DNA from: Clostridia bacterium
GTDB lineage: Bacteria; Bacillota; Clostridia; Oscillospirales; CAG-272
DNA length: 64,000 nt
Direction of reading: 5' to 3'
Assembly (NCBI GenBank): GCA_017411745.1
Contig: JAFQPM010000015.1
Location: 1-64,000 of the forward strand
The position numbers were made by a program, and so were the translations under genes. The notes beneath the pieces are model-generated. The model saw nothing but the letters and a program-made list of their open reading frames with translations. It searched no databases and was not told the origin of the DNA. Positions 1 through 64,000 of the stretch are shown piece by piece (positions within the stretch are counted from its first letter, which is position 1; every line of letters starts with the position of its first letter).

Positions 1-546
1 AAGGTCGGTTCTTTCCTTCCACATAGGCTGTACGGGTATGACAGTTGACGAATTATCTATAAACGAGCCAAAAGCATACGCAAGTGAGGTCTTTCCCGTT
101 CCCGACATACCCTGAAGTATCAAAATATGCGACACGGACATGCCCGCGATAAATCTTCTGATATCTTCGATATCGTAATACAATCCGTGATTGCTTGCCG
201 CGTAATTTCTGAAATTATCACACAGCTCCTTAAGCGTTATTCCCTTGTCGTAGCTCGTTCTCATATAGCTCTTTTCGTTGCTGTCGATCGTGCTCAGCAT
301 ATAAAAGCGCTCTCCCGTCTCCTCTGCCTCTTCCTTCTCCTCTTGCGCTGCGGGGGCATTGTCGTAGGATATCTTATACTCTACAGCATTCGATTGACCT
401 CTTTCCTTCACTATAACGGTGATAACTATGACCGCTATTGCCGCCAAGACTACGAAAAGATAAATAATTATCGCTATCGGAGAAGAAATGAGCTCGGGCA
501 GCGACATCAGTGCCGCCAAAGCGTTGGACATTATAAAGTTTAACAT
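1..546 (-). CDS. membrane-anchored AAA ATPase, McrB/MoxR-like (3' end cut by window edge)
   Basis: Reads leftward from an ATG at 546 and is open to base 1 (182 codons visible), so the C-terminus lies outside the window. A hydrophobic segment at about residues 22-48 anchors it, followed by an acidic linker (residues 65-80). A canonical Walker A motif, GMSGTGKTSL, sits near residues 146-155, and a V-x-x-x-W motif follows (VQPMW), which resembles the McrB-like AAA+ clade. The Shine-Dalgarno AAGGAGAT overlaps the stop of the upstream gene, so translation is probably coupled. The region around the P-loop aligns by eye with the C-terminal domain of the neighbouring 557-4039 protein, which lacks the P-loop. 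Walker B, sensor and partner domains cannot be seen. Role unknown; an ATP-driven membrane remodelling or gating factor is inference. Confidence 0.8.
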   Translation of the reverse strand, partial: MLNFIMSNALAALMSLPELISSPIAIIIYLFVVLAAIAVIVITVIVKERGQSNAVEYKISYDNAPAAQEEKEEAEETGERFYMLSTIDSNEKSYMRTSYDKGITLKELCDNFRNYAASNHGLYYDIEDIRRFIAGMSVSHILILQGMSGTGKTSLAYAFGSFIDNSSTVIPVQPMWKERTDL

Positions 547-556
547 TTATATCTCC

Positions 557-3500
557 TTAATCCTGACCTTCGTTTGAGTTAGAGCTATCACTCGAAGGCT
601 CGTCATTTTCGGGTGTTGCAGTCTCAACAACACTAAGATTGTCCTTTTTGTAGGTCTCGGCATTTTTCAGCACCTCTGCACACTTGACCATATCGTCATC
701 GCCGAATACGGAATCAAATATCTCTGTAAGCGAATCGCCGTTCTCGGTCTTCTTACCGCTTGCCGCAAGTATTGCCGCAGGCATAAGCTTTATCGCCATA
801 GCGATATCAACGCTTTGCTTGAGATCGATTTCCGTAGCCATAAGCGCAGCCGCGCACTTTTCAAACGCCAGACACATTTTATTATTTATGGCGAACGTAG
901 GCTCGAGACTCTTTACACGCTTTTCAAAAGAATCGATCTTTTTCCAGAGATCCTCGGCTATAACGAACTTATTAACAGCGCGCTCACTGATATAGCCCAT
1001 CTGATAATAGAAGAAATCACCATAATTTGAGTGCTTATTCGAAGGAGTCGTCTTTGCCACAGAAATGCGATTTACGGTCGCGATCTCGGGGATAAGCTCG
1101 GGGATCATATCATAGCATTCTCCGATAGCAAGGTTGACGGCAAACCACATATTTTGATGAATGTAGTATGTCATTTCCTTGTTTCGCTCGTTATGCGCGA
1201 TCACCGAAGTAAATCCAAGCGGATTTTTCGCATGCTTGATGTAAGGGGTGAAATATTTCATCATATCTTTGCTTCTGACACCGTCAAGAGCAGCAATATG
1301 TAATCTTTCCTTGGTTTTAACTGCGCTTTCGATAGCATATGTCAGGTTTCTCTTAACACGGTGTCCCTCTTCATCGAGAGCAAAGAGTGCGCTTTCCTCG
1401 TTAACGTATGAGGCATCGACCTTATCGACGTAGGTCTTTGTTCCAAAATAATCCGAAAGCACGGAGATAAGGCTCTTGAAATCCTCAGAGCTCATATCCT
1501 TAAATACCAACAGTCTGGAAGATGATACAGCCGCGAAAATGCTCTTCACCACGTCCTCGTCAAGCATAAGCCCGCGCTCAAGCGCAAACTCCTTGAATTC
1601 CTTTGTTGCACGGGTAAAATCAAGTGTTTTATCAACGTATTTAAGCGACTCGTCGTATCCCTTGCGCTCCTTTACCGCCACATTGCGAGCGTCGTTTTGA
1701 TGTTCGGGCTCTGTATCAAATTCGGTTCTGAACATGGTTGCAGCAGAAAACTCGGGAAGCTTCTCCGCATCCTCAAAGTGCTGCTGATTTTCCATTGCTA
1801 TCATTTCGCGCTCTTTTGCGTAAGCCTTATTCTTCTCGACTGCGTCGATAATAAAGAAGACTATGCCTGTCACTGCCAATATGGCGGTGATCACTCCCAA
1901 AAAGAAAGAAGACGCTGTCAGAGCATTATATACGCCGAGAGCTATCGCCAAAACACCCGCGCCTACTCCACAAATTATATTTTTTTTGGATTTTTTCATA
2001 AGATCGTAACCTGCCTCTAAAGTATATTTGTCACCAATAATGTTTGATTCGGACTGAAGATATTTATACAGCTTGTCTTCTGACTCAACGCTGATACTCT
2101 CGCTTCCGCCATGAATATTCGTAACGAGCCTGATATCGGTCGCGGAAGATCCGACATATACGGTATACATTCCCTTTTCGACGACCATTTTTCCACTCTG
2201 CTCGTCAAAGACCATGGGGAGCTCGATATCCACGCTGACGCGCTTGCTTTCCCTGACCTTAAGGTCTATAATGGCATAGCCGCACAGCTCGCGAGTGGGT
2301 CTTATCAGATTTGAATCCAATGCACTCACGTACACTTGGGCAATTTCTCTGCCTTCGCGCTTACCTGTATTCGTAACCGTAAAGGTCACGGTATTGCCAC
2401 TCACTTTAGGCTTTGAATAGGTAAATTTGGTATAAGAAAGTCCGTGTCCAAACGGATATTGCTCATGAATACCTGCCGTGGTGTAATATCTATACCCCAC
2501 AAAGCGACCTGATTTAACTCCGTATTTATTGCGATACAGCGCATATTTTTCAGAATATCCGTCGATATCAGAATAAAGTGTATACGGCAAGCGTCCCAGC
2601 GGATCAGATTTGCCGAGAATAACGTCAACTATCGATGCCGCATCGTCTTTTACTTCGAAAGGTGCCAGCATGACCGTCGGGAACGAATCGGTAAATCCTA
2701 CGTCCACACCAAAGCCCGTTTCCAAGATAACGACGATCTTTTGAGCATACGACTTTAATTTATCAACTAATTCTAGCTGATTTGCCGGCAGAGATACCTT
2801 GCGCGACACGGGAATTTCTTTTCCTCTCTCCTCGCCGTGTCCCAAGAACAAGAACGCCACGTCGCAGCCCTTAACTGCCGCAAGTGCTTTCAGATAATCA
2901 ACTTCCCCCTGCTCTATGTCCCTGTGGATGTCATATCCCTTTTCTTTCTCGACTCTACTTACGCCGTTAGCCATAAGCAAGGCTTCACACCTATCGAGAA
3001 GGGTGTCTCCTTCCTCTCCGTCAGCGGCTATGCCTCCTATCAACGCGACCGATGATCCGACCTTCGTGTTTAGGGGAAGCATCGATCTCTCGTTTTTCAA
3101 AAGAACAGTTGCTCCTTTGGCTGCTCTGGACGCAAGTCGATCCTTCTCATCAGGGAGTAGCTTTTTGCCCTTTTCTTTATTATTTGACTCGAGCAAAAAA
3201 GTGAATAATCTTTCAAGAGCCTTGTCAACAAGCTCGGGAGATATTGCTCTGCCCGCCTTTATCTCAACATCGATCTCGCCCTCGGTCATCTCTCCCGCTT
3301 CTTGACGTTTACGCAACTTATAATACAAATTTAGTGCGTTTTCAAGCGCCAACGAGGATCCCTTGAGGCATATTCCTCCGTTTATCAGGAAAGGTACCGT
3401 ATCCTCTGCCGAAGCTCGCTTTACAACTACGCAGGTTTCGCCGGCTACATTTCCCTTTTCGACATCGGATAAATATGAATTTTCATGCGAATATTCATTT

Positions 3501-4039
3501 GCGAGTATCCTTCTGTCCGTGATCACCGCGGATGCGTGACTATCGCTTACCGTGCGCTTGAACGGCTCTACCAAAAACTCGTGCAGAACCGCCCTCGACG
3601 GAGAAACGTCCATTCGATCGACGTCGGCATCAGTCAGGTAATATCCCGATATTGCCGCCGACGCACCCGCATAGTTAACTCCACGAGCAAACTCGGTTGC
3701 AAGTGACCGAGTAAGATAGATATCCTCGGACATTTCGTTTCTGTATGGGGACAGCTTTACCTTCGCTCCCGGTGTCGCTATAACGTTGGACGCAGGACTA
3801 TTTAAAGAAAGCGCGACTTCACCCGACAACTCGTATATAAGGTCATTGTCCCACGAATGTGCAAGTGCCGCGGGAGAGGGATATTTGCCCTCCTTTAGCA
3901 TCCGATGCATATTCCAAAAGGCAAACCCCGGGATGCCCAGGCTCGCCCTCTCACCGTCCGATAAGGACATAACGTCGGTGAGTATCCTCACTTTGTCATC
4001 GTCCCTGAGACTTGAGATGATATTACTGTATTTAAGCAT
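557..4039 (-). CDS. catalytically degenerate GH3-like protein fused to a membrane hairpin and a P-loop-less AAA-like domain
   Basis: About 1160 residues. The ATG at 4039 follows GGAGAG, so it is preferred over the in-frame TTG at 4051. Order: GH3 N-terminal-like barrel (about 1-300), GH3 C-terminal domain (about 310-545, with the FGHGLSYT.F signature), fibronectin-III-like domain (about 555-640), two adjacent membrane segments (about 690-735), and a cytoplasmic domain (about 815-1130). There is no signal peptide, so both ends are predicted cytoplasmic, unusual for GH3. The GH3 catalytic positions are lost: the nucleophile motif SDW(G) reads VVKRAS, the K-H-F motif is replaced by SGYYL, and the D-G-P substrate loop is absent. 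The C-terminal domain aligns with the neighbouring AAA protein, but GMSGTGKTSL there is DMSSEDFKSL here. I infer a pseudo-enzyme or scaffold acting with the intact ATPase. Automatic annotation would call it beta-glucosidase, which is doubtful. Confidence 0.85.
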   Translation of the reverse strand: MLKYSNIISSLRDDDKVRILTDVMSLSDGERASLGIPGFAFWNMHRMLKEGKYPSPAALAHSWDNDLIYELSGEVALSLNSPASNVIATPGAKVKLSPYRNEMSEDIYLTRSLATEFARGVNYAGASAAISGYYLTDADVDRMDVSPSRAVLHEFLVEPFKRTVSDSHASAVITDRRILANEYSHENSYLSDVEKGNVAGETCVVVKRASAEDTVPFLINGGICLKGSSLALENALNLYYKLRKRQEAGEMTEGEIDVEIKAGRAISPELVDKALERLFTFLLESNNKEKGKKLLPDEKDRLASRAAKGATVLLKNERSMLPLNTKVGSSVALIGGIAADGEEGDTLLDRCEALLMANGVSRVEKEKGYDIHRDIEQGEVDYLKALAAVKGCDVAFLFLGHGEERGKEIPVSRKVSLPANQLELVDKLKSYAQKIVVILETGFGVDVGFTDSFPTVMLAPFEVKDDAASIVDVILGKSDPLGRLPYTLYSDIDGYSEKYALYRNKYGVKSGRFVGYRYYTTAGIHEQYPFGHGLSYTKFTYSKPKVSGNTVTFTVTNTGKREGREIAQVYVSALDSNLIRPTRELCGYAIIDLKVRESKRVSVDIELPMVFDEQSGKMVVEKGMYTVYVGSSATDIRLVTNIHGGSESISVESEDKLYKYLQSESNIIGDKYTLEAGYDLMKKSKKNIICGVGAGVLAIALGVYNALTASSFFLGVITAILAVTGIVFFIIDAVEKNKAYAKEREMIAMENQQHFEDAEKLPEFSAATMFRTEFDTEPEHQNDARNVAVKERKGYDESLKYVDKTLDFTRATKEFKEFALERGLMLDEDVVKSIFAAVSSSRLLVFKDMSSEDFKSLISVLSDYFGTKTYVDKVDASYVNEESALFALDEEGHRVKRNLTYAIESAVKTKERLHIAALDGVRSKDMMKYFTPYIKHAKNPLGFTSVIAHNERNKEMTYYIHQNMWFAVNLAIGECYDMIPELIPEIATVNRISVAKTTPSNKHSNYGDFFYYQMGYISERAVNKFVIAEDLWKKIDSFEKRVKSLEPTFAINNKMCLAFEKCAAALMATEIDLKQSVDIAMAIKLMPAAILAASGKKTENGDSLTEIFDSVFGDDDMVKCAEVLKNAETYKKDNLSVVETATPENDEPSSDSSNSNEGQD

Positions 4040-4098
4040 TTTTCTCTCCAAAGTAAAAAGTTAAAAAAGGATCGATTTACGCACTGATAATTCTCTGC

Positions 4099-4629
4099 TC
4101 ATCGAAGAAACTGTATAATGATCAGTGCTGTTACGCAAAGCAAAACAGCCGCCGCCATAAGACCTGCTATCGTCTCAAATTGCGATAGCTTAAATGAGCT
4201 CGCAGAAAAATCAACACCAAACATACTCTCCTTGCGAGGCTCCTTTTGAGGAGCATAATACACATAGGCCTTCTTTCCCGTGACCTTGTACGTATGCTTA
4301 TCCGAAATTGCTCTGACAAAGCTTATTTTAAAATCAACACATTCTTCTGACAGGGGGATTCCCTGTGGTGATGCAAACGTCTCGCCTGCTTCAACATTGA
4401 TATCCTTATAGGAAAGATGACGAACGTTCAATATCTCGCCGTCGCGGTTAAACTCGGTAAGCACAAAACGCACCGATCTCAATACAGTTTCGGTATCGTT
4501 CGAGCATCGCAGAAGCAGATGCTTGACACCGTCTCTGTATACAAACATAAATTGTTTGACACTTACGAATCCTTCAATTTGCGGATGCTTGTAAATGCCC
4601 TTTATCGTTATCTTGTCCACACTACTCAT
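4099..4629 (-). CDS. tail-anchored membrane protein of the GH3-like/AAA cluster
   Basis: 176 residues: a beta-rich soluble domain (about 10-130) and one C-terminal membrane segment (about 152-175), so probably tail-anchored with its domain in the cytoplasm. The start ATG overlaps the stop of the upstream 4626-5330 gene (ATGA), so the two are translationally coupled. Its soluble domain shares a pattern with the middle of that neighbour: a Y/V-D-G-V-K opening, a phrase on successive strands, and a repeated R-I/L-I..V-R motif. This suggests the two are diverged paralogs that may form a heteromer. I do not recognise a family. Confidence 0.75.
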   Translation of the reverse strand: MSSVDKITIKGIYKHPQIEGFVSVKQFMFVYRDGVKHLLLRCSNDTETVLRSVRFVLTEFNRDGEILNVRHLSYKDINVEAGETFASPQGIPLSEECVDFKISFVRAISDKHTYKVTGKKAYVYYAPQKEPRKESMFGVDFSASSFKLSQFETIAGLMAAAVLLCVTALIIIQFLR

Positions 4630-5330
4630 CTTATCTTCAGACCGCCCTTTCTCTTTTTAAGGAACATAGCCCATAGACCTAAGGCGCTTATAGCTATCGC
4701 TGCTATCAATACTATCGGCATGCTTATGAGCAACGTCGGAAATCCCGGAATAAATACTCGTAAAACCTCAACCAATCCGAGCACAGTCGCTCGAAGAAGA
4801 AATGCCTCCGCTACAGTCACCACAGTCACTGTACAAGCAAAAATGATCCCTCTCACCTTGTTGAGCGTCAAGGTTGCACCAACAGAGAGCTTTTGTTCAT
4901 TGACCGTGTCAAGCAGGAGCGTTACGTACGAGGTCTCCATCGGCAACGCCACGCGTTTTGTACATCCTGCAGGACCTATTGCATCAGTCACCCGAACCAC
5001 GTCTATTATTCTGTTGCGTCTGTCAAACACCACCGCCGAATATCCTATACATTCGACACTATCTGTGACTTTACATCTTATGTACTTTACACCGTCGTCA
5101 ACGAAAAGAATATACGAGCTTACGTACTGTCTCAACGCAGGATGAGGCTCATAAAGTATTCCCCTTCCATTCGGGTACGTATATTTTTTCAATCCTCTGT
5201 CCGTCACGGGACAATCAAAGCGCAGCAACAGTGACGGCAACGCTGAGCCCACTAAAAAAGTGTATATACCTATGCTGATAAGGCACAGTATGATCTCAAG
5301 TACGATCTTGAATATGGTATCAATAATCAT
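4626..5330 (-). CDS. multi-pass membrane protein with paralogous beta-domain
   Basis: 234 residues. An N-terminal membrane segment (about 5-35), a soluble stretch (about 40-155) resembling the domain of the 4099-4629 protein, then two or three membrane segments (about 160-225) and a basic tail. Start ATG at 5330 lies 5 bases after a GGAGAT. It is the second gene of a CvpA-like, this gene, tail-anchored, GH3-like, AAA order with almost no gaps. No recognisable enzyme motif; function unknown. Confidence 0.75.
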   Translation of the reverse strand: MIIDTIFKIVLEIILCLISIGIYTFLVGSALPSLLLRFDCPVTDRGLKKYTYPNGRGILYEPHPALRQYVSSYILFVDDGVKYIRCKVTDSVECIGYSAVVFDRRNRIIDVVRVTDAIGPAGCTKRVALPMETSYVTLLLDTVNEQKLSVGATLTLNKVRGIIFACTVTVVTVAEAFLLRATVLGLVEVLRVFIPGFPTLLISMPIVLIAAIAISALGLWAMFLKKRKGGLKIR

Positions 5331-5363
5331 GAGATATCTCCAAAATAGATGATTTTAACGGGA

Positions 5364-6920
5364 TCAATTTCCCTGGTAGTATTGTTCAAAAAATTCCTGC
5401 ATTTGCTCGGTTGTTATGTATCCGTCGGAATTCGGTATATTCGTTATCATGGCATCCGCTATTACCTTCGCCACATCAGCGGGAACGTCAACTCCGTAAT
5501 CCTGCAGATATTCGACGGTATAGTTAGCAAGCGTTTCAACCTTTTTGTCATGAGGCTGACCACTCATTCGGTTGAACTGCTCTGTTATATCCTCCATCAA
5601 GCCGTTATACTCATCTATGTCGTATCCTTCAAACTTGATGGTGCTCATCAAGGAGTTCATCGCGAAAAGATGCAGACTGTCTATCAAGGGCTCTGTTCTC
5701 GGATTCTTTTCCAGCTCGCTGATAAGCTCATTCAAAAAGTCGCTATTTTCCAAAATTTCCATGATCGCATCGTAATCGCCGTCGGTCTTAAGGATTCCCG
5801 AATCCATAATTATACCGCAGACTCGGATGATCGTGGAAAGGTCATCTCCCACCGTGTCGGGCGTCGTAGTTGCCAATACAGAGAAAATGCTATCTGTAAA
5901 GGCGGATATCGAATAGTTGAAATCCGGGCGAGAGAATCCGATAAATTCATCACCTCTGGACCAACTGCTTGAAGCCGAGGATACAATGGAAGACGTCACC
6001 AAACTCAAAAAGTAAGAATCGTCTACCGTTTCACATATATCCCCAAGCTTTTCTACGTGATCGGAGTTAAAGCCATTGAGATTTACGATTGAGGGAACGA
6101 CCTCGAAAAGCTCTTGTGCAATAGACGAAATAGACTCGATCTCTTGGCTGAGCACCACGGTATGTCCGTCGATCTCTGCTACCGCGTTCATATCGTAGAT
6201 CGCCTTGCCTCCGCAATAATACATTACGGTTCCCGCAAAGTCGTTTGCATAATCGGATATGACGTCTAGCACACCTCCGGACTCGCTGTTGTCTTCATTT
6301 TCGTTTACGTCCTCATCTGCACTTGCTTGATCAGCAGATATTTGCTGCTCCGAGGTGTTGTCGTTGTTTCCGGTTATCATACTCGCAACAGCATCCACGC
6401 TCTTAAGAGTGCCTATGACCGGAGAAAACAGTATCAGCACGGTGAGAAATCCTGTAATACCGCCGACTAGAGCTCCTATCTGTTTATCGTTGCGCTTATA
6501 CCAAGTATCATTTTCTCCAGCACTGCCCTCCTCCTTCTTGCCGTTTTTCTCAAGTGCTTTCTTATAGACGATCGACATGATCACATGACATATTGATCGC
6601 AAAACAAAGAACACGAGCACAAAGATTATCGAGGACAATACCATAGATATCACCGCGGCAACTATTACGTAGAGACGGTTAATATCTTCGAACAGAAAAG
6701 CAAATAACTCGGTTTGATAGAGAGCAGACGTTATCAAACTGCTCAGCAAAGGTGCAATAACACGTGAGGAAAGGATACTACCTAACACAAGCGAAATTAT
6801 AACAGACAAAAATGCTATTATAGTTTTTGTGCTTCCTGTGCGATATCCGTCGTAGGCGCCCTTACTCACGTTTAATGCGACTGCAAGTATTAAAACCAGT
6901 GAAAAAATTGTAAACGTCAT
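5364..6920 (-). CDS. long CvpA-like membrane protein
   Basis: 518 residues. The first 130 residues carry four closely spaced hydrophobic segments typical of the CvpA/colicin V production family; another segment lies at about 150-170. The rest (about 200-518) is a large extracytoplasmic or cytoplasmic domain beginning with an Asp/Glu/Asn-rich linker. CvpA proteins are usually 160-180 residues, so the long C-terminal extension is unusual. Start ATG at 6920 follows GGAGACAAA. It heads the five-gene cluster read toward base 1. Family-level identification is moderate; the function of the extension is unknown. Confidence 0.75.
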   Translation of the reverse strand: MTFTIFSLVLILAVALNVSKGAYDGYRTGSTKTIIAFLSVIISLVLGSILSSRVIAPLLSSLITSALYQTELFAFLFEDINRLYVIVAAVISMVLSSIIFVLVFFVLRSICHVIMSIVYKKALEKNGKKEEGSAGENDTWYKRNDKQIGALVGGITGFLTVLILFSPVIGTLKSVDAVASMITGNNDNTSEQQISADQASADEDVNENEDNSESGGVLDVISDYANDFAGTVMYYCGGKAIYDMNAVAEIDGHTVVLSQEIESISSIAQELFEVVPSIVNLNGFNSDHVEKLGDICETVDDSYFLSLVTSSIVSSASSSWSRGDEFIGFSRPDFNYSISAFTDSIFSVLATTTPDTVGDDLSTIIRVCGIIMDSGILKTDGDYDAIMEILENSDFLNELISELEKNPRTEPLIDSLHLFAMNSLMSTIKFEGYDIDEYNGLMEDITEQFNRMSGQPHDKKVETLANYTVEYLQDYGVDVPADVAKVIADAMITNIPNSDGYITTEQMQEFFEQYYQGN

Positions 6921-7112
6921 TTTGTCTCCATTCTATTACAGGGTCGAAATTCTCTGTTCAAGATATTCGGCCGAATTATTTCCCACGTTTTGAAGCAAAT
7001 CAAAACATTTTTTAACATAGATATTTAATTATAACTCTTAAAGAAGGATTTGTCAACCGCAAATTACCCTTTTTGTGCCATTTGTATGTTTTGTGCACAC
7101 AAACAAGCCGCT

Positions 7113-7157
7113 ATAAACAGAACACGCCGAACGAACCGTCCGGCGTGCTCTGTTTAT
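7113..7157 (-). terminator. hairpin downstream of manA-ROK gene
   Basis: A 17-base stem (7113-7129 with 7141-7157), perfect on the minus strand if one G-U pair is allowed, 11-base loop, lying just past the stop of the 7168-9000 gene. The following T tract is short and broken, so termination strength is uncertain. The rest of the interval 6921-7167 shows AT-rich sequence that may hold the promoter of the CvpA-like gene. Confidence 0.6.
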
Positions 7158-7167
7158 TTGATATAGA

Positions 7168-9000
7168 TTACATCCACAATGCCGCGGCACCCATGATACC
7201 TGCGTCGTTTTCAAGCATTGCCGTGACTACCTTGACCTGCGGTCCTTTAGTTCCCGCATAAATGTCGCGGTCAAGCACTGCCCCAAGGGGCTTGATCAAA
7301 GCGTCTCCCTGCTTGCAAACTCCTCCGCCGAGGATCACTGCCTCGGGTCTGAACATATTGGCAATATTGGTAATACCCGCCCCGAGCATCTCGATATAGT
7401 TATCAACGACCTCTCTTGCGCTCTCGTCGACGTCGTAATAGTCAAAAGGTGTCTTACCGTTGACCTTCTCTATATCGCCGATCTCCCACATTTTGCTATC
7501 CTTATTGGCAAGCATCGCGCGCTTGGTGTCACGGATCAGCGCAGTTGCAGAAGCGTACGTCTCAAGGCATCCGCGACGGCCGCAGGTACACTGCTCACCG
7601 CCCGCAACGATGACCGCGTGACCAAGCTCTGCGCCTGCCGAACGGTTGCCCTCAAAGAGCTTTCCGTTTATGATTATTCCACCACCGACACCCGTGCCGA
7701 GCGTGAGCATAACGGTATTGTTATATTCTTTGCCGCAACCGAACTTGGTCTCTCCAAGCGCGGCAACGTTAGCGTCGTTTGCTATCTTCACGGGAAGTCC
7801 TGTGAGCTGCTCGAGCTCCTTCGAGATAGAGAAATCCTCCCAGCCGAGATTGTTGGAGTAGATGACCTCTCCTCGCTCACTGTCGATCATTCCCGGCACA
7901 CCCATGCCGATACCCTCGACGTCGCTTGCGGTCATATTTGCCTTTTTGAGCAAGGACTTGCAGAGGCTTGCGATATTATTCAATACCGTTGCAGAGCCGC
8001 CCTCACTTTCCGTGGGCACTTTGTCGTTGACGATTATTTTGCCCTCGTCGTCGATGATTCCACCCTTGATAAACGTACCTCCGAGGTCGATTCCGATGTA
8101 ATACTTGCGAACTTCTGTCATAATTATCTCCATTTCTCCCTTAAGGGTATATTGTCCGTAATTTGCGGGGATAAAATAGCTGTCTCCGACGGATATTTTC
8201 TGCCCGTCGATCTCGCCCTCTCCTTTTACGCAACAGATGCAGGCGAAGGTCTTTTCATTGGTCGAAAAGGTCTCGTTCTTAACCGAGATCTTTCTTACGT
8301 TGAAGTATTTGCTGACTCCGAGCAGGTCGCCGCCAAGCGCTGTATTCTCAAATTTTTCGAGATTTGTAACGCGAAGCGCCTTTTCGACGTGCAGCTCTCT
8401 TTCGTTGCCGTTTGCGTCCCTTCTGCCGTAGTCGTAGACGCGGTAGGTAAGATTACTGTTCTGCTGGATCTCGCATATCAAGCATCCCTTACCGATGGCG
8501 TGGATCGTTCCCGAGGGAATGAAATAGCATTCACCCGCCTTGACCTCGTAGAAGTTGAGCAGATCGGTCAATCTCTTTTCAGCAATAGCTTTTTCGTATT
8601 CCTCTTTGGTTACGCTCTCGCGAAATCCGAGATAGATTCCCGCGCCCTGCTCCGCCTCGACGATATACCACATTTCTGTTTTGCCGAAGGAATTTTCGTT
8701 CTTCAGCGCATATTCGTCGGAGGGGTGCACCTGCACCGAAAGATCCTGCTTGGCGTCGATGAATTTTATGAGCACGGGAAAGAAGGAAAAGTCCTTTATA
8801 TGCTCGCCGAGGTCGGCTTCCGTTGCGGTTTCTGCAAGCGTTTTGCCGTCTGACAGCTTTGTCATACCGTCCTTATGGAAGGAAAGCTCCCAGCTTTCAG
8901 CACAAGGAGATTTTTCGGTCTCCTTGCCGTAGATTTCTTTGAGTTTGTTTCCGCCCCAGAGGTAGTCCTTACACTCGGGGTAAAGCTTTTGTATTTGCAT
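7168..9000 (-). CDS. manA: fusion of mannose-6-phosphate isomerase (class I) and ROK-family sugar kinase
   Basis: One uninterrupted frame of 610 residues from the ATG at 9000 (GGAGATCATT spacer), preferred over an upstream in-frame ATG lacking a ribosome site. Residues 1-293 are a ManA-type cupin isomerase interconverting mannose 6-phosphate and fructose 6-phosphate: zinc-site motifs QVHPSDEYA, EMWYIVE and PSGTIHAIG. Residues 294-610 are a full-length ROK kinase (probably glucokinase): phosphate loop IGIDLGGT, GMGVPG, LGTGVGGG and the zinc motif CTCGRRGCLE. Cytoplasmic; both halves feed hexose into glycolysis. An internal ATG at 8121 has its own GGAGATAATT, so the kinase may also be made alone. 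The isomerase is near the length of short Bacillus-type ManA proteins. Confidence 0.92.
   Translation of the reverse strand: MQIQKLYPECKDYLWGGNKLKEIYGKETEKSPCAESWELSFHKDGMTKLSDGKTLAETATEADLGEHIKDFSFFPVLIKFIDAKQDLSVQVHPSDEYALKNENSFGKTEMWYIVEAEQGAGIYLGFRESVTKEEYEKAIAEKRLTDLLNFYEVKAGECYFIPSGTIHAIGKGCLICEIQQNSNLTYRVYDYGRRDANGNERELHVEKALRVTNLEKFENTALGGDLLGVSKYFNVRKISVKNETFSTNEKTFACICCVKGEGEIDGQKISVGDSYFIPANYGQYTLKGEMEIIMTEVRKYYIGIDLGGTFIKGGIIDDEGKIIVNDKVPTESEGGSATVLNNIASLCKSLLKKANMTASDVEGIGMGVPGMIDSERGEVIYSNNLGWEDFSISKELEQLTGLPVKIANDANVAALGETKFGCGKEYNNTVMLTLGTGVGGGIIINGKLFEGNRSAGAELGHAVIVAGGEQCTCGRRGCLETYASATALIRDTKRAMLANKDSKMWEIGDIEKVNGKTPFDYYDVDESAREVVDNYIEMLGAGITNIANMFRPEAVILGGGVCKQGDALIKPLGAVLDRDIYAGTKGPQVKVVTAMLENDAGIMGAAALWM
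8119..8131 (-). promoter_or_regulatory. internal ribosome binding site and start for the ROK kinase half
   Basis: On the minus strand GGAGATAATT precedes the ATG at 8121, matching almost exactly the GGAGATCATT before the manA start at 9000. No stop codon separates the two halves, so both a fusion and a free 317-residue kinase could be produced. Confidence 0.55.
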
Positions 9001-9108
9001 AATGATCTCCGTTTCAATTGAGGTACAGATACATTGTATCATAAATCTTTCTCTATTTCAAGGATTTCGCCAAAAATTCCGCACTTTAATTTTCGGCAGA
9101 GCTTTTAC

Positions 9109-9154
9109 ACACAAAAATCACGCGATCCGATAGTGAATCGCGTGGTTTTTGTGT
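9109..9154. terminator. bidirectional terminator after znuB
   Basis: An 18-base inverted repeat with one mismatch (9109-9126 with 9137-9154), GC-rich core CACGCGAT/ATCGCGTG flanked by A and T runs. It follows the znuB stop at 9162 on the minus strand. Confidence 0.8.
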
Positions 9155-9161
9155 ATTCAAG

Positions 9162-10004
9162 TTACTTTTTTACGACTCCGATGAGCGAAAAGACGGCAAA
9201 CACGGCAAGGTCGGTCACAACTACGGTCGAGCCGACGGGCGTGCTTGCCACGATAGAGATCAAAATGCCGATCAGGGCGCAGACGACCGAGATGATCGCC
9301 GAGCAGATCACGACACCGCGAAAGCTCTTGAAAAGTCGCATCGCCGAAAGTGCGGGAAAGATGATCAGAGCCGAAACGAGAAGCGAACCTACGAGATTCA
9401 TCGCGAGCACGATTATCACGGCGATAACCACTGCGATCATCAGATTATAGGCTTTGGCGCGAATTCCCGTTGCCTGAGCAAAGCTTTCGTCAAACGTGAC
9501 CGCGAATATCTTGTTATAAAAGACGATAAATACCGCTAAAACGAGTGCTGAAAGGATAAGGCAGGTCCAAACGTCACCTTTACTGAGTGTGAGTATTGAG
9601 GTCGAGCCAAAGAGCGTGCCGCAAACGTCACCCGAAACGTTTGCCGATGTTGCAAACACGTTCTGAAGCATATAGCCCACGGCAAGTGCGCCGACCGAGA
9701 TCATCGCTATGGCGGCGTCTCCCTTGAGCTTGGAACGTTGACCGCCCGCGAGAAGTATGATCGCACAAGCCACGGTAACGGGCAGGACAAGCGCCATTTG
9801 CTCGGTCAATCCCACTACCGCCGCTACTGACATCGCGCCGAAGGCAACGTGGGAAAGCCCGTCTCCGATAAAGGAAAAACGCTTTAACACAAGCGTCACT
9901 CCGAGGAGCGACGAGCAAAGTGCGATGAGCACTCCGACTATCAGAGCATTTCGGACGAAGTCGAAGCGCAGATACACAGCAAGCTTATCTAAAATTTCTG
10001 TCAT
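9162..10004 (-). CDS. znuB: zinc/manganese ABC transporter permease
   Basis: 280 residues with about eight hydrophobic segments; the sequence LVLKRFSFIGDGLSHVAFG and the TDLAVFAVFSLIG C-terminus are typical of the ABC-3 (ZnuB/MntB) family. It forms the membrane channel of a metal importer with the ATPase encoded just upstream. The start ATG overlaps the znuC stop (ATGA). Under a Fur-family regulator in the same operon, so zinc is the likeliest metal. No periplasmic-type binding protein gene (znuA) is present in the window. Confidence 0.93.
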   Translation of the reverse strand: MTEILDKLAVYLRFDFVRNALIVGVLIALCSSLLGVTLVLKRFSFIGDGLSHVAFGAMSVAAVVGLTEQMALVLPVTVACAIILLAGGQRSKLKGDAAIAMISVGALAVGYMLQNVFATSANVSGDVCGTLFGSTSILTLSKGDVWTCLILSALVLAVFIVFYNKIFAVTFDESFAQATGIRAKAYNLMIAVVIAVIIVLAMNLVGSLLVSALIIFPALSAMRLFKSFRGVVICSAIISVVCALIGILISIVASTPVGSTVVVTDLAVFAVFSLIGVVKK

Positions 10005-10711
10005 ACGCCCTGCCCTCCTTGTGTAAATGCTTGTCCGATATGGCTTTTTACGTAATCCTCTGTCTTTCCGAAGAAAAGCGGCTTATGACTTACGTGAAGG
10101 ATATGGCTGGCATATTTTACAGCGGCGGACACGTCGTGCGAGATCATTATCACCGTTATTCCGTATTCTTTATTGAGCTTATTTATCTGCTCGTAGAGCT
10201 CCGAGGTAGCCTTGGGGTCGAGTCCCGCTACGGGCTCGTCAAGCAGCAGAATTTTCGAGGTCGCGCAAAGCGCTCTCGCAAGCAGCACTCTTTGCTGCTG
10301 TCCTCCCGAGAGCTCACGGTAGCAACGGCCCGACAGATGCGCTATGCCCATTCTCTCCATATTCTCACGAGCGAGCGCTTTTTCTTTTTTACTGTAAAAC
10401 GGGCGCAGGCCGCATTTGTTAAGACACCCAGACAAAACTATCTCATAGACCGATGCGGGAAAGTCCCTTTGTACTTCGGTCTGCTGCGGAAGATAGCCGA
10501 TCTCGTTTCGCTTAAGTCCCTCCCCCGTGAAGATCTTGCCCGATATGGCAGGTCTTAAGCGAAGTATGGTCTTCATAAGTGTAGTCTTACCCGAGCCATT
10601 TTCGCCAACTATGCAAAGATAGTCGCCCGAGTTGACCTCGAAATCAAGTCCCTCGACTACTGTCGTATTTTCGTATCCCAACGTCACGTTCTGAACTGTT
10701 AGTAACGCCAT
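10001..10711 (-). CDS. znuC: zinc/manganese ABC transporter ATP-binding protein
   Basis: 236 residues, usual family length. Walker A GENGSGKTTL (about 38-47), Q-loop with YLPQQTEVQ, signature LSGGQQQRVLLARAL, Walker B ILLLDEPVAGLD and the switch histidine in MISHD. It powers uptake through ZnuB. Start ATG at 10711 follows TGGAGAAAATTA. Lies 71 bases after the Fur-family gene with no clear terminator between, so one transcript is expected. Confidence 0.95.
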   Translation of the reverse strand: MALLTVQNVTLGYENTTVVEGLDFEVNSGDYLCIVGENGSGKTTLMKTILRLRPAISGKIFTGEGLKRNEIGYLPQQTEVQRDFPASVYEIVLSGCLNKCGLRPFYSKKEKALARENMERMGIAHLSGRCYRELSGGQQQRVLLARALCATSKILLLDEPVAGLDPKATSELYEQINKLNKEYGITVIMISHDVSAAVKYASHILHVSHKPLFFGKTEDYVKSHIGQAFTQGGQGV

Positions 10712-10782
10712 TAATTTTCTCCATTCTGCCGTTATTACGGCTTTTTTTAATCAAGTGCTATGGTTTTGAAACTCAAACATCT

Positions 10783-11175
10783 TTACGCTTGACATTTTTT
10801 GCAAGTACCGTAAAGAACGGTCTTTTCTTTGTTTATGTGAAAGCCCTCCGCTGCAGAGAGTGCCGCTTGCATCTTGCACTCGCTTTCGGCGTTCATATGG
10901 AACACCTTCCCACATTCCATACAGGTCAGATGTATAGAATTGGCGCAATGCTCCTTGTCGATGAAGCGATAAAGCAGGTCGCGGCTGTCTTTGTTTATCT
11001 GACAGCGCACAACTCCCTCCTCCTTCATGCTTGCGAGGTTTCTGTATATCGCACTCAAGCTGATGCCCCGATCTGCTAAAAACGAGTGTATCTCTTTGAC
11101 GGTAAAGTATTCGTGGGGGTGGTCGCAAAAAAACTCATACAATATTTTTCTCTGTTCGGTATGATACTGAGCCAT
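10783..11175 (-). CDS. zur: Fur-family metalloregulator, probably Zur
   Basis: 130 residues from the ATG at 11175, which follows GGAGGTAAATCA; the longer frame to 11220 lacks such a site. Winged-helix DNA-binding domain (about 10-80; ISLSAIYRNLASMKEEG is the recognition helix region), then a dimerisation domain with the structural zinc pairs LTCMECGK and GTCKKCQA. Fur, Zur and PerR cannot be separated with certainty by eye; linkage to znuCB points to Zur. The promoter is flanked by two 7-1-7 palindromes matching Fur-family boxes, indicating autoregulation together with the transporter. Confidence 0.88.
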   Translation of the reverse strand: MAQYHTEQRKILYEFFCDHPHEYFTVKEIHSFLADRGISLSAIYRNLASMKEEGVVRCQINKDSRDLLYRFIDKEHCANSIHLTCMECGKVFHMNAESECKMQAALSAAEGFHINKEKTVLYGTCKKCQA

Positions 11176-11192
11176 TGATTTACCTCCAAATA

Positions 11193-11207
11193 TGCGAATG
11201 ATTTGCA
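11193..11207. promoter_or_regulatory. Fur/Zur box overlapping the transcription start region
   Basis: TGCGAATGATTTGCA, a 7-1-7 palindrome with one mismatch, located just downstream of the -10 element of the zur-znuCB promoter. Matches the general Fur-family operator layout. Confidence 0.7.
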
Positions 11208-11210
11208 AAT

Positions 11211-11239
11211 ATTTTAACACAAGATCATCAATTTGTCAA
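11211..11239 (-). promoter_or_regulatory. sigma-A promoter of zur-znuC-znuB
   Basis: On the minus strand TTGACA (11234-11239), 17-base spacer, TAAAAT (11211-11216). It sits between the two Fur-type boxes. Confidence 0.8.
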
Positions 11240-11245
11240 GAGCTT

Positions 11246-11262
11246 TTGCGAACGGTTCGCAA
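11246..11262. promoter_or_regulatory. perfect Fur/Zur palindrome upstream of the -35
   Basis: TTGCGAACGGTTCGCAA, a perfect 8-1-8 palindrome, 6 bases upstream of the -35 element on the minus strand. Its centre lies 54 bases from that of the second box. Confidence 0.72.
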
Positions 11263-11267
11263 ATTTT

Positions 11268-11930
11268 TCAGCCGAGTTTTTCCTCCGAATTATCTTTTTT
11301 TAACGTGGTCAGAAAAATGCAAAAAGCGAAAGCATATATGCCGATCCCCGACGATATTTTAAGCATCAGATAAAGTGCCATAGTCCAGATAGCAAAAAGT
11401 GAGATCGCGGTGGTGACCGACAAAACCCTTTCTGCAAAACGCTCGTTTGAAATTGCGGCAACTGCACAATACAGCACTCTGCCGCCATCAAGTTTTTCAA
11501 TCGGTACAAGGTTTGTGACCGCATGGATCAACGACGACACCGCGAAAAAACCGAGATAGCCCCACGCGTCGCTCTGTCCCGATTCCAACAGCTCCGATGC
11601 TTTTTCAAAAAGCTCGACCGCCGAGACCTCGCTTGCCCTCGAAACAGCAAAAATTATCGCGGCGGCGACAAGATTTGCCAGCGGTCCTGCCAACGCGAGA
11701 AAAAACTCGCTTTTATACGAGATCAGGCGCTCGTCGGTCTCTATTTTTGCGCCGAATATGCCGAATTTTATCTCTTTTAACTTTATCTTTTGCGTTTTTG
11801 CCGCCAAAATATGCCCTGCCTCGTGCAAAAGCGCCGCCAAAGCGTATATGAAAAAGGGTTTTACTCCGTTACATATCATTACTGCCAAAAACAGCAGAAT
11901 TCCTCCAAGCCCATATCTTATCTTTCTCAA
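11268..11930 (-). CDS. M50 site-2 protease, SpoIVFB-like
   Basis: 220 residues. TTG start at 11930, supported by GGAGAGCTGAA. Six or so membrane segments. Zinc motif HEAGH (about 36-40) and the second zinc-ligand motif NLVPIEKLDGGR (about 140-150) identify an intramembrane metalloprotease of the S2P family, close to SpoIVFB, which cleaves pro-sigma-K during sporulation. Whether it does so here cannot be told; no SpoIVFA neighbour is present. It ends 6 bases before the upper Zur box, so the box lies between this gene and zur. Confidence 0.87.
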   Translation of the reverse strand: MRKIRYGLGGILLFLAVMICNGVKPFFIYALAALLHEAGHILAAKTQKIKLKEIKFGIFGAKIETDERLISYKSEFFLALAGPLANLVAAAIIFAVSRASEVSAVELFEKASELLESGQSDAWGYLGFFAVSSLIHAVTNLVPIEKLDGGRVLYCAVAAISNERFAERVLSVTTAISLFAIWTMALYLMLKISSGIGIYAFAFCIFLTTLKKDNSEEKLG

Positions 11931-12005
11931 TTCAGCTCTCCGATCACGTTTTTTATAAATTTATGTCGGCACATAAAAGAATATTTATATTTTTTGTGAA
12001 ATTAC

Positions 12006-12034
12006 TTGACAATCGCGCGACCGTATGATATGAT
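12006..12034 (+). promoter_or_regulatory. sigma-A promoter of the DUF1836-IreB-ribF operon
   Basis: TTGACA (12006-12011), 17-base spacer, TATGAT (12029-12034). The spacer carries GCGCGACCGTAT, also seen at the rsmE promoter and, in near-identical form, in the nfeD promoter. Confidence 0.8.
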
Positions 12035-12089
12035 ATTAAATGTTAAAATATATTAATAAAACTACAGTTTTTTGAAAGGATTTTGATTT

Positions 12090-12680
12090 ATGAATCTTCA
12101 GATCAAGGACGAGCTTATTCCCGGCACAAAACTTCTGCGCTCGGAAATGGGCGGTGTTACGGGACTTGAATTTCTCTCTAAAATCTTCTTTATCTCAAAT
12201 GGAGTCATGCTCACGCAGATACGCGAGATCTCGGGCATTGACGGTACTACCCTGCAGAACTGGACCAAGCGCGGCTGGGTAATGAATTCGAAGCTGAAAA
12301 AGTACAGCATCGATCAGGTCGCGCACATTCTTATCATCAATATGCTGCGATCCTGCATGCAGCTCGATAAGATCGCGTTTCTCATCGAGTACATTAACGG
12401 AAAGCTCGACGACACAAGCGACGACATCATTGAGGACTCCGTGCTCTACGATTACATATGCAGAGTTCTTGACAGACTTATGACTTACGAGGTCTGCTCT
12501 CTCGGCTCGGTCCGCGTTGCCATCGAGGAGGAAACTCAGGACTACCAAGAAAAGATGCCCGGTGCAAGAGAAAGACTCTCCCAGGCGCTTGAAATAATAG
12601 TTGTTGCATACTACGCCTCGCTCATCAAGAGACATTCAGACGCTATGCTTGCAGAGCTCTGCTACGGAAAGACGTTTTAA
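12090..12680 (+). CDS. DUF1836 protein with HTH-like N-terminus
   Basis: 196 residues. The segment around 40-75 (TQIREISGIDGTTLQNWTKRGWV) looks like a MerR-type helix-turn-helix, and the overall layout matches the DUF1836 family of Firmicutes. Start ATG preceded by GAAAGGATTTTGATTT. First gene of a run with a membrane protein, IreB and RibF. A DNA-binding regulator is inferred; targets unknown. Confidence 0.8.
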   Translation: MNLQIKDELIPGTKLLRSEMGGVTGLEFLSKIFFISNGVMLTQIREISGIDGTTLQNWTKRGWVMNSKLKKYSIDQVAHILIINMLRSCMQLDKIAFLIEYINGKLDDTSDDIIEDSVLYDYICRVLDRLMTYEVCSLGSVRVAIEEETQDYQEKMPGARERLSQALEIIVVAYYASLIKRHSDAMLAELCYGKTF

Positions 12681-12683
12681 GAT

Positions 12684-13250
12684 ATGAGAAAAGCAAGGAT
12701 CTTCGACGTTGCCGTCGATTCGTTGATATACTTACTCTCTATGCTCGCCGCCTGTCTTGTTTGTATGTGCGCCGAGATATTGCTCGTAAAGATCGTGGAC
12801 GTGTGCGTAGCGATCGATTACTTTACGCTGTGTATTATCCGCACGGTCATATACACGATTGGAGTAAACGCGACTCTTTCCGCTGTCGCATACCGTGACG
12901 GATACAAGAGTGCAAAATGTTCAATAATAGGAACGTTTATCTCCTGCGTTCTCGCCTCGGTTATTCATTTTCTTTTCAGCCTTCTTTTCGGCTTTGAGGC
13001 GTTTTGCGCGGGCGGTGTGCGCTTTATCACGGGGTTGGTCGAGTTCGGCACGTCGCTGTCGGCAAGCTCGATGATAGCAGAACTGCACCCCGCAGATTTC
13101 GTTGCGGTATTTTTCATCAACAGCTCTGTTTATTGCATTCTGATGACGGTATTCAAAAAGGTTGGCGAGAGGCAGAGGCTTATCGATCGCGAGCAGCTTA
13201 TGGGCTCGGCTTCTTCGTCTGTCACGGACGACGGCAAGTCGGACGATTAA
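12684..13250 (+). CDS. four-pass membrane protein of unknown function
   Basis: 188 residues with four hydrophobic stretches (about 12-37, 45-68, 75-100, 130-155) and a hydrophilic Ser/Asp-rich tail. Begins 3 bases after the DUF1836 stop. No family recognised. Confidence 0.7.
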   Translation: MRKARIFDVAVDSLIYLLSMLAACLVCMCAEILLVKIVDVCVAIDYFTLCIIRTVIYTIGVNATLSAVAYRDGYKSAKCSIIGTFISCVLASVIHFLFSLLFGFEAFCAGGVRFITGLVEFGTSLSASSMIAELHPADFVAVFFINSSVYCILMTVFKKVGERQRLIDREQLMGSASSSVTDDGKSDD

Positions 13251-13268
13251 AAATCTATTGAGGTAGAA

Positions 13269-13583
13269 ATGGTACTCGAAAATAACAAGGATAGAATTAT
13301 AATCAAGGCGAAAAGCAAGCCGATGATCTCGGTTCCCGAGGGTGAGATCGATCAGAAGCAGCTGCTTTTCGATATCTGCGAGGCGATCCGCGAGGGCGGA
13401 TACGACCCCATATCGCAGATAGTGGGATACATCATCTCGGAAGACCCCACTCACATCACAAATTACAAGAACGCAAGAACGCTTATAGGAAAGCTGGAGC
13501 GCGACGAGCTGCTCAAGCAGATGGTACAGAGCTATATTGACTCTGTTGCCGACGAGATAGACTCACGGAATTTAAAGAAATGA
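13269..13583 (+). CDS. IreB-family regulatory phosphoprotein (UPF0297)
   Basis: 104 residues. The core from about residue 30 (AIREGGYDPISQIVGYIISEDP...LERDELLKQMVQSYIDS) matches the UPF0297/IreB family, small proteins phosphorylated on Thr by the PASTA kinase IreK in enterococci and linked to cell-wall stress control. The N-terminal 25 residues are longer and more basic than usual. Start follows GAGGTAGAA. It overlaps the ribF start by four bases. Confidence 0.88.
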   Translation: MVLENNKDRIIIKAKSKPMISVPEGEIDQKQLLFDICEAIREGGYDPISQIVGYIISEDPTHITNYKNARTLIGKLERDELLKQMVQSYIDSVADEIDSRNLKK

Positions 13584-14536
13584 CTTTATCAAATTTTAGG
13601 ATAATCACAAGGGACGGTCAGGTCGACTCTCTGCCCTCTCGCGACAGCGTTGTTGCGCTTGGAACATTTGATGGCGTTCACATCGCGCATCGCGCTCTTT
13701 TGGAGAGTGCAAGAGAGCTGGCAGAGCGCGTAGGGGCAAGACTCGTTGGCGCGTGGTGCTTCTCTATGCCGCCCGCTTCGTTTATTCTCAAAACGAATGT
13801 GCCTATGCTGATCTCTCTTGAAGAAAAGGTAGATATTATGCTCTCCCTCGGGCTCGATTTCGTCGCCGTGGGAGATTTTCAGGACTTTTGCTCTATGAGT
13901 GCGGAGTCCTTTATTGGTGACGTGCTCATGGACAAGCTCGGTTGTGTCGGTGCGGTATGCGGATACAATCATCGCTTCGGGCACAAGGGACTTGGCGATC
14001 CTACGACTCTTGCCGCCGCACTTGGCGAACAAAACGTGGTGGCGGTTCCCGAGATCAAATATAACGGCGTGACGGTCAGCTCGTCGGCTATCCGCGCTTA
14101 CATTGAGGACGGTCGGGTATCCGAGGCAAACGCTATGCTCGGCAGACCCTTCTCACTTACCGCAAAAGTCGTCACGGGCAAAAAACTCGGTCGCGAATGG
14201 GGTTTCCCAACCGCAAATCAGCTCTTCCCCACCGATTCGGTAAAGCTGAAAAACGGAATCTACGCTACCGTCTGCACCGTTGACGGCAAACGCATGACCT
14301 CGGTATCCAACGTCGGTGTTCGCCCGACTATTTCGGACGAGGCAGATTCTCACGCGGTCAACTGCGAGACCTATATTCACGGCTTCTCGGGCGACCTTTA
14401 CGGCAAGAGCGTGACCGTTGAATTTTACGAACTTTTGCGCGAGGAGAGAAAATTTGACTCGCTTGACGCGCTCAAGGAGCAGATCGGTAAGGATATAGAT
14501 GCTTCTGTTAGATATTTTTTCCAAAACCCTTTTTGA
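13580..14536 (+). CDS. ribF: bifunctional riboflavin kinase / FAD synthetase
   Basis: 318 residues, normal length. The N-terminal nucleotidyltransferase carries GTFDGVHIAH (the usual H-x-G-H reads HIAH) and SSSAIR; the C-terminal riboflavin kinase begins near residue 195 with GREWGFPTANQ. Converts riboflavin to FMN and then FAD in the cytoplasm. Translationally coupled to ireB (ATGA). Confidence 0.94.
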   Translation: MTLSNFRIITRDGQVDSLPSRDSVVALGTFDGVHIAHRALLESARELAERVGARLVGAWCFSMPPASFILKTNVPMLISLEEKVDIMLSLGLDFVAVGDFQDFCSMSAESFIGDVLMDKLGCVGAVCGYNHRFGHKGLGDPTTLAAALGEQNVVAVPEIKYNGVTVSSSAIRAYIEDGRVSEANAMLGRPFSLTAKVVTGKKLGREWGFPTANQLFPTDSVKLKNGIYATVCTVDGKRMTSVSNVGVRPTISDEADSHAVNCETYIHGFSGDLYGKSVTVEFYELLREERKFDSLDALKEQIGKDIDASVRYFFQNPF

Positions 14537-14550
14537 AAAAAGGGTTCTGG
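14521..14550. terminator. inverted repeat over the ribF stop
   Basis: CCAAAACCC..GGGTTCTGG with an A/T-rich centre; the ribF TGA lies in the loop. No T run follows, so it could be a repeat-type hairpin rather than a classical terminator. The remaining 14551-14667 is AT-rich with TTGACT at about 14632 but no clear -10. Confidence 0.5.
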
Positions 14551-14667
14551 ACTCCCAAAAACTTCCCCGAAAAAATTTGAAATAAAATTTATCCGGTAGT
14601 GGAGTTTTCAAAGTTGAATTTGATTTTTTCGCTTGACTACTAAACGAAAAAAAAGAAAGGAGTTGCT

Positions 14668-15975
14668 ATGATAAATAAAAAAAGGCGTTTTGCCGTGATC
14701 GTGGCAACGCTTTTCATAATTTTGGCATCAATTTTATCGGTCATACCTGCTGTGGCGGTCGAAGCGCCCGAGGTTAACGGGGGCGAGGCGATCGTCTTGT
14801 ACGACAAGACTCACAAGCGGTATATCGTTGAGGAAAACGGGTTTGCAATGCTCAACACCTCGACGAGCGCGAAGATAATGATGGGTCTTATCGCGTGCGA
14901 AACGCTCTCTGACAGACTTGATCAGACCGTGACGATAACAGAGGAAATGATTTCGGGCGCTTCGGGATACAGTATGTCACTAAAGATCGGAGAGAAGATC
15001 AAAATCGAGGACCTTTTATACGGTGCGATATGCGGCTCGTACAACGATGCGGCTTACGCGCTCGCCCACATCTGCGGCGGCTCGGGTTTTGTGGATATCA
15101 TGAACGATCGCGCGCTCGAGCTCGGGGCAAAAAGCACGACGTACGTCAATCCCATCGGCTATCCCGACAGCAGCTCCATGATCACGACGGCATACGACAC
15201 GCTCAAGATCGCGCTTACCGCCTCGGACAACGAGCTTTATATGAGTATCTGCTCGGCGGTCAGGCACACGGTCAAGGCGACTAACAAAAGCGATGAAAGA
15301 ACGATCTATAACCGCAATTATCTCGTTTGCTCGGCTACAAACGGCAGCTATTATAACGCGAAATGCAAGGGCTTGAACGCAGGCTACTCGGGCGAGGCAG
15401 GCGGCTGGAGTATAGTCACTTTGATTGAGGACGACGGAGCCGAATATATCTGCGTTTTGCTCGGCGGCAAAGAAAATGCCGACGGAAGTGAGGTCTACGC
15501 TTACGACAGTGTGAACACGCTTGCAAATTGGGTCTGCAAGACCTACGACGACTATACTATATTCCCTGCCGGCGCGCAGGTCGGCACGACCAATATCGGT
15601 CTGGTCGGAGTTACTACGAACGATGCGCCGTACGTCACTGCAGGAGATCTGACGGTCTACGTTCCTGCGGGGTGCGAGGTTTCTTATCACATAGAGATCG
15701 ACAATGATCTGAAGGCGCCTATCGAGGCGGGGACGGTCATCGGAAAAGTTATCGCGACGGCGGACGGCGACAAGGTCGGCGAGGTCGAGCTCTTGCTGAA
15801 AAACAGCTATGAATCGAACTCGATAATGGTAGTCATCGACAAGATCGGCTCTTACACGATGAGCCGCGCGTTTGTTGCGACAATAATTTGCTTTGTCGTG
15901 CTGCTTGCGGCGGTGCTTATTTACAGATACGTAAACAGATACAATTCTCGTGGAAAATATACGAGGAGAAGATAA
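14668..15975 (+). CDS. DacA-like D-alanyl-D-alanine carboxypeptidase homologue with altered catalytic motifs
   Basis: 435 residues. Signal peptide 1-30 (cleavage after AVA), penicillin-binding S11 domain (about 40-275), PBP5 C-terminal-like domain (about 300-385), membrane segment (about 400-424) and basic tail. In S11 enzymes the nucleophile tetrad is S-x-x-K; here the aligned residues are T-S-A-K (Thr in place of Ser). The K-T-G motif (usually LKTGYT) reads LNAGYS. The middle S-x-N is present as SYN. The normal enzyme trims the terminal D-Ala of peptidoglycan; with these changes the protein may be inactive, a binding protein, or a variant. Start preceded by AAAGGAG. Confidence 0.85.
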   Translation: MINKKRRFAVIVATLFIILASILSVIPAVAVEAPEVNGGEAIVLYDKTHKRYIVEENGFAMLNTSTSAKIMMGLIACETLSDRLDQTVTITEEMISGASGYSMSLKIGEKIKIEDLLYGAICGSYNDAAYALAHICGGSGFVDIMNDRALELGAKSTTYVNPIGYPDSSSMITTAYDTLKIALTASDNELYMSICSAVRHTVKATNKSDERTIYNRNYLVCSATNGSYYNAKCKGLNAGYSGEAGGWSIVTLIEDDGAEYICVLLGGKENADGSEVYAYDSVNTLANWVCKTYDDYTIFPAGAQVGTTNIGLVGVTTNDAPYVTAGDLTVYVPAGCEVSYHIEIDNDLKAPIEAGTVIGKVIATADGDKVGEVELLLKNSYESNSIMVVIDKIGSYTMSRAFVATIICFVVLLAAVLIYRYVNRYNSRGKYTRRR

Positions 15976-15977
15976 TT

Positions 15978-16009
15978 AAAAACACGGAAGTTCAGGCTTC
16001 CGTGTTTTT
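15978..16009. terminator. bidirectional terminator between convergent genes
   Basis: Perfect 13-base stem (15978-15990 with 15997-16009), AAAAACACGGAAG and its complement, six-base loop, A and T flanks. Serves the dacA-like gene (plus) and the 16021-16566 gene (minus). Confidence 0.9.
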
Positions 16010-16020
16010 GGTTTTATGGG

Positions 16021-16566
16021 TTATTTCCATCTGCCAAGCTCTTCAGAGCGCTCTTGATCTTGGCGCAATCTCTCGGCTTCCTCGTTCTCTTTTTTTCGCT
16101 TTTTCACCCTATTCACCACGGCAATAATTACTAACGTCGGGGCTAAAACAAGCGAAACCGCAAATATTACCGCTATTGAGATCGTACATGCTGAAAATTT
16201 GACGTCGTTGGAAAAGAAAAAGACAAGAGGCAGGTATAGCGATGTCAAAAACAGCGCCACGCAGCCCAATTCAGGATATTTCCTTCTTTCCAGAGGAGGA
16301 CGATAGAAGTATCCCTTCCCATCAAGCTTCGAATACTTGATATTACGACGATCCATATCTCTTATTTCTCCGTGAAAGCCGACATGAACATTCACTAAAA
16401 AAAACATGACCATCACCAGAGGGAATATAGAGGTAAAGCTTACGTTGACGACCGAGGGATAAGCGAGGGCGCATACCGCCAGCGAGATCGCGGTCAACAG
16501 CATTATTGTTATACCGAGGGCAAAAAATATTCTAAATATTTTCTTCGTTTTTTTGATCATTTCCAT
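16021..16566 (-). CDS. small membrane protein, third of a tandem paralog trio
   Basis: 181 residues; two hydrophobic pairs (about 12-60 and 105-155) and a highly charged C-terminal helix ending in SEELGRWK. The layout matches the two genes upstream although the sequence has drifted. Its Shine-Dalgarno GAGGAGCT and start codon lie inside the last codons of the preceding paralog (EELGKWK stop), a 10-base overlap. Function unknown. Confidence 0.7.
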   Translation of the reverse strand: MEMIKKTKKIFRIFFALGITIMLLTAISLAVCALAYPSVVNVSFTSIFPLVMVMFFLVNVHVGFHGEIRDMDRRNIKYSKLDGKGYFYRPPLERRKYPELGCVALFLTSLYLPLVFFFSNDVKFSACTISIAVIFAVSLVLAPTLVIIAVVNRVKKRKKENEEAERLRQDQERSEELGRWK

Positions 16567-17096
16567 TTGCCGAGCTCCTCGCGCTTTTTCTGCTCCTCAA
16601 GCTCCTTTTCCCACTTCTCGTATTTCGCTTTTTCTGCTTCCTTGGCTTGCTTGGTTTCCTTTATTTCAATTGGGAGAGATGCTACAATACCCACGCCTAA
16701 AGCAATGAGCATAATCGCTATGCTGAAAGCCTTAATTACAAATGAACCAAAGATGATCAACGGCATATTGAGCGCTGCTCCGATAAACATCGTATATCCC
16801 AAGATCAAGTTTACAATATTGGGACCTTTGCGCGAATCGATGACCTGAAATTTTCCCTTTCCCTCTGAATTTTTGGTATATTTGAAGTCAAAGGAATCAG
16901 AATAGCTGTGCCACCTGCCGTGACGGAAGTAGACTCTGTTTTTATACGAGGAGTAGCCAATGAATAGCATATACGCCATAACGGCGACAGGAATTAAGGA
17001 TTCCAATCCTACAACAAGGTGTTGCTTAAATATAAGCGCAAATATTCCCGTGGTTGCGATAATAAAGGTGTAAATCAGAAAGGTTATTTTTTTCAT
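16557..17096 (-). CDS. small membrane protein, second paralog
   Basis: 179 residues from the ATG at 17096 (start MKKITFLIYTF, identical in the 17137-17676 protein). Four hydrophobic segments in two pairs, a conserved R/K-x-x-W-H-S-Y-S-D-S-x-D-F-K-Y strip between them, and a charged tail ending LEEQKKREELGKWK. Same length as the next gene upstream, indicating recent duplication. The longer frame to 17273 is not supported. Function unknown. Confidence 0.8.
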   Translation of the reverse strand: MKKITFLIYTFIIATTGIFALIFKQHLVVGLESLIPVAVMAYMLFIGYSSYKNRVYFRHGRWHSYSDSFDFKYTKNSEGKGKFQVIDSRKGPNIVNLILGYTMFIGAALNMPLIIFGSFVIKAFSIAIMLIALGVGIVASLPIEIKETKQAKEAEKAKYEKWEKELEEQKKREELGKWK

Positions 17097-17136
17097 TAGA
17101 GTTCCCGTGTGATAGTTAAAAATGTGTGTTTGAAAT

Positions 17137-17676
17137 TTATTTCCATTTGCCGAGTTCCTCGCGCTTTTTCTGCTCTTCGAGCTCCCTTTTCCACTGCTCG
17201 CTTCTCGCCTCATCCGCTTCAATCTGCTTTTTACCCTCTTTGATAGCAAAAGGCCAAGCGAATACCACACCAACCACGGAACAGATCAACATAATGCCGA
17301 AACTTAAATATTTAATTTCATAGTTAAAAAACACTATTAGTGGAACGTTCAGCGAAGCGCCTATGTACATAGTATAAGCGAGAATAATATTCGACATTTC
17401 CGGTTGCGCCTTCGGCTTATAGACGTTAAAATTTCCCTCGCCTTTGTCATTTTTGGAATATTTAAAGTCGATACTATCGCTGTAACTATGCCATTCACCT
17501 TTATAGTAATAGCTCTTTGCTACATGCATTTTGCGTCCTGCACATAACATTGAGACAATGATAATTATCGGAAAGATAGATTCAATATGTACGTTGACAT
17601 ACTGCTTGAATATCAGCGCGAATATTCCCGTGGTGGCGATGATAAAGGTGTAGATCAGAAAGGTTATTTTTTTCAT
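17137..17676 (-). CDS. small membrane protein, first paralog
   Basis: 179 residues. N-terminus and C-terminus are nearly identical to those of the 16557-17096 product while the middle has diverged, a typical pattern after tandem duplication with constraint on the ends. Four hydrophobic segments; the W-H-S-Y-S-D-S strip lies between the pairs. The charged C-terminal helix may be a coiled coil facing the cytoplasm. No family recognised. Confidence 0.8.
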   Translation of the reverse strand: MKKITFLIYTFIIATTGIFALIFKQYVNVHIESIFPIIIIVSMLCAGRKMHVAKSYYYKGEWHSYSDSIDFKYSKNDKGEGNFNVYKPKAQPEMSNIILAYTMYIGASLNVPLIVFFNYEIKYLSFGIMLICSVVGVVFAWPFAIKEGKKQIEADEARSEQWKRELEEQKKREELGKWK

Positions 17677-17710
17677 TGTAATTCGTTATTTATCGTTACC
17701 AATTGTAGCA

Positions 17711-17755
17711 CAAGGGGGAAAGCAATACCCTTTTATAAGCCCGCTTTCCCCCTTG
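17711..17755. terminator. hairpin after the SPFH gene
   Basis: Perfect 13-base stem CAAGGGGGAAAGC (17711-17723) with its complement (17743-17755), 19-base loop. It follows the stop at 17767 on the minus strand. No T run, so termination is likely but not certain. Confidence 0.55.
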
Positions 17756-17766
17756 AAATAATCGAT

Positions 17767-18729
17767 TTATTGTTCCGCCACGCCCTTGATGGACGCTACG
17801 AGTCCTGCTACGTTCTGGATCTCGGAGGGAATGATGATCTTGGTCGCCTGACCGTTCGCTACCTTTTCAAGCGACTCGAGACTCTTGATCGCGATAACTC
17901 CCTCGCCCGGCTTCGATTCGTTGATCATCTTGATACCGTCTGCGGTTGCCTGCTGGATCTTAAGGATCGCCTCTGCTTCACCCTCTGCCTTGAGCACCTG
18001 CGACTGCTTCTCTGCTTCTGCACGAAGTATGCGCGACTGCTTCTCTGCCTCTGCGTCAAGGATCATAGACTGCTTACGTCCTTCTGCGAGAAGGATCGCG
18101 GAGTTCTTTTCACCCTCTGCACGAAGAATAGCTTCACGTCTTTCACGCTCTGCCTTCATCTGCTTTTCCATCGCGTCCTGAATTTCCTTGGGAGGAATGA
18201 TATTCTTAAGCTCTACGCGGCTTACCTTGATTCCCCAAGGGTCAGTTGCCTCGTCGAGTATCGCTCTCATCTTCGAGTTGATAATGTCACGCGAGGTGAG
18301 CGTTGCATCAAGCTCCATCTCACCGATGATATTACGAAGAGTGGTGGAGGTGAGATTTTCGATAGCGGTCATAGGAGTTGCGTGACCGTAGGAATAAAGC
18401 TTGGAATCAGTGATCTGATAGAACACGACGGTGTCTATCTGCATTCTTACGTTATCCTTGGTAATAACGGGCTGGGGCGGGAAGTCTGCGACCTGCTCCA
18501 TTTTGTTTATTTTCTTTGCGATCCTATCGATGAAGGGTATCTTGAAGTGAAGTCCCGTGCCCCACGTAGCGTGGTATGCGCCGAGTCGCTCGATAACGTA
18601 CGCTCTCGCCTGAGGAACAACGTGGATATTGGACATAATGATGATCAGAAGCAGAACTCCGATTATCGCCAATGCCACGAGGGCGCCTTGATTCATAGCC
18701 ATTACGTTCATAAATAAAGCTGTTGTCAT
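17767..18729 (-). CDS. SPFH/Band 7 membrane protein (paraslipin/QmcA-like)
   Basis: 320 residues. One N-terminal membrane segment (about 12-33), SPFH domain (about 38-200, with VVPQARAYVIERLG), then a long coiled coil (about 185-265) with repeats of the E-x-x-K-Q-S-x-I-L-x-A-E type. Such proteins oligomerise into membrane microdomains or protease-associated cages. Partner of the NfeD-like gene immediately upstream, the standard SPFH-NfeD pairing. Start ATG at 18729 follows AAAGGAAAAAGTATT. Confidence 0.92.
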   Translation of the reverse strand: MTTALFMNVMAMNQGALVALAIIGVLLLIIIMSNIHVVPQARAYVIERLGAYHATWGTGLHFKIPFIDRIAKKINKMEQVADFPPQPVITKDNVRMQIDTVVFYQITDSKLYSYGHATPMTAIENLTSTTLRNIIGEMELDATLTSRDIINSKMRAILDEATDPWGIKVSRVELKNIIPPKEIQDAMEKQMKAERERREAILRAEGEKNSAILLAEGRKQSMILDAEAEKQSRILRAEAEKQSQVLKAEGEAEAILKIQQATADGIKMINESKPGEGVIAIKSLESLEKVANGQATKIIIPSEIQNVAGLVASIKGVAEQ

Positions 18730-18763
18730 AATACTTTTTCCTTTCTTAAATCAGCTATGTAGC

Positions 18764-19207
18764 TTAAATTTTTTTACAGTTTAACTTGACTCCCGAGATG
18801 CTTTCTACTATAACGTATTCTCCTATCTCGGCAGTTTCGGAATCGTCTGTCATTCGGGCACTCCAGATCTTTCCGTCGATTTTTACCGCGCCTCTCATCT
18901 CAAGGTTATTGATATCCTCCTCGACTCTCGCGCGCTGACCTATCAGAAGATCGAGATCGGTCTTTGCATCGCTCTTTTTCAGTATGCGCTTTCTGATCAC
19001 GGTAAACGCGAGCACGAAAAGCACGATCGAAATAGCTGCAAAGACTGCTCCCTGCACCCATTCGGCTACTCCGAAAAGCGACAAAATGAGCGACACTACC
19101 GTTCCCGGCAGAAACCAGATAGCCACAAGCTCTGCCGTCGCCGCTTCGATTCCGATAGAAACGACGAATACCGACGCCCATACGATAGTCATTACGTATT
19201 CTTCCAT
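18764..19207 (-). CDS. NfeD-like membrane protein
   Basis: 147 residues: three hydrophobic segments (about 5-75) and a C-terminal OB-fold domain (about 88-147; LLIGQRARVEEDINN...GAVKIDGKIWSA). Short NfeD proteins associate with SPFH proteins such as the one encoded 34 bases downstream. Start at 19207 follows GGGAGTCTTAT. Confidence 0.9.
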   Translation of the reverse strand: MEEYVMTIVWASVFVVSIGIEAATAELVAIWFLPGTVVSLILSLFGVAEWVQGAVFAAISIVLFVLAFTVIRKRILKKSDAKTDLDLLIGQRARVEEDINNLEMRGAVKIDGKIWSARMTDDSETAEIGEYVIVESISGVKLNCKKI

Positions 19208-19283
19208 ATAAGACTCCCTTCTGCCGCGCTAGGCGGCATAATTTCCGATATGCAATCAGTTGTGATTGTTTTATCTTGATTCA

Positions 19284-19312
19284 ATTATATCACACGGTCG
19301 CTTGATTGTCAA
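19284..19312 (-). promoter_or_regulatory. consensus sigma-A promoter of nfeD-SPFH
   Basis: Minus strand TTGACA (19307-19312), 17-base spacer, TATAAT (19284-19289). The spacer ATCAAGCGACCGTGTGA matches the 12012-12028 spacer at 14 of 17 positions. The rest of 19208-19378 is AT-rich with no other feature seen. Confidence 0.85.
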
Positions 19313-19378
19313 TACATTTCGTGAGAAATTTTTGCACAAATTTTCGATGCCGTTTTAGTATATATTACACAAATGTCG

Positions 19379-20050
19379 TCAATTCGCGTGGGTCTTGCTG
19401 AAGATATCCATGATCAAGAGCTCGCCCGTGCTATTATTTATAACGAAATATTGGGGACGGTTAGCATCTGATTCAATGTCTTTTCTGTACGTGCCGTTAT
19501 TTTCGTGTATCTTATATTCGACGACGTAGACGAACTCCGCATAGGTGCTTCCCGTCTCGCTCTGCTTTGCGCTCTCGCTGTATTTTGTGATAACGACGTC
19601 GTAGACCTGCTGCTGTGTGAAGCTGTCAAAATGACCAACGTCCTCGTGCACAAGCTCGTTATACGAGTCGCTATCCCCTGCTATCAGCGTTCCGATAAGC
19701 TTATATATCAGCGCGAAGCTCGCGTCATAGTTGGCGAGTGTATTATCATTGACACTGACCTGCACTCCCGAGGTGTAGCAATACTGTATAGTTCTGTCGT
19801 ACTTCAGATATTCCTCATATTCGAGTATATCGAAGTCCTCCTCCTTGGTGTCGGCAAGCTTGGAGGGGTCGACGGTGTATTCTTCTCTGTCGGGCTTGCC
19901 TCCGTTATTATCCTTGAGCAGTCCCGGTATGAGCGAGCAGATAAGCAACAGCAAAACCGACGCTACGAGGACGCAGATTATTATTATCTTATTTTTCTTT
20001 CTGGTGTCCGCATTCATACGGACCATTCCCGATTTATTTTCTTCGTTCAT
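19379..20050 (-). CDS. membrane-anchored extracytoplasmic protein, unknown function
   Basis: 223 residues from the ATG at 20050, which follows GGAGGTTAGA; the longer frame to 20161 lacks a ribosome site. Basic cytoplasmic N-terminus, one membrane segment (about 20-42), then a hydrophilic domain (about 50-223) rich in Tyr, Asp and Glu. The fold may be of the NTF2/DUF4878 accessory type, but I cannot confirm it. Confidence 0.65.
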   Translation of the reverse strand: MNEENKSGMVRMNADTRKKNKIIIICVLVASVLLLLICSLIPGLLKDNNGGKPDREEYTVDPSKLADTKEEDFDILEYEEYLKYDRTIQYCYTSGVQVSVNDNTLANYDASFALIYKLIGTLIAGDSDSYNELVHEDVGHFDSFTQQQVYDVVITKYSESAKQSETGSTYAEFVYVVEYKIHENNGTYRKDIESDANRPQYFVINNSTGELLIMDIFSKTHAN

Positions 20051-20096
20051 TCTAACCTCCATTCCGCCGATTGCGGCGGCACAAATAATAATCGAT

Positions 20097-20120
20097 GAAT
20101 TTTGCCCAACGGCAAAATTC
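20097..20120. repeat. perfect 10-base stem hairpin in the 20051-20443 intergenic region
   Basis: GAATTTTGCC, four-base loop, GGCAAAATTC. It lies between divergent genes, upstream of the 19379-20050 gene, with a smaller hairpin (CCGCCTTGCGG) near 20162. The rest of the 393-base gap is AT-rich and holds the apgM promoter; nothing else is visible. Confidence 0.6.
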
Positions 20121-20363
20121 GTGCGTGAATTACGCCACAGGCGAGTAGTGGATCTCACCAAACCGCCTTGCGGTATATCTTACTACCAGATAAAAGTAAC
20201 TTTCACGCTGGTCTCCGTTTCAAAATTGATCTTTACGGTATAAGTATATCATAAAATAGCGGTCTTTGCAACAAAAATCATCGTCAATATGTTAAATTTC
20301 GGTGAAATACGGGTGCTTTTATTTATCAATATATTAGAAATGTTAAAAAAAGCGAAAAAAATG

Positions 20364-20399
20364 TTGTTTTCCGCGCTGTGTCATGGTATAATGTATAAT
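20364..20399 (+). promoter_or_regulatory. promoter of the apgM-lepB operon
   Basis: TTGTTT (20364-20369), 17-base spacer, TATAAT (20387-20392), with a second TATAAT at 20394-20399. The -35 is weak. Confidence 0.65.
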
Positions 20400-20443
20400 G
20401 TAGTATTATTTTTCATTTTTCCTACGGAAAGGAAGTTAAAATT

Positions 20444-21652
20444 ATGAAATATCTCGTGCTGATCCCCGATGGAATGGCAGATGAAAAAATAGAAGTACTC
20501 GGCAACAAAACTCCTATGGAGGCTGCATGCAAGCCAAATACAGATGCTCTCTGTGCGTGCTCGACGGTCGGCTTGGTCTCCAACGTGCCCGAGGGCATGG
20601 TTCCCGAAAGCGACACCGCAAATATGGCAATACTTTCCTTTGATCCCAAGGTCTATTCCAAGGGTCGTTCTCCTCTCGAGGCGGTCAGTATGGGGCTTGA
20701 GATGAAGGAGGACGAGGTTGCTTACCGCTGCAATATCGTCACGCTTTCCGATGAGGGCGAATACGACGAAAAGATAATGATAGATCACAGCGCCGACGAG
20801 ATCACGACCGCCGAGGCGGACGAGCTGATCAAGGCTCTCGACAAGGAGCTTGGAAATGAGATCCGCCGCTTTTACACGGGTGTCAGCTACCGTCATTGCA
20901 TACTTTGGCAGGGCGGCTGTGACACGTACAATTTTATGCGCCCGCACGACATTCTCGGTCAGCCGATAAAGAATTATCTGCCCTCGGGTGAGGACGGAAA
21001 GGTCTTTTACGAGCTGATGCGCGCAAGCTGGGATATTCTTGATCATCATCCCGTGAACGAGGCGCGCCGCGCTCGCGGTCTTCGTCCCGCAAACTCGATC
21101 TGGCTCTGGAGCCCCGGTAAAAAGCCCGCGCTTCCCTCCTTCAAGGATAAGTGGGGACTTGATGCGGCGGTCATCTCGGCGGTCGATCTTATCAAGGGCA
21201 TCGGTCTTTGCGCGGGAATGAAGTCTATCGACGTTGAGGGAGCTACGGGTAACGTACATACCAACTACGACGGCAAGGCGCAGGCAGCTATATCTGCTTT
21301 TAAGGACGGTGCGGATTACGTTTACATTCACGTTGAGGGACCTGACGAGTGCGGTCACCGTGCCGAAGTTGAGAACAAGGTACGCGCTATCGAGCTGATA
21401 GATCAAAAGATCCTTGCTCCCGTTTACGAATATCTGAAAAATTGCGGTGAGAATTTCAAAATTATGATCCTTCCCGACCATCCTACCCCCACTCGCTTGC
21501 GTACGCATACGATCGATCCCGTGCCCTTTATGATCTACTCCTCTAAAGAAGCAAAGGTCGGCAGCGCGACGTTCTCCGAGGCTGAGGCGGCAAAAACGGG
21601 ACTTTACGTGCCTCGCGGTCATACTCTTATGGAGCTTTTCATTGAAAAATGA
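20444..21652 (+). CDS. apgM: ApgM-type phosphoglycerate mutase / proposed homoserine kinase
   Basis: 402 residues of the alkaline-phosphatase superfamily: N-terminal YLVLIPDGMAD with the metal-binding Asp, nucleophile region ESDTANMAIL (Ser-Asp-Thr), and metal ligands in HVEGPDECGHR and ILPDHPTPT. This branch contains archaeal-type cofactor-independent phosphoglycerate mutases and a bacterial group proposed as an alternative homoserine kinase. The window has thrC 3.7 kb downstream on the same strand and no GHMP-type homoserine kinase, which favours a role in threonine synthesis, but this is inference. Start follows ACGGAAAGGAAG. Confidence 0.88.
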   Translation: MKYLVLIPDGMADEKIEVLGNKTPMEAACKPNTDALCACSTVGLVSNVPEGMVPESDTANMAILSFDPKVYSKGRSPLEAVSMGLEMKEDEVAYRCNIVTLSDEGEYDEKIMIDHSADEITTAEADELIKALDKELGNEIRRFYTGVSYRHCILWQGGCDTYNFMRPHDILGQPIKNYLPSGEDGKVFYELMRASWDILDHHPVNEARRARGLRPANSIWLWSPGKKPALPSFKDKWGLDAAVISAVDLIKGIGLCAGMKSIDVEGATGNVHTNYDGKAQAAISAFKDGADYVYIHVEGPDECGHRAEVENKVRAIELIDQKILAPVYEYLKNCGENFKIMILPDHPTPTRLRTHTIDPVPFMIYSSKEAKVGSATFSEAEAAKTGLYVPRGHTLMELFIEK

Positions 21653-21703
21653 TCTTGCAGTAATGCAATTTTTGCCGTGCACTGCGGCGGATTGGAGATT
21701 TTT

Positions 21704-22339
21704 ATGAACAATGAACCTAATATAGATCAGGGCATGCAAAATGAGGCGCCCCCTGCCCCCAAAAAGAACAGTTCGGGATTTTTAGCGTCTATCTTCGACT
21801 ACGTCGAGGTGCTTGCCTTCTCCGTGCTGGCGGTCCTGCTCGTGTTTACCTTCTGTTTCAGGATATGCAGAGTTGACGGCAACTCTATGAACAATACCCT
21901 GATCCATGAAGAAAGGCTGATCACGACCAATCTTTTCTATTCTCCAAAGCAGGGCGATATAATCGTTTTTCATCTTTCAAACGATTATTACACAAAACCC
22001 TTAGTCAAACGCGTTATCGCGACGGGCGGTCAGGAGATAAAGATCAATCTCACCGAAGGCAAGGTCTTCGTTGACGGAGCGTTGCTTGAGGAGGATTACG
22101 TTTATCTCAAAGGCGGAAAGTACTCGGTAAGAAGCGATTTCCAAAAGGAATTTTTACACACCGATGAGAACGGTACCGTCTGGTTTATCGCAACCGTGCC
22201 CGAGGGCAAGGTCTTTGCTATGGGTGATAATCGCAACGGCTCGACCGACTCGCGCGCTTATCTGGTCAGCTTTGTGGACGAGGACTGTATTCTCGGCAAA
22301 GCAATTATGCGTCTCTCCCCTTTTACCGTTTTTAAATGA
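21704..22339 (+). CDS. lepB: signal peptidase I
   Basis: 211 residues from the ATG at 21704 (TTGGAGATTTTT). One N-terminal membrane segment (about 30-52), catalytic serine box GNSMNNTL, lysine box VKRVIATGGQ and the C-terminal box AMGDNRNGSTDSR. Cleaves signal peptides of exported proteins on the outer face of the membrane. Follows apgM by 51 bases and precedes rbgA. Confidence 0.93.
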   Translation: MNNEPNIDQGMQNEAPPAPKKNSSGFLASIFDYVEVLAFSVLAVLLVFTFCFRICRVDGNSMNNTLIHEERLITTNLFYSPKQGDIIVFHLSNDYYTKPLVKRVIATGGQEIKINLTEGKVFVDGALLEEDYVYLKGGKYSVRSDFQKEFLHTDENGTVWFIATVPEGKVFAMGDNRNGSTDSRAYLVSFVDEDCILGKAIMRLSPFTVFK

Positions 22340-22367
22340 TCATTTTTAGAAATTGAGGTGACTATCT

Positions 22368-23234
22368 ATGCCATCTGAACAGATACAGTGGTTTCCCGGG
22401 CATATGGCGAAAACTCGGAGAATGATATCGGAAAATCTCAAAAACGTTGACGTCGTTATTGAGATCCTCGATGCGCGCATTCCCCACTCCTCCAGAAATC
22501 CCGAGATCACAAGGCTTATCGAAAACAAGCCTTCACTTATAATTCTCAACAAGTCATCGCTTGCCGATCCTGCACAGAACAAGCTCTGGCAGGAGTATTA
22601 CAGCACAGCAAACACCTCTTGTATTCTCGTTGACTGTCTTTCGGGCGAGGGTCTGTCCAAGATTCTCCCCGCGATCAAGGAGCTGCTTCACGACAAGCTC
22701 GAGCGCTACGAAAGCAAGGGTATGAACCGCCGCATCTATGCTATGGTGCTGGGCATTCCCAACGTGGGCAAATCGACTCTTATCAATAAGCTCTCGGGGA
22801 GCAAAAAGGCAAAGGTGGAAAACCGCCCGGGTGTGACGAGAGATAAGCAGTGGTTCTCCACGGGCATCGGACTTGACATTATGGATATGCCGGGTATTCT
22901 CTGGCCCAAATTCGAGGATAGAACGGTGGGTGAAAATCTCGCCTTGACAGGCGCGATCAAGGACGACGTCGTTCAGATTGAGGAGCTTGCCATGGCATAT
23001 TGCAACCGCATGAGAACCCTCTATCCCCAGCTTCTCGCCACGCGCTACAAGCTTGGCGAGGTCGAGAGCTTCGCGGATATGACCGACTACGAGTTGCTCT
23101 GCTGCATCGGCAAAAAGCGCGGATTTCTGATCTCGGGCGGCGAGATCAACACCGAGCGTACCGCAGATATGCTGCTTGACGAGTTCCGTGCCGCAAAGCT
23201 CGGACGGATCACGCTCGACAGGATCACGGAATAA
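22368..23234 (+). CDS. rbgA: ribosome biogenesis GTPase RbgA (YlqF)
   Basis: 288 residues. Circularly permuted GTPase: WFPGHMAKTRR opening, G4 NKSSLAD (about 61-67), then G1 GIPNVGKST (about 128-136) and G3 DMPG. C-terminal RNA-binding region. Needed for late 50S subunit assembly. The lepB-rbgA-rnhB-yraN order is typical of Firmicutes. Start follows TTGAGGTGACTATCT. Confidence 0.95.
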   Translation: MPSEQIQWFPGHMAKTRRMISENLKNVDVVIEILDARIPHSSRNPEITRLIENKPSLIILNKSSLADPAQNKLWQEYYSTANTSCILVDCLSGEGLSKILPAIKELLHDKLERYESKGMNRRIYAMVLGIPNVGKSTLINKLSGSKKAKVENRPGVTRDKQWFSTGIGLDIMDMPGILWPKFEDRTVGENLALTGAIKDDVVQIEELAMAYCNRMRTLYPQLLATRYKLGEVESFADMTDYELLCCIGKKRGFLISGGEINTERTADMLLDEFRAAKLGRITLDRITE

Positions 23235-23261
23235 TATTTTAGCTTACAAGAGGTAGATAAA

Positions 23262-23870
23262 ATGCCTGATTATTCAATAGAAAATTCCCTTCACGAAAAG
23301 GGCTACAAAGTAGTCTGCGGAATAGATGAGGCGGGGCGCGGTCCTCTTTGCGGGCCCGTATATGCGGCGGCTTGCATACTGCCTGACGGTCTTGTGATCG
23401 AAGGACTTAACGACTCCAAAAAGCTTACCGCCAAAAAGCGCGAGAAGCTGTTTGACGTTATCTGTAACGAGGCTATTGCCTACTGTATTGCCTCCGCGAG
23501 TGTTGAAGAAATAGATGAATTGAACATACTTGAAGCCGATCTGCTCGCTATGCGCCGAGCTATCGACGGTCTTTCCGTCAAGGCGGATTTTGCGATCATT
23601 GACGGCAATATTGCGCGTGACTTTCAGATCCCTGCGATGGCGGTGATCAAGGGTGACGCGACGAGTATGAGCATCGCGGCGGCATCGATTCTCGCGAAGG
23701 TAGCGAGAGACCGCGTATGCGAGGAGCTTGACCGAGAATACCCCGAATATCTGATCGCAAAGCACAAGGGCTACGGCACAAAAGAGCACATGGATGCACT
23801 CCGCAAGTACGGTCCCTCCCCTATCCACAGAAAGAAATTTATCAGATTTCTCGACGAGGAGAAGAAGTAA
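23262..23870 (+). CDS. rnhB: ribonuclease HII
   Basis: 202 residues. GIDEAGRGPLCGP holds the first two catalytic acids, with further acids in LNDSKKL and at the AIIDGN strand. Removes RNA from RNA-DNA hybrids and misincorporated ribonucleotides. Start after AAGAGGTAGATAAA; its TAA shares a base with the yraN ATG. Confidence 0.96.
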   Translation: MPDYSIENSLHEKGYKVVCGIDEAGRGPLCGPVYAAACILPDGLVIEGLNDSKKLTAKKREKLFDVICNEAIAYCIASASVEEIDELNILEADLLAMRRAIDGLSVKADFAIIDGNIARDFQIPAMAVIKGDATSMSIAAASILAKVARDRVCEELDREYPEYLIAKHKGYGTKEHMDALRKYGPSPIHRKKFIRFLDEEKK

Positions 23871-24286
23871 TGCAGACCGACAAGCAAGTGCTCGGTCGGC
23901 TCGGTGAGGATCTTGCCGCCGACTATCTTGAAAAACACGGATACACCGTCGTTGGTCGAAATCTTCATTTTTCAAAGAACGAACTTGATATAGTTGCCGA
24001 GGACGACGATTTTATCGTATTCGTTGAGGTCAAAACTCGCTCCTGCCTCTATCCCGAGTCAAACGGATACGGAACTCCGGGGCGCGCGGTCGACTCCAAA
24101 AAGCGAGGCAACACGGTAAAGGCGGTCAAGGATTATCTCTTGAAAAACTACGTATCAAAGCAGCCGCGTATCGACGTTATTGAGGTCTATCTGCTTGAGT
24201 CACAGAGCGAGTTCAAGACGCCTACCGTGCTTAAGATCAATCACATAAGAAACGCCTTTGATGCAAGAGGCAGAAAGCTACATTAA
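23870..24286 (+). CDS. YraN family (UPF0102) nuclease-fold protein
   Basis: 138 residues. LGRLGEDLAADYLEKHGY followed by NELDIVAEDDDFIVFVEVKTR, the D-x(n)-E-x-K signature of the restriction-endonuclease fold. Function is not firmly known; Holliday-junction-related roles have been suggested. Overlaps rnhB by one base (TAATG). Confidence 0.92.
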   Translation: MQTDKQVLGRLGEDLAADYLEKHGYTVVGRNLHFSKNELDIVAEDDDFIVFVEVKTRSCLYPESNGYGTPGRAVDSKKRGNTVKAVKDYLLKNYVSKQPRIDVIEVYLLESQSEFKTPTVLKINHIRNAFDARGRKLH

Positions 24287-24290
24287 GGCT

Positions 24291-25283
24291 ATGAAATTAT
24301 CTTTAATCGACACACACTGCGACACCGCATTCGAGCTTTACCACAAAAAAGAGGGACTTGTTGAAAACTCTTGTCACGTAAGCCTTGGCGGTGCGGCGAA
24401 ATATGAAAATTATACTCAATTCTTTGCAGTCTGGGCGAACAGAAAACGCTCGGACGACGAATGCTTTGAGGATTTTATCAAGATCAGCGACAATCTTTTC
24501 TCCGAAGTCGACAAAAACTCCGACAAGATCGCTCTTGTCAGAAGCTTTGACCAGATGATCTCAGCGTGGGATCAGGGCAAGCGCGCAGCTTTTCTTGCAG
24601 TTGAGGATGCCCGAATCCTCGGCGGTCAGATCGAGAGGCTCGACGAGCTTAACGATCGCGGAGTCAAATATCTGACTCTGCTCTGGGGCGGAGAGACCGG
24701 TATCGGCGCTTCGCACGACGTTCTCGGCGGTCTTACCGACTTTGGCAAGGCTGTGGTCAGGCGCTGCTTTGAGCTTGGCATAGTTCCCGACGTGTCGCAC
24801 TCGAACGAGCAGGTCACCGACGAGGTCTGCGAGCTCGCTTACGAATATAAAAAACCGTTCATCGCCTCGCACTCGGATTGCTATGGCATATTCCCTCACA
24901 CGAGAAATCTGCGAGACAGACATATCAACGCTATCATCGAGCTTGGCGGCACGGTGGGTATCAATCTCTGCCCGTGGCACATCAAAAATATGATCCTCAG
25001 CGGAACACTTAACGCCGATCACTCCAACAAGGACGAGATAGTATACGACAAATGTACGGTCGACGACGTTATGCGGCATATTGACGGATATCTTGAGCGC
25101 GGTGCGGAAAATATTCTTGGACTCGGCTGTGATCTTGACGGCACCGATCTGCCAGAGGGATTTGGCGGCGTGGGCGATATTGCAAAGCTCGCCGAGGCTA
25201 TGTCGTCTCGCGGTTATTCCGACGAGCTGATCGAAAAGATATTCTGGAAAAACAATTTTGAATTCATAAAAAGAAATTTTTAA
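24291..25283 (+). CDS. M19 family membrane dipeptidase
   Basis: 330 residues from the ATG at 24291; the frame opens earlier inside yraN but aligns with family starts here. Zinc ligands: LIDTHCDTAFE (H-x-D), AVEDAR (bridging Glu), and the two His motifs PDVSHSNEQ and IASHSDCYG. Renal-dipeptidase-type metallo-hydrolase cleaving dipeptides, some of D-amino-acid type; no signal peptide, so cytoplasmic. Ribosome site is weak (AAGG), suggesting coupling to yraN. Confidence 0.9.
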   Translation: MKLSLIDTHCDTAFELYHKKEGLVENSCHVSLGGAAKYENYTQFFAVWANRKRSDDECFEDFIKISDNLFSEVDKNSDKIALVRSFDQMISAWDQGKRAAFLAVEDARILGGQIERLDELNDRGVKYLTLLWGGETGIGASHDVLGGLTDFGKAVVRRCFELGIVPDVSHSNEQVTDEVCELAYEYKKPFIASHSDCYGIFPHTRNLRDRHINAIIELGGTVGINLCPWHIKNMILSGTLNADHSNKDEIVYDKCTVDDVMRHIDGYLERGAENILGLGCDLDGTDLPEGFGGVGDIAKLAEAMSSRGYSDELIEKIFWKNNFEFIKRNF

Positions 25284-25310
25284 CTCTACTTTTATAAAGG
25301 ACGCAAAGCT

Positions 25311-26795
25311 ATGAACTACCAAAGCACACGCGGAAGATCGGGCGAGAGCCTCTCCTCCGCACAGATCATCAAGCAAGGACTCGCACTTGACGGCGGACTT
25401 TTCATCCCCGAGTCTATCCCCACTCTCACTCTCGACGAGATCAAGGCGCTCTGCTCTGATTCCTATCCCGAGAGAGCCGCTAAGATCCTTGCAAAATTTC
25501 TCACGGATTACACCTACGACGAGCTCCTTGCCGACTGCAAGGCAGCTTACTGTGAAGCCTCCTTCCCCGGCGGTGCGGCTCCCGTAGTCAAGGCAAAGGC
25601 CGGTATATACTCGCTCGAGCTGTGGCACGGACCTACGGCGGCATTCAAGGATATGGCGCTTCAGATCATGCCCCGACTTCTCTCCCGCGCTCTCGTCAAG
25701 ACTGGTGAGACGCGTACTGCTCTCATTCTCGTTGCGACCTCGGGCGACACGGGTAAAGCGGCGCTCGAGGGATATAAGGACATCGACGGTATTCGAATGA
25801 TGGTCTTCTATCCCGTTGACGGCGTCAGCCGCGTACAGAAGATGCAGATGGCTACCCAGACCGGCTCGAACGTGAACGTCACCGCGATCCGCGGCAATTT
25901 CGACGACGCGCAGAGTGGAGTTAAAAAGATATTCTCCGACGCAGATGCCGTAAGCTATCTTGACAGAAACGGTCATTTCTTCTCGAGCGCTAACTCTATA
26001 AATTGGGGACGTCTTGCGCCTCAGATCGTTTACTACGTTTCGGCTTACTGCGATCTGCTCTCAAAGGGAGATATCGCTCTCGGCGACAAGATAAACGTAT
26101 GCGTTCCCACGGGTAACTTCGGCAACATCTTTGCCGCTTATCTTGCAAAGCTGATGGGTCTGCCTCTCGGCAAGCTCGTTTGTGCGTCCAATCAGAACAA
26201 TATACTCACCGATTTTCTCCGCACGGGCAGATACGACCGCAACCGCGATTTCCATTGCACTATGTCGCCCTCGATGGATATTCTTATATCCTCCAATCTC
26301 GAGCGTCTTCTCTGCTTTACAGCAGGCAAAGAGCAGACCGCGGCTTATATGGATTCCCTTGCAGCTACGGGCGTTTACGAGGTCAGCGGCGACGTAAAGG
26401 CGAAGATCGACGAGAGCTTCTGCGGCTACTTTACGGACGAATCCGAAACTGCGGCTACTATAAAGAAATACTACGGTGAACACGGTTATCTTTCCGACAC
26501 TCACACGGCGGTCGCGCTCTGTGCGGCTGAAAAATATATTGCAGAAAGCAACGACAACACTCCTATGGTGGTCGCTTCGACGGCAAGTCCTTACAAATTT
26601 GCGGCAGACGTTTGCAAGTCTCTCGGCATGGAAAAGCCCGAGGACGATATGGACGCGCTCGATATGCTCTCGGATCACTCAAAGACCGAGATCACCTATC
26701 CCTTGCGCGGTCTTGCAGAGCGCGAGGTAAGATTTACCGAGGTCATCGATGCCTGCGATATGCTTGACGCGGTCAAAAAATACGTTGTTAAATAA
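25311..26795 (+). CDS. thrC: threonine synthase
   Basis: 494 residues, the long E. coli/yeast-type. N-terminal YQSTRGRS and LDGGLFIPE, PLP lysine in AFKDMALQ (about 117), SGDTGKAALEG phosphate-binding loop. Converts O-phosphohomoserine to threonine. Start after AAAGGACGCAAAGCT. Probably linked functionally to the apgM-type gene in the same run. Confidence 0.96.
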   Translation: MNYQSTRGRSGESLSSAQIIKQGLALDGGLFIPESIPTLTLDEIKALCSDSYPERAAKILAKFLTDYTYDELLADCKAAYCEASFPGGAAPVVKAKAGIYSLELWHGPTAAFKDMALQIMPRLLSRALVKTGETRTALILVATSGDTGKAALEGYKDIDGIRMMVFYPVDGVSRVQKMQMATQTGSNVNVTAIRGNFDDAQSGVKKIFSDADAVSYLDRNGHFFSSANSINWGRLAPQIVYYVSAYCDLLSKGDIALGDKINVCVPTGNFGNIFAAYLAKLMGLPLGKLVCASNQNNILTDFLRTGRYDRNRDFHCTMSPSMDILISSNLERLLCFTAGKEQTAAYMDSLAATGVYEVSGDVKAKIDESFCGYFTDESETAATIKKYYGEHGYLSDTHTAVALCAAEKYIAESNDNTPMVVASTASPYKFAADVCKSLGMEKPEDDMDALDMLSDHSKTEITYPLRGLAEREVRFTEVIDACDMLDAVKKYVVK

Positions 26796-26803
26796 GTAAA
26801 AAA

Positions 26804-26821
26804 GGGCGAGCAAGCTCGCCC
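26804..26821 (-). terminator. terminator of the DUF1540 gene
   Basis: GGGCGAG, short loop, CTCGCCC; on the minus strand followed by a T6 run. Lies between convergent thrC and DUF1540 genes. Confidence 0.8.
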
Positions 26822-26840
26822 CACGGATCTATCCGTTCAT

Positions 26841-27041
26841 TTAGTTTATGCTACAGCCACCGTTTGAGCACTCAGGCTTGAAGGTAGCACAAACAGTGTC
26901 TGCGCTCTTCTCTGCGTGGTTGGGGCCTACGTGAATGTTTTCAGCGGTGCAATAGCACTCGCCATCGTGATATACGCAATTCTTTACAGAGCAGTTGATG
27001 CCCTTGATGTGCTTTTCGCACTTAGAGGATTCGTTCATCAT
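26841..27041 (-). CDS. DUF1540 cysteine-rich small protein
   Basis: 66 residues from the ATG at 27041, seven bases after AAAGGA; the longer frame to 27119 is unlikely. Eight or more cysteines in the DUF1540 pattern (INCSVKNCVYHDGECYCTAENIHVGP...CATFKP), suggesting a small metal-binding or disulfide protein. These are common in Clostridia, some linked to sporulation; role unknown. Confidence 0.85.
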   Translation of the reverse strand: MMNESSKCEKHIKGINCSVKNCVYHDGECYCTAENIHVGPNHAEKSADTVCATFKPECSNGGCSIN

Positions 27042-27090
27042 GATCTGATCCTTTCTTTTTTTTACAAGCTTCCCTTCGCTCGCAAACGCG

Positions 27091-27148
27091 ACCGAGGGTT
27101 GAATCTCGGTATTTTTCATACCGACGGTATTATTATGTCCACCGTCGG
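27091..27148. promoter_or_regulatory. two hairpins between divergent genes
   Basis: ACCGAG/CTCGGT (27091-27110) and CCGACGGT/ACCGTCGG (27121-27148). They sit between the DUF1540 gene and the metallophosphoesterase. No obvious promoter motif; might be regulatory or repeat-derived. Confidence 0.4.
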
Positions 27149-27179
27149 AACAAATTATCCAAGCTTTTTGAGGTAACAG

Positions 27180-27917
27180 ATGTCTATTTTCGTTTTATCC
27201 GACCTGCATTTGTCAACCGACTCGCTGACCAACAAATCTATGGAGGTCTTCGGCGCGAGGTGGCAAGGCTATATTCCCAAAATTGAAAAAAATTGGAATG
27301 CCGTGGTCGGTGCCGACGACACGGTGATAGTACCGGGCGACATTTCCTGGGCGACGAGGCTTCCCGAGGCAGAGTCCGATCTGCGCTTTCTCGACTCGCT
27401 TAACGGCAAGAAGCTTATCGGCAAGGGCAACCACGATTTCTGGTGGTCGACTGCGGCAAAGATGAATGCTTTTTTTGATGAAAAAGGCTTTACCTCGCTG
27501 TCTATTCTCTACAATAACGCATATATTGTTGAGGATAGGATAATTTGCGGCACTCGCGGTTGGTTTCCCGACGAGGCACATCAGGTGACGGTCGGCGAGG
27601 TCGACCACGCCAAGATAGTCAACCGTGAGCTGACAAGGCTTAACCTTAGTCTTGACGCGGCGGTAAAGCTTCGCGATGAGCACCTTGCAACATCGGGTGA
27701 GGAGCTGCCGATATCGGTATTTCTGCACTTCCCGCCCGTTTGGTGCGACTGTGTGATGGAAGAGCTGGTGGACGCGCTCAAGGAGCGCGGAGTCCGCGAA
27801 TGTTATTTCGGACACATACACGGGGCATATTCCGTGCCCGGTCGATTTGAGCACGACGGTATAAAATTTACGCTTACGTCGTCGGATTTCCTGAATTTTT
27901 ATCCGCTTAAAATATAA
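27180..27917 (+). CDS. calcineurin-like metallophosphoesterase
   Basis: 245 residues with the full motif set: SDLHLS, PGDISW, GKGNHDFWW, and GHIHGAY, binding two metal ions. Hydrolyses a phosphoester; substrate not predictable. Cytoplasmic. Start after TTGAGGTAACAG. Monocistronic by appearance. Confidence 0.9.
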   Translation: MSIFVLSDLHLSTDSLTNKSMEVFGARWQGYIPKIEKNWNAVVGADDTVIVPGDISWATRLPEAESDLRFLDSLNGKKLIGKGNHDFWWSTAAKMNAFFDEKGFTSLSILYNNAYIVEDRIICGTRGWFPDEAHQVTVGEVDHAKIVNRELTRLNLSLDAAVKLRDEHLATSGEELPISVFLHFPPVWCDCVMEELVDALKERGVRECYFGHIHGAYSVPGRFEHDGIKFTLTSSDFLNFYPLKI

Positions 27918-27984
27918 AAAGTCGGTTATTTCTGAAAAGCGCTTGTTTTTTTGATATTTTTGGGGTTAAAAATGCAAAAAAGGC

Positions 27985-28013
27985 TTGACAAATCGGCAAA
28001 AAAAAGATAAAAT
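27985..28013 (+). promoter_or_regulatory. sigma-A promoter of tig
   Basis: TTGACA (27985-27990), 17-base spacer, TAAAAT (28008-28013), about 105 bases upstream of the tig start. Confidence 0.8.
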
Positions 28014-28118
28014 ATATTTGTATGCGTAAATTTCCCTTTTTGCATAATTTTGGCAATTTTCAGGGAATTATTTTATGTGAAAAAATATTTAGATAAAAGT
28101 ATTCGGAGGTTTTAAACA

Positions 28119-29492
28119 ATGAATTTGTTGAAACAAGAACTGGGCGAGAAGAGCACGATCAAGATCGAGTTCTCCATCGACAAAGCAGTATTTGACGCGG
28201 CTGTTGACAAGGTCTATCGCAGACAGGTAAAGAAGATCAACGTGCCCGGATTCAGAGCAGGCAAGGCTCCCCGCGCTATCATCGAGAAGATGTACGGCTC
28301 GGGCGTATTCTATGAGGACGCTATCAACGACCTTATTCCCGAAAACTACACCGCTGCCATCAAGGAAGCAGGCATCGATCCCGTTGGTCAGCCCGAGATC
28401 GACATCGTTTCTATCGACGAGAACGGTCTCGTTCTCTCGGCTATCGTTCCCGTAAAGCCTGAGTGCAAGCTCGAGGGCTACAAGGGTCTCGACATCGCAA
28501 AGGTCGTTGAGCCCGTTTCCGACGAGGAGATTGAAAACGAGATCAAGACCATTCGTGAAAGACAGTCCCGTGAGATCGAGGTTGAGGACGAAACTCCCGC
28601 AGCTATGGGCGATATCGCAAAGATCGACTTTGAAGGCTTCATCGACGGTGTTGCTTTCGAGGGCGGCAAGGGTGAGAACTACTCCCTTAAGCTTGGCTCG
28701 GGCTCCTTCATCCCCGGATTTGAGGAGCAGGTTGCAGGTCACAAGATCGGCGACGAGTTCGACGTTAACGTACCCTTCCCCGCAGACTATCACGCTGAAG
28801 AGCTTGCAGGCAAGGAGGCTTGCTTCAAGTGTAAGGTGAACGCTATCACCAAGATCGAGCTCCCCGAGCTTGACGACGATTTCGCAAAGGACGTTTCCGA
28901 ATTCGACACTCTTGATGAATATAAGGCTGATCTTAAGGCAAAAATCGAAAAGAGACACGAGAACGCTGCAAACGCTGAGTTCGAGGAAAAGCTCATCGAT
29001 GCTCTTATCGAGAAGCTTGAGGCTGATATCCCCGAGGCTATGTTCGAGTCTGAGACCGAGAACTTCGTTCGCGACTACGACAACCGTCTGCGCCAGAGTG
29101 GACTTGATCTCAAGACCTACTTCCAGTACACCGGTCTTGATCTTGCTAAGCTCCGCGAGCAGATGAGACCCCAGGCTGAAAAGCAGGTCAAGGCTCGTCT
29201 TGCTCTTGAGACTATTGCAAAGGCAGAGGCTATTGAGGTCACCGAGGAGGAGCTCGCGGCTGAATACGAGCTCATCGCTACCACCTACAACATCGACAAG
29301 GATCAGGTTAAGTCCATGGTCGATGAGGCTATGGTAAAGGCTGACGTCAGCGTAAGAAAGGCTATGCAGGTAGTAAAGGACAACGTTAAGGCTCCCAAGA
29401 AGGCTTCCAAGCCCCGCAAGAAGAAGGTTGCAGAGCCCGTAGCTGAAGAAGCTGCACCCGTTGCAACCGAAGAAGCTAAAACTGAAGAATAA
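28119..29492 (+). CDS. tig: trigger factor
   Basis: 457 residues. Ribosome-binding domain with the signature VPGFRAGKAPR (about 42-52), FKBP-type PPIase domain (about 160-240; DFEGFIDGVAFEGG), and C-terminal chaperone arms. Binds nascent chains at the ribosome exit. A Lys-rich then Ala/Glu-rich tail (about 415-457) extends beyond the usual end. Precedes clpP and clpX, the standard order. Start after CGGAGGTTTTAAACA. Confidence 0.96.
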   Translation: MNLLKQELGEKSTIKIEFSIDKAVFDAAVDKVYRRQVKKINVPGFRAGKAPRAIIEKMYGSGVFYEDAINDLIPENYTAAIKEAGIDPVGQPEIDIVSIDENGLVLSAIVPVKPECKLEGYKGLDIAKVVEPVSDEEIENEIKTIRERQSREIEVEDETPAAMGDIAKIDFEGFIDGVAFEGGKGENYSLKLGSGSFIPGFEEQVAGHKIGDEFDVNVPFPADYHAEELAGKEACFKCKVNAITKIELPELDDDFAKDVSEFDTLDEYKADLKAKIEKRHENAANAEFEEKLIDALIEKLEADIPEAMFESETENFVRDYDNRLRQSGLDLKTYFQYTGLDLAKLREQMRPQAEKQVKARLALETIAKAEAIEVTEEELAAEYELIATTYNIDKDQVKSMVDEAMVKADVSVRKAMQVVKDNVKAPKKASKPRKKKVAEPVAEEAAPVATEEAKTEE

Positions 29493-29515
29493 TTACTGAA
29501 AAGTAATAATGGTAA

Positions 29516-29573
29516 GCGCCGTGGACAATACATACGCAGGCAACTGCTCTGCCGTGTTTTAAGTACACGGCGC
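29516..29573 (+). other. stem-loop between tig and clpP
   Basis: GCGCCGTGGA pairs with TACACGGCGC (one mismatch) around a 38-base loop; no T tract follows. Could be an mRNA stability or processing element separating tig from clpPX. Confidence 0.4.
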
Positions 29574-29627
29574 CGACTTATCCCAAAAAAACAGCCGCAT
29601 CTTTGGCGGCGGAACGGAGATATTATT

Positions 29628-30233
29628 ATGGACAATTCCATTATGAGAAACGCACTCGTACCTATGGTAGTCGAACAGACGGGACGCGGTGAGCGCTCCT
29701 ACGATATTTTCTCGCGTCTGCTCAACGACCGCATTATCTTCCTCTCTGACGAGGTCAACGACGCTACCGCTTCTCTCGTGGTCGCGCAGATGCTCTTCCT
29801 TGAGGCGCAGGATCCTACCAAGGATATTTCCTTCTACATCAACAGCCCCGGCGGCTCTGTCACTGCGGGTATGGCTATATACGACACGATGCAGTATATC
29901 AAGTGCGACGTATCCACTATTTGTATCGGTCTTGCGGCAAGCATGGGCGCATTCCTGCTTTCCGCAGGTACAAAGGGCAAGAGAATTGCTCTTCCTCACA
30001 GTGAGATAATGATCCACCAGCCTCTTGGCGGTGCGCAGGGTCAGGCAAGCGATATAAAGATCCGCGCCGAGCTTATTCTCCGCACCAGAGATATGCTCAA
30101 CAAGATCCTGTCCGAGAACACGGGCAAGCCTATCGAGCAGATCGAAAAGGACACCGACAGAGACAACTTCATGACCGCCGAGCAGGCTCTTGAATACGGT
30201 CTTATCGACAGAATCATCACCAAGCACGAATAA
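29628..30233 (+). CDS. clpP: ATP-dependent Clp protease proteolytic subunit
   Basis: 201 residues. Catalytic Ser in GLAASMGAF (about 100), His in IMIHQPLGG (about 125) and the Asp near DTDRDNFM. N-terminal [20 protein letters not shown] is the usual axial loop. Partner of ClpX just downstream and of ClpC encoded at 49.6 kb. Start after GGAGATATTATT. Confidence 0.97.
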
Positions 30234-30254
30234 TCCTTGAAAGGTTAATTTAAG

Positions 30255-31604
30255 ATGTCATCAAACACCAAAACCCCGCAGAACAATATTCGTTACTGCT
30301 CCTTTTGCGGACGTAACGAAAATCAGGTCAACTTTCTTATCCCCTCCCCTTCGGGCGTTTATATCTGCGATTTCTGCGTTGAGGCTTGCGCCGATCTGAT
30401 ATTTGAGAACACCGAGGTCGTAAGCGAGGGTGAGGAGCTTTCCCTCTCCACTCTGCCCAGACCCATGGATATCAAGGCGTCTCTTGACGAGCACGTTATC
30501 GGTCAGGACGAAGCGAAGGTTGCGCTCTCCGTTGCGGTCTACAATCACTACAAGAGAATTCTCTCCAAGGAAAACGCAAACCGAGGCAGACGCGCAAAAA
30601 GAGCCGCCGAGGATGACGACGGAGTGGATATTCAGAAGAGTAACGTACTTCTGATCGGTCCTACGGGCGTTGGAAAGACCTATCTCGCGCAGACTCTGGC
30701 AAAGACGCTTAAGGTTCCCTTTGCTATCGCGGACGCGACTACTCTTACCGAGGCAGGCTACGTCGGTGAGGACGTTGAGAACATTCTGCTTCGTCTTATT
30801 CAGGCGGCGGATTTTGACGTTGAGCGCGCGGAGCACGGTATCATTTATATCGACGAGGTCGACAAGATCTCGAGAAAGAGCGAAAACCGCTCGATCACCC
30901 GCGATGTTTCGGGTGAGGGCGTTCAGCAGGCACTTCTGAAGATCCTTGAGGGCACGGTCGCTAACGTTCCTCCGCAGGGCGGACGTAAGCATCCCAATCA
31001 GGAGTTCATCCGCATCAACACCGAGAACATTCTCTTCATTTGCGGCGGCGCTTTTGACGGACTTGACAAGGTCATCGAAGCTCGCAAGGGCAAGAGACTT
31101 ATCGGCTTCTCGGGTGAGGCTGAAAAGAAGGTAGAGGGCGCAAATAAGGGCATTTTCGGTGACGTTACGGCGCACGACATCGTCAAATTCGGTATTATTC
31201 CCGAGCTTGTCGGACGTCTGCCCGTCATAGTCTCGCTCTCCGAGCTCGACAACGATGCGCTCATCCGCATTCTCACCGAGCCGAAGAACGCGATCATAAA
31301 GCAGTATCAGAAGCTCTTTGAGATCGACGGAGTCAAGCTTTCCTTTGAAAACGACGCGCTGCTCAGCATTGCCGAGCTTGCAACCGAGAGAAAGATCGGT
31401 GCGCGCGGACTTCGCTCCATAATTGAGGGCGTTATGACCAAGATCATGTTTGAAATCCCCTCTCGCGACGACGTTGCGGAGGTCATAATCACTCGCGAAT
31501 GCGTAGTTGACAAGGCAGAGCCGAGGCTTGTTATTAAGGCTCCCCGTCTTGCCGCGCCCGAGGAAGAAATAGATATTGATAATATTCTTCCCGAGGCGAA
31601 TTAA
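30255..31604 (+). CDS. clpX: ATP-dependent Clp protease ATPase subunit
   Basis: 449 residues. N-terminal zinc-binding domain (CSFCGRNE...CDFCVEAC, about 14-42), Walker A GPTGVGKT, Walker [10 protein letters not shown], sensor and C-terminal small AAA domain. Unfolds substrates for ClpP. Lies 22 bases after clpP. Confidence 0.97.
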
Positions 31605-31606
31605 CC

Positions 31607-31647
31607 AAAAGATCCGAGAACGGTGCAGTTCTCGGATCTTTTATTTT
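31607..31647 (+). terminator. terminator of the tig-clpP-clpX run
   Basis: AAAAGATCCGAGAAC, six-base loop, complementary arm, then TTTTATTTTT. Its right end overlaps the stop of the convergent tag gene. Confidence 0.9.
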
Positions 31648-32192
31648 TCAGGATACAGAAAGCAGGTCTTGTCGTGCGAGTTTATTATACCGACTGCCTG
31701 AAGGTAGGAATAAATTATCGTTGTGCCAACGAATTTCATTCCGCGTGATCTCAGGTCGTTTGAAATCGCGTCCGAGAGGGGCGAGGTCGTTTTGTCGCAC
31801 TCGCATATGATATCTCCGTGAGTGAATGCTTTTAAATATTCGTAAAAGCTACCGAACTGGTCGACGATCCTGCCGAAAATCGCGGCGTTTGTGACCGCTG
31901 CTTTTATTTTCAGTCGGTTTCGGATAATATTTCTGTTCTCGTAAAGCTCAGCGAGCTTTTCTTCGCCGTATGAGGCTATTTTTTCTCTGTCGAAGCCATC
32001 GAACGCTACTCTGAAGGCTTCTCTTTTATTTAGTACGCACTCCCAGGACAAGCCCGCCTGAAACGACTCGAGCAGGAGCATTTCAAAGAGATATTCGTCG
32101 TCTGTGCGAAGTATTCCCCATTCCTCGTCGTGATATCGGACGTAGATCGGGTTTTTCAGATTACACCAAAAGCATCTTGTTTCAGTTTGCAT
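31641..32192 (-). CDS. tag: DNA-3-methyladenine glycosylase I
   Basis: 183 residues from the ATG at 32192, which follows GGGGGAGATCAAAA. Starts RCFWCNLKNPIYVRYHDEEWG with the zinc Cys and the substrate Glu, then SWECVLNKREAFR and FVGTTIIYSYLQAVGIINSH. Excises alkylated adenine from DNA. Overlaps the AraC-type gene upstream by 11 bases, so the two are co-transcribed, an unexpected pairing. Confidence 0.95.
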   Translation of the reverse strand: MQTETRCFWCNLKNPIYVRYHDEEWGILRTDDEYLFEMLLLESFQAGLSWECVLNKREAFRVAFDGFDREKIASYGEEKLAELYENRNIIRNRLKIKAAVTNAAIFGRIVDQFGSFYEYLKAFTHGDIICECDKTTSPLSDAISNDLRSRGMKFVGTTIIYSYLQAVGIINSHDKTCFLYPEK

Positions 32193-33057
32193 TTTTGATC
32201 TCCCCCTTCTCCGAGCAGAATTCGGAGCGATACTGCCCCGGCGAGACACCCTTATATTTCTTGAAGCATTTTGAAAAGTAGCTCAGCTCATTGAAGCCGC
32301 ATTCGTACGCCGTTTCGGTCACGTTGAGCTTGTTGACCGTCATTTCGTAGCAGGCGCGGTCGACGCGCAGGCGGTTGATGTAGTCGATCGGGGTCTGCCC
32401 TGTGAACTCCTTGAAGAAGCGGCAGAGATATTTTTCATTGATCTGCGCGATCTCGGAGAGCTCCGCGAGGGTTATTTTTCGGCTATATTCCCTCTCGATC
32501 TTATCAAGAAGCAAAGTCATAAGCGCGCGGCGGTGGGTGAGCCGCTTGTTTTCGTCCTGCGGTGCGCGCACTGCCCCCGAGGAATACATTTCGTAGATCA
32601 TTTCTGCGGCAAGCGACGAGACCTTAAGCTCGAAGTAATCTCCAGCCTCGGCGACAGACTTAATAAGCTCTCTTGCAACAGGCGCGGCGCTATCACAGGT
32701 AATATCGGTCTCAATATCTCCGCTTATGATCGGGCGGATCATCGACGATATTTTCGTGTTATTGTAGCCCGAAACGATGCTAAGATCAAAAACAACGCAC
32801 TCGTAGACACAATTGGTCGGCTCGGCTCTGTGGAGCGTACCCGACGCGATAAATACGACGTCGCCCGCGGTCGCAATATGCTTTTCGTTGTTGAGGTATA
32901 GCGCAAGCTCGCCCTCGATGACTCTGACAAGCTCAAATTCGCGGTGCCAATGCAGGCGCATGACATATCTGGGATGCTTCTCGTTAACGTAGTAATACTG
33001 TATTGGAAATGAGCCCGAGCCGCGTTGCTCGTTCTCCTCGTAGTCGGAAAATTTCAT
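32182..33057 (-). CDS. AraC-family transcriptional regulator
   Basis: 291 residues. N-terminal cupin sensor (about 30-110; HWHREFELVRVIEGELALYL) and C-terminal double helix-turn-helix (about 185-280; ITLAELSEIAQINEKYLCRFFKE and VTETAYECGFNELSYFSKCFKK). Sugar sensing is typical for the class. It is divergent from the fucI remnant, so it may once have controlled fucose use; it now lies in an operon with tag. Start follows GAGGTAAAAATA. Confidence 0.9.
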   Translation of the reverse strand: MKFSDYEENEQRGSGSFPIQYYYVNEKHPRYVMRLHWHREFELVRVIEGELALYLNNEKHIATAGDVVFIASGTLHRAEPTNCVYECVVFDLSIVSGYNNTKISSMIRPIISGDIETDITCDSAAPVARELIKSVAEAGDYFELKVSSLAAEMIYEMYSSGAVRAPQDENKRLTHRRALMTLLLDKIEREYSRKITLAELSEIAQINEKYLCRFFKEFTGQTPIDYINRLRVDRACYEMTVNKLNVTETAYECGFNELSYFSKCFKKYKGVSPGQYRSEFCSEKGEIKNAN

Positions 33058-33120
33058 TATTTTTACCTCACAATCAGCAATAGTAACTATTGTGCAAATA
33101 ATTTTGATGTTTATACAAGC

Positions 33121-33149
33121 ATTTTAACACAAAATCGACTATAATTCAA
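33121..33149 (-). promoter_or_regulatory. promoter of the AraC-type gene
   Basis: Minus strand TTGAAT (33144-33149), 17-base spacer, TAAAAT (33121-33126). A possible plus-strand promoter for the fucI remnant (TAGACA, 16 bases, TATACT) lies at about 33154-33181. Confidence 0.6.
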
Positions 33150-33198
33150 GTAGTAGACAACAATTTATTTATATTTATACTATACTAGAGGACAAAAC

Positions 33199-33776
33199 AT
33201 GGCAAAGAACAGACTTATCGGCAGCTATCCCGTTATTGGTATTCGCCCCACGATCGACGGAAGGCGCGGAGCACTCAAGGTTCGCGAGTCGCTCGAGGAT
33301 CAGACAATGAACATGGCGAAACGTGCGGCGGCGGCTATTCCTCGCGATTTGAGACTAAGGCAGAAATGCCCGTTACGATGATAAGACTTAATCTCGTTAA
33401 GGGACTCGGTCCCGTATTGCAGATCGCGGAGGGCTGGACTGTTGCTCTGCCTCACAAGGTCAGCGACACGCTATGGGCGCGCACCGACTACACCTGGCCT
33501 TGCACCTGGTTCGCTCCGCGCTGCACGGGAGAGGGCGCGTTTAAAACGGCTTACGACGTTATGAACAACTGGGGTGCTAACCACGGCGCGATCTCCTACG
33601 GTCACATAGGTGCAGACCTTATCACGCTCTGCTCTATGCTCCGCATTCCCGTTAGTATGCACAACGTACCCGAGGACAAGATCTTCCGTCCTGCCGCGTG
33701 GAACGCGTTCGGTATGGACAAGGAGGGACAGGACTATCGCGCCTGCGCCGCCTTCGGAGCACAGTTTAAAAAATAA
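33199..33776 (+). pseudogene. fucI: L-fucose isomerase remnant with large internal deletion and frame change
   Basis: Bases 33199-33335 encode the FucI N-terminus ([19 protein letters not shown]...[11 protein letters not shown]), then the frame runs out at 33381. A second frame, readable from about 33335 and continuing to 33776, encodes the FucI C-terminus ([51 protein letters not shown]). FucI is normally close to 590 residues; only about 45 N-terminal and about 140 C-terminal residues remain, so roughly 400 residues are missing and the two parts are in different frames. The enzyme converts L-fucose to L-fuculose; this copy cannot function. The remaining parts are well conserved, so the loss seems recent. 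Confidence 0.92.
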
Positions 33777-33797
33777 TTCTTAGGATAGATTATCACG

Positions 33798-33831
33798 AAA
33801 AAACCGACAGATTATAATCTGTCGGTTTTTT
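33798..33831. terminator. bidirectional terminator
   Basis: A near-perfect palindrome, A6 then CCGACAGATTA and its complement, then T6. Lies between the fucI remnant and the convergent DUF1801 gene. Shares the CCGACAG/CTGTCGG core with hairpins at 42500 and 52945. Confidence 0.9.
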
Positions 33832-33846
33832 ATGTTTGATAAATTG

Positions 33847-34176
33847 TCAGTTAAAGGTTTCGTCAAATATCTGCTTCAACATGTCTACGGGGATATCTTG
33901 ACTCGTAAAAATTTGTAGCATTCCCTTGGGTGTTACCTTATATTCGGACAACGCTTCCTTATATTCGATTATAGCCTTTGCTTCAACGTTGATATGGTCT
34001 TTGAATGGAATAAGCCTTACAAAAGATTCACCAACATAATAGCTTGGCAATTTAGCCCAAAGTATTTCCTTTGGTGCAGATAACACACTCTCAAAAACGA
34101 TATGTCTCAAGCTGTTAAACAAATCAACAATTTCACTCGGGTATTTTTCTAAATACTCTTTTACTTGCTCATTCAT
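33847..34176 (-). CDS. DUF1801 family protein
   Basis: 109 residues. Pattern V-x-E-Y-L-E-K-Y-P..E-I-V-D..R-x-I-V-F-E, LPSYYVGESFVRLIPFKDHINVE, and PKGMLQIFTSQDIPVDMLKQIF match DUF1801 (YdhG-like, frataxin-like fold). Cytoplasmic; molecular role unclear. Start after GGAGATGTTTGA. Confidence 0.8.
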   Translation of the reverse strand: MNEQVKEYLEKYPSEIVDLFNSLRHIVFESVLSAPKEILWAKLPSYYVGESFVRLIPFKDHINVEAKAIIEYKEALSEYKVTPKGMLQIFTSQDIPVDMLKQIFDETFN

Positions 34177-34199
34177 TCAAACATCTCCACAATTATTAT

Positions 34200-35204
34200 T
34201 TATGAGTTTTTATCTTCAATAACATTCCATTCCTTGCCGTCGCTGATGATAACTATTGTTCCGTCCTTATCGGTACGGTATATCTTAATTCCCTTTTCGG
34301 TGAGCTTATCTACTATCTCCTCGTGAGGATGTCCGTAGGAGTTGCCCTCGCCGCAGGAAATGACTGCTACGGAGGGATTCATTGCCGCGAGAAACTCATC
34401 GGTCGTGGACGTTCTCGAGCCGTGATGTCCGACCTTCAAAATATCGACCTGCAACGATTCGTCGGACCAATGCTTGAGGATCGCCGCCTCCGATTCGAGT
34501 TCCGCGTCGCCCGTGAGCATTACGGAGGTATCTCCGTGCTCTGCCTTGATGACCAGACTCATTTCGTTAGGATCGTTGATCTTTTCAGCGGGGCCGATCA
34601 CCGTCATCTGCAAAGCTCCGAGGGTGAATACGTATCCCGATTCTGCAATGATCACGTTGGTATTCTTATTCTCGATCGCGGTCAGCAATCTCTCGTAAGT
34701 CTTTGTGGTAGCCTCATAATCGGTCATCATTACGGTATCGACGTCGTAATTCTCAACGACGTAGTCAGCGCTACCGATATGGTCGGCATCGGTATGAGTC
34801 AAGATCAGATATTTCAGCGAGGTGATATTCTGCTCGCTGAGATATTTTACAAGCAGATCTCTCTCGCCTATTTCACTCGTATCTACGAGGATGTTGCCCT
34901 CGGCGGTGGTGATCAGTATCGCGTCGCCCTGACCGACGTCAATAAAGTGGAATGCGACCTCGTCACCCTCAAGTACTATTGGAGGCTTCTGCACCGATTC
35001 TCCTCTATCATTCGGACCGAACAGCTCGAACAATCCGTATCCCTGCAGATCAAGATCAAATCCGACGTTGATATCAAAGTAATCGACTGCGCTGACGAAC
35101 ACATACGCGAACATCAGGAGTATCAAGGGGATAATAATGCCCTTAATTACTCTTCTCTTTACTTTTCTTGCAAGTCTGCTGCTTTTCTTCTTTTTCTTTG
35201 CCAT
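34200..35204 (-). CDS. ComEC/Rec2-like metallo-beta-lactamase domain protein, membrane anchored
   Basis: 334 residues. Basic N-terminus, one membrane segment (about 20-42), then a metallo-beta-lactamase fold (about 80-330) with the ComEC-type metal motif LTHTDADHIG, GDAE, and VGHHGSRTS. Family members resemble the nuclease domain of the DNA-uptake protein ComEC but lack the channel part, so this is probably a surface phosphodiesterase of unknown substrate. Domain predicted outside the cell. Confidence 0.88.
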   Translation of the reverse strand: MAKKKKKSSRLARKVKRRVIKGIIIPLILLMFAYVFVSAVDYFDINVGFDLDLQGYGLFELFGPNDRGESVQKPPIVLEGDEVAFHFIDVGQGDAILITTAEGNILVDTSEIGERDLLVKYLSEQNITSLKYLILTHTDADHIGSADYVVENYDVDTVMMTDYEATTKTYERLLTAIENKNTNVIIAESGYVFTLGALQMTVIGPAEKINDPNEMSLVIKAEHGDTSVMLTGDAELESEAAILKHWSDESLQVDILKVGHHGSRTSTTDEFLAAMNPSVAVISCGEGNSYGHPHEEIVDKLTEKGIKIYRTDKDGTIVIISDGKEWNVIEDKNS

Positions 35205-35237
35205 GGTCGTTCTCCTTACAGTGATTTTGAAGTAGAC

Positions 35238-35696
35238 TTATTTTGATCTGACGTAAAAGCTATGCGAGCATCTCGGACATTTTACCGAGTGCTTGCCTTT
35301 TTTTCTCGGCAGGCGAAGGGTCGCCTTACATCGGGTGCAATCTCTGAAAATATAGTATTGATCGTCGCGGTTTGCGCTCCTTGTCTTTCTTGACGTATTT
35401 CCGATGAAAAATCTTTTCACCGCGCCGCTTATTTTCAGATATCTTTCGTTCTCGCGGCGGCGTTTGTAGATATTTCTCGACATTGACCGAAATATCATCC
35501 AAAACATCAAAGCGTATGTCAGCACGCTTATCGACAAGCTCACTATGGCAGAAGCAAGTCCCTCGGGCAGCGTAAACTGCAATACAAGGCTTGCAACCAA
35601 CAGCAGCATGAGCAATATCAAGCAAAATTTATAAAGCTGGTCGGTACCGTATCTTCCGTAAAAGAAGCGATATAATTTTTCTTTGAATTTTCCCAT
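35238..35696 (-). CDS. two-pass membrane protein with zinc ribbon
   Basis: 152 residues. Two hydrophobic segments (about 22-45 and 48-70), a basic linker and a C-terminal zinc ribbon (CTRCKATLRLPRKKGKHSVKCPRC). Resembles small zinc-ribbon membrane proteins found in many Clostridia. Lies 33 bases upstream of the ComEC-like gene, same strand. Function unknown. Confidence 0.75.
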   Translation of the reverse strand: MGKFKEKLYRFFYGRYGTDQLYKFCLILLMLLLVASLVLQFTLPEGLASAIVSLSISVLTYALMFWMIFRSMSRNIYKRRRENERYLKISGAVKRFFIGNTSRKTRSANRDDQYYIFRDCTRCKATLRLPRKKGKHSVKCPRCSHSFYVRSK

Positions 35697-35796
35697 TTAT
35701 CTTTCTTCCCAAATATTATACTACGTATATATGATACCACATATTGATGAATTTAGTGTGAAGATTTAATGGTTTTTTAAATTTAAGCTAAAAAAT

Positions 35797-35828
35797 TCCC
35801 GTTACCGCATTTTTAGTCGGTAACGGGT
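35797..35828 (-). terminator. terminator of the LURP-one-like gene
   Basis: CCCGTTACCG and its complement (35798-35807 with 35818-35827), followed on the minus strand by a T6 run. Confidence 0.85.
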
Positions 35829-35835
35829 CTATTTT

Positions 35836-36306
35836 TTAATCTCTCGTGTCCTTTTCAGAGTCGATCGCCAAAACTATCATAAGCACGGCGACCGCATTGG
35901 CAGGGTCTCGCACATCAATGACATATGTGTCTGTCCAATTAAAGATCTCCTTGGAAACAACGGCGACTCCCTCGCCACTCGGAGAGGAGATCATATAGTC
36001 CCATTCGATCCAGTTTCCCGATATGTACCATCCGTTGCAATCTATATGGAACGAGGGGCGGAAAAATGTAAATTCCTTTTGTATCGTGCCAACCAAGCGG
36101 TTACCGAGATACATTTCAAAAGTGGGCAGAAATCTGAATATCTTTTGCTTGAGCGAGCCTACGTATTTGCCCGAGGCATCGTATATATTGAGTAGCTTTC
36201 CCCACGACAACTCACCCTTTACGGTAAATACGGTGTCGCCAAACTCATTGAAGATGTCGTAGCTATCGAACCACGAAAAGATACGCTGTTTAAACAAAAG
36301 TCTCAT
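35836..36306 (-). CDS. LURP-one-related / YxjI-like protein
   Basis: 156 residues from the ATG at 36306, after GAGGAGCAAACG. Begins MRLLFKQRIFSWFDSYDIF and continues with the repeated beta-strand pattern (F-x-V-K-G-E-L-S-W-G..L-x-I-Y-D-A-S-G) of the LOR/tubby-like barrel family. Usually cytoplasmic; role unclear. The 60 bases before the upstream stop contain no other gene. Confidence 0.8.
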   Translation of the reverse strand: MRLLFKQRIFSWFDSYDIFNEFGDTVFTVKGELSWGKLLNIYDASGKYVGSLKQKIFRFLPTFEMYLGNRLVGTIQKEFTFFRPSFHIDCNGWYISGNWIEWDYMISSPSGEGVAVVSKEIFNWTDTYVIDVRDPANAVAVLMIVLAIDSEKDTRD

Positions 36307-36366
36307 CGTTTGCTCCTCTCTGTTCTGTCTTGTAATGTCAAACGTTGGCCGTTCTAAAAATTGCAA

Positions 36367-37125
36367 TCAATTTTCACCGAAGGTGACTATGCTTTTGTAA
36401 AATTCCTCGAGTGCGGCGTATGTCTTCTCGTTTGAGCTTGCGCCCCATATATGCGCTCGCTTCAAACAAACTACCGTATCCTCGGGAAGTCTTTGAAGAT
36501 CAGGGCAAAATTCGTAGATTGCGAGGTCGCCAAGGCGTACTCCGTATCCGTCTGAAAGAGTGCCCTCGGGCAGATTCTCACCAAACAGCTCGCTCATCGA
36601 GCGAAGCGTATCGTTATCGCGCAAACTTGAATACAAATATTCGCTTATAAAGAGTATCGACGCTTCTCCGTTTCTTAAATACTCGACGTAGGATTGGTGC
36701 TCTTGCGTATTATGACTCGGCGACACCTTTGTGATATAACGACCATCCTCGTTGGTTTCTTCCTCGTTCGCCGCCTTCATCTCCTCCTCGGAATATATCG
36801 AGTAGGTCATAAGGCAGACGCTCTTTTTGCCGTCCTTATTTATGTCAGACGGCATCAGAGATTCAAGCGCGGCATTGATGCCCGAAAGATCCTCTCCGTA
36901 AAAGGTCGTGGGGGCGGCGAGTACGATATACGTATCGTCCTCCTCCTTCTGTATCATCTGGACGATGCCGATGATAAAGATTATCGCGAAAAATGAAACG
37001 ATTATTACGGTCCACTTATTGTGATACCAGAAATTTGAAAGCCACGAAAGTAGCTTGTTATCCGAGGTCAACTTGATTTCAGTCGTATCAAGCTTTGACT
37101 CGTCGAAATCTTTGTTGTCTCCCAT
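36367..37125 (-). CDS. single-pass membrane protein of unknown function
   Basis: 252 residues. Cytoplasmic N-terminus (about 1-37), one membrane segment (about 38-60), then an extracytoplasmic domain with a substrate-binding-protein flavour (alpha/beta pattern, LGDLAIYEF near 200) that I cannot assign. Same strand as greA, 25 bases downstream of it. Confidence 0.65.
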   Translation of the reverse strand: MGDNKDFDESKLDTTEIKLTSDNKLLSWLSNFWYHNKWTVIIVSFFAIIFIIGIVQMIQKEEDDTYIVLAAPTTFYGEDLSGINAALESLMPSDINKDGKKSVCLMTYSIYSEEEMKAANEEETNEDGRYITKVSPSHNTQEHQSYVEYLRNGEASILFISEYLYSSLRDNDTLRSMSELFGENLPEGTLSDGYGVRLGDLAIYEFCPDLQRLPEDTVVCLKRAHIWGASSNEKTYAALEEFYKSIVTFGEN

Positions 37126-37150
37126 ATTTTTTCTCCGTTTTAGCTTTTTA

Positions 37151-37633
37151 TTACTTTCTGGTTACTTCCTTGATCTCCATGTGGATCGTGCCGTAAGGAA
37201 CCTCGATAACAACGGTATCGCCCGCCTTTGCTCCCATAAGTGCCTTACCGATGGGGGACTGGTCAGAGATCTTGTGCTCCATGGGGTTTGCCTCGTTGGA
37301 GCCCACGATGCCGTACGTGATATCCTCGTCCTCCTCAACGTCGTAAACGGTTACGACAGAACCGAGAGATACTACGCTCGTATCAAGCTTGGTCTCGTCT
37401 ACTACGACTGCGTTTGCAACGAGCTCCTCGAGCTCCTTGATTCTTGCCTCGGTCTTTGCCTGATCGTTTCTTGCCTCGTCGTACTCTGCATTCTCTGAAA
37501 GGTCGCCGAAGCCCTTTGCTACTGCGATAGCTTCCTTGATCTCTTCTCTTCTTGTGGTCTTAAGGTAGTTAAGCTCATCGGTGAGCACCTTGTATCCTTC
37601 GGGGGTATAAAGCATCTGTTTGTTGTTTGACAT
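37151..37633 (-). CDS. greA: transcription elongation factor GreA
   Basis: 160 residues. N-terminal coiled coil with the catalytic tip GFGDLSENAEYDEARNDQ (about 47-64), C-terminal FKBP-like domain. Stimulates transcript cleavage by stalled RNA polymerase. Start after AAGGAGAATTACC. Confidence 0.96.
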   Translation of the reverse strand: MSNNKQMLYTPEGYKVLTDELNYLKTTRREEIKEAIAVAKGFGDLSENAEYDEARNDQAKTEARIKELEELVANAVVVDETKLDTSVVSLGSVVTVYDVEEDEDITYGIVGSNEANPMEHKISDQSPIGKALMGAKAGDTVVIEVPYGTIHMEIKEVTRK

Positions 37634-37651
37634 GGTAATTCTCCTTAAATT

Positions 37652-39268
37652 TTATTTTTGTGTTATTATTTCGATAGCTTTCTGAAGCTGATTGTCCAAA
37701 TGCTCGGGCATGAGGAAGAAATTGTATTCCTTCGCTTCCTCGCTAAGCTCGATCTCATGATCGGGCACGATACCTATATTATGGTATACCGTATGGCTCT
37801 TCGAGAAATACATTGCGCTCGTAACGCGAAGCGCACCATCGAGACCGTACCGCGACAGAGGAAGAATGCTCTGCATACAGCCCTTACCGTAGGTCTTGGT
37901 TCCGACTATCTCTGCAAGTTCGTAGTCACGCATAGTAGCCGTAAAAAGCTCCGCCGCGCTCGCCGTATTTTCGTTCGTAAGGACTATCATATTGAGATCC
38001 TTATATTTTCCGATGTCCGATTTGCTGACGTTATAGCCCGAATACTCCGAGGAATATTTTACCTCTTTGACGTAGTATTCGTTTTTGGAGCCGTCGCTGT
38101 ATTCGGTGGAAACTATGAGATCTCCTTTATCGAGAAAATATGACAGCACCGCTTGGATAGCGTTGAGTGCTCCGCCCGGGTTGTTTCTCATATCGAACAC
38201 GAAATACTCGCATCCGAGGGATTTGAGTGAATCTACCGCTTCGGTGAACTGCGGCGCGGTTGTCATATCAAATCCTGTAACGCTGACGATACCTACCTTG
38301 CTGTTGGTCTCGCTGACACGATAAGTGACCGATTGTGAGGTCACGGCTCTTCTTTCGATCGAAAATTCGATCTCCTTATATCCCGAAGCTTCATTTTTAT
38401 CGGGACGGAACACCGTGAACTCGGCAAGAGTTCCCGCTTCTCCGCGGATCCTGCTGATCGCCTCGGTGTATCCGAGCGTCTGCACCATTTCTTTATTTTC
38501 GCCGATACCTGCGTACATAACGCAATCGCCTACCTGAACTCCTGCTTCAAGCGCGGGAGAATCGGCAAAGACAGAAATTATCTGCAGCACGTTGTAATCA
38601 AATCCATTGATGTTTATAGTGGTATATACGACTGATACTCCTACGCCGACGAAATCGCCTGCATTGTCGTCAAGGTAGCTCTTGTACTCCTCTGCCGTCA
38701 TATACTCAGCGTAAAGGTCACCCGTTGCTTCGACGTATGCCTTGAGTATCGCCGCACGCATCGCCTCCTCGTCGACTCCCTCGTATGAATACATACGGAA
38801 TATCTCGTCGAGCTTGACAAGATCGGAGATATACTCGGGGGTGGATTCGGACGAGCTTCCGTTGTTCGTGCCCGGATTAAAGACTCCTCCGTTTATGCCT
38901 ACCGAATAAAATCCGCACGAAGCGAAGGTGAAAAGCACCGTAAGCGCCATAAACGCGGCTATAAGCGATACTGCGACCGCAAGCGGCACCGTTCTTACCT
39001 TTTTCGGTTTATCTCCCACGTACGAATACGTATTCACGCCCTCGGGGAGTATCAGCTCAAGGCCCGACACGGCAAGAGCGCCGAGAAGCCTTTGCTCTGC
39101 GTCGTTTTGGTTAGTTTTATTGAATTTTATTGAAAAAGAAAGAGTCGAGCTTTCCTGATTGCACTCTATATCGGTTGCATCGGGAAGAATAGCGGCAACT
39201 ATTCTTGCTGCATCCTCTGCTTTTTCGGGGGAGTTCAATCCCTTGACTGTATAGGTGTATTTTTTCAT
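37652..39268 (-). CDS. S41 C-terminal processing protease with an extra N-terminal cytoplasmic domain
   Basis: 538 residues. Residues 1-75 form a ferredoxin-like domain resembling heavy-metal-associated (HMA) domains but without the C-x-x-C pair. A membrane segment follows (about 95-120), then PDZ (about 200-290) and the S41 domain with catalytic Ser in NTASAAELF and Lys in GTKTYGKGCMQ. CtpA-type enzymes clip C-termini of envelope proteins outside the membrane. Start after AAGGAGGCTAAATA. Directly upstream of greA. Confidence 0.9.
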   Translation of the reverse strand: MKKYTYTVKGLNSPEKAEDAARIVAAILPDATDIECNQESSTLSFSIKFNKTNQNDAEQRLLGALAVSGLELILPEGVNTYSYVGDKPKKVRTVPLAVAVSLIAAFMALTVLFTFASCGFYSVGINGGVFNPGTNNGSSSESTPEYISDLVKLDEIFRMYSYEGVDEEAMRAAILKAYVEATGDLYAEYMTAEEYKSYLDDNAGDFVGVGVSVVYTTININGFDYNVLQIISVFADSPALEAGVQVGDCVMYAGIGENKEMVQTLGYTEAISRIRGEAGTLAEFTVFRPDKNEASGYKEIEFSIERRAVTSQSVTYRVSETNSKVGIVSVTGFDMTTAPQFTEAVDSLKSLGCEYFVFDMRNNPGGALNAIQAVLSYFLDKGDLIVSTEYSDGSKNEYYVKEVKYSSEYSGYNVSKSDIGKYKDLNMIVLTNENTASAAELFTATMRDYELAEIVGTKTYGKGCMQSILPLSRYGLDGALRVTSAMYFSKSHTVYHNIGIVPDHEIELSEEAKEYNFFLMPEHLDNQLQKAIEIITQK

Positions 39269-39417
39269 TATTTAGCCTCCTTGAACTGTGTTTTTTGCAC
39301 TCTTGCTTATAGCTCCACAGTGTCAAAAGCTCCGATAACAATCCAATAAGCGAAACGCTCGGGTGAGACGTCTCGCTTATATGAATGTCTATCAATGTCG
39401 GTTAATTGAACACTTCA

Positions 39418-40503
39418 TCAATACTTCGAAGGCTTGCTGCCGAGATACTTCTTGACCATAAGCGCTACCTTGAAGGTGATAGCGTGCTCGAATTCGCGAA
39501 GGTCAAGACCTGTGATCTTACGGATCTTTTCAAGTCTGTATACGAGAGTATTTCTATGTACGAAAAGCTTTCTTGAGGTTTCGGAAACGTTAAGATTGTT
39601 GTCGAAGAAGCACTGAATGGTCATAAGAGTCTCGCGGTCGAGGGACTCGAGGCTTCCCTTCTTGAAGATCTCCTGAAGGAACATCTCGCAAAGAGTGGTA
39701 GGAAGCTGATAGATAAGTCTGCCGATACCGAGGTTCTCGTAGCTGATGATATTCTTCTCGGTCTCAAATACCTTTCCTACGTCGAGTGCTACCTGAGCCT
39801 CCTTATACGCTCTTGCAAGGTCCTTGAGGTTATCAACAATGGTCGAGATACCGATGTTGACCTTGGTGTAGAACTCGGAGGTAAGTGTGTCGGAGATATT
39901 AGTCGCGATCTTTTCGATCTCCTTGATGTCCATATCGGGCTTTACGTCCTTAACGAGAACGACATCGTGCTCGCCTACGCTGATAACGTAATCCTTGGAC
40001 TTGTCGGGGAACATATTCTGCAGCATCTCGAAGGGCATAACGTCGGTCTTGCCGAAGAACTTGATGAGGAATACTATTCTGCACTCGTCGCTGCTGAAAT
40101 GAAGCTCCTTGGACTTGATGTATATATCGCTGGGAAGGATGTTATCAAGAATGATGTTTTTGATGAACAAGCCCTTATCGTACTTTTCGTCGTAGAGATT
40201 TTTGATATTGCAGAGCGATACTGCGAGAAGCTTGGACATCTTCTCTGCCATCTTATCCTCGCCCTCCATGAATACGATGTATTCGTTCTTGGAGCCTACG
40301 GATATAGGACGGTAGGTATAGCCTCCCGAAACCGCAATATCGGCGGAATAGGTAAGCTCATCGCGAATTCCCTGCTTGATCTCACCGATCTTTACAAGCT
40401 CAGAGCACGCGATAACTACTCCGTTTTCATCGATAACACCGATTACGCGATCTACCGCAGATCTCATCTGATGAATTACGTTTTGGAACAATCTGTTTGC
40501 CAT
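39418..40503 (-). CDS. CdaR/PucR-type transcriptional regulator
   Basis: 361 residues. N-terminal sensor resembling the CdaR diacid-sensing domain, a degenerate GGDEF-like central region (about 150-270), and the C-terminal PucR helix-turn-helix (about 290-355; FFDNNLNVSETSRKLFVHRNTLVYRLEKI). Ligand and targets unknown. Start after AAGGGGTTTAAAA. The 149-base gap to the S41 gene holds an inverted repeat ATAAGCGA/TCGCTTAT (39347-39380). Confidence 0.85.
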   Translation of the reverse strand: MANRLFQNVIHQMRSAVDRVIGVIDENGVVIACSELVKIGEIKQGIRDELTYSADIAVSGGYTYRPISVGSKNEYIVFMEGEDKMAEKMSKLLAVSLCNIKNLYDEKYDKGLFIKNIILDNILPSDIYIKSKELHFSSDECRIVFLIKFFGKTDVMPFEMLQNMFPDKSKDYVISVGEHDVVLVKDVKPDMDIKEIEKIATNISDTLTSEFYTKVNIGISTIVDNLKDLARAYKEAQVALDVGKVFETEKNIISYENLGIGRLIYQLPTTLCEMFLQEIFKKGSLESLDRETLMTIQCFFDNNLNVSETSRKLFVHRNTLVYRLEKIRKITGLDLREFEHAITFKVALMVKKYLGSKPSKY

Positions 40504-40579
40504 TTTTAAACCCCTTTGTGTCTTTTAAATTCCTTATAACTTATTGTACGCTTTTTTTAGTCGTTTATGATAAATAAAA

Positions 40580-41347
40580 TTATAATTCAAGCTCATAGCA
40601 CAGGCATCCGAGCACGAAGCCCGACGCTGTTTCGGTACGAAGGATCCTCTTGCCGAGTCCAACGGGGATCAGTCCCGCCTCCTTCGCTTTTTCGACCTCG
40701 CGGAGCGAAAACCCGCCCTCACTGCCGATAACGACGGATATTTTGGGAAGGCTGCCGTCATTGGCTCCCTTCTCCGCTAAAAATCTTGCTTTTTCTCTTG
40801 CCAAAACGGTTTTCAGCGACTCTGTGCCGTCGCCCTCGTAGCAAAAGAGCTTTATATCTGCCTCTGATGCTCGCGTGAGCATCTCCGCAAAGCTTACCGT
40901 GGCATTTACCTCGGGGATCACCCCTCTGCCAGACTGCTTTGCCGCCTCGAGGGAGATCTTATTACGTCTGCGGAGCTTATTTTCCTCGTCGCCCTTCTCC
41001 TTTGCGATGCAACGCTCGCTATTGAAGGTCGTGATCGAAAAAACGCCGCATTCGACCGATTTCTGTATCACGCTATCGAGCTTATCGCCCTTTGGGAGCG
41101 CCTGATACAAGCATGCCGTAAACGGAGGCTCGGTGTCGCTTTTCCTCTCGCTATCGACTCTTGCCAACACTCGATCGGGCAAAAACTGCTCAAGCGTGCA
41201 CTCGTATTCGACCTTTTGCATATCGCATACCGTGATATGCTCGCCTGCCGCCATACGGAGCGAGCGCGAGATGTGATGGGCATCGTCGCCAAGTATCGTA
41301 ACGAAGCCGTTTTCTATTTGTTCCTTTCGAACGAAAAATCTTGGCAT
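40580..41347 (-). CDS. rsmE: 16S rRNA m3U1498 methyltransferase
   Basis: 255 residues from the ATG at 41347 (GGAGTTCGGT); the longer frame to 41524 is spurious. PUA-like N-terminus (MPRFFVRKEQI...HHISRSLRM) and SPOUT knot with IGSEGGFSLREV and LGKRILRTETA near the C-terminus. Methylates uridine 1498 of 16S rRNA. Confidence 0.94.
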   Translation of the reverse strand: MPRFFVRKEQIENGFVTILGDDAHHISRSLRMAAGEHITVCDMQKVEYECTLEQFLPDRVLARVDSERKSDTEPPFTACLYQALPKGDKLDSVIQKSVECGVFSITTFNSERCIAKEKGDEENKLRRRNKISLEAAKQSGRGVIPEVNATVSFAEMLTRASEADIKLFCYEGDGTESLKTVLAREKARFLAEKGANDGSLPKISVVIGSEGGFSLREVEKAKEAGLIPVGLGKRILRTETASGFVLGCLCYELEL

Positions 41348-41459
41348 ACCGAACTCCAACTCTAAATTTGACAAATCGAGCAAAGGTTTTATGTCTTTTG
41401 CACAAATACGGCGCCACAAAGCGCCCACAAGCAAAGACATTTTTGCGCGACCGTATTCA

Positions 41460-41488
41460 ATTATACAACAATATAACCAATTTGTCAA
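41460..41488 (-). promoter_or_regulatory. consensus sigma-A promoter of rsmE
   Basis: Minus strand TTGACA (41483-41488), 17-base spacer, TATAAT (41460-41465). GCGCGACCGTAT on the plus strand (41445-41456) spans the expected transcription start. Confidence 0.85.
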
Positions 41489-41653
41489 CTGCCTTTTTGT
41501 AAAAAATGACATTTTCTTTCGCATAATTTACAATTTGTTATTATTTTTGGGTATGTATAAAGGCATAACAAACAAAGTTGATAAAATTGACGATAATAAA
41601 AGTGCACAAATATTGATGATATTCTCCAATTATGTAAAAAAAGAGGCGAGTTT

Positions 41654-41680
41654 GCCCAACTTTCCATAAGAAAGTTGGGC
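41654..41680. terminator. perfect hairpin with following T-rich sequence
   Basis: GCCCAACTTTC, five-base loop, GAAAGTTGGGC, then AGTTTTATT. There is no gene directly upstream on the plus strand; may be an orphan terminator at the edge of the repeat patch. Confidence 0.6.
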
Positions 41681-41716
41681 AGTTTTATTCGCCTTTGGCG
41701 AGTTATATTGCTTCAC

Positions 41717-41851
41717 AGTGATATTCGTCTTGCGACGAGTGATATTCGCTACGCGAGTTTTATGGCGAATAAAATATCACTGAAGCCGTAAGGCTTCAAT
41801 ATCACTGTCGCGTCAGCGACAATATCACTCCGACGGAGTCGGAATATCACT
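41717..41851. repeat. array of short hairpins separated by AGTGATAT / ATATCACT
   Basis: AGTGATAT occurs at 41717 and 41738; its complement ATATCACT at 41774, 41799, 41822 and 41844. Between copies lie different small hairpins (GAAGCC/GGCTTC, GTCGC/GCGAC, TCCGAC/GTCGGA, CGTC/GACG). Spacing is 21-25 bases and polarity flips near 41760, so the whole patch can fold as a large cruciform. No coding potential. Confidence 0.8.
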
Positions 41852-41852
41852 C

Positions 41853-41881
41853 TTGCTTTCTCTGCCGATTTGTGTTATAAT
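41853..41881 (+). promoter_or_regulatory. promoter reading into the 42129 gene
   Basis: TTGCTT (41853-41858), 17-base spacer, TATAAT (41876-41881), directly after the hairpin array and before the second repeat; gives a leader of about 240 bases for the 42129-42473 gene. Confidence 0.55.
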
Positions 41882-41892
41882 GGAATCGTATC

Positions 41893-42012
41893 GTAGGGCG
41901 GGGGCAATGTTTGCGAAGCAAACTTGACATTGAGAGAAACGAAATATGCTTGCATCCCGCCGCCACGAATAGTTTGGCCAGAGGCAACGGCGGGAGTAAA
42001 CCCCCGCCCTAC
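41893..42012. repeat. 120-base MITE-like palindromic element
   Basis: Perfect 12-base terminal inverted repeats, GTAGGGCGGGGG (41893) and CCCCCGCCCTAC (42001). Inside are GTTTGC/GCAAAC (41909-41923) and CCCGCCG/CGGCGGG (41956-41994). No open frame. Resembles small interspersed repeats of Clostridia. Confidence 0.7.
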
Positions 42013-42128
42013 AATAGAGGGGTATGGGCTTTGCCAGATGCCCGCGTTGCTTGCAACGCTGTAATACAAAGGCGAAACCGGCGATAAAACACAATATCAA
42101 TAAGTATTTCTAATAAGGAGGAAACAAA

Positions 42129-42473
42129 ATGAAATACACATTTAAGTTTGGTTTGTTTGGGAAAAAGGTTCAAATGTTCAGCGAGGGACAAAGAGGAGTT
42201 GTTGTAGAAAAAGAACCACAGGTTGTTTGTGTATACGGCACAGATAGCAATTACAATATTTTGTGCGCAATTCCTCTTTGTCATCCTAAGTTTTTGAAAG
42301 GCACAGAATACATAATTGAATTTGATGAAAACAACTGCGCAAAGGTTTGTGTTGGAGACTTACAAATTGCCATTGACTATTCGAAAAAGAAGTGCGCGAA
42401 TAGCAAAGCTCTCAAGTGCTACGGTTCGGATAGTTGGGGGCAGGACGTCCAAATCGAATGGAATGAACTTTAA
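42129..42473 (+). CDS. small hypothetical protein
   Basis: 114 residues, beta-rich, five cysteines, no signal peptide or membrane segment. Start ATG preceded by a strong AAGGAGGAAACAAA. Codon use and a slightly lower GC content differ from neighbours, and it sits alone in the repeat patch, so it may have been acquired. No family recognised. Confidence 0.65.
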   Translation: MKYTFKFGLFGKKVQMFSEGQRGVVVEKEPQVVCVYGTDSNYNILCAIPLCHPKFLKGTEYIIEFDENNCAKVCVGDLQIAIDYSKKKCANSKALKCYGSDSWGQDVQIEWNEL

Positions 42474-42499
42474 TGAATTCAAGTAGAACATATAAGAAA

Positions 42500-42528
42500 C
42501 CCCGACAGACCTTGAAAATCTGTCGGGG
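42500..42528 (+). terminator. terminator of the small hypothetical gene
   Basis: CCCCGACAGA and its complement with a nine-base loop, then TATTTCTTTGTTTTC. Stem identical to that at 52945. Confidence 0.8.
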
Positions 42529-42567
42529 CTATTTCTTTGTTTTCTGCGGTTCGATTTTTACTTTTAC

Positions 42568-42589
42568 GGGTCGCCGAGGACGTCGACCC
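42568..42589. repeat. short interspersed palindrome
   Basis: GGGTCG, ten-base loop, CGACCC, within a GTCGCCGAGGACGTCGAC context. A repeat-type palindrome, not a clear terminator. Confidence 0.45.
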
Positions 42590-42655
42590 CTACAAAGAGA
42601 AATCAAACATCCTTATGAAAAGTCCGCTTTTCTCGCCCCTTTTTGATATATGACG

Positions 42656-44056
42656 TCAAACGGTATGCACGCCGCTTGCCGCGTCGGAATTTGAGTCAAT
42701 TCCGTATTTCTGATTTTTTCTGTACTCGAAGAACTTGAGCGCCACCTGCTCAAAGAGAGCGTAGGAGAGAACGTCCTCGTCCTGCTCGAGATAGCCTGCG
42801 GGAATCTTCGCGCGGAGCTCGTCGAGCTCGGGCTTGAGGTCGTCTGCGGGACGGTAGTCGATAACCTGCGCGTCCTCGCCAAGAATCTTCTTGACGAACT
42901 CGGGATCGATAGCCACGGGGGTCTTACCGTACTCGCCGCGAACGACGCCCTTGAACTCCTTGGTTACCATCTTGTATCTTTCGCCGTTGAGGACGTTGAA
43001 TACTGCCTGAGTACCAACGATCTGCGACGAGGGGGTTACGAGAGGAGGATAGCCTACGTCGGCTCTTACTCTCGGTACTTCCTCAAGAACCTCGGTCAGC
43101 TTATCTTCCTTCCCTGCCTGCTTGAGCTGGGACATAAGGTTGGAGAGCATTCCGCCGGGCACCTGATAGATCAGCGCATTTACGTCGACCTTAAGCGCCT
43201 TGGGGTTGAGAAGTCCGTCTGCAAGATACTTTTCGCGCAGAGGTGTAAAGTGCTTGGTCACCTTATCGAGATTGTCAAGACTGATGCCCGTGTCGTACTC
43301 ACTTCCCTGCAACGTTGCAACGAGAGTCTCCGTGGGAGGCTGGGAGGTTCCCATAGCCATAGGAGAGATCGCAGTGTCTACAACGTCGACGCCTGCCTCG
43401 ATAGCCTTGAGCAAAGTCATCGATGCAAGACCTGCGGTGTAGTGGGTGTGAAGCTGAATGGGAAGGCTTGTGCTTTCCTTCAGCGTCTTTACGAGCTCGT
43501 AAGCATCGAAGGGCTTGAGAAGACCCGCCATATCCTTGATGCAGATAGAGTCTGCGCCCATATCCTCGAGTCTTTTTGCGTACTGGGAATAGTAGTCCAT
43601 CGTGTAAACGGGACCCGTGGTATAGCTGAACGCCGCCTGAACGTGTCCGCCCTCTTTCTTGGTCGCATTTATAGCGGTCTTGAGGTTACGGGGATCGTTG
43701 AGCGCGTCGAAAATTCTTATAATATCGATACCGTTTGCTATCGACTTCTGAACGAAATATTCAACGACGTCGTCGGAATAGTGACGATAGCCGAGAATAT
43801 TCTGTCCGCGGAAGAGCATCTGAAGCTTTGTGTTCTTTACGTGCTCTCTGATCTTGCGAAGTCTCTCCCAGGGATCCTCGTTGAGAAATCTCATACAAGA
43901 GTCAAAGGTTGCTCCGCCCCACGCCTCGAGGGAGTGATAGCCGACCTGATCCATGGTTTCAAGGATAGGAAGCATCTCCTCGGTGGTCATTCTCGTGGCG
44001 ATAAGAGACTGGTGAGAGTCACGCAGTACTGTTTCGGTAATCTTTACCTGTGCCAT
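42656..44056 (-). CDS. oadA: carboxyltransferase of the oxaloacetate decarboxylase alpha / transcarboxylase 5S type
   Basis: 466 residues. TIM-barrel start ETVLRDSHQSLIATRM (metal-binding Asp), FRGQNILGYRHY, IKDMAGLLKP (carbamylated/active Lys region) and LHTHYTAGLA with metal His residues; PYC_OADA domain behind. No C-terminal biotinyl domain, so it must use the separate carrier at 45430-45828. Moves a carboxyl between biotin and pyruvate/oxaloacetate. In the same operon as OadB, OadG, the carrier and an acyl-CoA-type carboxyltransferase. Confidence 0.92.
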   Translation of the reverse strand: MAQVKITETVLRDSHQSLIATRMTTEEMLPILETMDQVGYHSLEAWGGATFDSCMRFLNEDPWERLRKIREHVKNTKLQMLFRGQNILGYRHYSDDVVEYFVQKSIANGIDIIRIFDALNDPRNLKTAINATKKEGGHVQAAFSYTTGPVYTMDYYSQYAKRLEDMGADSICIKDMAGLLKPFDAYELVKTLKESTSLPIQLHTHYTAGLASMTLLKAIEAGVDVVDTAISPMAMGTSQPPTETLVATLQGSEYDTGISLDNLDKVTKHFTPLREKYLADGLLNPKALKVDVNALIYQVPGGMLSNLMSQLKQAGKEDKLTEVLEEVPRVRADVGYPPLVTPSSQIVGTQAVFNVLNGERYKMVTKEFKGVVRGEYGKTPVAIDPEFVKKILGEDAQVIDYRPADDLKPELDELRAKIPAGYLEQDEDVLSYALFEQVALKFFEYRKNQKYGIDSNSDAASGVHTV

Positions 44057-44099
44057 TTATCTAAAACCTTACCTTTCTTAATCTTTGGAGTGGTTGTCA

Positions 44100-45389
44100 T
44101 CAGCTCAACCAGGAGAGGAACACGCCCGCCGCAACGGCAGAGCCGATAACTCCCGCTACGTTGGGGCCCATCGCGTGCATAAGCAGGAAGTTGGAGGGAT
44201 CCTCCTTCTGTCCTACGGTCTGGGCAACTCGAGCCGCCATAGGCACTGCAGAAACGCCCGCCGAGCCGATAAGGGGGTTGATCTTGCCGCCCGACAGCCA
44301 GTTCATTATCTTTGCGGTAATAAGTCCGCCGCAAGTGGATACGCAGAACGCCGCGAGACCGCACACGACGATGATTACCGTCTGCAAGCTCAAGAAGTTG
44401 CCTGCGGTAGCGGTTGCACCGACAGATATTCCGAGGAATATAGTTACTATATTCATAAGCTCGTTCTGCGCGGTCTTGGAGAGACGGTCGGTCACTCCGC
44501 AGACGTTGAGCAGGTTACCGAACATCAAGCATCCGATAAGCACGAGCGCATCGGGAACGATAAGTGCAACGACGAAGGTTACGAGGATCGGGAATACGAG
44601 CTTCTCGGTCTTGGATACCTCGCGAAGCTTATCCATCTTTATAAGTCTTTCCTTTTTGGTGGTAAGCAGCTTCATAAACGGAGGCTGGATCATAGGTATG
44701 AGCGCCATATAGGAATATGCCGCGACAGCGATAGCTCCGAGGAGCGCGGGACCGAGCGATTTGGCTACGGTGATCGCCGTAGGACCGTCCGCACCGCCGA
44801 TGATACCGATAGATGCCGCCTCACCGAGCGTAAACTGACCCGAGAGGAACGCCACCGCGAACGCTACGAAAACGCCGAGCTGTGCGCCTGCACCGATCAG
44901 GAAATATTTGGGGTTTGCGATAAGGGGGGTAAAGTCGGTCATAGCTCCGATGCCTATGAAGATAAGGCAAGGATAGATACCGAGCTTTACACCGAGATAA
45001 AGTATATCGATAAGTCCGGGGGTTACCGTTTTGCCGAGATTCTCGACCATATATACTATAACGTCGGAGTTTTCGGCAACACCGTCGGCAAGAAGCTCTG
45101 CTATCATATCTGCAGAGATCGGGGCGCCGCCGAAGAGTGCCCAGTTTATGTGTCCGCCCGCGAAAAAGATCTCGTTATAGACTCCAACACCGGGGAGATT
45201 GGTAAAGAGCATTCCTATCGCTATGGGGAGAAGGAGGAGGGGCTCAAACTTCTTTACTATCGCCAGATAGACGAGCGCTATCACGATGACGTACATAATT
45301 ACGTACTTCCACCAGTCGTTATTAGCAACAAGTTTAGAAATGCCCATTCCTTCGATAAAGTTTTTAATCGTTTGAATGATGCCTTCCAT
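44100..45389 (-). CDS. oadB: sodium-pumping decarboxylase beta subunit
   Basis: 429 residues with about nine to eleven membrane segments. Family hallmarks IGIMGGADGPTAI-like strip (IGIIGGADGPTAI, about 195-207), NPKYFLIGAGAQLG and the C-terminal LLMHAMGPNVAGVIGSA. Decarboxylates carboxybiotin and exports sodium ions. Shared by oxaloacetate, methylmalonyl-CoA and glutaconyl-CoA decarboxylases, so substrate cannot be set from this subunit. Confidence 0.94.
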   Translation of the reverse strand: MEGIIQTIKNFIEGMGISKLVANNDWWKYVIMYVIVIALVYLAIVKKFEPLLLLPIAIGMLFTNLPGVGVYNEIFFAGGHINWALFGGAPISADMIAELLADGVAENSDVIVYMVENLGKTVTPGLIDILYLGVKLGIYPCLIFIGIGAMTDFTPLIANPKYFLIGAGAQLGVFVAFAVAFLSGQFTLGEAASIGIIGGADGPTAITVAKSLGPALLGAIAVAAYSYMALIPMIQPPFMKLLTTKKERLIKMDKLREVSKTEKLVFPILVTFVVALIVPDALVLIGCLMFGNLLNVCGVTDRLSKTAQNELMNIVTIFLGISVGATATAGNFLSLQTVIIVVCGLAAFCVSTCGGLITAKIMNWLSGGKINPLIGSAGVSAVPMAARVAQTVGQKEDPSNFLLMHAMGPNVAGVIGSAVAAGVFLSWLS

Positions 45390-45429
45390 TATTCATTTTC
45401 CTTTCGTAGAATTTATGAAAAGCACCTTA

Positions 45430-45828
45430 TCAGTTGAGTGTTACCAGAACGTCCTCGCTCTGTACGCTTGCACCCTTCTGAACGTTTACGCTTGCTACTG
45501 TGCCGTCTTCGGGAGCAGAGATGTCGTTTTCCATTTTCATAGCCTCAAGCACACAAAGAATGTCGCCCTTCTTGACTGCCTGACCGGGAGCTACGTTTAC
45601 CTTCATAATGGTTCCGGGCATAGGAGCCTTGACTACTACTGAGCCTGCGTTGCCTGCAGGAGCTGCCTTGGGAGCCGCTGCGGGTGCTGCTGCGGGCGCG
45701 GGAGCTGCTGCCGGTGCGGATGCTGCTGCAGGAGCTGCTACGGGAGCTGCTACGGGAGCTGCGCCGCCTATTTCTTCTACTACTACGTCGTACGATACGC
45801 CGTTGACTGTAACGTTAAATCTTTTCAT
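45430..45828 (-). CDS. biotin carboxyl carrier protein (gamma/1.3S type)
   Basis: 132 residues from the ATG at 45828. Short N-terminal domain, a flexible Ala/Pro linker (about 25-65), and a biotinyl domain with the biotin lysine in EAMKMEND (about 98). Swings the carboxyl group between carboxyltransferases and OadB. The ribosome site is weak. Confidence 0.95.
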   Translation of the reverse strand: MKRFNVTVNGVSYDVVVEEIGGAAPVAAPVAAPAAASAPAAAPAPAAAPAAAPKAAPAGNAGSVVVKAPMPGTIMKVNVAPGQAVKKGDILCVLEAMKMENDISAPEDGTVASVNVQKGASVQSEDVLVTLN

Positions 45829-45854
45829 TGTTATATACCAAGCCTTTCGTAATA

Positions 45855-46337
45855 TTATTTTCTGTTCCAAGCTTTACCCGAGCTTCTCTTGAAGGAGACA
45901 ACTCTGAAGCCGCCGACAAATTCGTCTTTATATTCGCCGCTTTCTATCATTGCGGCAACTGCAGCAGTAATGACTGCTATAAGCTCGCCGTCGTCCGTCT
46001 CGGACACCGCTACAGCAGGCTGAGGAGCCGTGACTGTGACCTTCGGCGTCTCGGGGGGAGCAACGCTCTTATTCTCAACAGCCTTACTTGCTTTCTTTTT
46101 CGGCAGATCGTAGAATATGACCTTCGAGATCGTTATAACCAGCCACAAAAGTGCAAGCACCGCAAAGACCATAATAAGTCCTGTAACCGTTCCCTGAAGG
46201 GCGTACGGAAGTCGCTCGGCGAAGGTCATCTTGCCGCCATCGAGGTTTTTATCCTCGGCAAATGCGACTATTGTGGAAAGCACCGTGAGAACAGAAGTCG
46301 TAAGAGCGAACAGGCATACTTTTTTACTTGTTTTCAT
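45855..46337 (-). CDS. OadG-family small membrane subunit
   Basis: 160 residues from the ATG at 46337 (GGAGGTTGAAG), preferred over the TTG at 46343. N-terminal hydrophobic segment like a signal, second membrane segment (about 48-72), Pro/Val-rich linker, and the C-terminal FRVVSFKRSSGKAWNRK typical of OadG/delta subunits that hold the complex together. Confidence 0.88.
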   Translation of the reverse strand: MKTSKKVCLFALTTSVLTVLSTIVAFAEDKNLDGGKMTFAERLPYALQGTVTGLIMVFAVLALLWLVITISKVIFYDLPKKKASKAVENKSVAPPETPKVTVTAPQPAVAVSETDDGELIAVITAAVAAMIESGEYKDEFVGGFRVVSFKRSSGKAWNRK

Positions 46338-46355
46338 CTTCAACCTCCGTATTTA

Positions 46356-47669
46356 TCAAAGAGGGGTTCTGAAATATTTTCTATCGGGGCAACCGTCTGC
46401 CTTGCAAGCAAGCATATAGAGTGCCGAGCAGATACGTGCACGGAGAGTCTGTGCTTCAACTATATCGTCGATGTCGCCCTTCTCTGCCGCGCAAACTGCG
46501 CTTGCGTACTTTTCACACCACTCTGCCTCAACGTCAGCGCGCGACTTGTCTGCCGTGATCTGATCGTTCATAAGGAAAGCAACCGCGCTCTCGGGGCTCA
46601 TCACGCTGATGACCGCACCCTCGGTAGCGATCTCAAGATCTGCGCCGAGCGCCTTCGAGCCGAGAAGTGTGAAGCCTGCGCCGTAAGCCTTGCCAACGAC
46701 TGCCGTTACCTTTGCTACCGTCGCATTCGCGTATGCCGAGCCAAGTCTTGCTATGCACTTGGGGCATGCACAATCGCAAAGTCCCTCGCTGTCAACGAGC
46801 GTCAGTACGGAAATGCCGAAGCGATCGCAGAAGGAGATGAGATCTGCCGCCTTCTTCGCACCCTTGAAGCCGATCTTACCCGCGTCGCAGGTATTATCCG
46901 AGGCTACGACACCGCAAAGCGTGCCGCCGAAAAATGCAAATCCGGTTATGATACCGCTGGTCTGCGCGTATATCTCTACGAACTTACCGTTATCGGCAAG
47001 AGTCTCAACAAGAGCCTTACCCGTAAGTCCGTCGATCATAACTGCGCGAGAGGCGTCATCGCCACTCATCTGACTTGCGTCGTCTTTATTGTTCTGAGGA
47101 AGTATCTCGATAAGCTCACGGGCTGCGGCGAATGCTGCTGCCTCGTCCTTGACCTCGATCGAGCATACGATCTCCTTGTTATTTGACGTGGGAAGGAGAT
47201 AAAGCTCGGCTTTATCCTCGACCTTTACCGAAAGGTCGAACATATTGGCGATCGTAAGAGCCATACCCGTGCAGAGTCCGTCGTAAACGGCGATCTGGGG
47301 AACGATTCCCGATGCCTTTGCTACGCATGCCATAAATCTGCCGTATGCCGAAAGCGCCGTGCTTCCCTCTGCTACGACTGCGCCTGCGCTATCGAACACG
47401 CCGATGATCGACGCTCCGTTCTTGATTGCCATATCGTAAAGCATTTCGATCTTTTTGGCGCCTGCCTCGTCGAACGCGCCCTTCGTTCTGTCGCTATCCT
47501 GCACGAATGCGAACGCGAGCTTGCCTGATACCGAGCCGTATCCGCAGATCACTCCGTCGTACGCTTCGACGTCGCCGCTTCTCTTGATATAAGCGCCGAC
47601 CTCAACGAACGAGCCCGCATCGAACAGAGAGGCGATTTTGCGATTACCTACTGTCTGATTTTTATCCAT
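46356..47669 (-). CDS. acyl-CoA carboxyltransferase of the MmdA / PccB / 12S type
   Basis: 437 residues, shorter than the usual 500-520. Two crotonase-like halves: N half with SGKLAFAFVQDSDRTKGAF, C half with GFAFFGGTLCGVVASDN and VVGKAYGAGFTLLGSKALGADL. Transfers carboxyl between biotin and an acyl-CoA (methylmalonyl-CoA or related). First gene of the operon, start after CGGAGGCATTCAA. The central loop that normally carries the G-G-R-I oxyanion motif seems reduced, so activity may differ. Confidence 0.85.
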   Translation of the reverse strand: MDKNQTVGNRKIASLFDAGSFVEVGAYIKRSGDVEAYDGVICGYGSVSGKLAFAFVQDSDRTKGAFDEAGAKKIEMLYDMAIKNGASIIGVFDSAGAVVAEGSTALSAYGRFMACVAKASGIVPQIAVYDGLCTGMALTIANMFDLSVKVEDKAELYLLPTSNNKEIVCSIEVKDEAAAFAAARELIEILPQNNKDDASQMSGDDASRAVMIDGLTGKALVETLADNGKFVEIYAQTSGIITGFAFFGGTLCGVVASDNTCDAGKIGFKGAKKAADLISFCDRFGISVLTLVDSEGLCDCACPKCIARLGSAYANATVAKVTAVVGKAYGAGFTLLGSKALGADLEIATEGAVISVMSPESAVAFLMNDQITADKSRADVEAEWCEKYASAVCAAEKGDIDDIVEAQTLRARICSALYMLACKADGCPDRKYFRTPL

Positions 47670-47751
47670 TTGAATGCCTCCGTTTTGGGATTTTTTTATC
47701 GGTCTTTTTTCTGCATTTCTAAAAAAATACCTTCTCTCCCATTTTAATTAA

Positions 47752-47780
47752 ATTATACCTCTTTTAACTAATATTGTCAA
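47752..47780 (-). promoter_or_regulatory. consensus sigma-A promoter of the decarboxylase operon
   Basis: Minus strand TTGACA (47775-47780), 17-base spacer, TATAAT (47752-47757). The rest of 47670-47971 is AT-rich; an inverted repeat GTCAAAA/TTTTGAC (47914-47933) lies before mcsA. Confidence 0.88.
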
Positions 47781-47977
47781 TCAAATAGCCAAAATTATTT
47801 GTAAACTATTAATGAACTTGCGCTTTTGTGAGAAAAAAACAAAATTTTTTCGTGCGACTACACAATGCGACCTTTTTTTCGTCGCGCTTCGTGTAAAATG
47901 TTATTGAAAAGCAGTCAAAACCAATTTTTTGACGGAAATACAACGAATATTCATAAAAAAACGAAAGGAAAATGAGA

Positions 47978-48496
47978 ATGAACTGCGAAAAATGCAAAAA
48001 TAAAAAAGCGACTTTGTTTTACGCTGACGAGGACGGAACCAAGCACGCGCTCTGCGCCTCATGCGGCGCTATTCAAGGAAGGCTCGCAAGCTTTTCGGCA
48101 AATTCTGCCGCGCCTGAAGGCGATCTCGTCTATATCCCCGACCCTACGCTGCTCACGCTCTGCTCTCACAGTCTGCTTTTTGCGACAGATTCGAGTGCTG
48201 ACGGCAAAGGAGCTTGCAAGGGGTGCGGCTCTACGCTCTCCGAGCTCAAAACGATCGGACGCCTCGTATGCCCCGAATGCTACGCCGCCTTTGCCGAGAT
48301 CCTCTTTCCCTCCCCGAGACTTGACGAGGGCAGTGATCTTATCAAAATGCCGTTTGCGCGCAGGGAGAGATTGGATAAGCGCCACGCGATAAACAAGGCA
48401 AAAGCAGAGCTTAAGAGCGCGATCAACTCCGAAAACTTCGAGCTCGCCGCAGCTCTGCGCGACAAGATCAAGAGGCTTGAGGGTAAGGCTGTTTGA
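47978..48496 (+). CDS. mcsA: McsA-like zinc protein with UVR motif
   Basis: About 172 residues; the second ATG (47978) has better spacing from AAAGGA than the one at 47972. Four C-x-x-C pairs (CEKC, CASC, CKGC, CPEC) and a C-terminal UVR motif (ELKSAINSENFELAAALRDKI). McsA activates the arginine kinase McsB and helps ClpC. First gene of mcsA-mcsB-clpC; no ctsR gene precedes it. Confidence 0.9.
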   Translation: MNCEKCKNKKATLFYADEDGTKHALCASCGAIQGRLASFSANSAAPEGDLVYIPDPTLLTLCSHSLLFATDSSADGKGACKGCGSTLSELKTIGRLVCPECYAAFAEILFPSPRLDEGSDLIKMPFARRERLDKRHAINKAKAELKSAINSENFELAAALRDKIKRLEGKAV

Positions 48497-48541
48497 TATC
48501 CCACAAAAACTACATACGACAAAAACACAAGGAGACTAAAA

Positions 48542-49555
48542 ATGTCATGGTTTACATCAGAGGGCAAATGCTCTCATCACGTTATCAGGTCGCAGACGCG
48601 ATACGCACGCAATCCCGCTGACGCTCGATTCTCGGTCAAAGCCGAAAAAAAGCTGATCGATCAGTTTTTCGAGAAGGCGGAGGCTCTGCTCGTCAAAAAC
48701 GGATTCCGCAAGGAAATATTGCCCGAAGGAGCTCTCCCCGAGGTCATAGCACTTGCCGAAAAAGGCTTTATCGATCGAGATTTTCTATACTACGAGGGCA
48801 CTCGCTCACTCTTTTTCAACGAGCCCTGCAATCTTGCGGTATCTCTCGGCGGTAGTGACCTGATAAATATTCGCTCGCTTCTCGCGGGCAACTCCGTAAG
48901 CGAAACGAGAAATATCGCCTCGGGCGCGGAAAATCTGCTTGACCGCGAGTTTGAATTCGCATACTCGGACACGCTTGGATATATCTCTTATAACCCCGCG
49001 CTATGCGGCTCGGGGGTAGAGTTTTCGGCGGTTCTTTATCTGCCGTCGCTCAGGCTCAACGAAAGCGCGGAGAAATTGCGATATCAGTGCGCGATCATTG
49101 GGACGCGTCTGTTCCCTCTCCTATCCGATCGGGGCGGCGATCTTTATCTGCTCTCTCACTCGCCTGCCCCCTTTTCAAGTGAGGTTCACGCCGCGCAGTC
49201 GTTCAGCTCACTTATAACGAAAATAGTCGAGGATGAAGCAAGCGCCGAGCGAATTATTTTCGCAGAAAGGGATAAAATAATTATTGACCGCGCGTGGCGA
49301 GCTTACGGAGTCCTGACTAACGCAAAAATGCTTTCTGAAAACGATCTGTTATCTCTATCATCGGATATTCGCTTCGCTCTTGCGGTCTGCAAGGACACTG
49401 CCGCCCTGCCTCCCGTGAGCATATCAGCACTCAATCTTCTCTTGGCAGACGGACTGAATTCTTCGGTCATCGCAGGCTGTCGCGAATGTAAGAGTGCTGT
49501 CGATTGCGACTGCGCGCGCGCAGATTTCGTACATAACAAGCTCGCGTCTAACTGA
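48542..49555 (+). CDS. mcsB: McsB-like protein with degenerate kinase motifs
   Basis: 337 residues at the mcsB position. Overall phosphagen-kinase-like layout (WFTSEGKCSHHVIRSQTRYARNP at the start) but the family signatures are eroded: NEEDH reads NEPCN, the CPTNLGTG loop reads NPALCGSG, and the R-G-E-G nucleotide strip reads RGGDL. McsB normally phosphorylates arginines to mark proteins for ClpCP. Here catalysis is doubtful; it may be a pseudokinase or adaptor. The C-terminus carries an unusual CRECKSAVDCDCA cluster. Confidence 0.85.
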   Translation: MSWFTSEGKCSHHVIRSQTRYARNPADARFSVKAEKKLIDQFFEKAEALLVKNGFRKEILPEGALPEVIALAEKGFIDRDFLYYEGTRSLFFNEPCNLAVSLGGSDLINIRSLLAGNSVSETRNIASGAENLLDREFEFAYSDTLGYISYNPALCGSGVEFSAVLYLPSLRLNESAEKLRYQCAIIGTRLFPLLSDRGGDLYLLSHSPAPFSSEVHAAQSFSSLITKIVEDEASAERIIFAERDKIIIDRAWRAYGVLTNAKMLSENDLLSLSSDIRFALAVCKDTAALPPVSISALNLLLADGLNSSVIAGCRECKSAVDCDCARADFVHNKLASN

Positions 49556-49589
49556 AGTCTTGACGCAGGCTGTCTTACGAGGAACAGAT

Positions 49590-52070
49590 ATGGCAAATAA
49601 ATTTACACCAAAGGCGCAAAACGCGCTCAACGCCGCGCTCGGATTTGCCTCCGAGCTCGGTCACTCTTACATCGGAAGCGAGCATCTTTTGCTCGGTCTG
49701 CTCTCGACTGCCGACTGTGCCGCCTCAAAGATACTCTTGGCGAGGGGCATCAAAAGTGAGAGCGTAAAAAACACTATAATCGAAGTCACGGGCATCGGCT
49801 CACCCGAGCAGATCTCCCCCTCGAATATGACTCCCAGTATCAAAAAGATAATCGAGGTCTCGGCATATGAATCAACCAAGAGCAACCACAGCTACATCGG
49901 CACGGAGCATCTGCTTCTCGCTCTGTTATCGGACGGCGACTGCGTGGCAGTACGTATGCTTGAATCTCTTGGAGCATCGGTAAGCGAGCTGAAAAGTGAC
50001 GTTGAATCGTATCTTGAATCAAGCCCCGGGCGAATGCCGAGCGCCAAAAGAGCTCAGGAAAGTAACGAAAAGGGGAGAGAGAAAAATGCAGTCAAAAATT
50101 ACGGAAGGAATCTCGTCGAGGCGGCAAAAAAGGGCAAGATCGACCCTATAATAGGGCGCGATCGCGAGACCGAGCGAGTCATTCAGATCCTGTCAAGACG
50201 GTCTAAAAACAACCCTTGTCTGATCGGTGAGCCCGGTGTTGGAAAGACCGCCGTGGTCGAGGGGCTTGCCCAGCGGATCGCCGACGGCGACGTGCCCGAG
50301 ATCTTGCGCGACAAGTCTATAATCTCACTTGATCTCGCCAGTATGATCGCGGGAGCAAAGTACCGCGGCGAATTTGAGGATAGGCTCAAGAGCATTATGG
50401 CAGAGGCACAAAAAAATCCCGATATGATAATCTTTATCGACGAGATACACACGATCATCGGTGCGGGCGCGGCAGAGGGCGCGGTCGATGCGGCGAACAT
50501 TATAAAGCCCGCGCTCTCTCGCGGCGAGCTTCAGGTCATCGGCGCGACGACGATCAGTGAATACCGAAAATATATTGAAAAGGACGCCGCGCTTGAGAGG
50601 CGGTTTCAGTCGGTAACGGTGGGCGAGCCCTCTGCTGCCGAGACGAAGCAGATCTTACTCGGTCTGCGAACGAAATACGAGGCGCACCACAAGCTGAACA
50701 TCTCCGACGAGGCTATAGATGCGGCGGTCGATATGTCTATAAGATACGTGCCCGACAGATATCTGCCCGACAAGGCGATCGACCTTATCGACGAGGCGGC
50801 GGCGCGACTGCGCCTGAAGATCTTCACCTCCCCGCCCGAGCAACGCGAGATCGAAAGCGAGCTCCGTCGTATTCAAGCCGAAAAAGCCGAGGCGATAACC
50901 GAGCAGAATTTCGAGCTTGCCGCCGCCCTGCGCGACAAGGAGATCACTCTGCGAAAAAAATATGAGGCAGAGAAAGCGGAGTGGGAAAAGAGAAAGGGGG
51001 CAAGCAGTCTTACTCTGCGCGAGTGCGATATTGCCGATATCGTGACTCAATGGACGGGCATTCCCGTCTCCAAGCTGCTTGAAAGCGAGAGCCGCAGACT
51101 CTCCGAGCTTGAGGACAAGCTTTCCGAGCAGGTGATCGGTCAGGAGAGGGCGATAGCGGCGGTGGCAAGCGCTATCAGACGAGGACGGACGGGGCTCGGC
51201 GACCCGAAGCGACCTATCGGCTCGTTCATCTTCGCAGGTCAGACGGGTGTTGGCAAGACCGAGCTCTGCCGCGCGCTTGCTTCTCTGCTATTCGGGAGCA
51301 CGGACGCGATGATACGCTTAGATATGTCGGAATATATGGAAAAGCACAGCGTATCGAAGCTGATCGGATCGCCGCCGGGATACGTCGGCTACGACGAGGG
51401 CGGGCTTCTGACCGAGAGGATACGCCGACATCCCTACTCCATCGTACTACTCGACGAGATCGAAAAGGCACACCCCGACGTTTTCGGTCTGCTTTTGCAG
51501 ATACTTGACGACGGGATACTGACCGACTCACAGGGTCGGCGGGTGGATTTCAAAAACGCGATCGTAATAATGACTACCAATCTCGGCGCGAAGGCGCACG
51601 GCGAGGTCGGAAGCCTCGGATTTGCTCTGTCGGGCAGCGGAGAGGACGAAAAAAGAGACGAGCAACGCGTGCTTGACGCTCTGCGCCGCCATTTTCGTCC
51701 TGAATTTCTCAACCGCGTCGATGAGATCATCTGCTTCGCGCCCCTTTCGCGCGAGTCGCTCAAAAAAATTGCCGAGCTTATGCTCTCGGCGGTGACCGAC
51801 AGGATCGAGGGCTCGGGCGTGTTCATCGAGTTCGACGAAAGCGTTTCCGATGCGATAGTCGAGCACGAATATCCCTCCGAATACGGTGCGCGACCGCTAC
51901 GTAGGGCTATCACGAAGCTGGTTGAAAATCCTTACTCCGAGGCTCTGCTTTCGGGCGATTTTTCGCGCGGTGACTTCATTCGCGCTTACTTCAACGGTGA
52001 AAGGGTGAAATTTGAGAAAAAATCGGGCAACAACACGCCGAAAACGCAAAATACTATTGCAAAAGGTTGA
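49590..52070 (+). CDS. clpC: Clp protease ATPase ClpC
   Basis: 826 residues from the ATG at 49590 (GAGGAACAGAT); the longer frame overlaps mcsB. Clp_N repeats (about 1-145), AAA1 with GEPGVGKT, a middle domain with a UVR motif (EQNFELAAALRDKE), AAA2 with GQTGVGKTE and LLDEIEKAHPDV, and the C-terminal D2-small domain. Unfolds proteins for ClpP; McsA/McsB are adaptors. Confidence 0.96.
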   Translation: MANKFTPKAQNALNAALGFASELGHSYIGSEHLLLGLLSTADCAASKILLARGIKSESVKNTIIEVTGIGSPEQISPSNMTPSIKKIIEVSAYESTKSNHSYIGTEHLLLALLSDGDCVAVRMLESLGASVSELKSDVESYLESSPGRMPSAKRAQESNEKGREKNAVKNYGRNLVEAAKKGKIDPIIGRDRETERVIQILSRRSKNNPCLIGEPGVGKTAVVEGLAQRIADGDVPEILRDKSIISLDLASMIAGAKYRGEFEDRLKSIMAEAQKNPDMIIFIDEIHTIIGAGAAEGAVDAANIIKPALSRGELQVIGATTISEYRKYIEKDAALERRFQSVTVGEPSAAETKQILLGLRTKYEAHHKLNISDEAIDAAVDMSIRYVPDRYLPDKAIDLIDEAAARLRLKIFTSPPEQREIESELRRIQAEKAEAITEQNFELAAALRDKEITLRKKYEAEKAEWEKRKGASSLTLRECDIADIVTQWTGIPVSKLLESESRRLSELEDKLSEQVIGQERAIAAVASAIRRGRTGLGDPKRPIGSFIFAGQTGVGKTELCRALASLLFGSTDAMIRLDMSEYMEKHSVSKLIGSPPGYVGYDEGGLLTERIRRHPYSIVLLDEIEKAHPDVFGLLLQILDDGILTDSQGRRVDFKNAIVIMTTNLGAKAHGEVGSLGFALSGSGEDEKRDEQRVLDALRRHFRPEFLNRVDEIICFAPLSRESLKKIAELMLSAVTDRIEGSGVFIEFDESVSDAIVEHEYPSEYGARPLRRAITKLVENPYSEALLSGDFSRGDFIRAYFNGERVKFEKKSGNNTPKTQNTIAKG

Positions 52071-52164
52071 AAAATCTGCTATAATAATATTTAGCGGCGG
52101 TCACGTTGACCGCAAGCAGCCAAACGGCGCTTTTCGGGCGGGATTATAAAAAGAGGTGAGACGA

Positions 52165-52938
52165 ATGGACAACAAAAAGGATCTGCCGATCGCGGTCATG
52201 GACTCGGGACTCGGCGGCATCAGCGTTTTGCGTGAGCTTGTAAAGATCATGCCAAACGAGCGTTTTTTGTATTTCGGCGACTCGATAAACGCCCCCTACG
52301 GAACGAAAACCAAACCCGAGGTGCTTGAAATAACGAGAAAAAACCTCGCACTGCTCAAGGAACGCGGCATAAAGGCATTCGTCATCGCCTGCAACACCGC
52401 GACGAGCGTGGCGGCGAAGATCTTGCGCGAGGAAAACCCCGAGCTGCTCATTATCGGCATTGAGCCTGCGGTCAAGCCCGCAAGTGAGCTTTGCGAGCAC
52501 CCGAGAGTCATCGTTATGGCAACTCCGCTGACTCTGCGCGAGGAAAAATTCCAAGCGCTTGTTGCGCGCTTTTCGGGAAAGGGCGAATTTTTGCCGTTAC
52601 CCTGCCCCGGACTCGTTGAGCTTATCGAAACGGGTGACGTGGAGAGCGACGAGATAAGAGCATATCTCACAAAGCTTTTCGAGCCATATAAGAGCAAGCG
52701 GATCGACGCGGTGGTGCTCGGATGCACCCACTATCCGCACGTGAAGGCGTTGATCGCGGAGCAATTTCCTGCCGAGACGGTCGTGCTTGACGGTGGCGAG
52801 GGCACGGCGCGGCATACGAGACGCCGACTTGACGAGCTCGGACTTCTGCGCGACCACGGCGAAGGCGAGATCGAGATAATCAATACCTCGGAAAACGAAA
52901 ATATGATTGAAATTTCGAAATATTTGCTTTATAGATAA
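52165..52938 (+). CDS. murI: glutamate racemase
   Basis: 257 residues from the ATG at 52165 (AGAGGTGAGACGA). Begins AVMDSGLGGISVLRELVKIMP; the two catalytic cysteines lie in ACNTAT and GCTHYP. Makes D-glutamate for peptidoglycan. Convergent with galM. Confidence 0.95.
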   Translation: MDNKKDLPIAVMDSGLGGISVLRELVKIMPNERFLYFGDSINAPYGTKTKPEVLEITRKNLALLKERGIKAFVIACNTATSVAAKILREENPELLIIGIEPAVKPASELCEHPRVIVMATPLTLREEKFQALVARFSGKGEFLPLPCPGLVELIETGDVESDEIRAYLTKLFEPYKSKRIDAVVLGCTHYPHVKALIAEQFPAETVVLDGGEGTARHTRRRLDELGLLRDHGEGEIEIINTSENENMIEISKYLLYR

Positions 52939-52944
52939 AAATTA

Positions 52945-52967
52945 CCCCGACAGAAAATCTGTCGGGG
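52945..52967. terminator. bidirectional terminator between murI and galM
   Basis: CCCCGACAGA, three-base loop, TCTGTCGGGG, followed by TTGTTCTATTT. Same stem as at 42500. Confidence 0.85.
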
Positions 52968-52986
52968 TTGTTCTATTTATCTGATA

Positions 52987-54048
52987 TTATCTCGTCAAAA
53001 ACTTATAAACCGTTATAGTTTCGTAGGTCTCGCCGACGTCGAGGGTGCAATCGGTGAAGTCGGGGCGGTTGACGCTGTCGGGCATTTTCTGCGTTTCAAG
53101 GCAAAACATATTCTGAAGTCCCTGCTTGTATCCGCCCTTGAAATCATGATCGGGATTGTTCAGAAAGTTGCCCGAATAAAACTGCACGCAGGGCTGGTCG
53201 GTCCAGACCTCCATAACTCTGCCGCTTTTTTGCTCGCAGACGCGCGCTCTCGCCTCACTCATCGGCTCGGCTCTCTTTGTGAAATTCATACAGTGATCGT
53301 AGCCGCCTGCGATCATCAACGGCTCGTAGGAAAGGTCAAAGTCACGTCCGATCGTCTTGGTGCTGCGGAAATCGAACGCAGTTCCCTCCACCGATATCTT
53401 TTTGCCCGTCGGGATAAGCGTTTCGTCGGTCTCGAGGAAGCTATCTGCATCGATCCAGAGCTCGTGGTCGAAGATCTTGCCCGAAGCAAATCCGCCGAGA
53501 TTAAAATACGTGTGGTTGGTGAGGTTCAATACGGTCTTTTTATCAGTCACGGCGTGATATTTTATCGAAAGCGCGTTGTCCTGACTCAATTTGTAGGTCA
53601 CGGTGACCTTAAGCGTGCCCGGGTAGCCCTCCTCGCCGTCGGGTGAGGTGTATTTAAGGGTAAGGGTACATCCGTCCTCCTCTATTCCCGCCTCGGCATC
53701 CCAGACCTTATGCGAAAAGCCGATCTTACCGCCGTGTAGGTGGTTGGGCCCGTTGTTGACAAAGAGCTTGTAGTCGACTCCGTCAAGCGTAAAAGCGCCC
53801 TTTGCGATACGGTTGCCAAATCGACCGATAATCGCGCCCTGATAGCCGTCGCCCTCGACGTAGTCGGCAAGATCATCGTAACCGCCGACAACATCGGCAA
53901 GCTTGCCCTCTCGGTCGGGAACGAGCAGTCTTTGTACCGCGCCGCCAAGCGTGATTATACTCACGCTCATACCACTGTCTACGGTCATGGTATATTTATC
54001 GACCGCTTTTCCGAACGCTTCACCGAAATAGCTTTTTTCTATGTTCAT
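52987..54048 (-). CDS. galM: galactose/aldose 1-epimerase
   Basis: 353 residues. GPNHLHGGKIGF and NHTYFNLGG hold the catalytic histidines; the general-base Glu lies near the C-terminus. Interconverts anomers of galactose or related sugars. Last gene of the hexosamine operon. Start after AAAGGCTACAGAT. Confidence 0.94.
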   Translation of the reverse strand: MNIEKSYFGEAFGKAVDKYTMTVDSGMSVSIITLGGAVQRLLVPDREGKLADVVGGYDDLADYVEGDGYQGAIIGRFGNRIAKGAFTLDGVDYKLFVNNGPNHLHGGKIGFSHKVWDAEAGIEEDGCTLTLKYTSPDGEEGYPGTLKVTVTYKLSQDNALSIKYHAVTDKKTVLNLTNHTYFNLGGFASGKIFDHELWIDADSFLETDETLIPTGKKISVEGTAFDFRSTKTIGRDFDLSYEPLMIAGGYDHCMNFTKRAEPMSEARARVCEQKSGRVMEVWTDQPCVQFYSGNFLNNPDHDFKGGYKQGLQNMFCLETQKMPDSVNRPDFTDCTLDVGETYETITVYKFLTR

Positions 54049-54097
54049 ATCTGTAGCCTTTCAAATATAGGGGCGAAATGCTCGCCCCTTACAGTTA

Positions 54098-55117
54098 TTA
54101 AGAATCGTAGCCGTTGGGATTCTTGGTCTGCCAATTATTTGCGTCACGGCACATCTCAACTATGCCGAACTCTGCCTTCCAGCCAAGCACACTTTCTGCC
54201 TTGGAGGGATCTGCATAGCAGGATGCGATATCACCGGGACGGCGACCAACGATCTTATAGTTGACCTTCGAGCCCGTTACCTGCTCGTACGCCTTGACCA
54301 TATCAAGCACCGAATATCCGTTGCCCGTGCCGATATTGAAATAATCGATACCGTGCGCGCTCTTGATATATTCAAGCGCCTTGAGGTGTGCTTTCGCGAG
54401 GTCGACTACGTGGATATAGTCGCGGACACCCGTGCCGTCGTGAGTGTCGTAATCGTTGCCGAACACGTTGAGCTGAGGCAGCTTGCCAAGTGCGACCTTG
54501 GAGATGTAAGGCATAAGGTTGTTCGGGAGTCCGTTGGGGTCCTCGCCGATAAGTCCCGAAGCGTGTGCGCCAACGGGATTGAAATAGCGGAGAACCGAAA
54601 TGTTCCATTCCTTATCCGAAACGTAGATATCCTTGAGGATGCGCTCGATCATGACCTTGGTCTCACCGTAGGGGTTGGTCGCGTTACCGACTCTTGCACT
54701 CTCCTTGATCGGCACCTCGTCGGGTGCTCCGTAAACCGTCGCGGAGGAGCTGAATACGATAGTCTTAACACCGTGACGGCGCATCGAATCGCAAAGAATA
54801 AGCGAGCCCGTGACGTTGTTGTGATAATATTCGATAGGCATAGAGACCGACTCACCGACCGCCTTGAGTCCTGCGAAATGTATGCAGGAGTCTATCTCGG
54901 GGTTCTCTTCAAATATTCTGTCGAGCGCCGCCGCGTCAAGCAGATCTGCCTCGTAGAACTTGAAATCCTTACCCGTGATCTCTTTTATACGGTCCAAAAC
55001 AACGGGCTTACTGTTGGAAAAGTTGTCCATAATGACCACGTCGTAGCCTGCGTTCAAAAATTCAACCGCGGTGTGAGAGCCGATAAAGCCCGCGCCGCCC
55101 GTAATGAGTACTGACAT
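54098..55117 (-). CDS. galE: UDP-glucose / UDP-GlcNAc 4-epimerase
   Basis: 339 residues. NAD-binding GGAGFIGSH, catalytic Ser (FSSSATVYG) and YGETK, normal GalE length. In this operon it probably interconverts UDP-GalNAc and UDP-GlcNAc as well as UDP-galactose and UDP-glucose, as in the lacto-N-biose pathway. Start after AAAGGAGAATAGAG. Confidence 0.95.
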
Positions 55118-55161
55118 CTCTATTCTCCTTTATTTCGTTGGATTCGTGTTAGTTTCTTGAC

Positions 55162-56265
55162 TTAAAGATATTTTGCCACGATGGCGTTCATTTCATCCAT
55201 CTTCTTTTCCATATCTGCAACGAGCTTGAACTGGTTGCGCGCACGGTCGAGATTATGGTTCGGATACTCGGTTCTGAAATATACGTCGCCGTCGAGGTAG
55301 TCGGACAGGAAGCGTATACCCGTTTCATACGTAAGTATCAGCGCACCCATGGGAAGTGCCTTGATCTCGGACTCGGAAAGGCTGCCCTCAAGTCCCTTGA
55401 TGAAGCCTTTGGCGTATGCCTCGAACATATCGAGTCTGCAATAGACCTTGTCGAGATCGGTCTCGTCCTCCGCTGCGCTCGAGGCACCGAAGCGGATACT
55501 GTCACCGAAGTCTGCAAGAACGCTGCCCGGCATTACGGTATCGAGGTCGATAACACAGATTCCCTCTCCGCTTTCGCGGTCTACCATAATGTTATTGAGC
55601 TTGGTATCGTTATGCGTGACTCTGAGCGTAAGCGAGCCGTTTGCAATGCTTTCGTTGATAAAGCTCGTGATATGCTTGCGGTCAAGCGCGAACTTTATTT
55701 CATCGGGAACGAGATGTGCTCTGCCCGATTTGTTCTCCTCGATCGCCTTCTGGAGATTCGCATATCTCCACTCGGTATTGTGGAAATTCGGTATGCTTTC
55801 GTGAAGCACGCTCGCATCGAAATCGGCAAGCTGACGCTGGAACTGACCGAACGCAAATCCGACCTTTTCAAACATCTCTGCCGACTCGACCTTCATATAG
55901 CACTCTGCGTCCTCAACGAAATCGTACATTCTCCAATATATGCCGCGGCGGTCTACGTGACCCCACTTGCCACTCTTGGTCCAGATAACGCAAAGAAATC
56001 TTCTTTCGGGATCAATTCCCTTCGCCTCATAGCCACGGCGGATATGCTCGGTAACTCCGACTATATTCTCCATAACCTCGTCGGGCTTCTTGAATATGTC
56101 GGTATTTACCATCTGCATAACGTATCTCTTGCCCGTATCATAGGTCAAAAAATAGGTTCTGTTTATATGTCCGTTGTGGCACTCCTCAATGTGAACCACG
56201 TTGCCCTCAATGTCAAAGTGGCCTGCGGAGGTTATAATATTTTCTTCTGTTAAATTAAAGTTCAT
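55162..56265 (-). CDS. N-acetylhexosamine 1-kinase-like phosphotransferase (NahK family)
   Basis: 367 residues of the aminoglycoside-phosphotransferase fold: VTHNDTKLNNIMVDRESGEGICVIDLDTVMPGSVLADFGDSIRFG contains the catalytic Asp and metal motif; N-terminal HNGHINRTYFL. The gene neighbours (nucleotidyltransferase, galE, galM) match the lacto-N-biose/galacto-N-biose route, where NahK phosphorylates GlcNAc or GalNAc at C1. Start after GAGGTATGAAAG. The matching phosphorylase is not in the window. Confidence 0.87.
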   Translation of the reverse strand: MNFNLTEENIITSAGHFDIEGNVVHIEECHNGHINRTYFLTYDTGKRYVMQMVNTDIFKKPDEVMENIVGVTEHIRRGYEAKGIDPERRFLCVIWTKSGKWGHVDRRGIYWRMYDFVEDAECYMKVESAEMFEKVGFAFGQFQRQLADFDASVLHESIPNFHNTEWRYANLQKAIEENKSGRAHLVPDEIKFALDRKHITSFINESIANGSLTLRVTHNDTKLNNIMVDRESGEGICVIDLDTVMPGSVLADFGDSIRFGASSAAEDETDLDKVYCRLDMFEAYAKGFIKGLEGSLSESEIKALPMGALILTYETGIRFLSDYLDGDVYFRTEYPNHNLDRARNQFKLVADMEKKMDEMNAIVAKYL

Positions 56266-56285
56266 CTTTCATACCTCAACTAGGA

Positions 56286-57188
56286 TTATTTCCAAAGCTT
56301 GTGGGGGTATTCGCTGTTTGTCATCATATTACGGAGAGCGTTCTTGACGCCTTCCTTATCCTCGGAGTAGGTCACTCCGTACCAAGCTGCACTCGTTTCG
56401 TGGACTCTGACAGTGCACTTGCCTGCCTTCATCATATCGTCGATCGCGCCGGGGAGATAGTATTCGCTCTTAAGCTCTTTTCCCTTTTCGGAGGAAAGGA
56501 ACTTGACAAATCCTTCTTTAAGCTCGCCGAAGATTGCGGGGGTGAGTCCCCAACAGTTCATAGACACAACGGTGTCTCCCGAGAGATCCTCCCATTCGCC
56601 TCCGTCGTTCAGATACTGAGCGTCGCTGCCGTGGGTCTTGATCTTTGTAAGCTCGGTGATCGACGAGAGCATTCCGTCGCCGTCGATCTCGCATCTGCCG
56701 CGCGAGACCGTGCCGTTTTCGGTAAGCGTGTTGCGAAGCACGTAGCCGACCATACAGTAGTCGGTCGATGTCGGGTCAAGCCTGCCGAGGTGATCTGCCA
56801 ACTTGACAAACGCATCTCTGCCGTAGAAATCGTCGGCATTAACGACTGCAAAGTTATCAGTAACGTAGGGCGCGGCGCAAAGAAGCGCGTGTGATGTGCC
56901 CCAAGGCTTTTCTCTGCCCTCGGGAACACTGAAGCCCTCGGGGATATCATTGATATCCTGAAAAGCGTATTCGACTTTTATGTAAGGCTCTACGCGTGCA
57001 CCGACCGTTTCGCGAAATGCGTCGTAATTCTCTTTTTTGATAATGAAAACTACCTTGTCAAAGCCCGATTTAACGGCGTCGAATATCGAAAAATCGATGA
57101 TAAATTCACCGTTATCGGTGATGGGATCTATCTGCTTGAGACCGCCGTAGCGCGATCCCATTCCCGCAGCAAGTATTACAAGTGTCAT
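56286..57188 (-). CDS. sugar-1-phosphate nucleotidyltransferase (LnpC/Glm-type)
   Basis: 300 residues. N-terminal LVILAAGMGSRYGGLKQID is the nucleotide-binding signature; VVNADDFYG holds the metal Asp, with a family-specific WGTSHALLCA strip. In this operon it would make UDP-sugars from hexosamine 1-phosphate. First gene; start after AGAAGGAGCTTTAAG. Confidence 0.88.
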   Translation of the reverse strand: MTLVILAAGMGSRYGGLKQIDPITDNGEFIIDFSIFDAVKSGFDKVVFIIKKENYDAFRETVGARVEPYIKVEYAFQDINDIPEGFSVPEGREKPWGTSHALLCAAPYVTDNFAVVNADDFYGRDAFVKLADHLGRLDPTSTDYCMVGYVLRNTLTENGTVSRGRCEIDGDGMLSSITELTKIKTHGSDAQYLNDGGEWEDLSGDTVVSMNCWGLTPAIFGELKEGFVKFLSSEKGKELKSEYYLPGAIDDMMKAGKCTVRVHETSAAWYGVTYSEDKEGVKNALRNMMTNSEYPHKLWK

Positions 57189-57230
57189 CTTAAAGCTCCT
57201 TCTGCAATTAATTGAGATTATTTCCGAACT

Positions 57231-57259
57231 ATTGTAGCAAATTTTTTGTTTTATTGCAA
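57231..57259 (-). promoter_or_regulatory. promoter of the hexosamine operon
   Basis: Minus strand TTGCAA (57254-57259), 17-base spacer, TACAAT (57231-57236), 43 bases upstream of the start. The interval 57260-57500 is AT-rich; a weak hairpin CCTCGC/GTGAGG lies near 57332-57350. Confidence 0.65.
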
Positions 57260-57502
57260 CTGATTTTTAACTATATGCGCACACTTTTTCACGATATTTA
57301 TGCAAAATCATATTTTTTTGGTGATTTGCGAACCTCACGTTTGTTGCGAGGATATACCTCTTGTCTAAGCAATCGCAAGACATTTACGACAATCGCATCG
57401 TCACCACCTGAAATTTAATTATATATTATATACAAAAAAAGTAAAGAGAAAAAAGCAAAAGTTTACACAATGTTTACATCGCCTTTAGTTAAATAAAATC
57501 CA

Positions 57503-57531
57503 TTGACATTTGTGGCATAAAGTAGTATAAT
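57503..57531 (+). promoter_or_regulatory. consensus promoter of the ABC importer operon
   Basis: TTGACA (57503-57508), 17-base spacer, TATAAT (57526-57531), giving a leader of about 35 bases, too short for a riboswitch. Confidence 0.87.
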
Positions 57532-57570
57532 ATTATGTGGTTTACAATCAATTTGAAAGGCTGTCATATT

Positions 57571-58584
57571 ATGAAAAGGACAAAAAACATTATATCTCGC
57601 AGAATTGTAGCCCTTCTCTGCGCAATCGTTACGTTAACTGCTCTGCTCTGCTCCTGCAACGTCGGAGAGATCGAGGAGCTTGAAATAAAAGTATCCGTGC
57701 TCAACGGCACGACCGGCTTCGGTGCGGCAAAGCTGATGAGTGACGCAACAAGCGGACAGACCGAGCTCAACTATAAATTCACCGTCGAAAAGGATCCTGA
57801 GCCTATCACCAAGGGACTCATTAACGGAAGTATAGATATCGCTATGCTCCCTACCAACGCGGCGGCTACACTTTACAATAAAACGAACGGCGGCATAAGA
57901 ATAGCTGCGGTCAACACTCTCGGTGTGCTTTATCTCGTGGTGAACGGAGAGAAAGTCGAAATCAGCAATATAGCGGAACTTAACGGCAAGACCGTATACT
58001 GCCCTGCTCAGAACCCCGCATTTATTTTCGAGGCAATCTGCCGCGCGAGTGGTCTTGTGCCGGGTGAAAGTATCACTATCGACACCTCGTATGCAAAGCC
58101 CGAGGAGCTTAGAACGGCTATTGTTTCGGGATTGGTCGATATCGCCGTGCTCCCCGAGCCTATGGTGACGATCGCTAAAAGCGCAAACGCTTCTTTGACA
58201 ACTGCTCTTGACCTCACGGAGATCTGGGAGGCGATATACCCCGGTACGATAATGCAGGGCTGTGTGGTAGTCCGTACCGAGTGGGCAGAGGCTCATCCCA
58301 AGGAGCTTGAGGAGTTTTTAGTTGAATATCAAAATTCGGTCGTTTTCACCACGACAAACCCCACGGAAGCCTCGGTTATGATAGCCGAGCTTGGAATTTT
58401 CGCGCAGGCAAAGGTCGCCGAAAAGGCAATACCGAGCTGCAATATCGAGTTTATAGACGGCAAGGAGATGTCAGACGGTCTCGCTTTCTTCTTTGAAAAG
58501 CTTTTCGCAGTCAATCCCGCAGCAGTCGGCGGCGAGATCCCCGACGAAGCAATATATTACGTAAGACAAAGACAGGCAAAATAA
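57571..58584 (+). CDS. ABC importer substrate-binding lipoprotein (SsuA/NMT1-like)
   Basis: 338 residues from the ATG at 57571. Lipoprotein signal ending LLCSC (lipid-modified Cys at about 29). Periplasmic-binding fold of the NMT1/SsuA class with DIAMLPTNAA and DIAVLPEPM repeats. Ligand could be a sulfonate, taurine or a thiamine-precursor-like small molecule; cannot be decided. Precedes permease and ATPase genes. Confidence 0.85.
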   Translation: MKRTKNIISRRIVALLCAIVTLTALLCSCNVGEIEELEIKVSVLNGTTGFGAAKLMSDATSGQTELNYKFTVEKDPEPITKGLINGSIDIAMLPTNAAATLYNKTNGGIRIAAVNTLGVLYLVVNGEKVEISNIAELNGKTVYCPAQNPAFIFEAICRASGLVPGESITIDTSYAKPEELRTAIVSGLVDIAVLPEPMVTIAKSANASLTTALDLTEIWEAIYPGTIMQGCVVVRTEWAEAHPKELEEFLVEYQNSVVFTTTNPTEASVMIAELGIFAQAKVAEKAIPSCNIEFIDGKEMSDGLAFFFEKLFAVNPAAVGGEIPDEAIYYVRQRQAK

Positions 58585-58585
58585 T

Positions 58586-59359
58586 ATGGTCAAAAGGATT
58601 GTAAAATACAGCCTTGTAGCGCTGATATGGCTTCTGCTGTGGCAGATTGCGGCACAGCTTGTAAATAAGCAGCTTCTCCTGCCAAGCCCAATAGAAGTGG
58701 GGGTACGCATCTGCGAGCTTTGCCTCTCGTCAAGCTTTTATCGCGCGATCGGTAGCTCTCTTTGCCGAGTAGTCACAGGAATTGCGATCGGCGTGATCAT
58801 CGGTGCTCTCGCGGGCCTTTTAACTGCATTTTCGGGAGTGGCAAGGGCCTTTTTCTCACCCGCGCTCGCGATCATAAAATCCACGCCAGTTGCGTCCTTT
58901 ATTTTCCTTATCGTGCTTTGGGTCAGCCGCGATATCGCTCCCGTTATCATTTCCGCTATGATCGTGACTCCCATCGTCTGGTCTAACGTTGAGACGGGAA
59001 TTCTCAACACTGACAAGGCTTTGCTTGAAATGGCAAGGGTCTACAAAATGAGTCGGTGGGCAAAAATAAGGCATATTTATCTGCCAAATATTTATCCCTA
59101 TTTTTTCGCATCGGTGCGGTCTTCGGTCGGTATGGCGTGGAAGGCGGGGATCTCGGCAGAGGTGCTTTTGTTCCCTCTCGTATCGATCGGACAGATGATC
59201 TCGGACTCCAAAATGTTGCTTGAAACGACCGATCTTTTCGCATGGACGGTCGTCGTGATAATTTTGAGCGTTGTTATTGAAAAACTGATGGTCGTCCTCT
59301 TCTCCGCACTTGCGAAAAAGGGTCTTTCGACTCTGAAGGGAGGCGAGAAGATTGACTGA
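58586..59359 (+). CDS. ABC importer permease (SsuC/TauC-like)
   Basis: 257 residues, six hydrophobic segments, and the EAA-type loop in the middle (ARVYKMSRWAKIRHIYLPNIYPYFFASV). Belongs to the BPD-transport family of sulfonate/nitrate/taurine importers. Starts two bases after the upstream stop and overlaps the ATPase gene by 8 bases. Confidence 0.9.
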   Translation: MVKRIVKYSLVALIWLLLWQIAAQLVNKQLLLPSPIEVGVRICELCLSSSFYRAIGSSLCRVVTGIAIGVIIGALAGLLTAFSGVARAFFSPALAIIKSTPVASFIFLIVLWVSRDIAPVIISAMIVTPIVWSNVETGILNTDKALLEMARVYKMSRWAKIRHIYLPNIYPYFFASVRSSVGMAWKAGISAEVLLFPLVSIGQMISDSKMLLETTDLFAWTVVVIILSVVIEKLMVVLFSALAKKGLSTLKGGEKID

Positions 59360-59924
59360 ACTTAAAAACATACGAAAATCGTTCGGGAATAACGTCGTAC
59401 TTGACGATTTTTCGCTGAAATTGACTCAAGGATCGAAAAATGTGGTCCTTGGTGCTTCGGGCTGCGGAAAAACCACGCTTTTGCGCGTAATTGCAGGACT
59501 GGAGGCTATCGACGGCGGCGAAATAATGCGCGACGAAAGAATCGCATATATGTTCCAAGAAACACGGCTTTTACCTTGGAAAAATGCGCTCGACAATATC
59601 CGCGCGGTGCTCAAAAAGGAAGATTATGCACTTGCGGACAAATATCTTTCGGCAGTCGGTCTTGCCGATGAAGAAAAAAAATTCCCCCACGAGCTTTCGG
59701 GAGGAATGGCGCAAAGAGTCGCTTTCGCGCGTTTTCTTGCCTTTGCTGAGGCAACTGATGCAGAGCTGCTCCTGCTTGACGAGCCATTCTCGGCTCTTGA
59801 CAAGGAAACTGCCTCAAAAATGCTTGAATTGCTGAAGGCCTTTTCGCTCGGCAAAACTCTGCTACTCGTCACGCACGACGAGGACACCGCACAAGCGCTT
59901 GGCGGAAGTGTTGTAAAGTTATGA
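59352..59924 (+). CDS. ABC importer ATPase (SsuB/TauB-like), short
   Basis: 190 residues from a TTG at 59352 (GGGAGGCGAGAAGA). Walker A GASGCGKTTL, signature LSGGMAQRVAFARFLA, Walker B LLLLDEPFSALD and H-loop THDED all present. Family members are usually about 240-260 residues; the C-terminal tail after the H-loop is reduced. The signature Gln seems replaced (GGMAQR), as is usual for this branch. Confidence 0.9.
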   Translation: MTELKNIRKSFGNNVVLDDFSLKLTQGSKNVVLGASGCGKTTLLRVIAGLEAIDGGEIMRDERIAYMFQETRLLPWKNALDNIRAVLKKEDYALADKYLSAVGLADEEKKFPHELSGGMAQRVAFARFLAFAEATDAELLLLDEPFSALDKETASKMLELLKAFSLGKTLLLVTHDEDTAQALGGSVVKL

Positions 59925-60004
59925 GAACAAAGAAAGATAAATCGCAGATGGGACTCTCCTCATACACCGCAAGCGATCTTGCTACGCAGGGTATGCCTAC
60001 GTAA
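59921..60004 (+). CDS. 27-residue open frame overlapping the ATPase stop
   Basis: Begins MRTKKDKSQMGLSSYTASDL, ATGA overlap with the ATPase stop, and ends 17 bases before a strong terminator, so it is at the end of the transcript. No ribosome site beyond the coupling. Could be a real small gene or a truncated remnant. Low confidence. Confidence 0.3.
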   Translation: MRTKKDKSQMGLSSYTASDLATQGMPT

Positions 60005-60021
60005 TCTTTTGATGAAAAAAA

Positions 60022-60055
60022 CTCAAAGGGCGTTGCCGATGCAACGCCCTTTGAG
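60022..60055. terminator. bidirectional terminator after the ABC operon
   Basis: Perfect 15-base stem CTCAAAGGGCGTTGC and its complement with a four-base loop. Confidence 0.88.
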
Positions 60056-60080
60056 CATAATATATTAATTGTCCACTCTA

Positions 60081-61997
60081 TTATCCTTTATAACCCCAAA
60101 CTACGGGACATCCGTAATAATTCCAATTACTTTTCCATCCCGAAGGCTGCTCTGCTGCCTCGCAATATATCGTAAGGTTGCTACATTCGTTAAATGCAGA
60201 ATTACCTATACTGCTTATACTGTCGGGAATAAATATACTCGTAAGTCCGTTGCATCCGGCGAACGCCGTCGCGCCTATACCCGTCACGCTGTCGGGAATC
60301 ACTATACTCGTAAGAATGCTGCAATGATAGAATGCATATCTGTATATCTCATAGCTCTCACCGTTGTAGCTATCGGGCAGGACAAGCTCTGTATCCTTCC
60401 CTACGTATCCAAGCAGGTAATTGACACCATCAAACGTATAGAAAAGATAATCATTTTTATTTACTATCTTGCTCTCACCGCTATGCACTTCTTTTGCTTC
60501 AATACCTGTGTATTCCGAATCCAGCATTCCGTCAAACACGGCGTCGTTGATCACCTCCACAAGCCTATAGCAACCGTCAAACGCATCCTCGCCTATGTTT
60601 GTCAAGTTTCTTGATAGCACTATGCTTACAAGAGCGCTGCAAGAGCTGAATGCACTATCGCCTATGCCTGTCACCTTACTGCTTGCGCCAAGGTCAACAC
60701 TCAAAAGACTGTCGCAATCATAAAACGCATAATCGTATATCTCGTAGCTCTCACCGTCGTAGCTATCGGGCAGGACAAGACTCTTGACAATTTTTGCGTC
60801 CGTATGACCAAGCAGATAGTTATTGCCTCCATAGGTATAGAAAAGATATCCGTCCTTGTTTACTACCTTGCTCTCGCCGTTATGCACTTCTATTGCATGG
60901 TACGCTACTTCTCCGTGATCGTATGACCCCGCCTCTATATTAAGTGACGATTTGTTGATCACTTCCGCAAGCTTCAAGCACGCAACGAATGCGTCGGCAT
61001 CTATTTCCTTAACGCTATCGGGGATTACTATGCTCTGAAGGCTGTAGCACCTTGAAAAAGCACTTTCGCCTATTTTCTGAACACCATTGGGAATTTCAAA
61101 CACCGCATCTGCTTTACCCGATGCATATTGCACAAGCACGGTTGCATCCTTGCTATATAGATTTCCGTCTATGGATGAATATGCCGTACTGTTATCGCCA
61201 ACAGATATGCTTGTAAGAAGGTCACACTCTTTGAATGCACCTTCGCCTATGCTCGTCACACTATCGGGAATTTCTATCTGTGCAAGGCTGTCGCAATTAC
61301 GGAATGCCCAAACTCCTATACTTGTGAGCTGACTGTTTTCACCAAATATAACACTTGCAAGACCGTCACAATAATAGAACGCAGAATCACCTATGTCCGT
61401 TACGCTATCGGGAATTGTCAGGGATGTAAGTCTGCCGCAATCAAAGAACGCATAGCTACCTATTTGCTTAACACCGTTTGGAATACTTACACTGACAAGG
61501 CCACCGCAAGTACGGAATGCATCGTCGCCTATGACCTCAACACTGTCAGGAATTACTACACCGGTAAGATTACTACGCCATTTGAACGCCTCGTTACCTA
61601 TGCTCGTGACTTTTTCTCCATTTGGGGAGATGTGCGGAATGATAATTTCATTGTCCGTGCAAGTACCGATTCCGCTGACGTAACACGTACCATCGCCATC
61701 TGACGTAAATTCAAGGCCCTCGGAATAAGCTCCGTCGGCAGATTTATCAGTCTCATCCGTTAGCGTTTCGTTCGTCTCATCCTTTGGCGTCTCGCTCGTA
61801 GGTGTTTCCGAGGTTTCTGACGAACCGTTTGTGTTTTCATCTGCAGGAACATCCGTCGGTTCGCTTGTAGGTGCTTCGGTAGATTCCTCCGCATATGATT
61901 CTGATCGGTTCGTTTCATTGTCACAAGCTGCAACTATCGGTAAAAGCATACACGTTACAAGAATAAGGGTTAAAATTTTCAGAATTCGATTTTTCAT
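60081..61997 (-). CDS. BspA-type leucine-rich-repeat lipoprotein
   Basis: 638 residues from the ATG at 61997 (GGGAGGTGTCAT). Lipoprotein signal ending VAAC (Cys about 25), Thr/Glu/Ser-rich linker (about 28-90), then about ten LRR_5 units of the form IG..AF..C..L..I.IPDSV. Two longer inserts (near 390 and 510) share VHNGESKVVNK/VHSGESKIVNK, so part of the array has been duplicated. Surface-exposed; such repeats often bind host or microbial surfaces, but the ligand is unknown. Confidence 0.9.
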   Translation of the reverse strand: MKNRILKILTLILVTCMLLPIVAACDNETNRSESYAEESTEAPTSEPTDVPADENTNGSSETSETPTSETPKDETNETLTDETDKSADGAYSEGLEFTSDGDGTCYVSGIGTCTDNEIIIPHISPNGEKVTSIGNEAFKWRSNLTGVVIPDSVEVIGDDAFRTCGGLVSVSIPNGVKQIGSYAFFDCGRLTSLTIPDSVTDIGDSAFYYCDGLASVIFGENSQLTSIGVWAFRNCDSLAQIEIPDSVTSIGEGAFKECDLLTSISVGDNSTAYSSIDGNLYSKDATVLVQYASGKADAVFEIPNGVQKIGESAFSRCYSLQSIVIPDSVKEIDADAFVACLKLAEVINKSSLNIEAGSYDHGEVAYHAIEVHNGESKVVNKDGYLFYTYGGNNYLLGHTDAKIVKSLVLPDSYDGESYEIYDYAFYDCDSLLSVDLGASSKVTGIGDSAFSSCSALVSIVLSRNLTNIGEDAFDGCYRLVEVINDAVFDGMLDSEYTGIEAKEVHSGESKIVNKNDYLFYTFDGVNYLLGYVGKDTELVLPDSYNGESYEIYRYAFYHCSILTSIVIPDSVTGIGATAFAGCNGLTSIFIPDSISSIGNSAFNECSNLTIYCEAAEQPSGWKSNWNYYGCPVVWGYKG

Positions 61998-62178
61998 ATG
62001 ACACCTCCCAAAAATATGCAATAGCATTATATCATACTTGCTTTATCATGTCAAGAAAAACTTCAGCGTACTCCGTCATATGCCGTCATACCGTCGAGTG
62101 ATCAAATGTTTATTTAATCACGTTGCGCTTCCAATACGCATTGATCATACAAAAACTTCTTTGCTCAACGCTTTTGAT

Positions 62179-62214
62179 AAAAAAAGAGAGAGTTAAAAAA
62201 TCTCTCTCTTTTTT
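62179..62214 (-). terminator. terminator of dnaJ-prmA
   Basis: AAAAAAGAGAGAG and its complement with a T-rich loop; followed on the minus strand by TTTTTTT. Immediately after the prmA stop. The rest of 62028-62178 holds nothing recognisable. Confidence 0.85.
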
Positions 62215-62221
62215 ACGCGTA

Positions 62222-63181
62222 TTATTTTAATTTAACCGCCAAAGCGCACCAGCCGTTATCCTCGGCACGCTCAACGACCTTAAAGCCGTGCTGCTCGAAG
62301 CAATCTACAACGTCATCGCAACGCTCTGCGATGATGCCCGATGCGAGCAGGACGGTTTTTTCGCTCATAAAGGGAGCGACGTCGGGCGTCATACGGATAA
62401 TGATATCCGCGACTATGTTAGCGCAGATAATATCGTAGCCGCCGACCCAGTTTTCTGCCTGACGGAGCAGATCGCTCTGCGCGCAGGTGATCTTGTCTTC
62501 AAGTCCGCTTTCGCGAATGTTCTCGTTAGCAACACGCACCGACATAGGATCTATATCGTACGCGCGGCACTTGTCTGCTCCGAGCTTCGCGCCGCAGATA
62601 GCAAGAATTCCGCTTCCCGTTCCGACGTCAAGCAGACTATCTCCCTTTTTTACGTATTTCTGAAGGAGAGATATGATAAGTCTTGTGGTCTCGTGCGTTC
62701 CCGTGCCGAACGCCATACCCGGATCCATTGTAACGATGATCTCGCCGTCCTTCGCCTCGTAATGCTCCCATGCGGGCACGATGACGATCTTTCCGACCTT
62801 GAAGGGCTTATAAAATTCCTTCCAGGAGTTCGCCCAATCCTCCTCGCACAATCCGATGACCTCGATCTCGGCGTCGGTGAAGCTTGCCGATGCAAGTCGA
62901 TCGCGTAAAAATGCCATATCGTCGGCAATATTAGCGTCCTTCGGTACGAAATAAGACACCGATGCGTGCGATTTGTCGGCGTTGAGTATCTTTTCGTCGA
63001 TGAGGTCGCCGTAGCAGGTCTTAAGATCTATATCACTCAGGTCGTCGATGAGCAGATTTGTGTTGATCATGCTCATCAGACTCGTCAGCTCGTCAAGTCG
63101 CTCGGTAGGAACGGTGACCTTGATCTGCAACCATTCAGTGACCTCGCCAAAGTCACCGCAGACGTAATCTTTATCAGTCAT
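62222..63181 (-). CDS. prmA: ribosomal protein L11 methyltransferase
   Basis: 319 residues. N-terminal substrate domain (about 1-110), methyltransferase with LLDVGTGSGILAICGAKLGA (about 175-195), acidic YDIDPMSV, and the NPP-like CANIVADI. Methylates L11. The start ATG overlaps the dnaJ stop (TAATG); dnaJ-prmA order is usual. Confidence 0.95.
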   Translation of the reverse strand: MTDKDYVCGDFGEVTEWLQIKVTVPTERLDELTSLMSMINTNLLIDDLSDIDLKTCYGDLIDEKILNADKSHASVSYFVPKDANIADDMAFLRDRLASASFTDAEIEVIGLCEEDWANSWKEFYKPFKVGKIVIVPAWEHYEAKDGEIIVTMDPGMAFGTGTHETTRLIISLLQKYVKKGDSLLDVGTGSGILAICGAKLGADKCRAYDIDPMSVRVANENIRESGLEDKITCAQSDLLRQAENWVGGYDIICANIVADIIIRMTPDVAPFMSEKTVLLASGIIAERCDDVVDCFEQHGFKVVERAEDNGWCALAVKLK

Positions 63182-64000
63182 TATTTTTTATCCTTCTTAA
63201 AAAAATTCTTTTTCTTTGCGTAATTGTTCTCTCCGCATTCCTTTGCAAAGGCTCGCAAAAGCTCCTTTTGCTTTTCGCTCAATCCCTTGGGGACTTCAAC
63301 GTTGACACGGAAAATAAGGTCTCCGCGGCGGTTTGAATTAATCATCGGAACTCCCTTTTGCTTGAGTGTAAATGTAGTTCCCGTCTGCGTGCCCTCGGGG
63401 ATGGTGAACTTCTCCATTCCCTCGAGCGTGGGGACCTCGATCTCCGCGCCGAGCGTTGCCTCCGCGATAGTTATCGGGACCTCACAGTAGAGCGTGTAGC
63501 CCTCGCGCTTGAAGGTCGCGCTCGGACGAACGCTGACCATAACGAGAACGTCGCCTGCACTGCCGCCGTTCTTGCCATCGTTGCCCGCGCCTCTGATTAT
63601 AAGTCCCTTGCCGTGATCTATTCCCGCGGGAATGTCCACGGTCAGCTTCTTGGTCACACGCTCAAAGCCCGTGCCGCGACATTTCTGACAAGGAGTCTTG
63701 ATATATTTACCCGTACCGCGACAGGTGTCGCAGGTCGTGGTGGACTGAAACTGCATTCCGCCAAGATTCTGCATTACGCGTCTCTGTCCCGTGCCGCGAC
63801 AGCTCGGGCAGGTCTCGCTCTTGCCGTCCGCAGAGCCGCTTCCACTGCATGACGAGCACTTGCTGTATCTCTGGAAGCTTACGTCCTTTTTACAGCCGAA
63901 CACCGCCTCCTCGAAGCTGATCGTTACGTTCAGCTCGATGTCGTCGCCTCTTTGTGGGCCATTTCTTCTTTGTCTTGAGCTGCCACCGCCGAAAAAGCTG
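63181..64000 (-). CDS. dnaJ: chaperone DnaJ (5' end cut by window edge)
   Basis: Open to base 64000, about 273 residues visible. N-terminal J domain is outside. Visible: the end of the Gly-rich linker (FFGGGSS), four C-x-x-C-x-G-x-G zinc repeats (CSSCSGSG, CPSCRGTG, CDTCRGTG, CQKCRGTG), then the two C-terminal substrate-binding domains ending in a basic tail. Co-chaperone of DnaK; the rest of the operon would lie to the right. Confidence 0.97.
   Translation of the reverse strand, partial: SFFGGGSSRQRRNGPQRGDDIELNVTISFEEAVFGCKKDVSFQRYSKCSSCSGSGSADGKSETCPSCRGTGQRRVMQNLGGMQFQSTTTCDTCRGTGKYIKTPCQKCRGTGFERVTKKLTVDIPAGIDHGKGLIIRGAGNDGKNGGSAGDVLVMVSVRPSATFKREGYTLYCEVPITIAEATLGAEIEVPTLEGMEKFTIPEGTQTGTTFTLKQKGVPMINSNRRGDLIFRVNVEVPKGLSEKQKELLRAFAKECGENNYAKKKNFFKKDKK

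Follow-up and report, generated by a model that had tools for sequence, protein, structure and literature searches.

McrBC relatives are investigated as DNA or RNA restriction systems, and in MoxR AAA/DUF58/transglutaminase operons, an AAA_5-class ATPase is encoded together with a secreted transglutaminase. Among McrBC homologues of the NxD branch, in which E or D comes after the N-x-D motif of the sensor, a class called CoCoPALM has been named, with its description deferred (Bell et al., eLife 2024, PMC11090510). Here we analyze an operon, part of which lies in a 64,000-nucleotide stretch of Clostridia bacterium DNA (the window), and we tentatively read it as encoding a membrane machine that derives from McrBC, has no nuclease, assembles proteins at the cell surface, and is related to CoCoPALM. 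The initial annotation of the window had proposed that no system of such composition had been described. We found nothing in the literature beyond the CoCoNuT paper on this operon, but a related class is already in print, albeit briefly named.

Gene content and order of the operon

Five closely packed genes occupy positions 1 to 6920 on the minus strand at the 5' end of the window (Table 1), and those encoding the 234- and 176-amino-acid (aa) proteins overlap by 4 bases. The cluster itself is as initially annotated, but it had been taken for a five-gene system and, judged from complete relatives, it is rather the 5' half of an eight-or-nine-gene operon. The contig end, at window position 1, falls within the AAA1 gene, with the consequence that the annotation covered only half of the operon. 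In relatives, the full operon encodes a CvpA-like protein, two small membrane proteins, a fusion of GH3-like and pseudo-AAA domains (GH3x-AAAx), AAA1, a DUF2357/putative coiled-coil protein, and AAA2, and 3' of AAA2, complete relatives encode a secreted transglutaminase (TG) and YDG-repeat proteins. Thus, the annotators' picture of a membrane cluster with a dead GH3-dead AAA fusion beside an active AAA stands, but the McrB-likeness, DUF2357, the second AAA, and the TG and YDG proteins had escaped them. The downstream half was not found in the assembly of the window's own genome. Upstream of the first gene, a scan for the sigma-70 consensus gave a sole 12-of-12 match, of a kind that can also arise by chance in such scans.

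Table 1. Features of the operon in the window
Feature	Coordinates	Strand	Basis
Promoter-like TTGACA-17-TATAAT, 12 of 12 (7056-7028)	7028..7056	-	Sequence scan, upstream of first gene
CvpA-like membrane protein, 518 aa, first gene	5364..6920	-	Pfam, topology prediction
Membrane protein, 234 aa, soluble middle domain	4626..5330	-	Topology, profile comparison
176-aa protein: soluble N-terminal domain, single C-terminal TM	4099..4629	-	Topology, relatives
GH3-like/pseudo-AAA fusion, 1164 aa	557..4051	-	ORF, Pfam, hhalign, AF2 model
GH3 pseudoenzyme domains and Fn3-like domain, residues 5-650	2102..4039	-	Pfam, motif counts, structure match
TM hairpin of fusion, residues 690-740, flanks predicted to lie in the cytosol	1832..1984	-	Topology; model helices 689-711, 716-760
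Pseudo-AAA domain with helical lid, residues 805-1135	647..1639	-	hhalign, motif counts, model
Degenerate P-loop DMSSEDFKSL	1469..1498	-	Alignment
AAA1: N-terminal TM anchor and McrB-like AAA start, intact P-loop GMSGTGKTSL	1..546	-	ORF, relatives

Other genomes also keep these genes together: the order AAAx-AAA1-DUF2357-AAA2 was found in 33 of 88 loci (GH3-fused in 20), and TG or YDG proteins were encoded downstream in 57 of the 88. The operon linkage of TG, YDG-repeat, and LRR surface proteins is stable across Clostridia, Lachnospiraceae, and Anaeroplasmataceae. Five GH3-type loci (L034, L104, L105, L114, and L121) have one AAA and no DUF2357, which means that DUF2357 can be dispensed with or that the repeat collapsed in assembly; the L104 locus may just end too early. 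A ManA-ROK fusion, which adjoins the operon, and a metal ABC transporter are chromosomal neighbours shared by three species. The complete set except the CvpA-like gene is present in cultured Anaerocaecibacter muris CLA-AA-M11, which makes the ideas developed below testable.

The CvpA-like label holds better for the family than for the window protein, whose match to Pfam Colicin_V was weak and below the cut-off (E 0.052), whereas six of eight family members matched it (E≤0.05; best E, 9e-6). The domain said to be common to the two small membrane proteins received moderate support only. The soluble middle domain of the 234-aa protein is possibly related in sequence to that of the 176-aa protein, with hhalign giving a probability of 68 (E 4.7e-5, 79 columns) for 176-aa versus 234-aa family profiles of 23 and 26 sequences and a probability of 16 for six sequences each. 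In several relatives, the domain of the 176-aa protein is found at the start of a giant surface protein of the BspA-type LRR kind.

A fusion of two pseudoenzymes

The fusion probably starts at ATG 4039, giving 1160 aa, because relatives begin at that Met. It matched Pfam Glyco_hydro_3_C (E 5.5e-24) and Fn3-like (E 3e-14) and the GH3 N-domain only at E 0.01. Its AF2 model (mean pLDDT, 85.7) matched GH3 beta-glucosidases (Z 36, rmsd 3.2, 598 residues), and among the matches listed, the structure search returned only GH3. As the initial annotation had claimed, the catalytic motifs are lost: neither KH nor [ST]D[WY] (the SDW nucleophile) was found in any fused GH3 domain (0/35 each), whereas both were present in 12/12 ordinary GH3 proteins of relatives. 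The substitutes at these positions are not conserved, and the acid/base Glu was present in 2 of 37 aligned rows, with a gap in 21. On the KH and [ST]D[WY] counts, we rejected an active GH3 glycosidase. A phylum-wide sample contained ordinary GH3 but no further full-length fusion.

No signal peptide was predicted for the fusion, and the flanks of its TM hairpin carry positive charge on either side. The A. muris fusion has no TM hairpin between its GH3 and AAA halves, and for this reason the GH3 half is most likely cytosolic. This topology speaks against the binding of a peptidoglycan-related or other extracellular ligand by the GH3 half, a role that had been suggested for it and that we regard as doubtful.

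In the C-terminal half, comparison of eight fusion C termini with 17 intact AAAs by hhalign gave a probability of 99.6 (E 4.6e-25) over 321 columns at ~16% identity. The alignment reproduced the pairing of GMSGTGKTSL (intact AAA) with DMSSEDFKSL (pseudo-AAA) on which the original claim of a lost P-loop had rested, and it paired the Walker B VLDEMN of the intact AAAs with ALDGVR. Among 56 pseudo-AAAs, the P-loop Lys was present in 0, the Walker B Glu in 2, the sensor Asn in 1, and the Arg finger in 0; the L140, L145, and L169 fusions were excluded from these counts, having a loose P-loop pattern match somewhere in ~1,165 residues. Lid residues were kept although catalytic residues were gone (Asn in 54/56, Gly in 49/56, and Asp in 46/56), which argues that the pseudo-AAA fold is under selection without catalysis. 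An alignment accident was rejected on the basis of the 321 hhalign columns and the lid residues kept across the 56 copies. The initial annotation had named two outcomes that would refute it, a C-terminal domain unlike AAA folds and a gene set confined to this genome; the sequence profiles speak against the first and the conserved synteny against the second.

The high divergence between AAAx and AAA might be explained if AAAx were a decaying duplicate of AAA1, retained through linkage and fused to GH3 by chance. We consider this very improbable, since the lid residues are mostly kept, the open frame is long in every one of the 56 copies, which come from several families, and the window copy has a confident predicted fold. 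By this pattern of motif counts, the catalytic loss in both halves is old and conserved, not decay, and a double pseudoenzyme conserved in many species must act without catalysis.

One such action might be that of a cytosolic carbohydrate sensor, in which the dead GH3 domain binds sugar and the pseudo-AAA passes the signal on to its active neighbour, so that synthesis of the envelope or of surface glycans is adjusted. The fold of the GH3 domain is fully retained and nearest to sugar-binding beta-glucosidases, and the adjoining ManA-ROK fusion would fit. However, KH and SDW, the motifs examined, are lost without conserved replacements, and 18 of the 56 pseudo-AAAs occur without any GH3, which rules out a core function in sugar binding; we judge this explanation improbable.

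McrB-like ATPases and their DUF2357 partner

The neighbouring AAA1 had been called intact, which holds for its P-loop; the gene itself is cut at the contig start after 182 residues, with Walker B lying beyond the contig end, and the remainder is known via complete relatives. Searched against PDB sequences, the AAA family profile matched solely McrB at E≤0.01 (E 8e-5). The P-loop Gly/Lys/Thr and the Walker B Asp-Glu were invariant in 119 aligned intact AAAs, chosen by loose Walker patterns, and in a set of 17, and the ANNDDS motif (NxD plus a second Asp) was invariant in 17 aligned AAAs. By the PDB match and these motifs, the intact AAAs are McrB-like and of the NxD branch. AAA1 bears one TM, and AAA2 bears two.

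Pfam identified DUF2357 in 6 of 10 operon proteins (E≤0.01; best E, 1.2e-6); the G004 copy, at 21.5 bits, fell slightly under the cut-off of 23.3, and a sister group protein scored 51 bits (E 1.6e-13). The model of the DUF2357 protein (pLDDT 81) has a long helix at residues 305 to 339 and gave no match in a PDB fold search, and its C terminus is long and charged by sequence. No hhalign match was obtained between the operon DUF2357 and one classical DUF2357-nuclease protein, and none of the 10 DUF2357 proteins matched nuclease families, including PD-(D/E)xK. Thus, at the sequence level AAA1's partner resembles the McrC N-domain without the nuclease, the DUF2357 assignment being weak by structure.

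The absence of a nuclease or other recognisable effector also weighs against anti-phage defence, in which a McrBC-derived NTPase ring would sense infection and act at the membrane, the surface proteins being unrelated or accessory cargo. McrBC is itself a restriction system, the AAA matches candidate defence model PDC-M26A (E 4e-46), and the distribution is patchy, with the AAA found in 50 of the family's 196 genomes (E≤1e-15). Against this stand the stable TG, YDG-repeat, and LRR linkage and the chromosomal neighbours shared by three species, and we think defence unlikely.

Of 43 AAA1-AAA2 gene pairs, 20 have an ~1.1-kb block in common that is 98.5 to 100% identical in DNA in 19 pairs and 93.9% identical in one. 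The block usually extends to the stop codon, ending ≤8 bases from it in 17/20, and the membrane anchors are distinct and position specific (29 versus 11 bits). In a tree of the AAAs, 22 of 41 pairs were sisters by genome, and in the remaining 19, each copy was closest to the same-position copy in another genome. This pattern is one of concerted evolution confined to one domain, of which the homogenised pair is a clear natural example, and the presence of identical motors on different anchors suggests that AAA1 and AAA2 assemble jointly. A metagenome artefact is unlikely, given that the two genes of isolate A. muris are 98.5% identical over 1,097 bases. Concerted evolution also explains the contig breaks: with AAA1 and AAA2 near-identical and the G011 and G194 contigs likewise ending ~120 to 130 bases into the repeat, we rejected mere assembly noise in favor of repeat collapse.

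A proposed surface-assembly machine and its relation to known systems

From the anatomy of the operon, which is well supported, we infer its function as follows. The ATPase domains of AAA1 and AAA2 would sit in the cytosol and form rings stimulated by the putatively coiled-coil DUF2357 (McrC N-domain-like) protein. GH3x-AAAx would be a pseudo-subunit, its AAA-like half binding the active AAAs in mixed AAA1/AAA2/AAAx complexes as a cap, scaffold, or regulator of the ring and its dead GH3 half offering a platform for protein or ligand binding. The CvpA-like, small membrane, and BspA-LRR fusion proteins would bridge the membrane and so connect the ring in the cytosol with the secreted TG and YDG-repeat proteins, whose surface assembly or anchoring the motor may drive or control. 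Counting against this reading are the patchy distribution of the set, the five GH3-type loci with one AAA and no DUF2357, the DUF2357 assignment that is weak by structure, and the lack of the downstream half in the assembly of the window's genome. On this reading, an old defence-type motor has apparently found a new use at the cell surface and, if this is true, a nuclease-free membrane McrBC branch with TG, YDG-repeat, and BspA-LRR proteins would be a motor in cell-surface biology.

A further conjecture, which we hold loosely, is that the operon represents a new class of trans-envelope machine, a membrane-anchored, nuclease-free McrBC-type ring of two homogenised motors with a pseudo-AAA/pseudo-GH3 subunit, assembling or cross-linking giant repeat proteins that gut Clostridia display on their surface. 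As part of it, recurrent gene conversion could conceivably keep the active AAA pair identical since both feed one mixed ring.

The fusion shares domain order and fold with GH3 beta-glucosidases (7ms2, 9lql, and 5wab; 25 to 28% identity) but lacks KH and SDW, is probably cytosolic, and is joined to a pseudo-AAA. MoxR/DUF58/transglutaminase operons appear to resemble the present operon in layout only; the present operon has a McrB-type AAA and DUF2357, and no DUF58/VWA gene was seen. Escherichia coli McrBC, a type IV restriction system, likewise has a McrB-like AAA, carrying both Walker motifs (A and B) and a sensor of the N-x-D type, and a DUF2357 partner gene adjoining the AAA gene; in contrast, the present system is membrane anchored and has three McrB-type subunits, with no 5mC-binding domain seen and no PD-(D/E)xK nuclease.

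The likeness to CoCoPALM extends to an NxD-type McrB NTPase with an N-terminal TM region, a McrC/DUF2357 homologue with a putative coiled coil, and a probable tie to cell-surface or pilus assembly; of the CoCoPALM trait of an FtsB-like TM plus coiled coil on the NTPase, the TM anchor is seen in the AAA here. SipW/archaeal-type signal peptidases flank the pair in L083, L084, and L174, relatives of the window AAA, to which the L083 and L084 AAAs (the two aligned) are 43 to 50% identical. Signal peptidase genes were found only in L083, L084, and L172 to L174, with none in the pseudo-AAA loci or in the window, where the operon breaks off at the contig start. Unlike CoCoPALM, then, the operon described here has no signal peptidase, and it combines two AAA genes, homogenised as a pair, with a pseudo-AAA, a GH3 pseudoenzyme fusion, and transglutaminase, YDG, and LRR partners.

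The gene cluster and its operon

The five genes are packed on the minus strand with overlaps or gaps of no more than about 50 bases, and a perfect sigma-70-like promoter lies upstream of the first. The window is the beginning of its contig (C11 of a 1.84-Mb genome, 97% complete), and as a consequence only the first 182 codons of the AAA gene are present. In a genome of the same genus (G004), this gene (AAA1) is followed by a DUF2357-like, probably coiled-coil protein, a second AAA (AAA2), a repeat-containing transglutaminase and a giant YDG-repeat protein.

Features and their coordinates
Feature	Location	Remarks
Five-gene cluster	window, 1-6920 (minus)	
176-aa membrane protein	window, 4099-4629 (minus)	
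Promoter	window, 7056-7028	perfect sigma-70-like
ManA-ROK frame	window, 7168-9042 (minus)	624 aa
GH3	fusion residues 5-650	Pfam C-domain 5.5e-24, Fn3-like 3e-14
TM hairpin	fusion residues 690-740	
Pseudo-AAA	fusion residues about 805-1135	profile-profile match to intact AAA family
Leucine-rich-like frame	L035 (G001), 2-5881	1,959 aa
EAL-domain gene	L083, 11704-12507 (minus)	c-di-GMP phosphodiesterase family

Using the fusion and the AAA as search queries, we surveyed 88 loci, known duplicates removed. The pseudo-AAA (AAAx) stands immediately upstream of an AAA at 50, AAA-DUF2357-AAA is present at 44, all four occur in order at 33 (20 of them GH3-fused), and a transglutaminase or YDG protein lies immediately downstream at 57; these are low estimates, because the simple ORF picker at times chose a long antisense frame. 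The hosts are Clostridia MAGs from animal guts, Lachnospiraceae and Anaeroplasmataceae/Acholeplasmatales, and include an isolate, Anaerocaecibacter muris CLA-AA-M11 (Pumilibacteraceae). In some species the domain of the 176-aa protein heads a protein of 1,573 to 2,032 aa, which in A. muris is a BspA-type LRR protein.

Two side observations concern neighboring genes. At L035, leucine-rich-like repeats lie immediately upstream of the fusion, where the window's close relatives carry the small membrane proteins. The ManA-ROK frame, a class I mannose-6-phosphate isomerase joined to a ROK glucokinase, was found in the same position in two related genomes (L032 and L033).

Loss of catalytic motifs in both halves of the fusion

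The top PDB profile match of the GH3 half was a beta-glucosidase (7ms2, E = 3.8e-98), and in the AF2 model of the fusion (pLDDT 85.7) this half matched 9lql with a Z of 36 over 598 residues. When the fusions were aligned with 12 ordinary GH3 proteins of related genomes, all of which have KH, [ST]D[WY] and the acid Glu, neither KH nor [ST]D[WY] was found in any of 35 fusions; the acid column held Glu in 2 of 37 rows and a gap in 21. A sample of 398 genomes from across the phylum gave no GH3 fusion elsewhere, and 18 loci carry pseudo-AAAs without GH3.

The pseudo-AAA matched the intact family with 99.6% probability (E = 4.6e-25, 321 columns), with DMSSEDFKSL in place of the P-loop and ALDGVR in place of Walker B. 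Its predicted secondary structure shows AAA+-type strand/helix alternation, with a hairpin of strands preceding the sensor-1 strand, and the lid is helical throughout. Of 56 degenerate domains aligned with 119 intact ones, none had the P-loop Lys or the Arg finger (0/56 each) and very few the Walker B Glu (2/56) or sensor Asn (1/56), whereas most kept the lid residues Asn (54/56), Gly (49/56) and Asp (46/56).

Concerted evolution in some AAA1/AAA2 pairs

AAA proteins of different species typically share 45 to 75% identity. Within 20 of 43 AAA1/AAA2 pairs, a near-identical DNA block of 1.08 to 1.2 kb (98.5 to 100% in 19, 93.9% in one) starts directly after the anchor and continues as far as the stop codon, ending within 8 bases of it in 17 of the 20. 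The anchors are position specific (one TM in AAA1, two in AAA2). In the ATPase-domain tree, the copies are sisters by genome in 22 of 41 pairs, and in the other 19 each clusters with the copies that occupy its position in other species; thus, both homogenized and diverged pairs occur. The identity is most simply explained by recurrent gene conversion, and selection may favor identical partners within one ring. The repeat would also explain why contigs of genomes G000, G011, G152, G093 and G194 end in this AAA gene. At five loci (L034, L104, L105, L114 and L121) there is only one AAA and DUF2357 is absent, as expected either of deletion between repeats or of assembly collapse.

Relationship to McrB and CoCoPALMs

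McrB was the sole PDB match of the AAA family profile (E = 8e-5), and the sensor motif ANNDDS is consistent with the NxD-plus-acidic signature of the large McrB branch that includes CoCoNuTs and CoCoPALMs (PMC11090510). Alongside the established composition, gene order, catalytic-motif loss, kept folds and homogenized motors, we propose a membrane-bound McrB-type ring, in which DUF2357 would be the activator and AAAx/GH3x a noncatalytic subunit, and which may serve the assembly or anchoring of surface proteins. The leading alternative is a role in anti-phage defense, in favor of which the AAA is matched by a PADLOC candidate, PDC-M26A (E = 4e-46).

Three sentences in PMC11090510 describe CoCoPALMs: the NTPase carries an FtsB-like TM/coiled coil, both proteins have coiled coils, and signal peptidases are present. 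Five loci (L083, L084 and L172 to L174) fit this description: their McrB-like AAA and DUF2357 genes lie close to SipW/archaeal-type signal peptidases, and to short proteins with N termini that, by eye, are TasA-like; the cluster at L083 includes the EAL-domain gene. L083, L084 and L174 match the signal-peptidase part of the description, and at L083 and L084 the AAA shares 43 to 51% identity with the operon's AAA. In contrast to CoCoPALMs, the window's operon has no signal peptidase and has extra subunits, and we therefore class it as a relative of the CoCoPALMs rather than a member.
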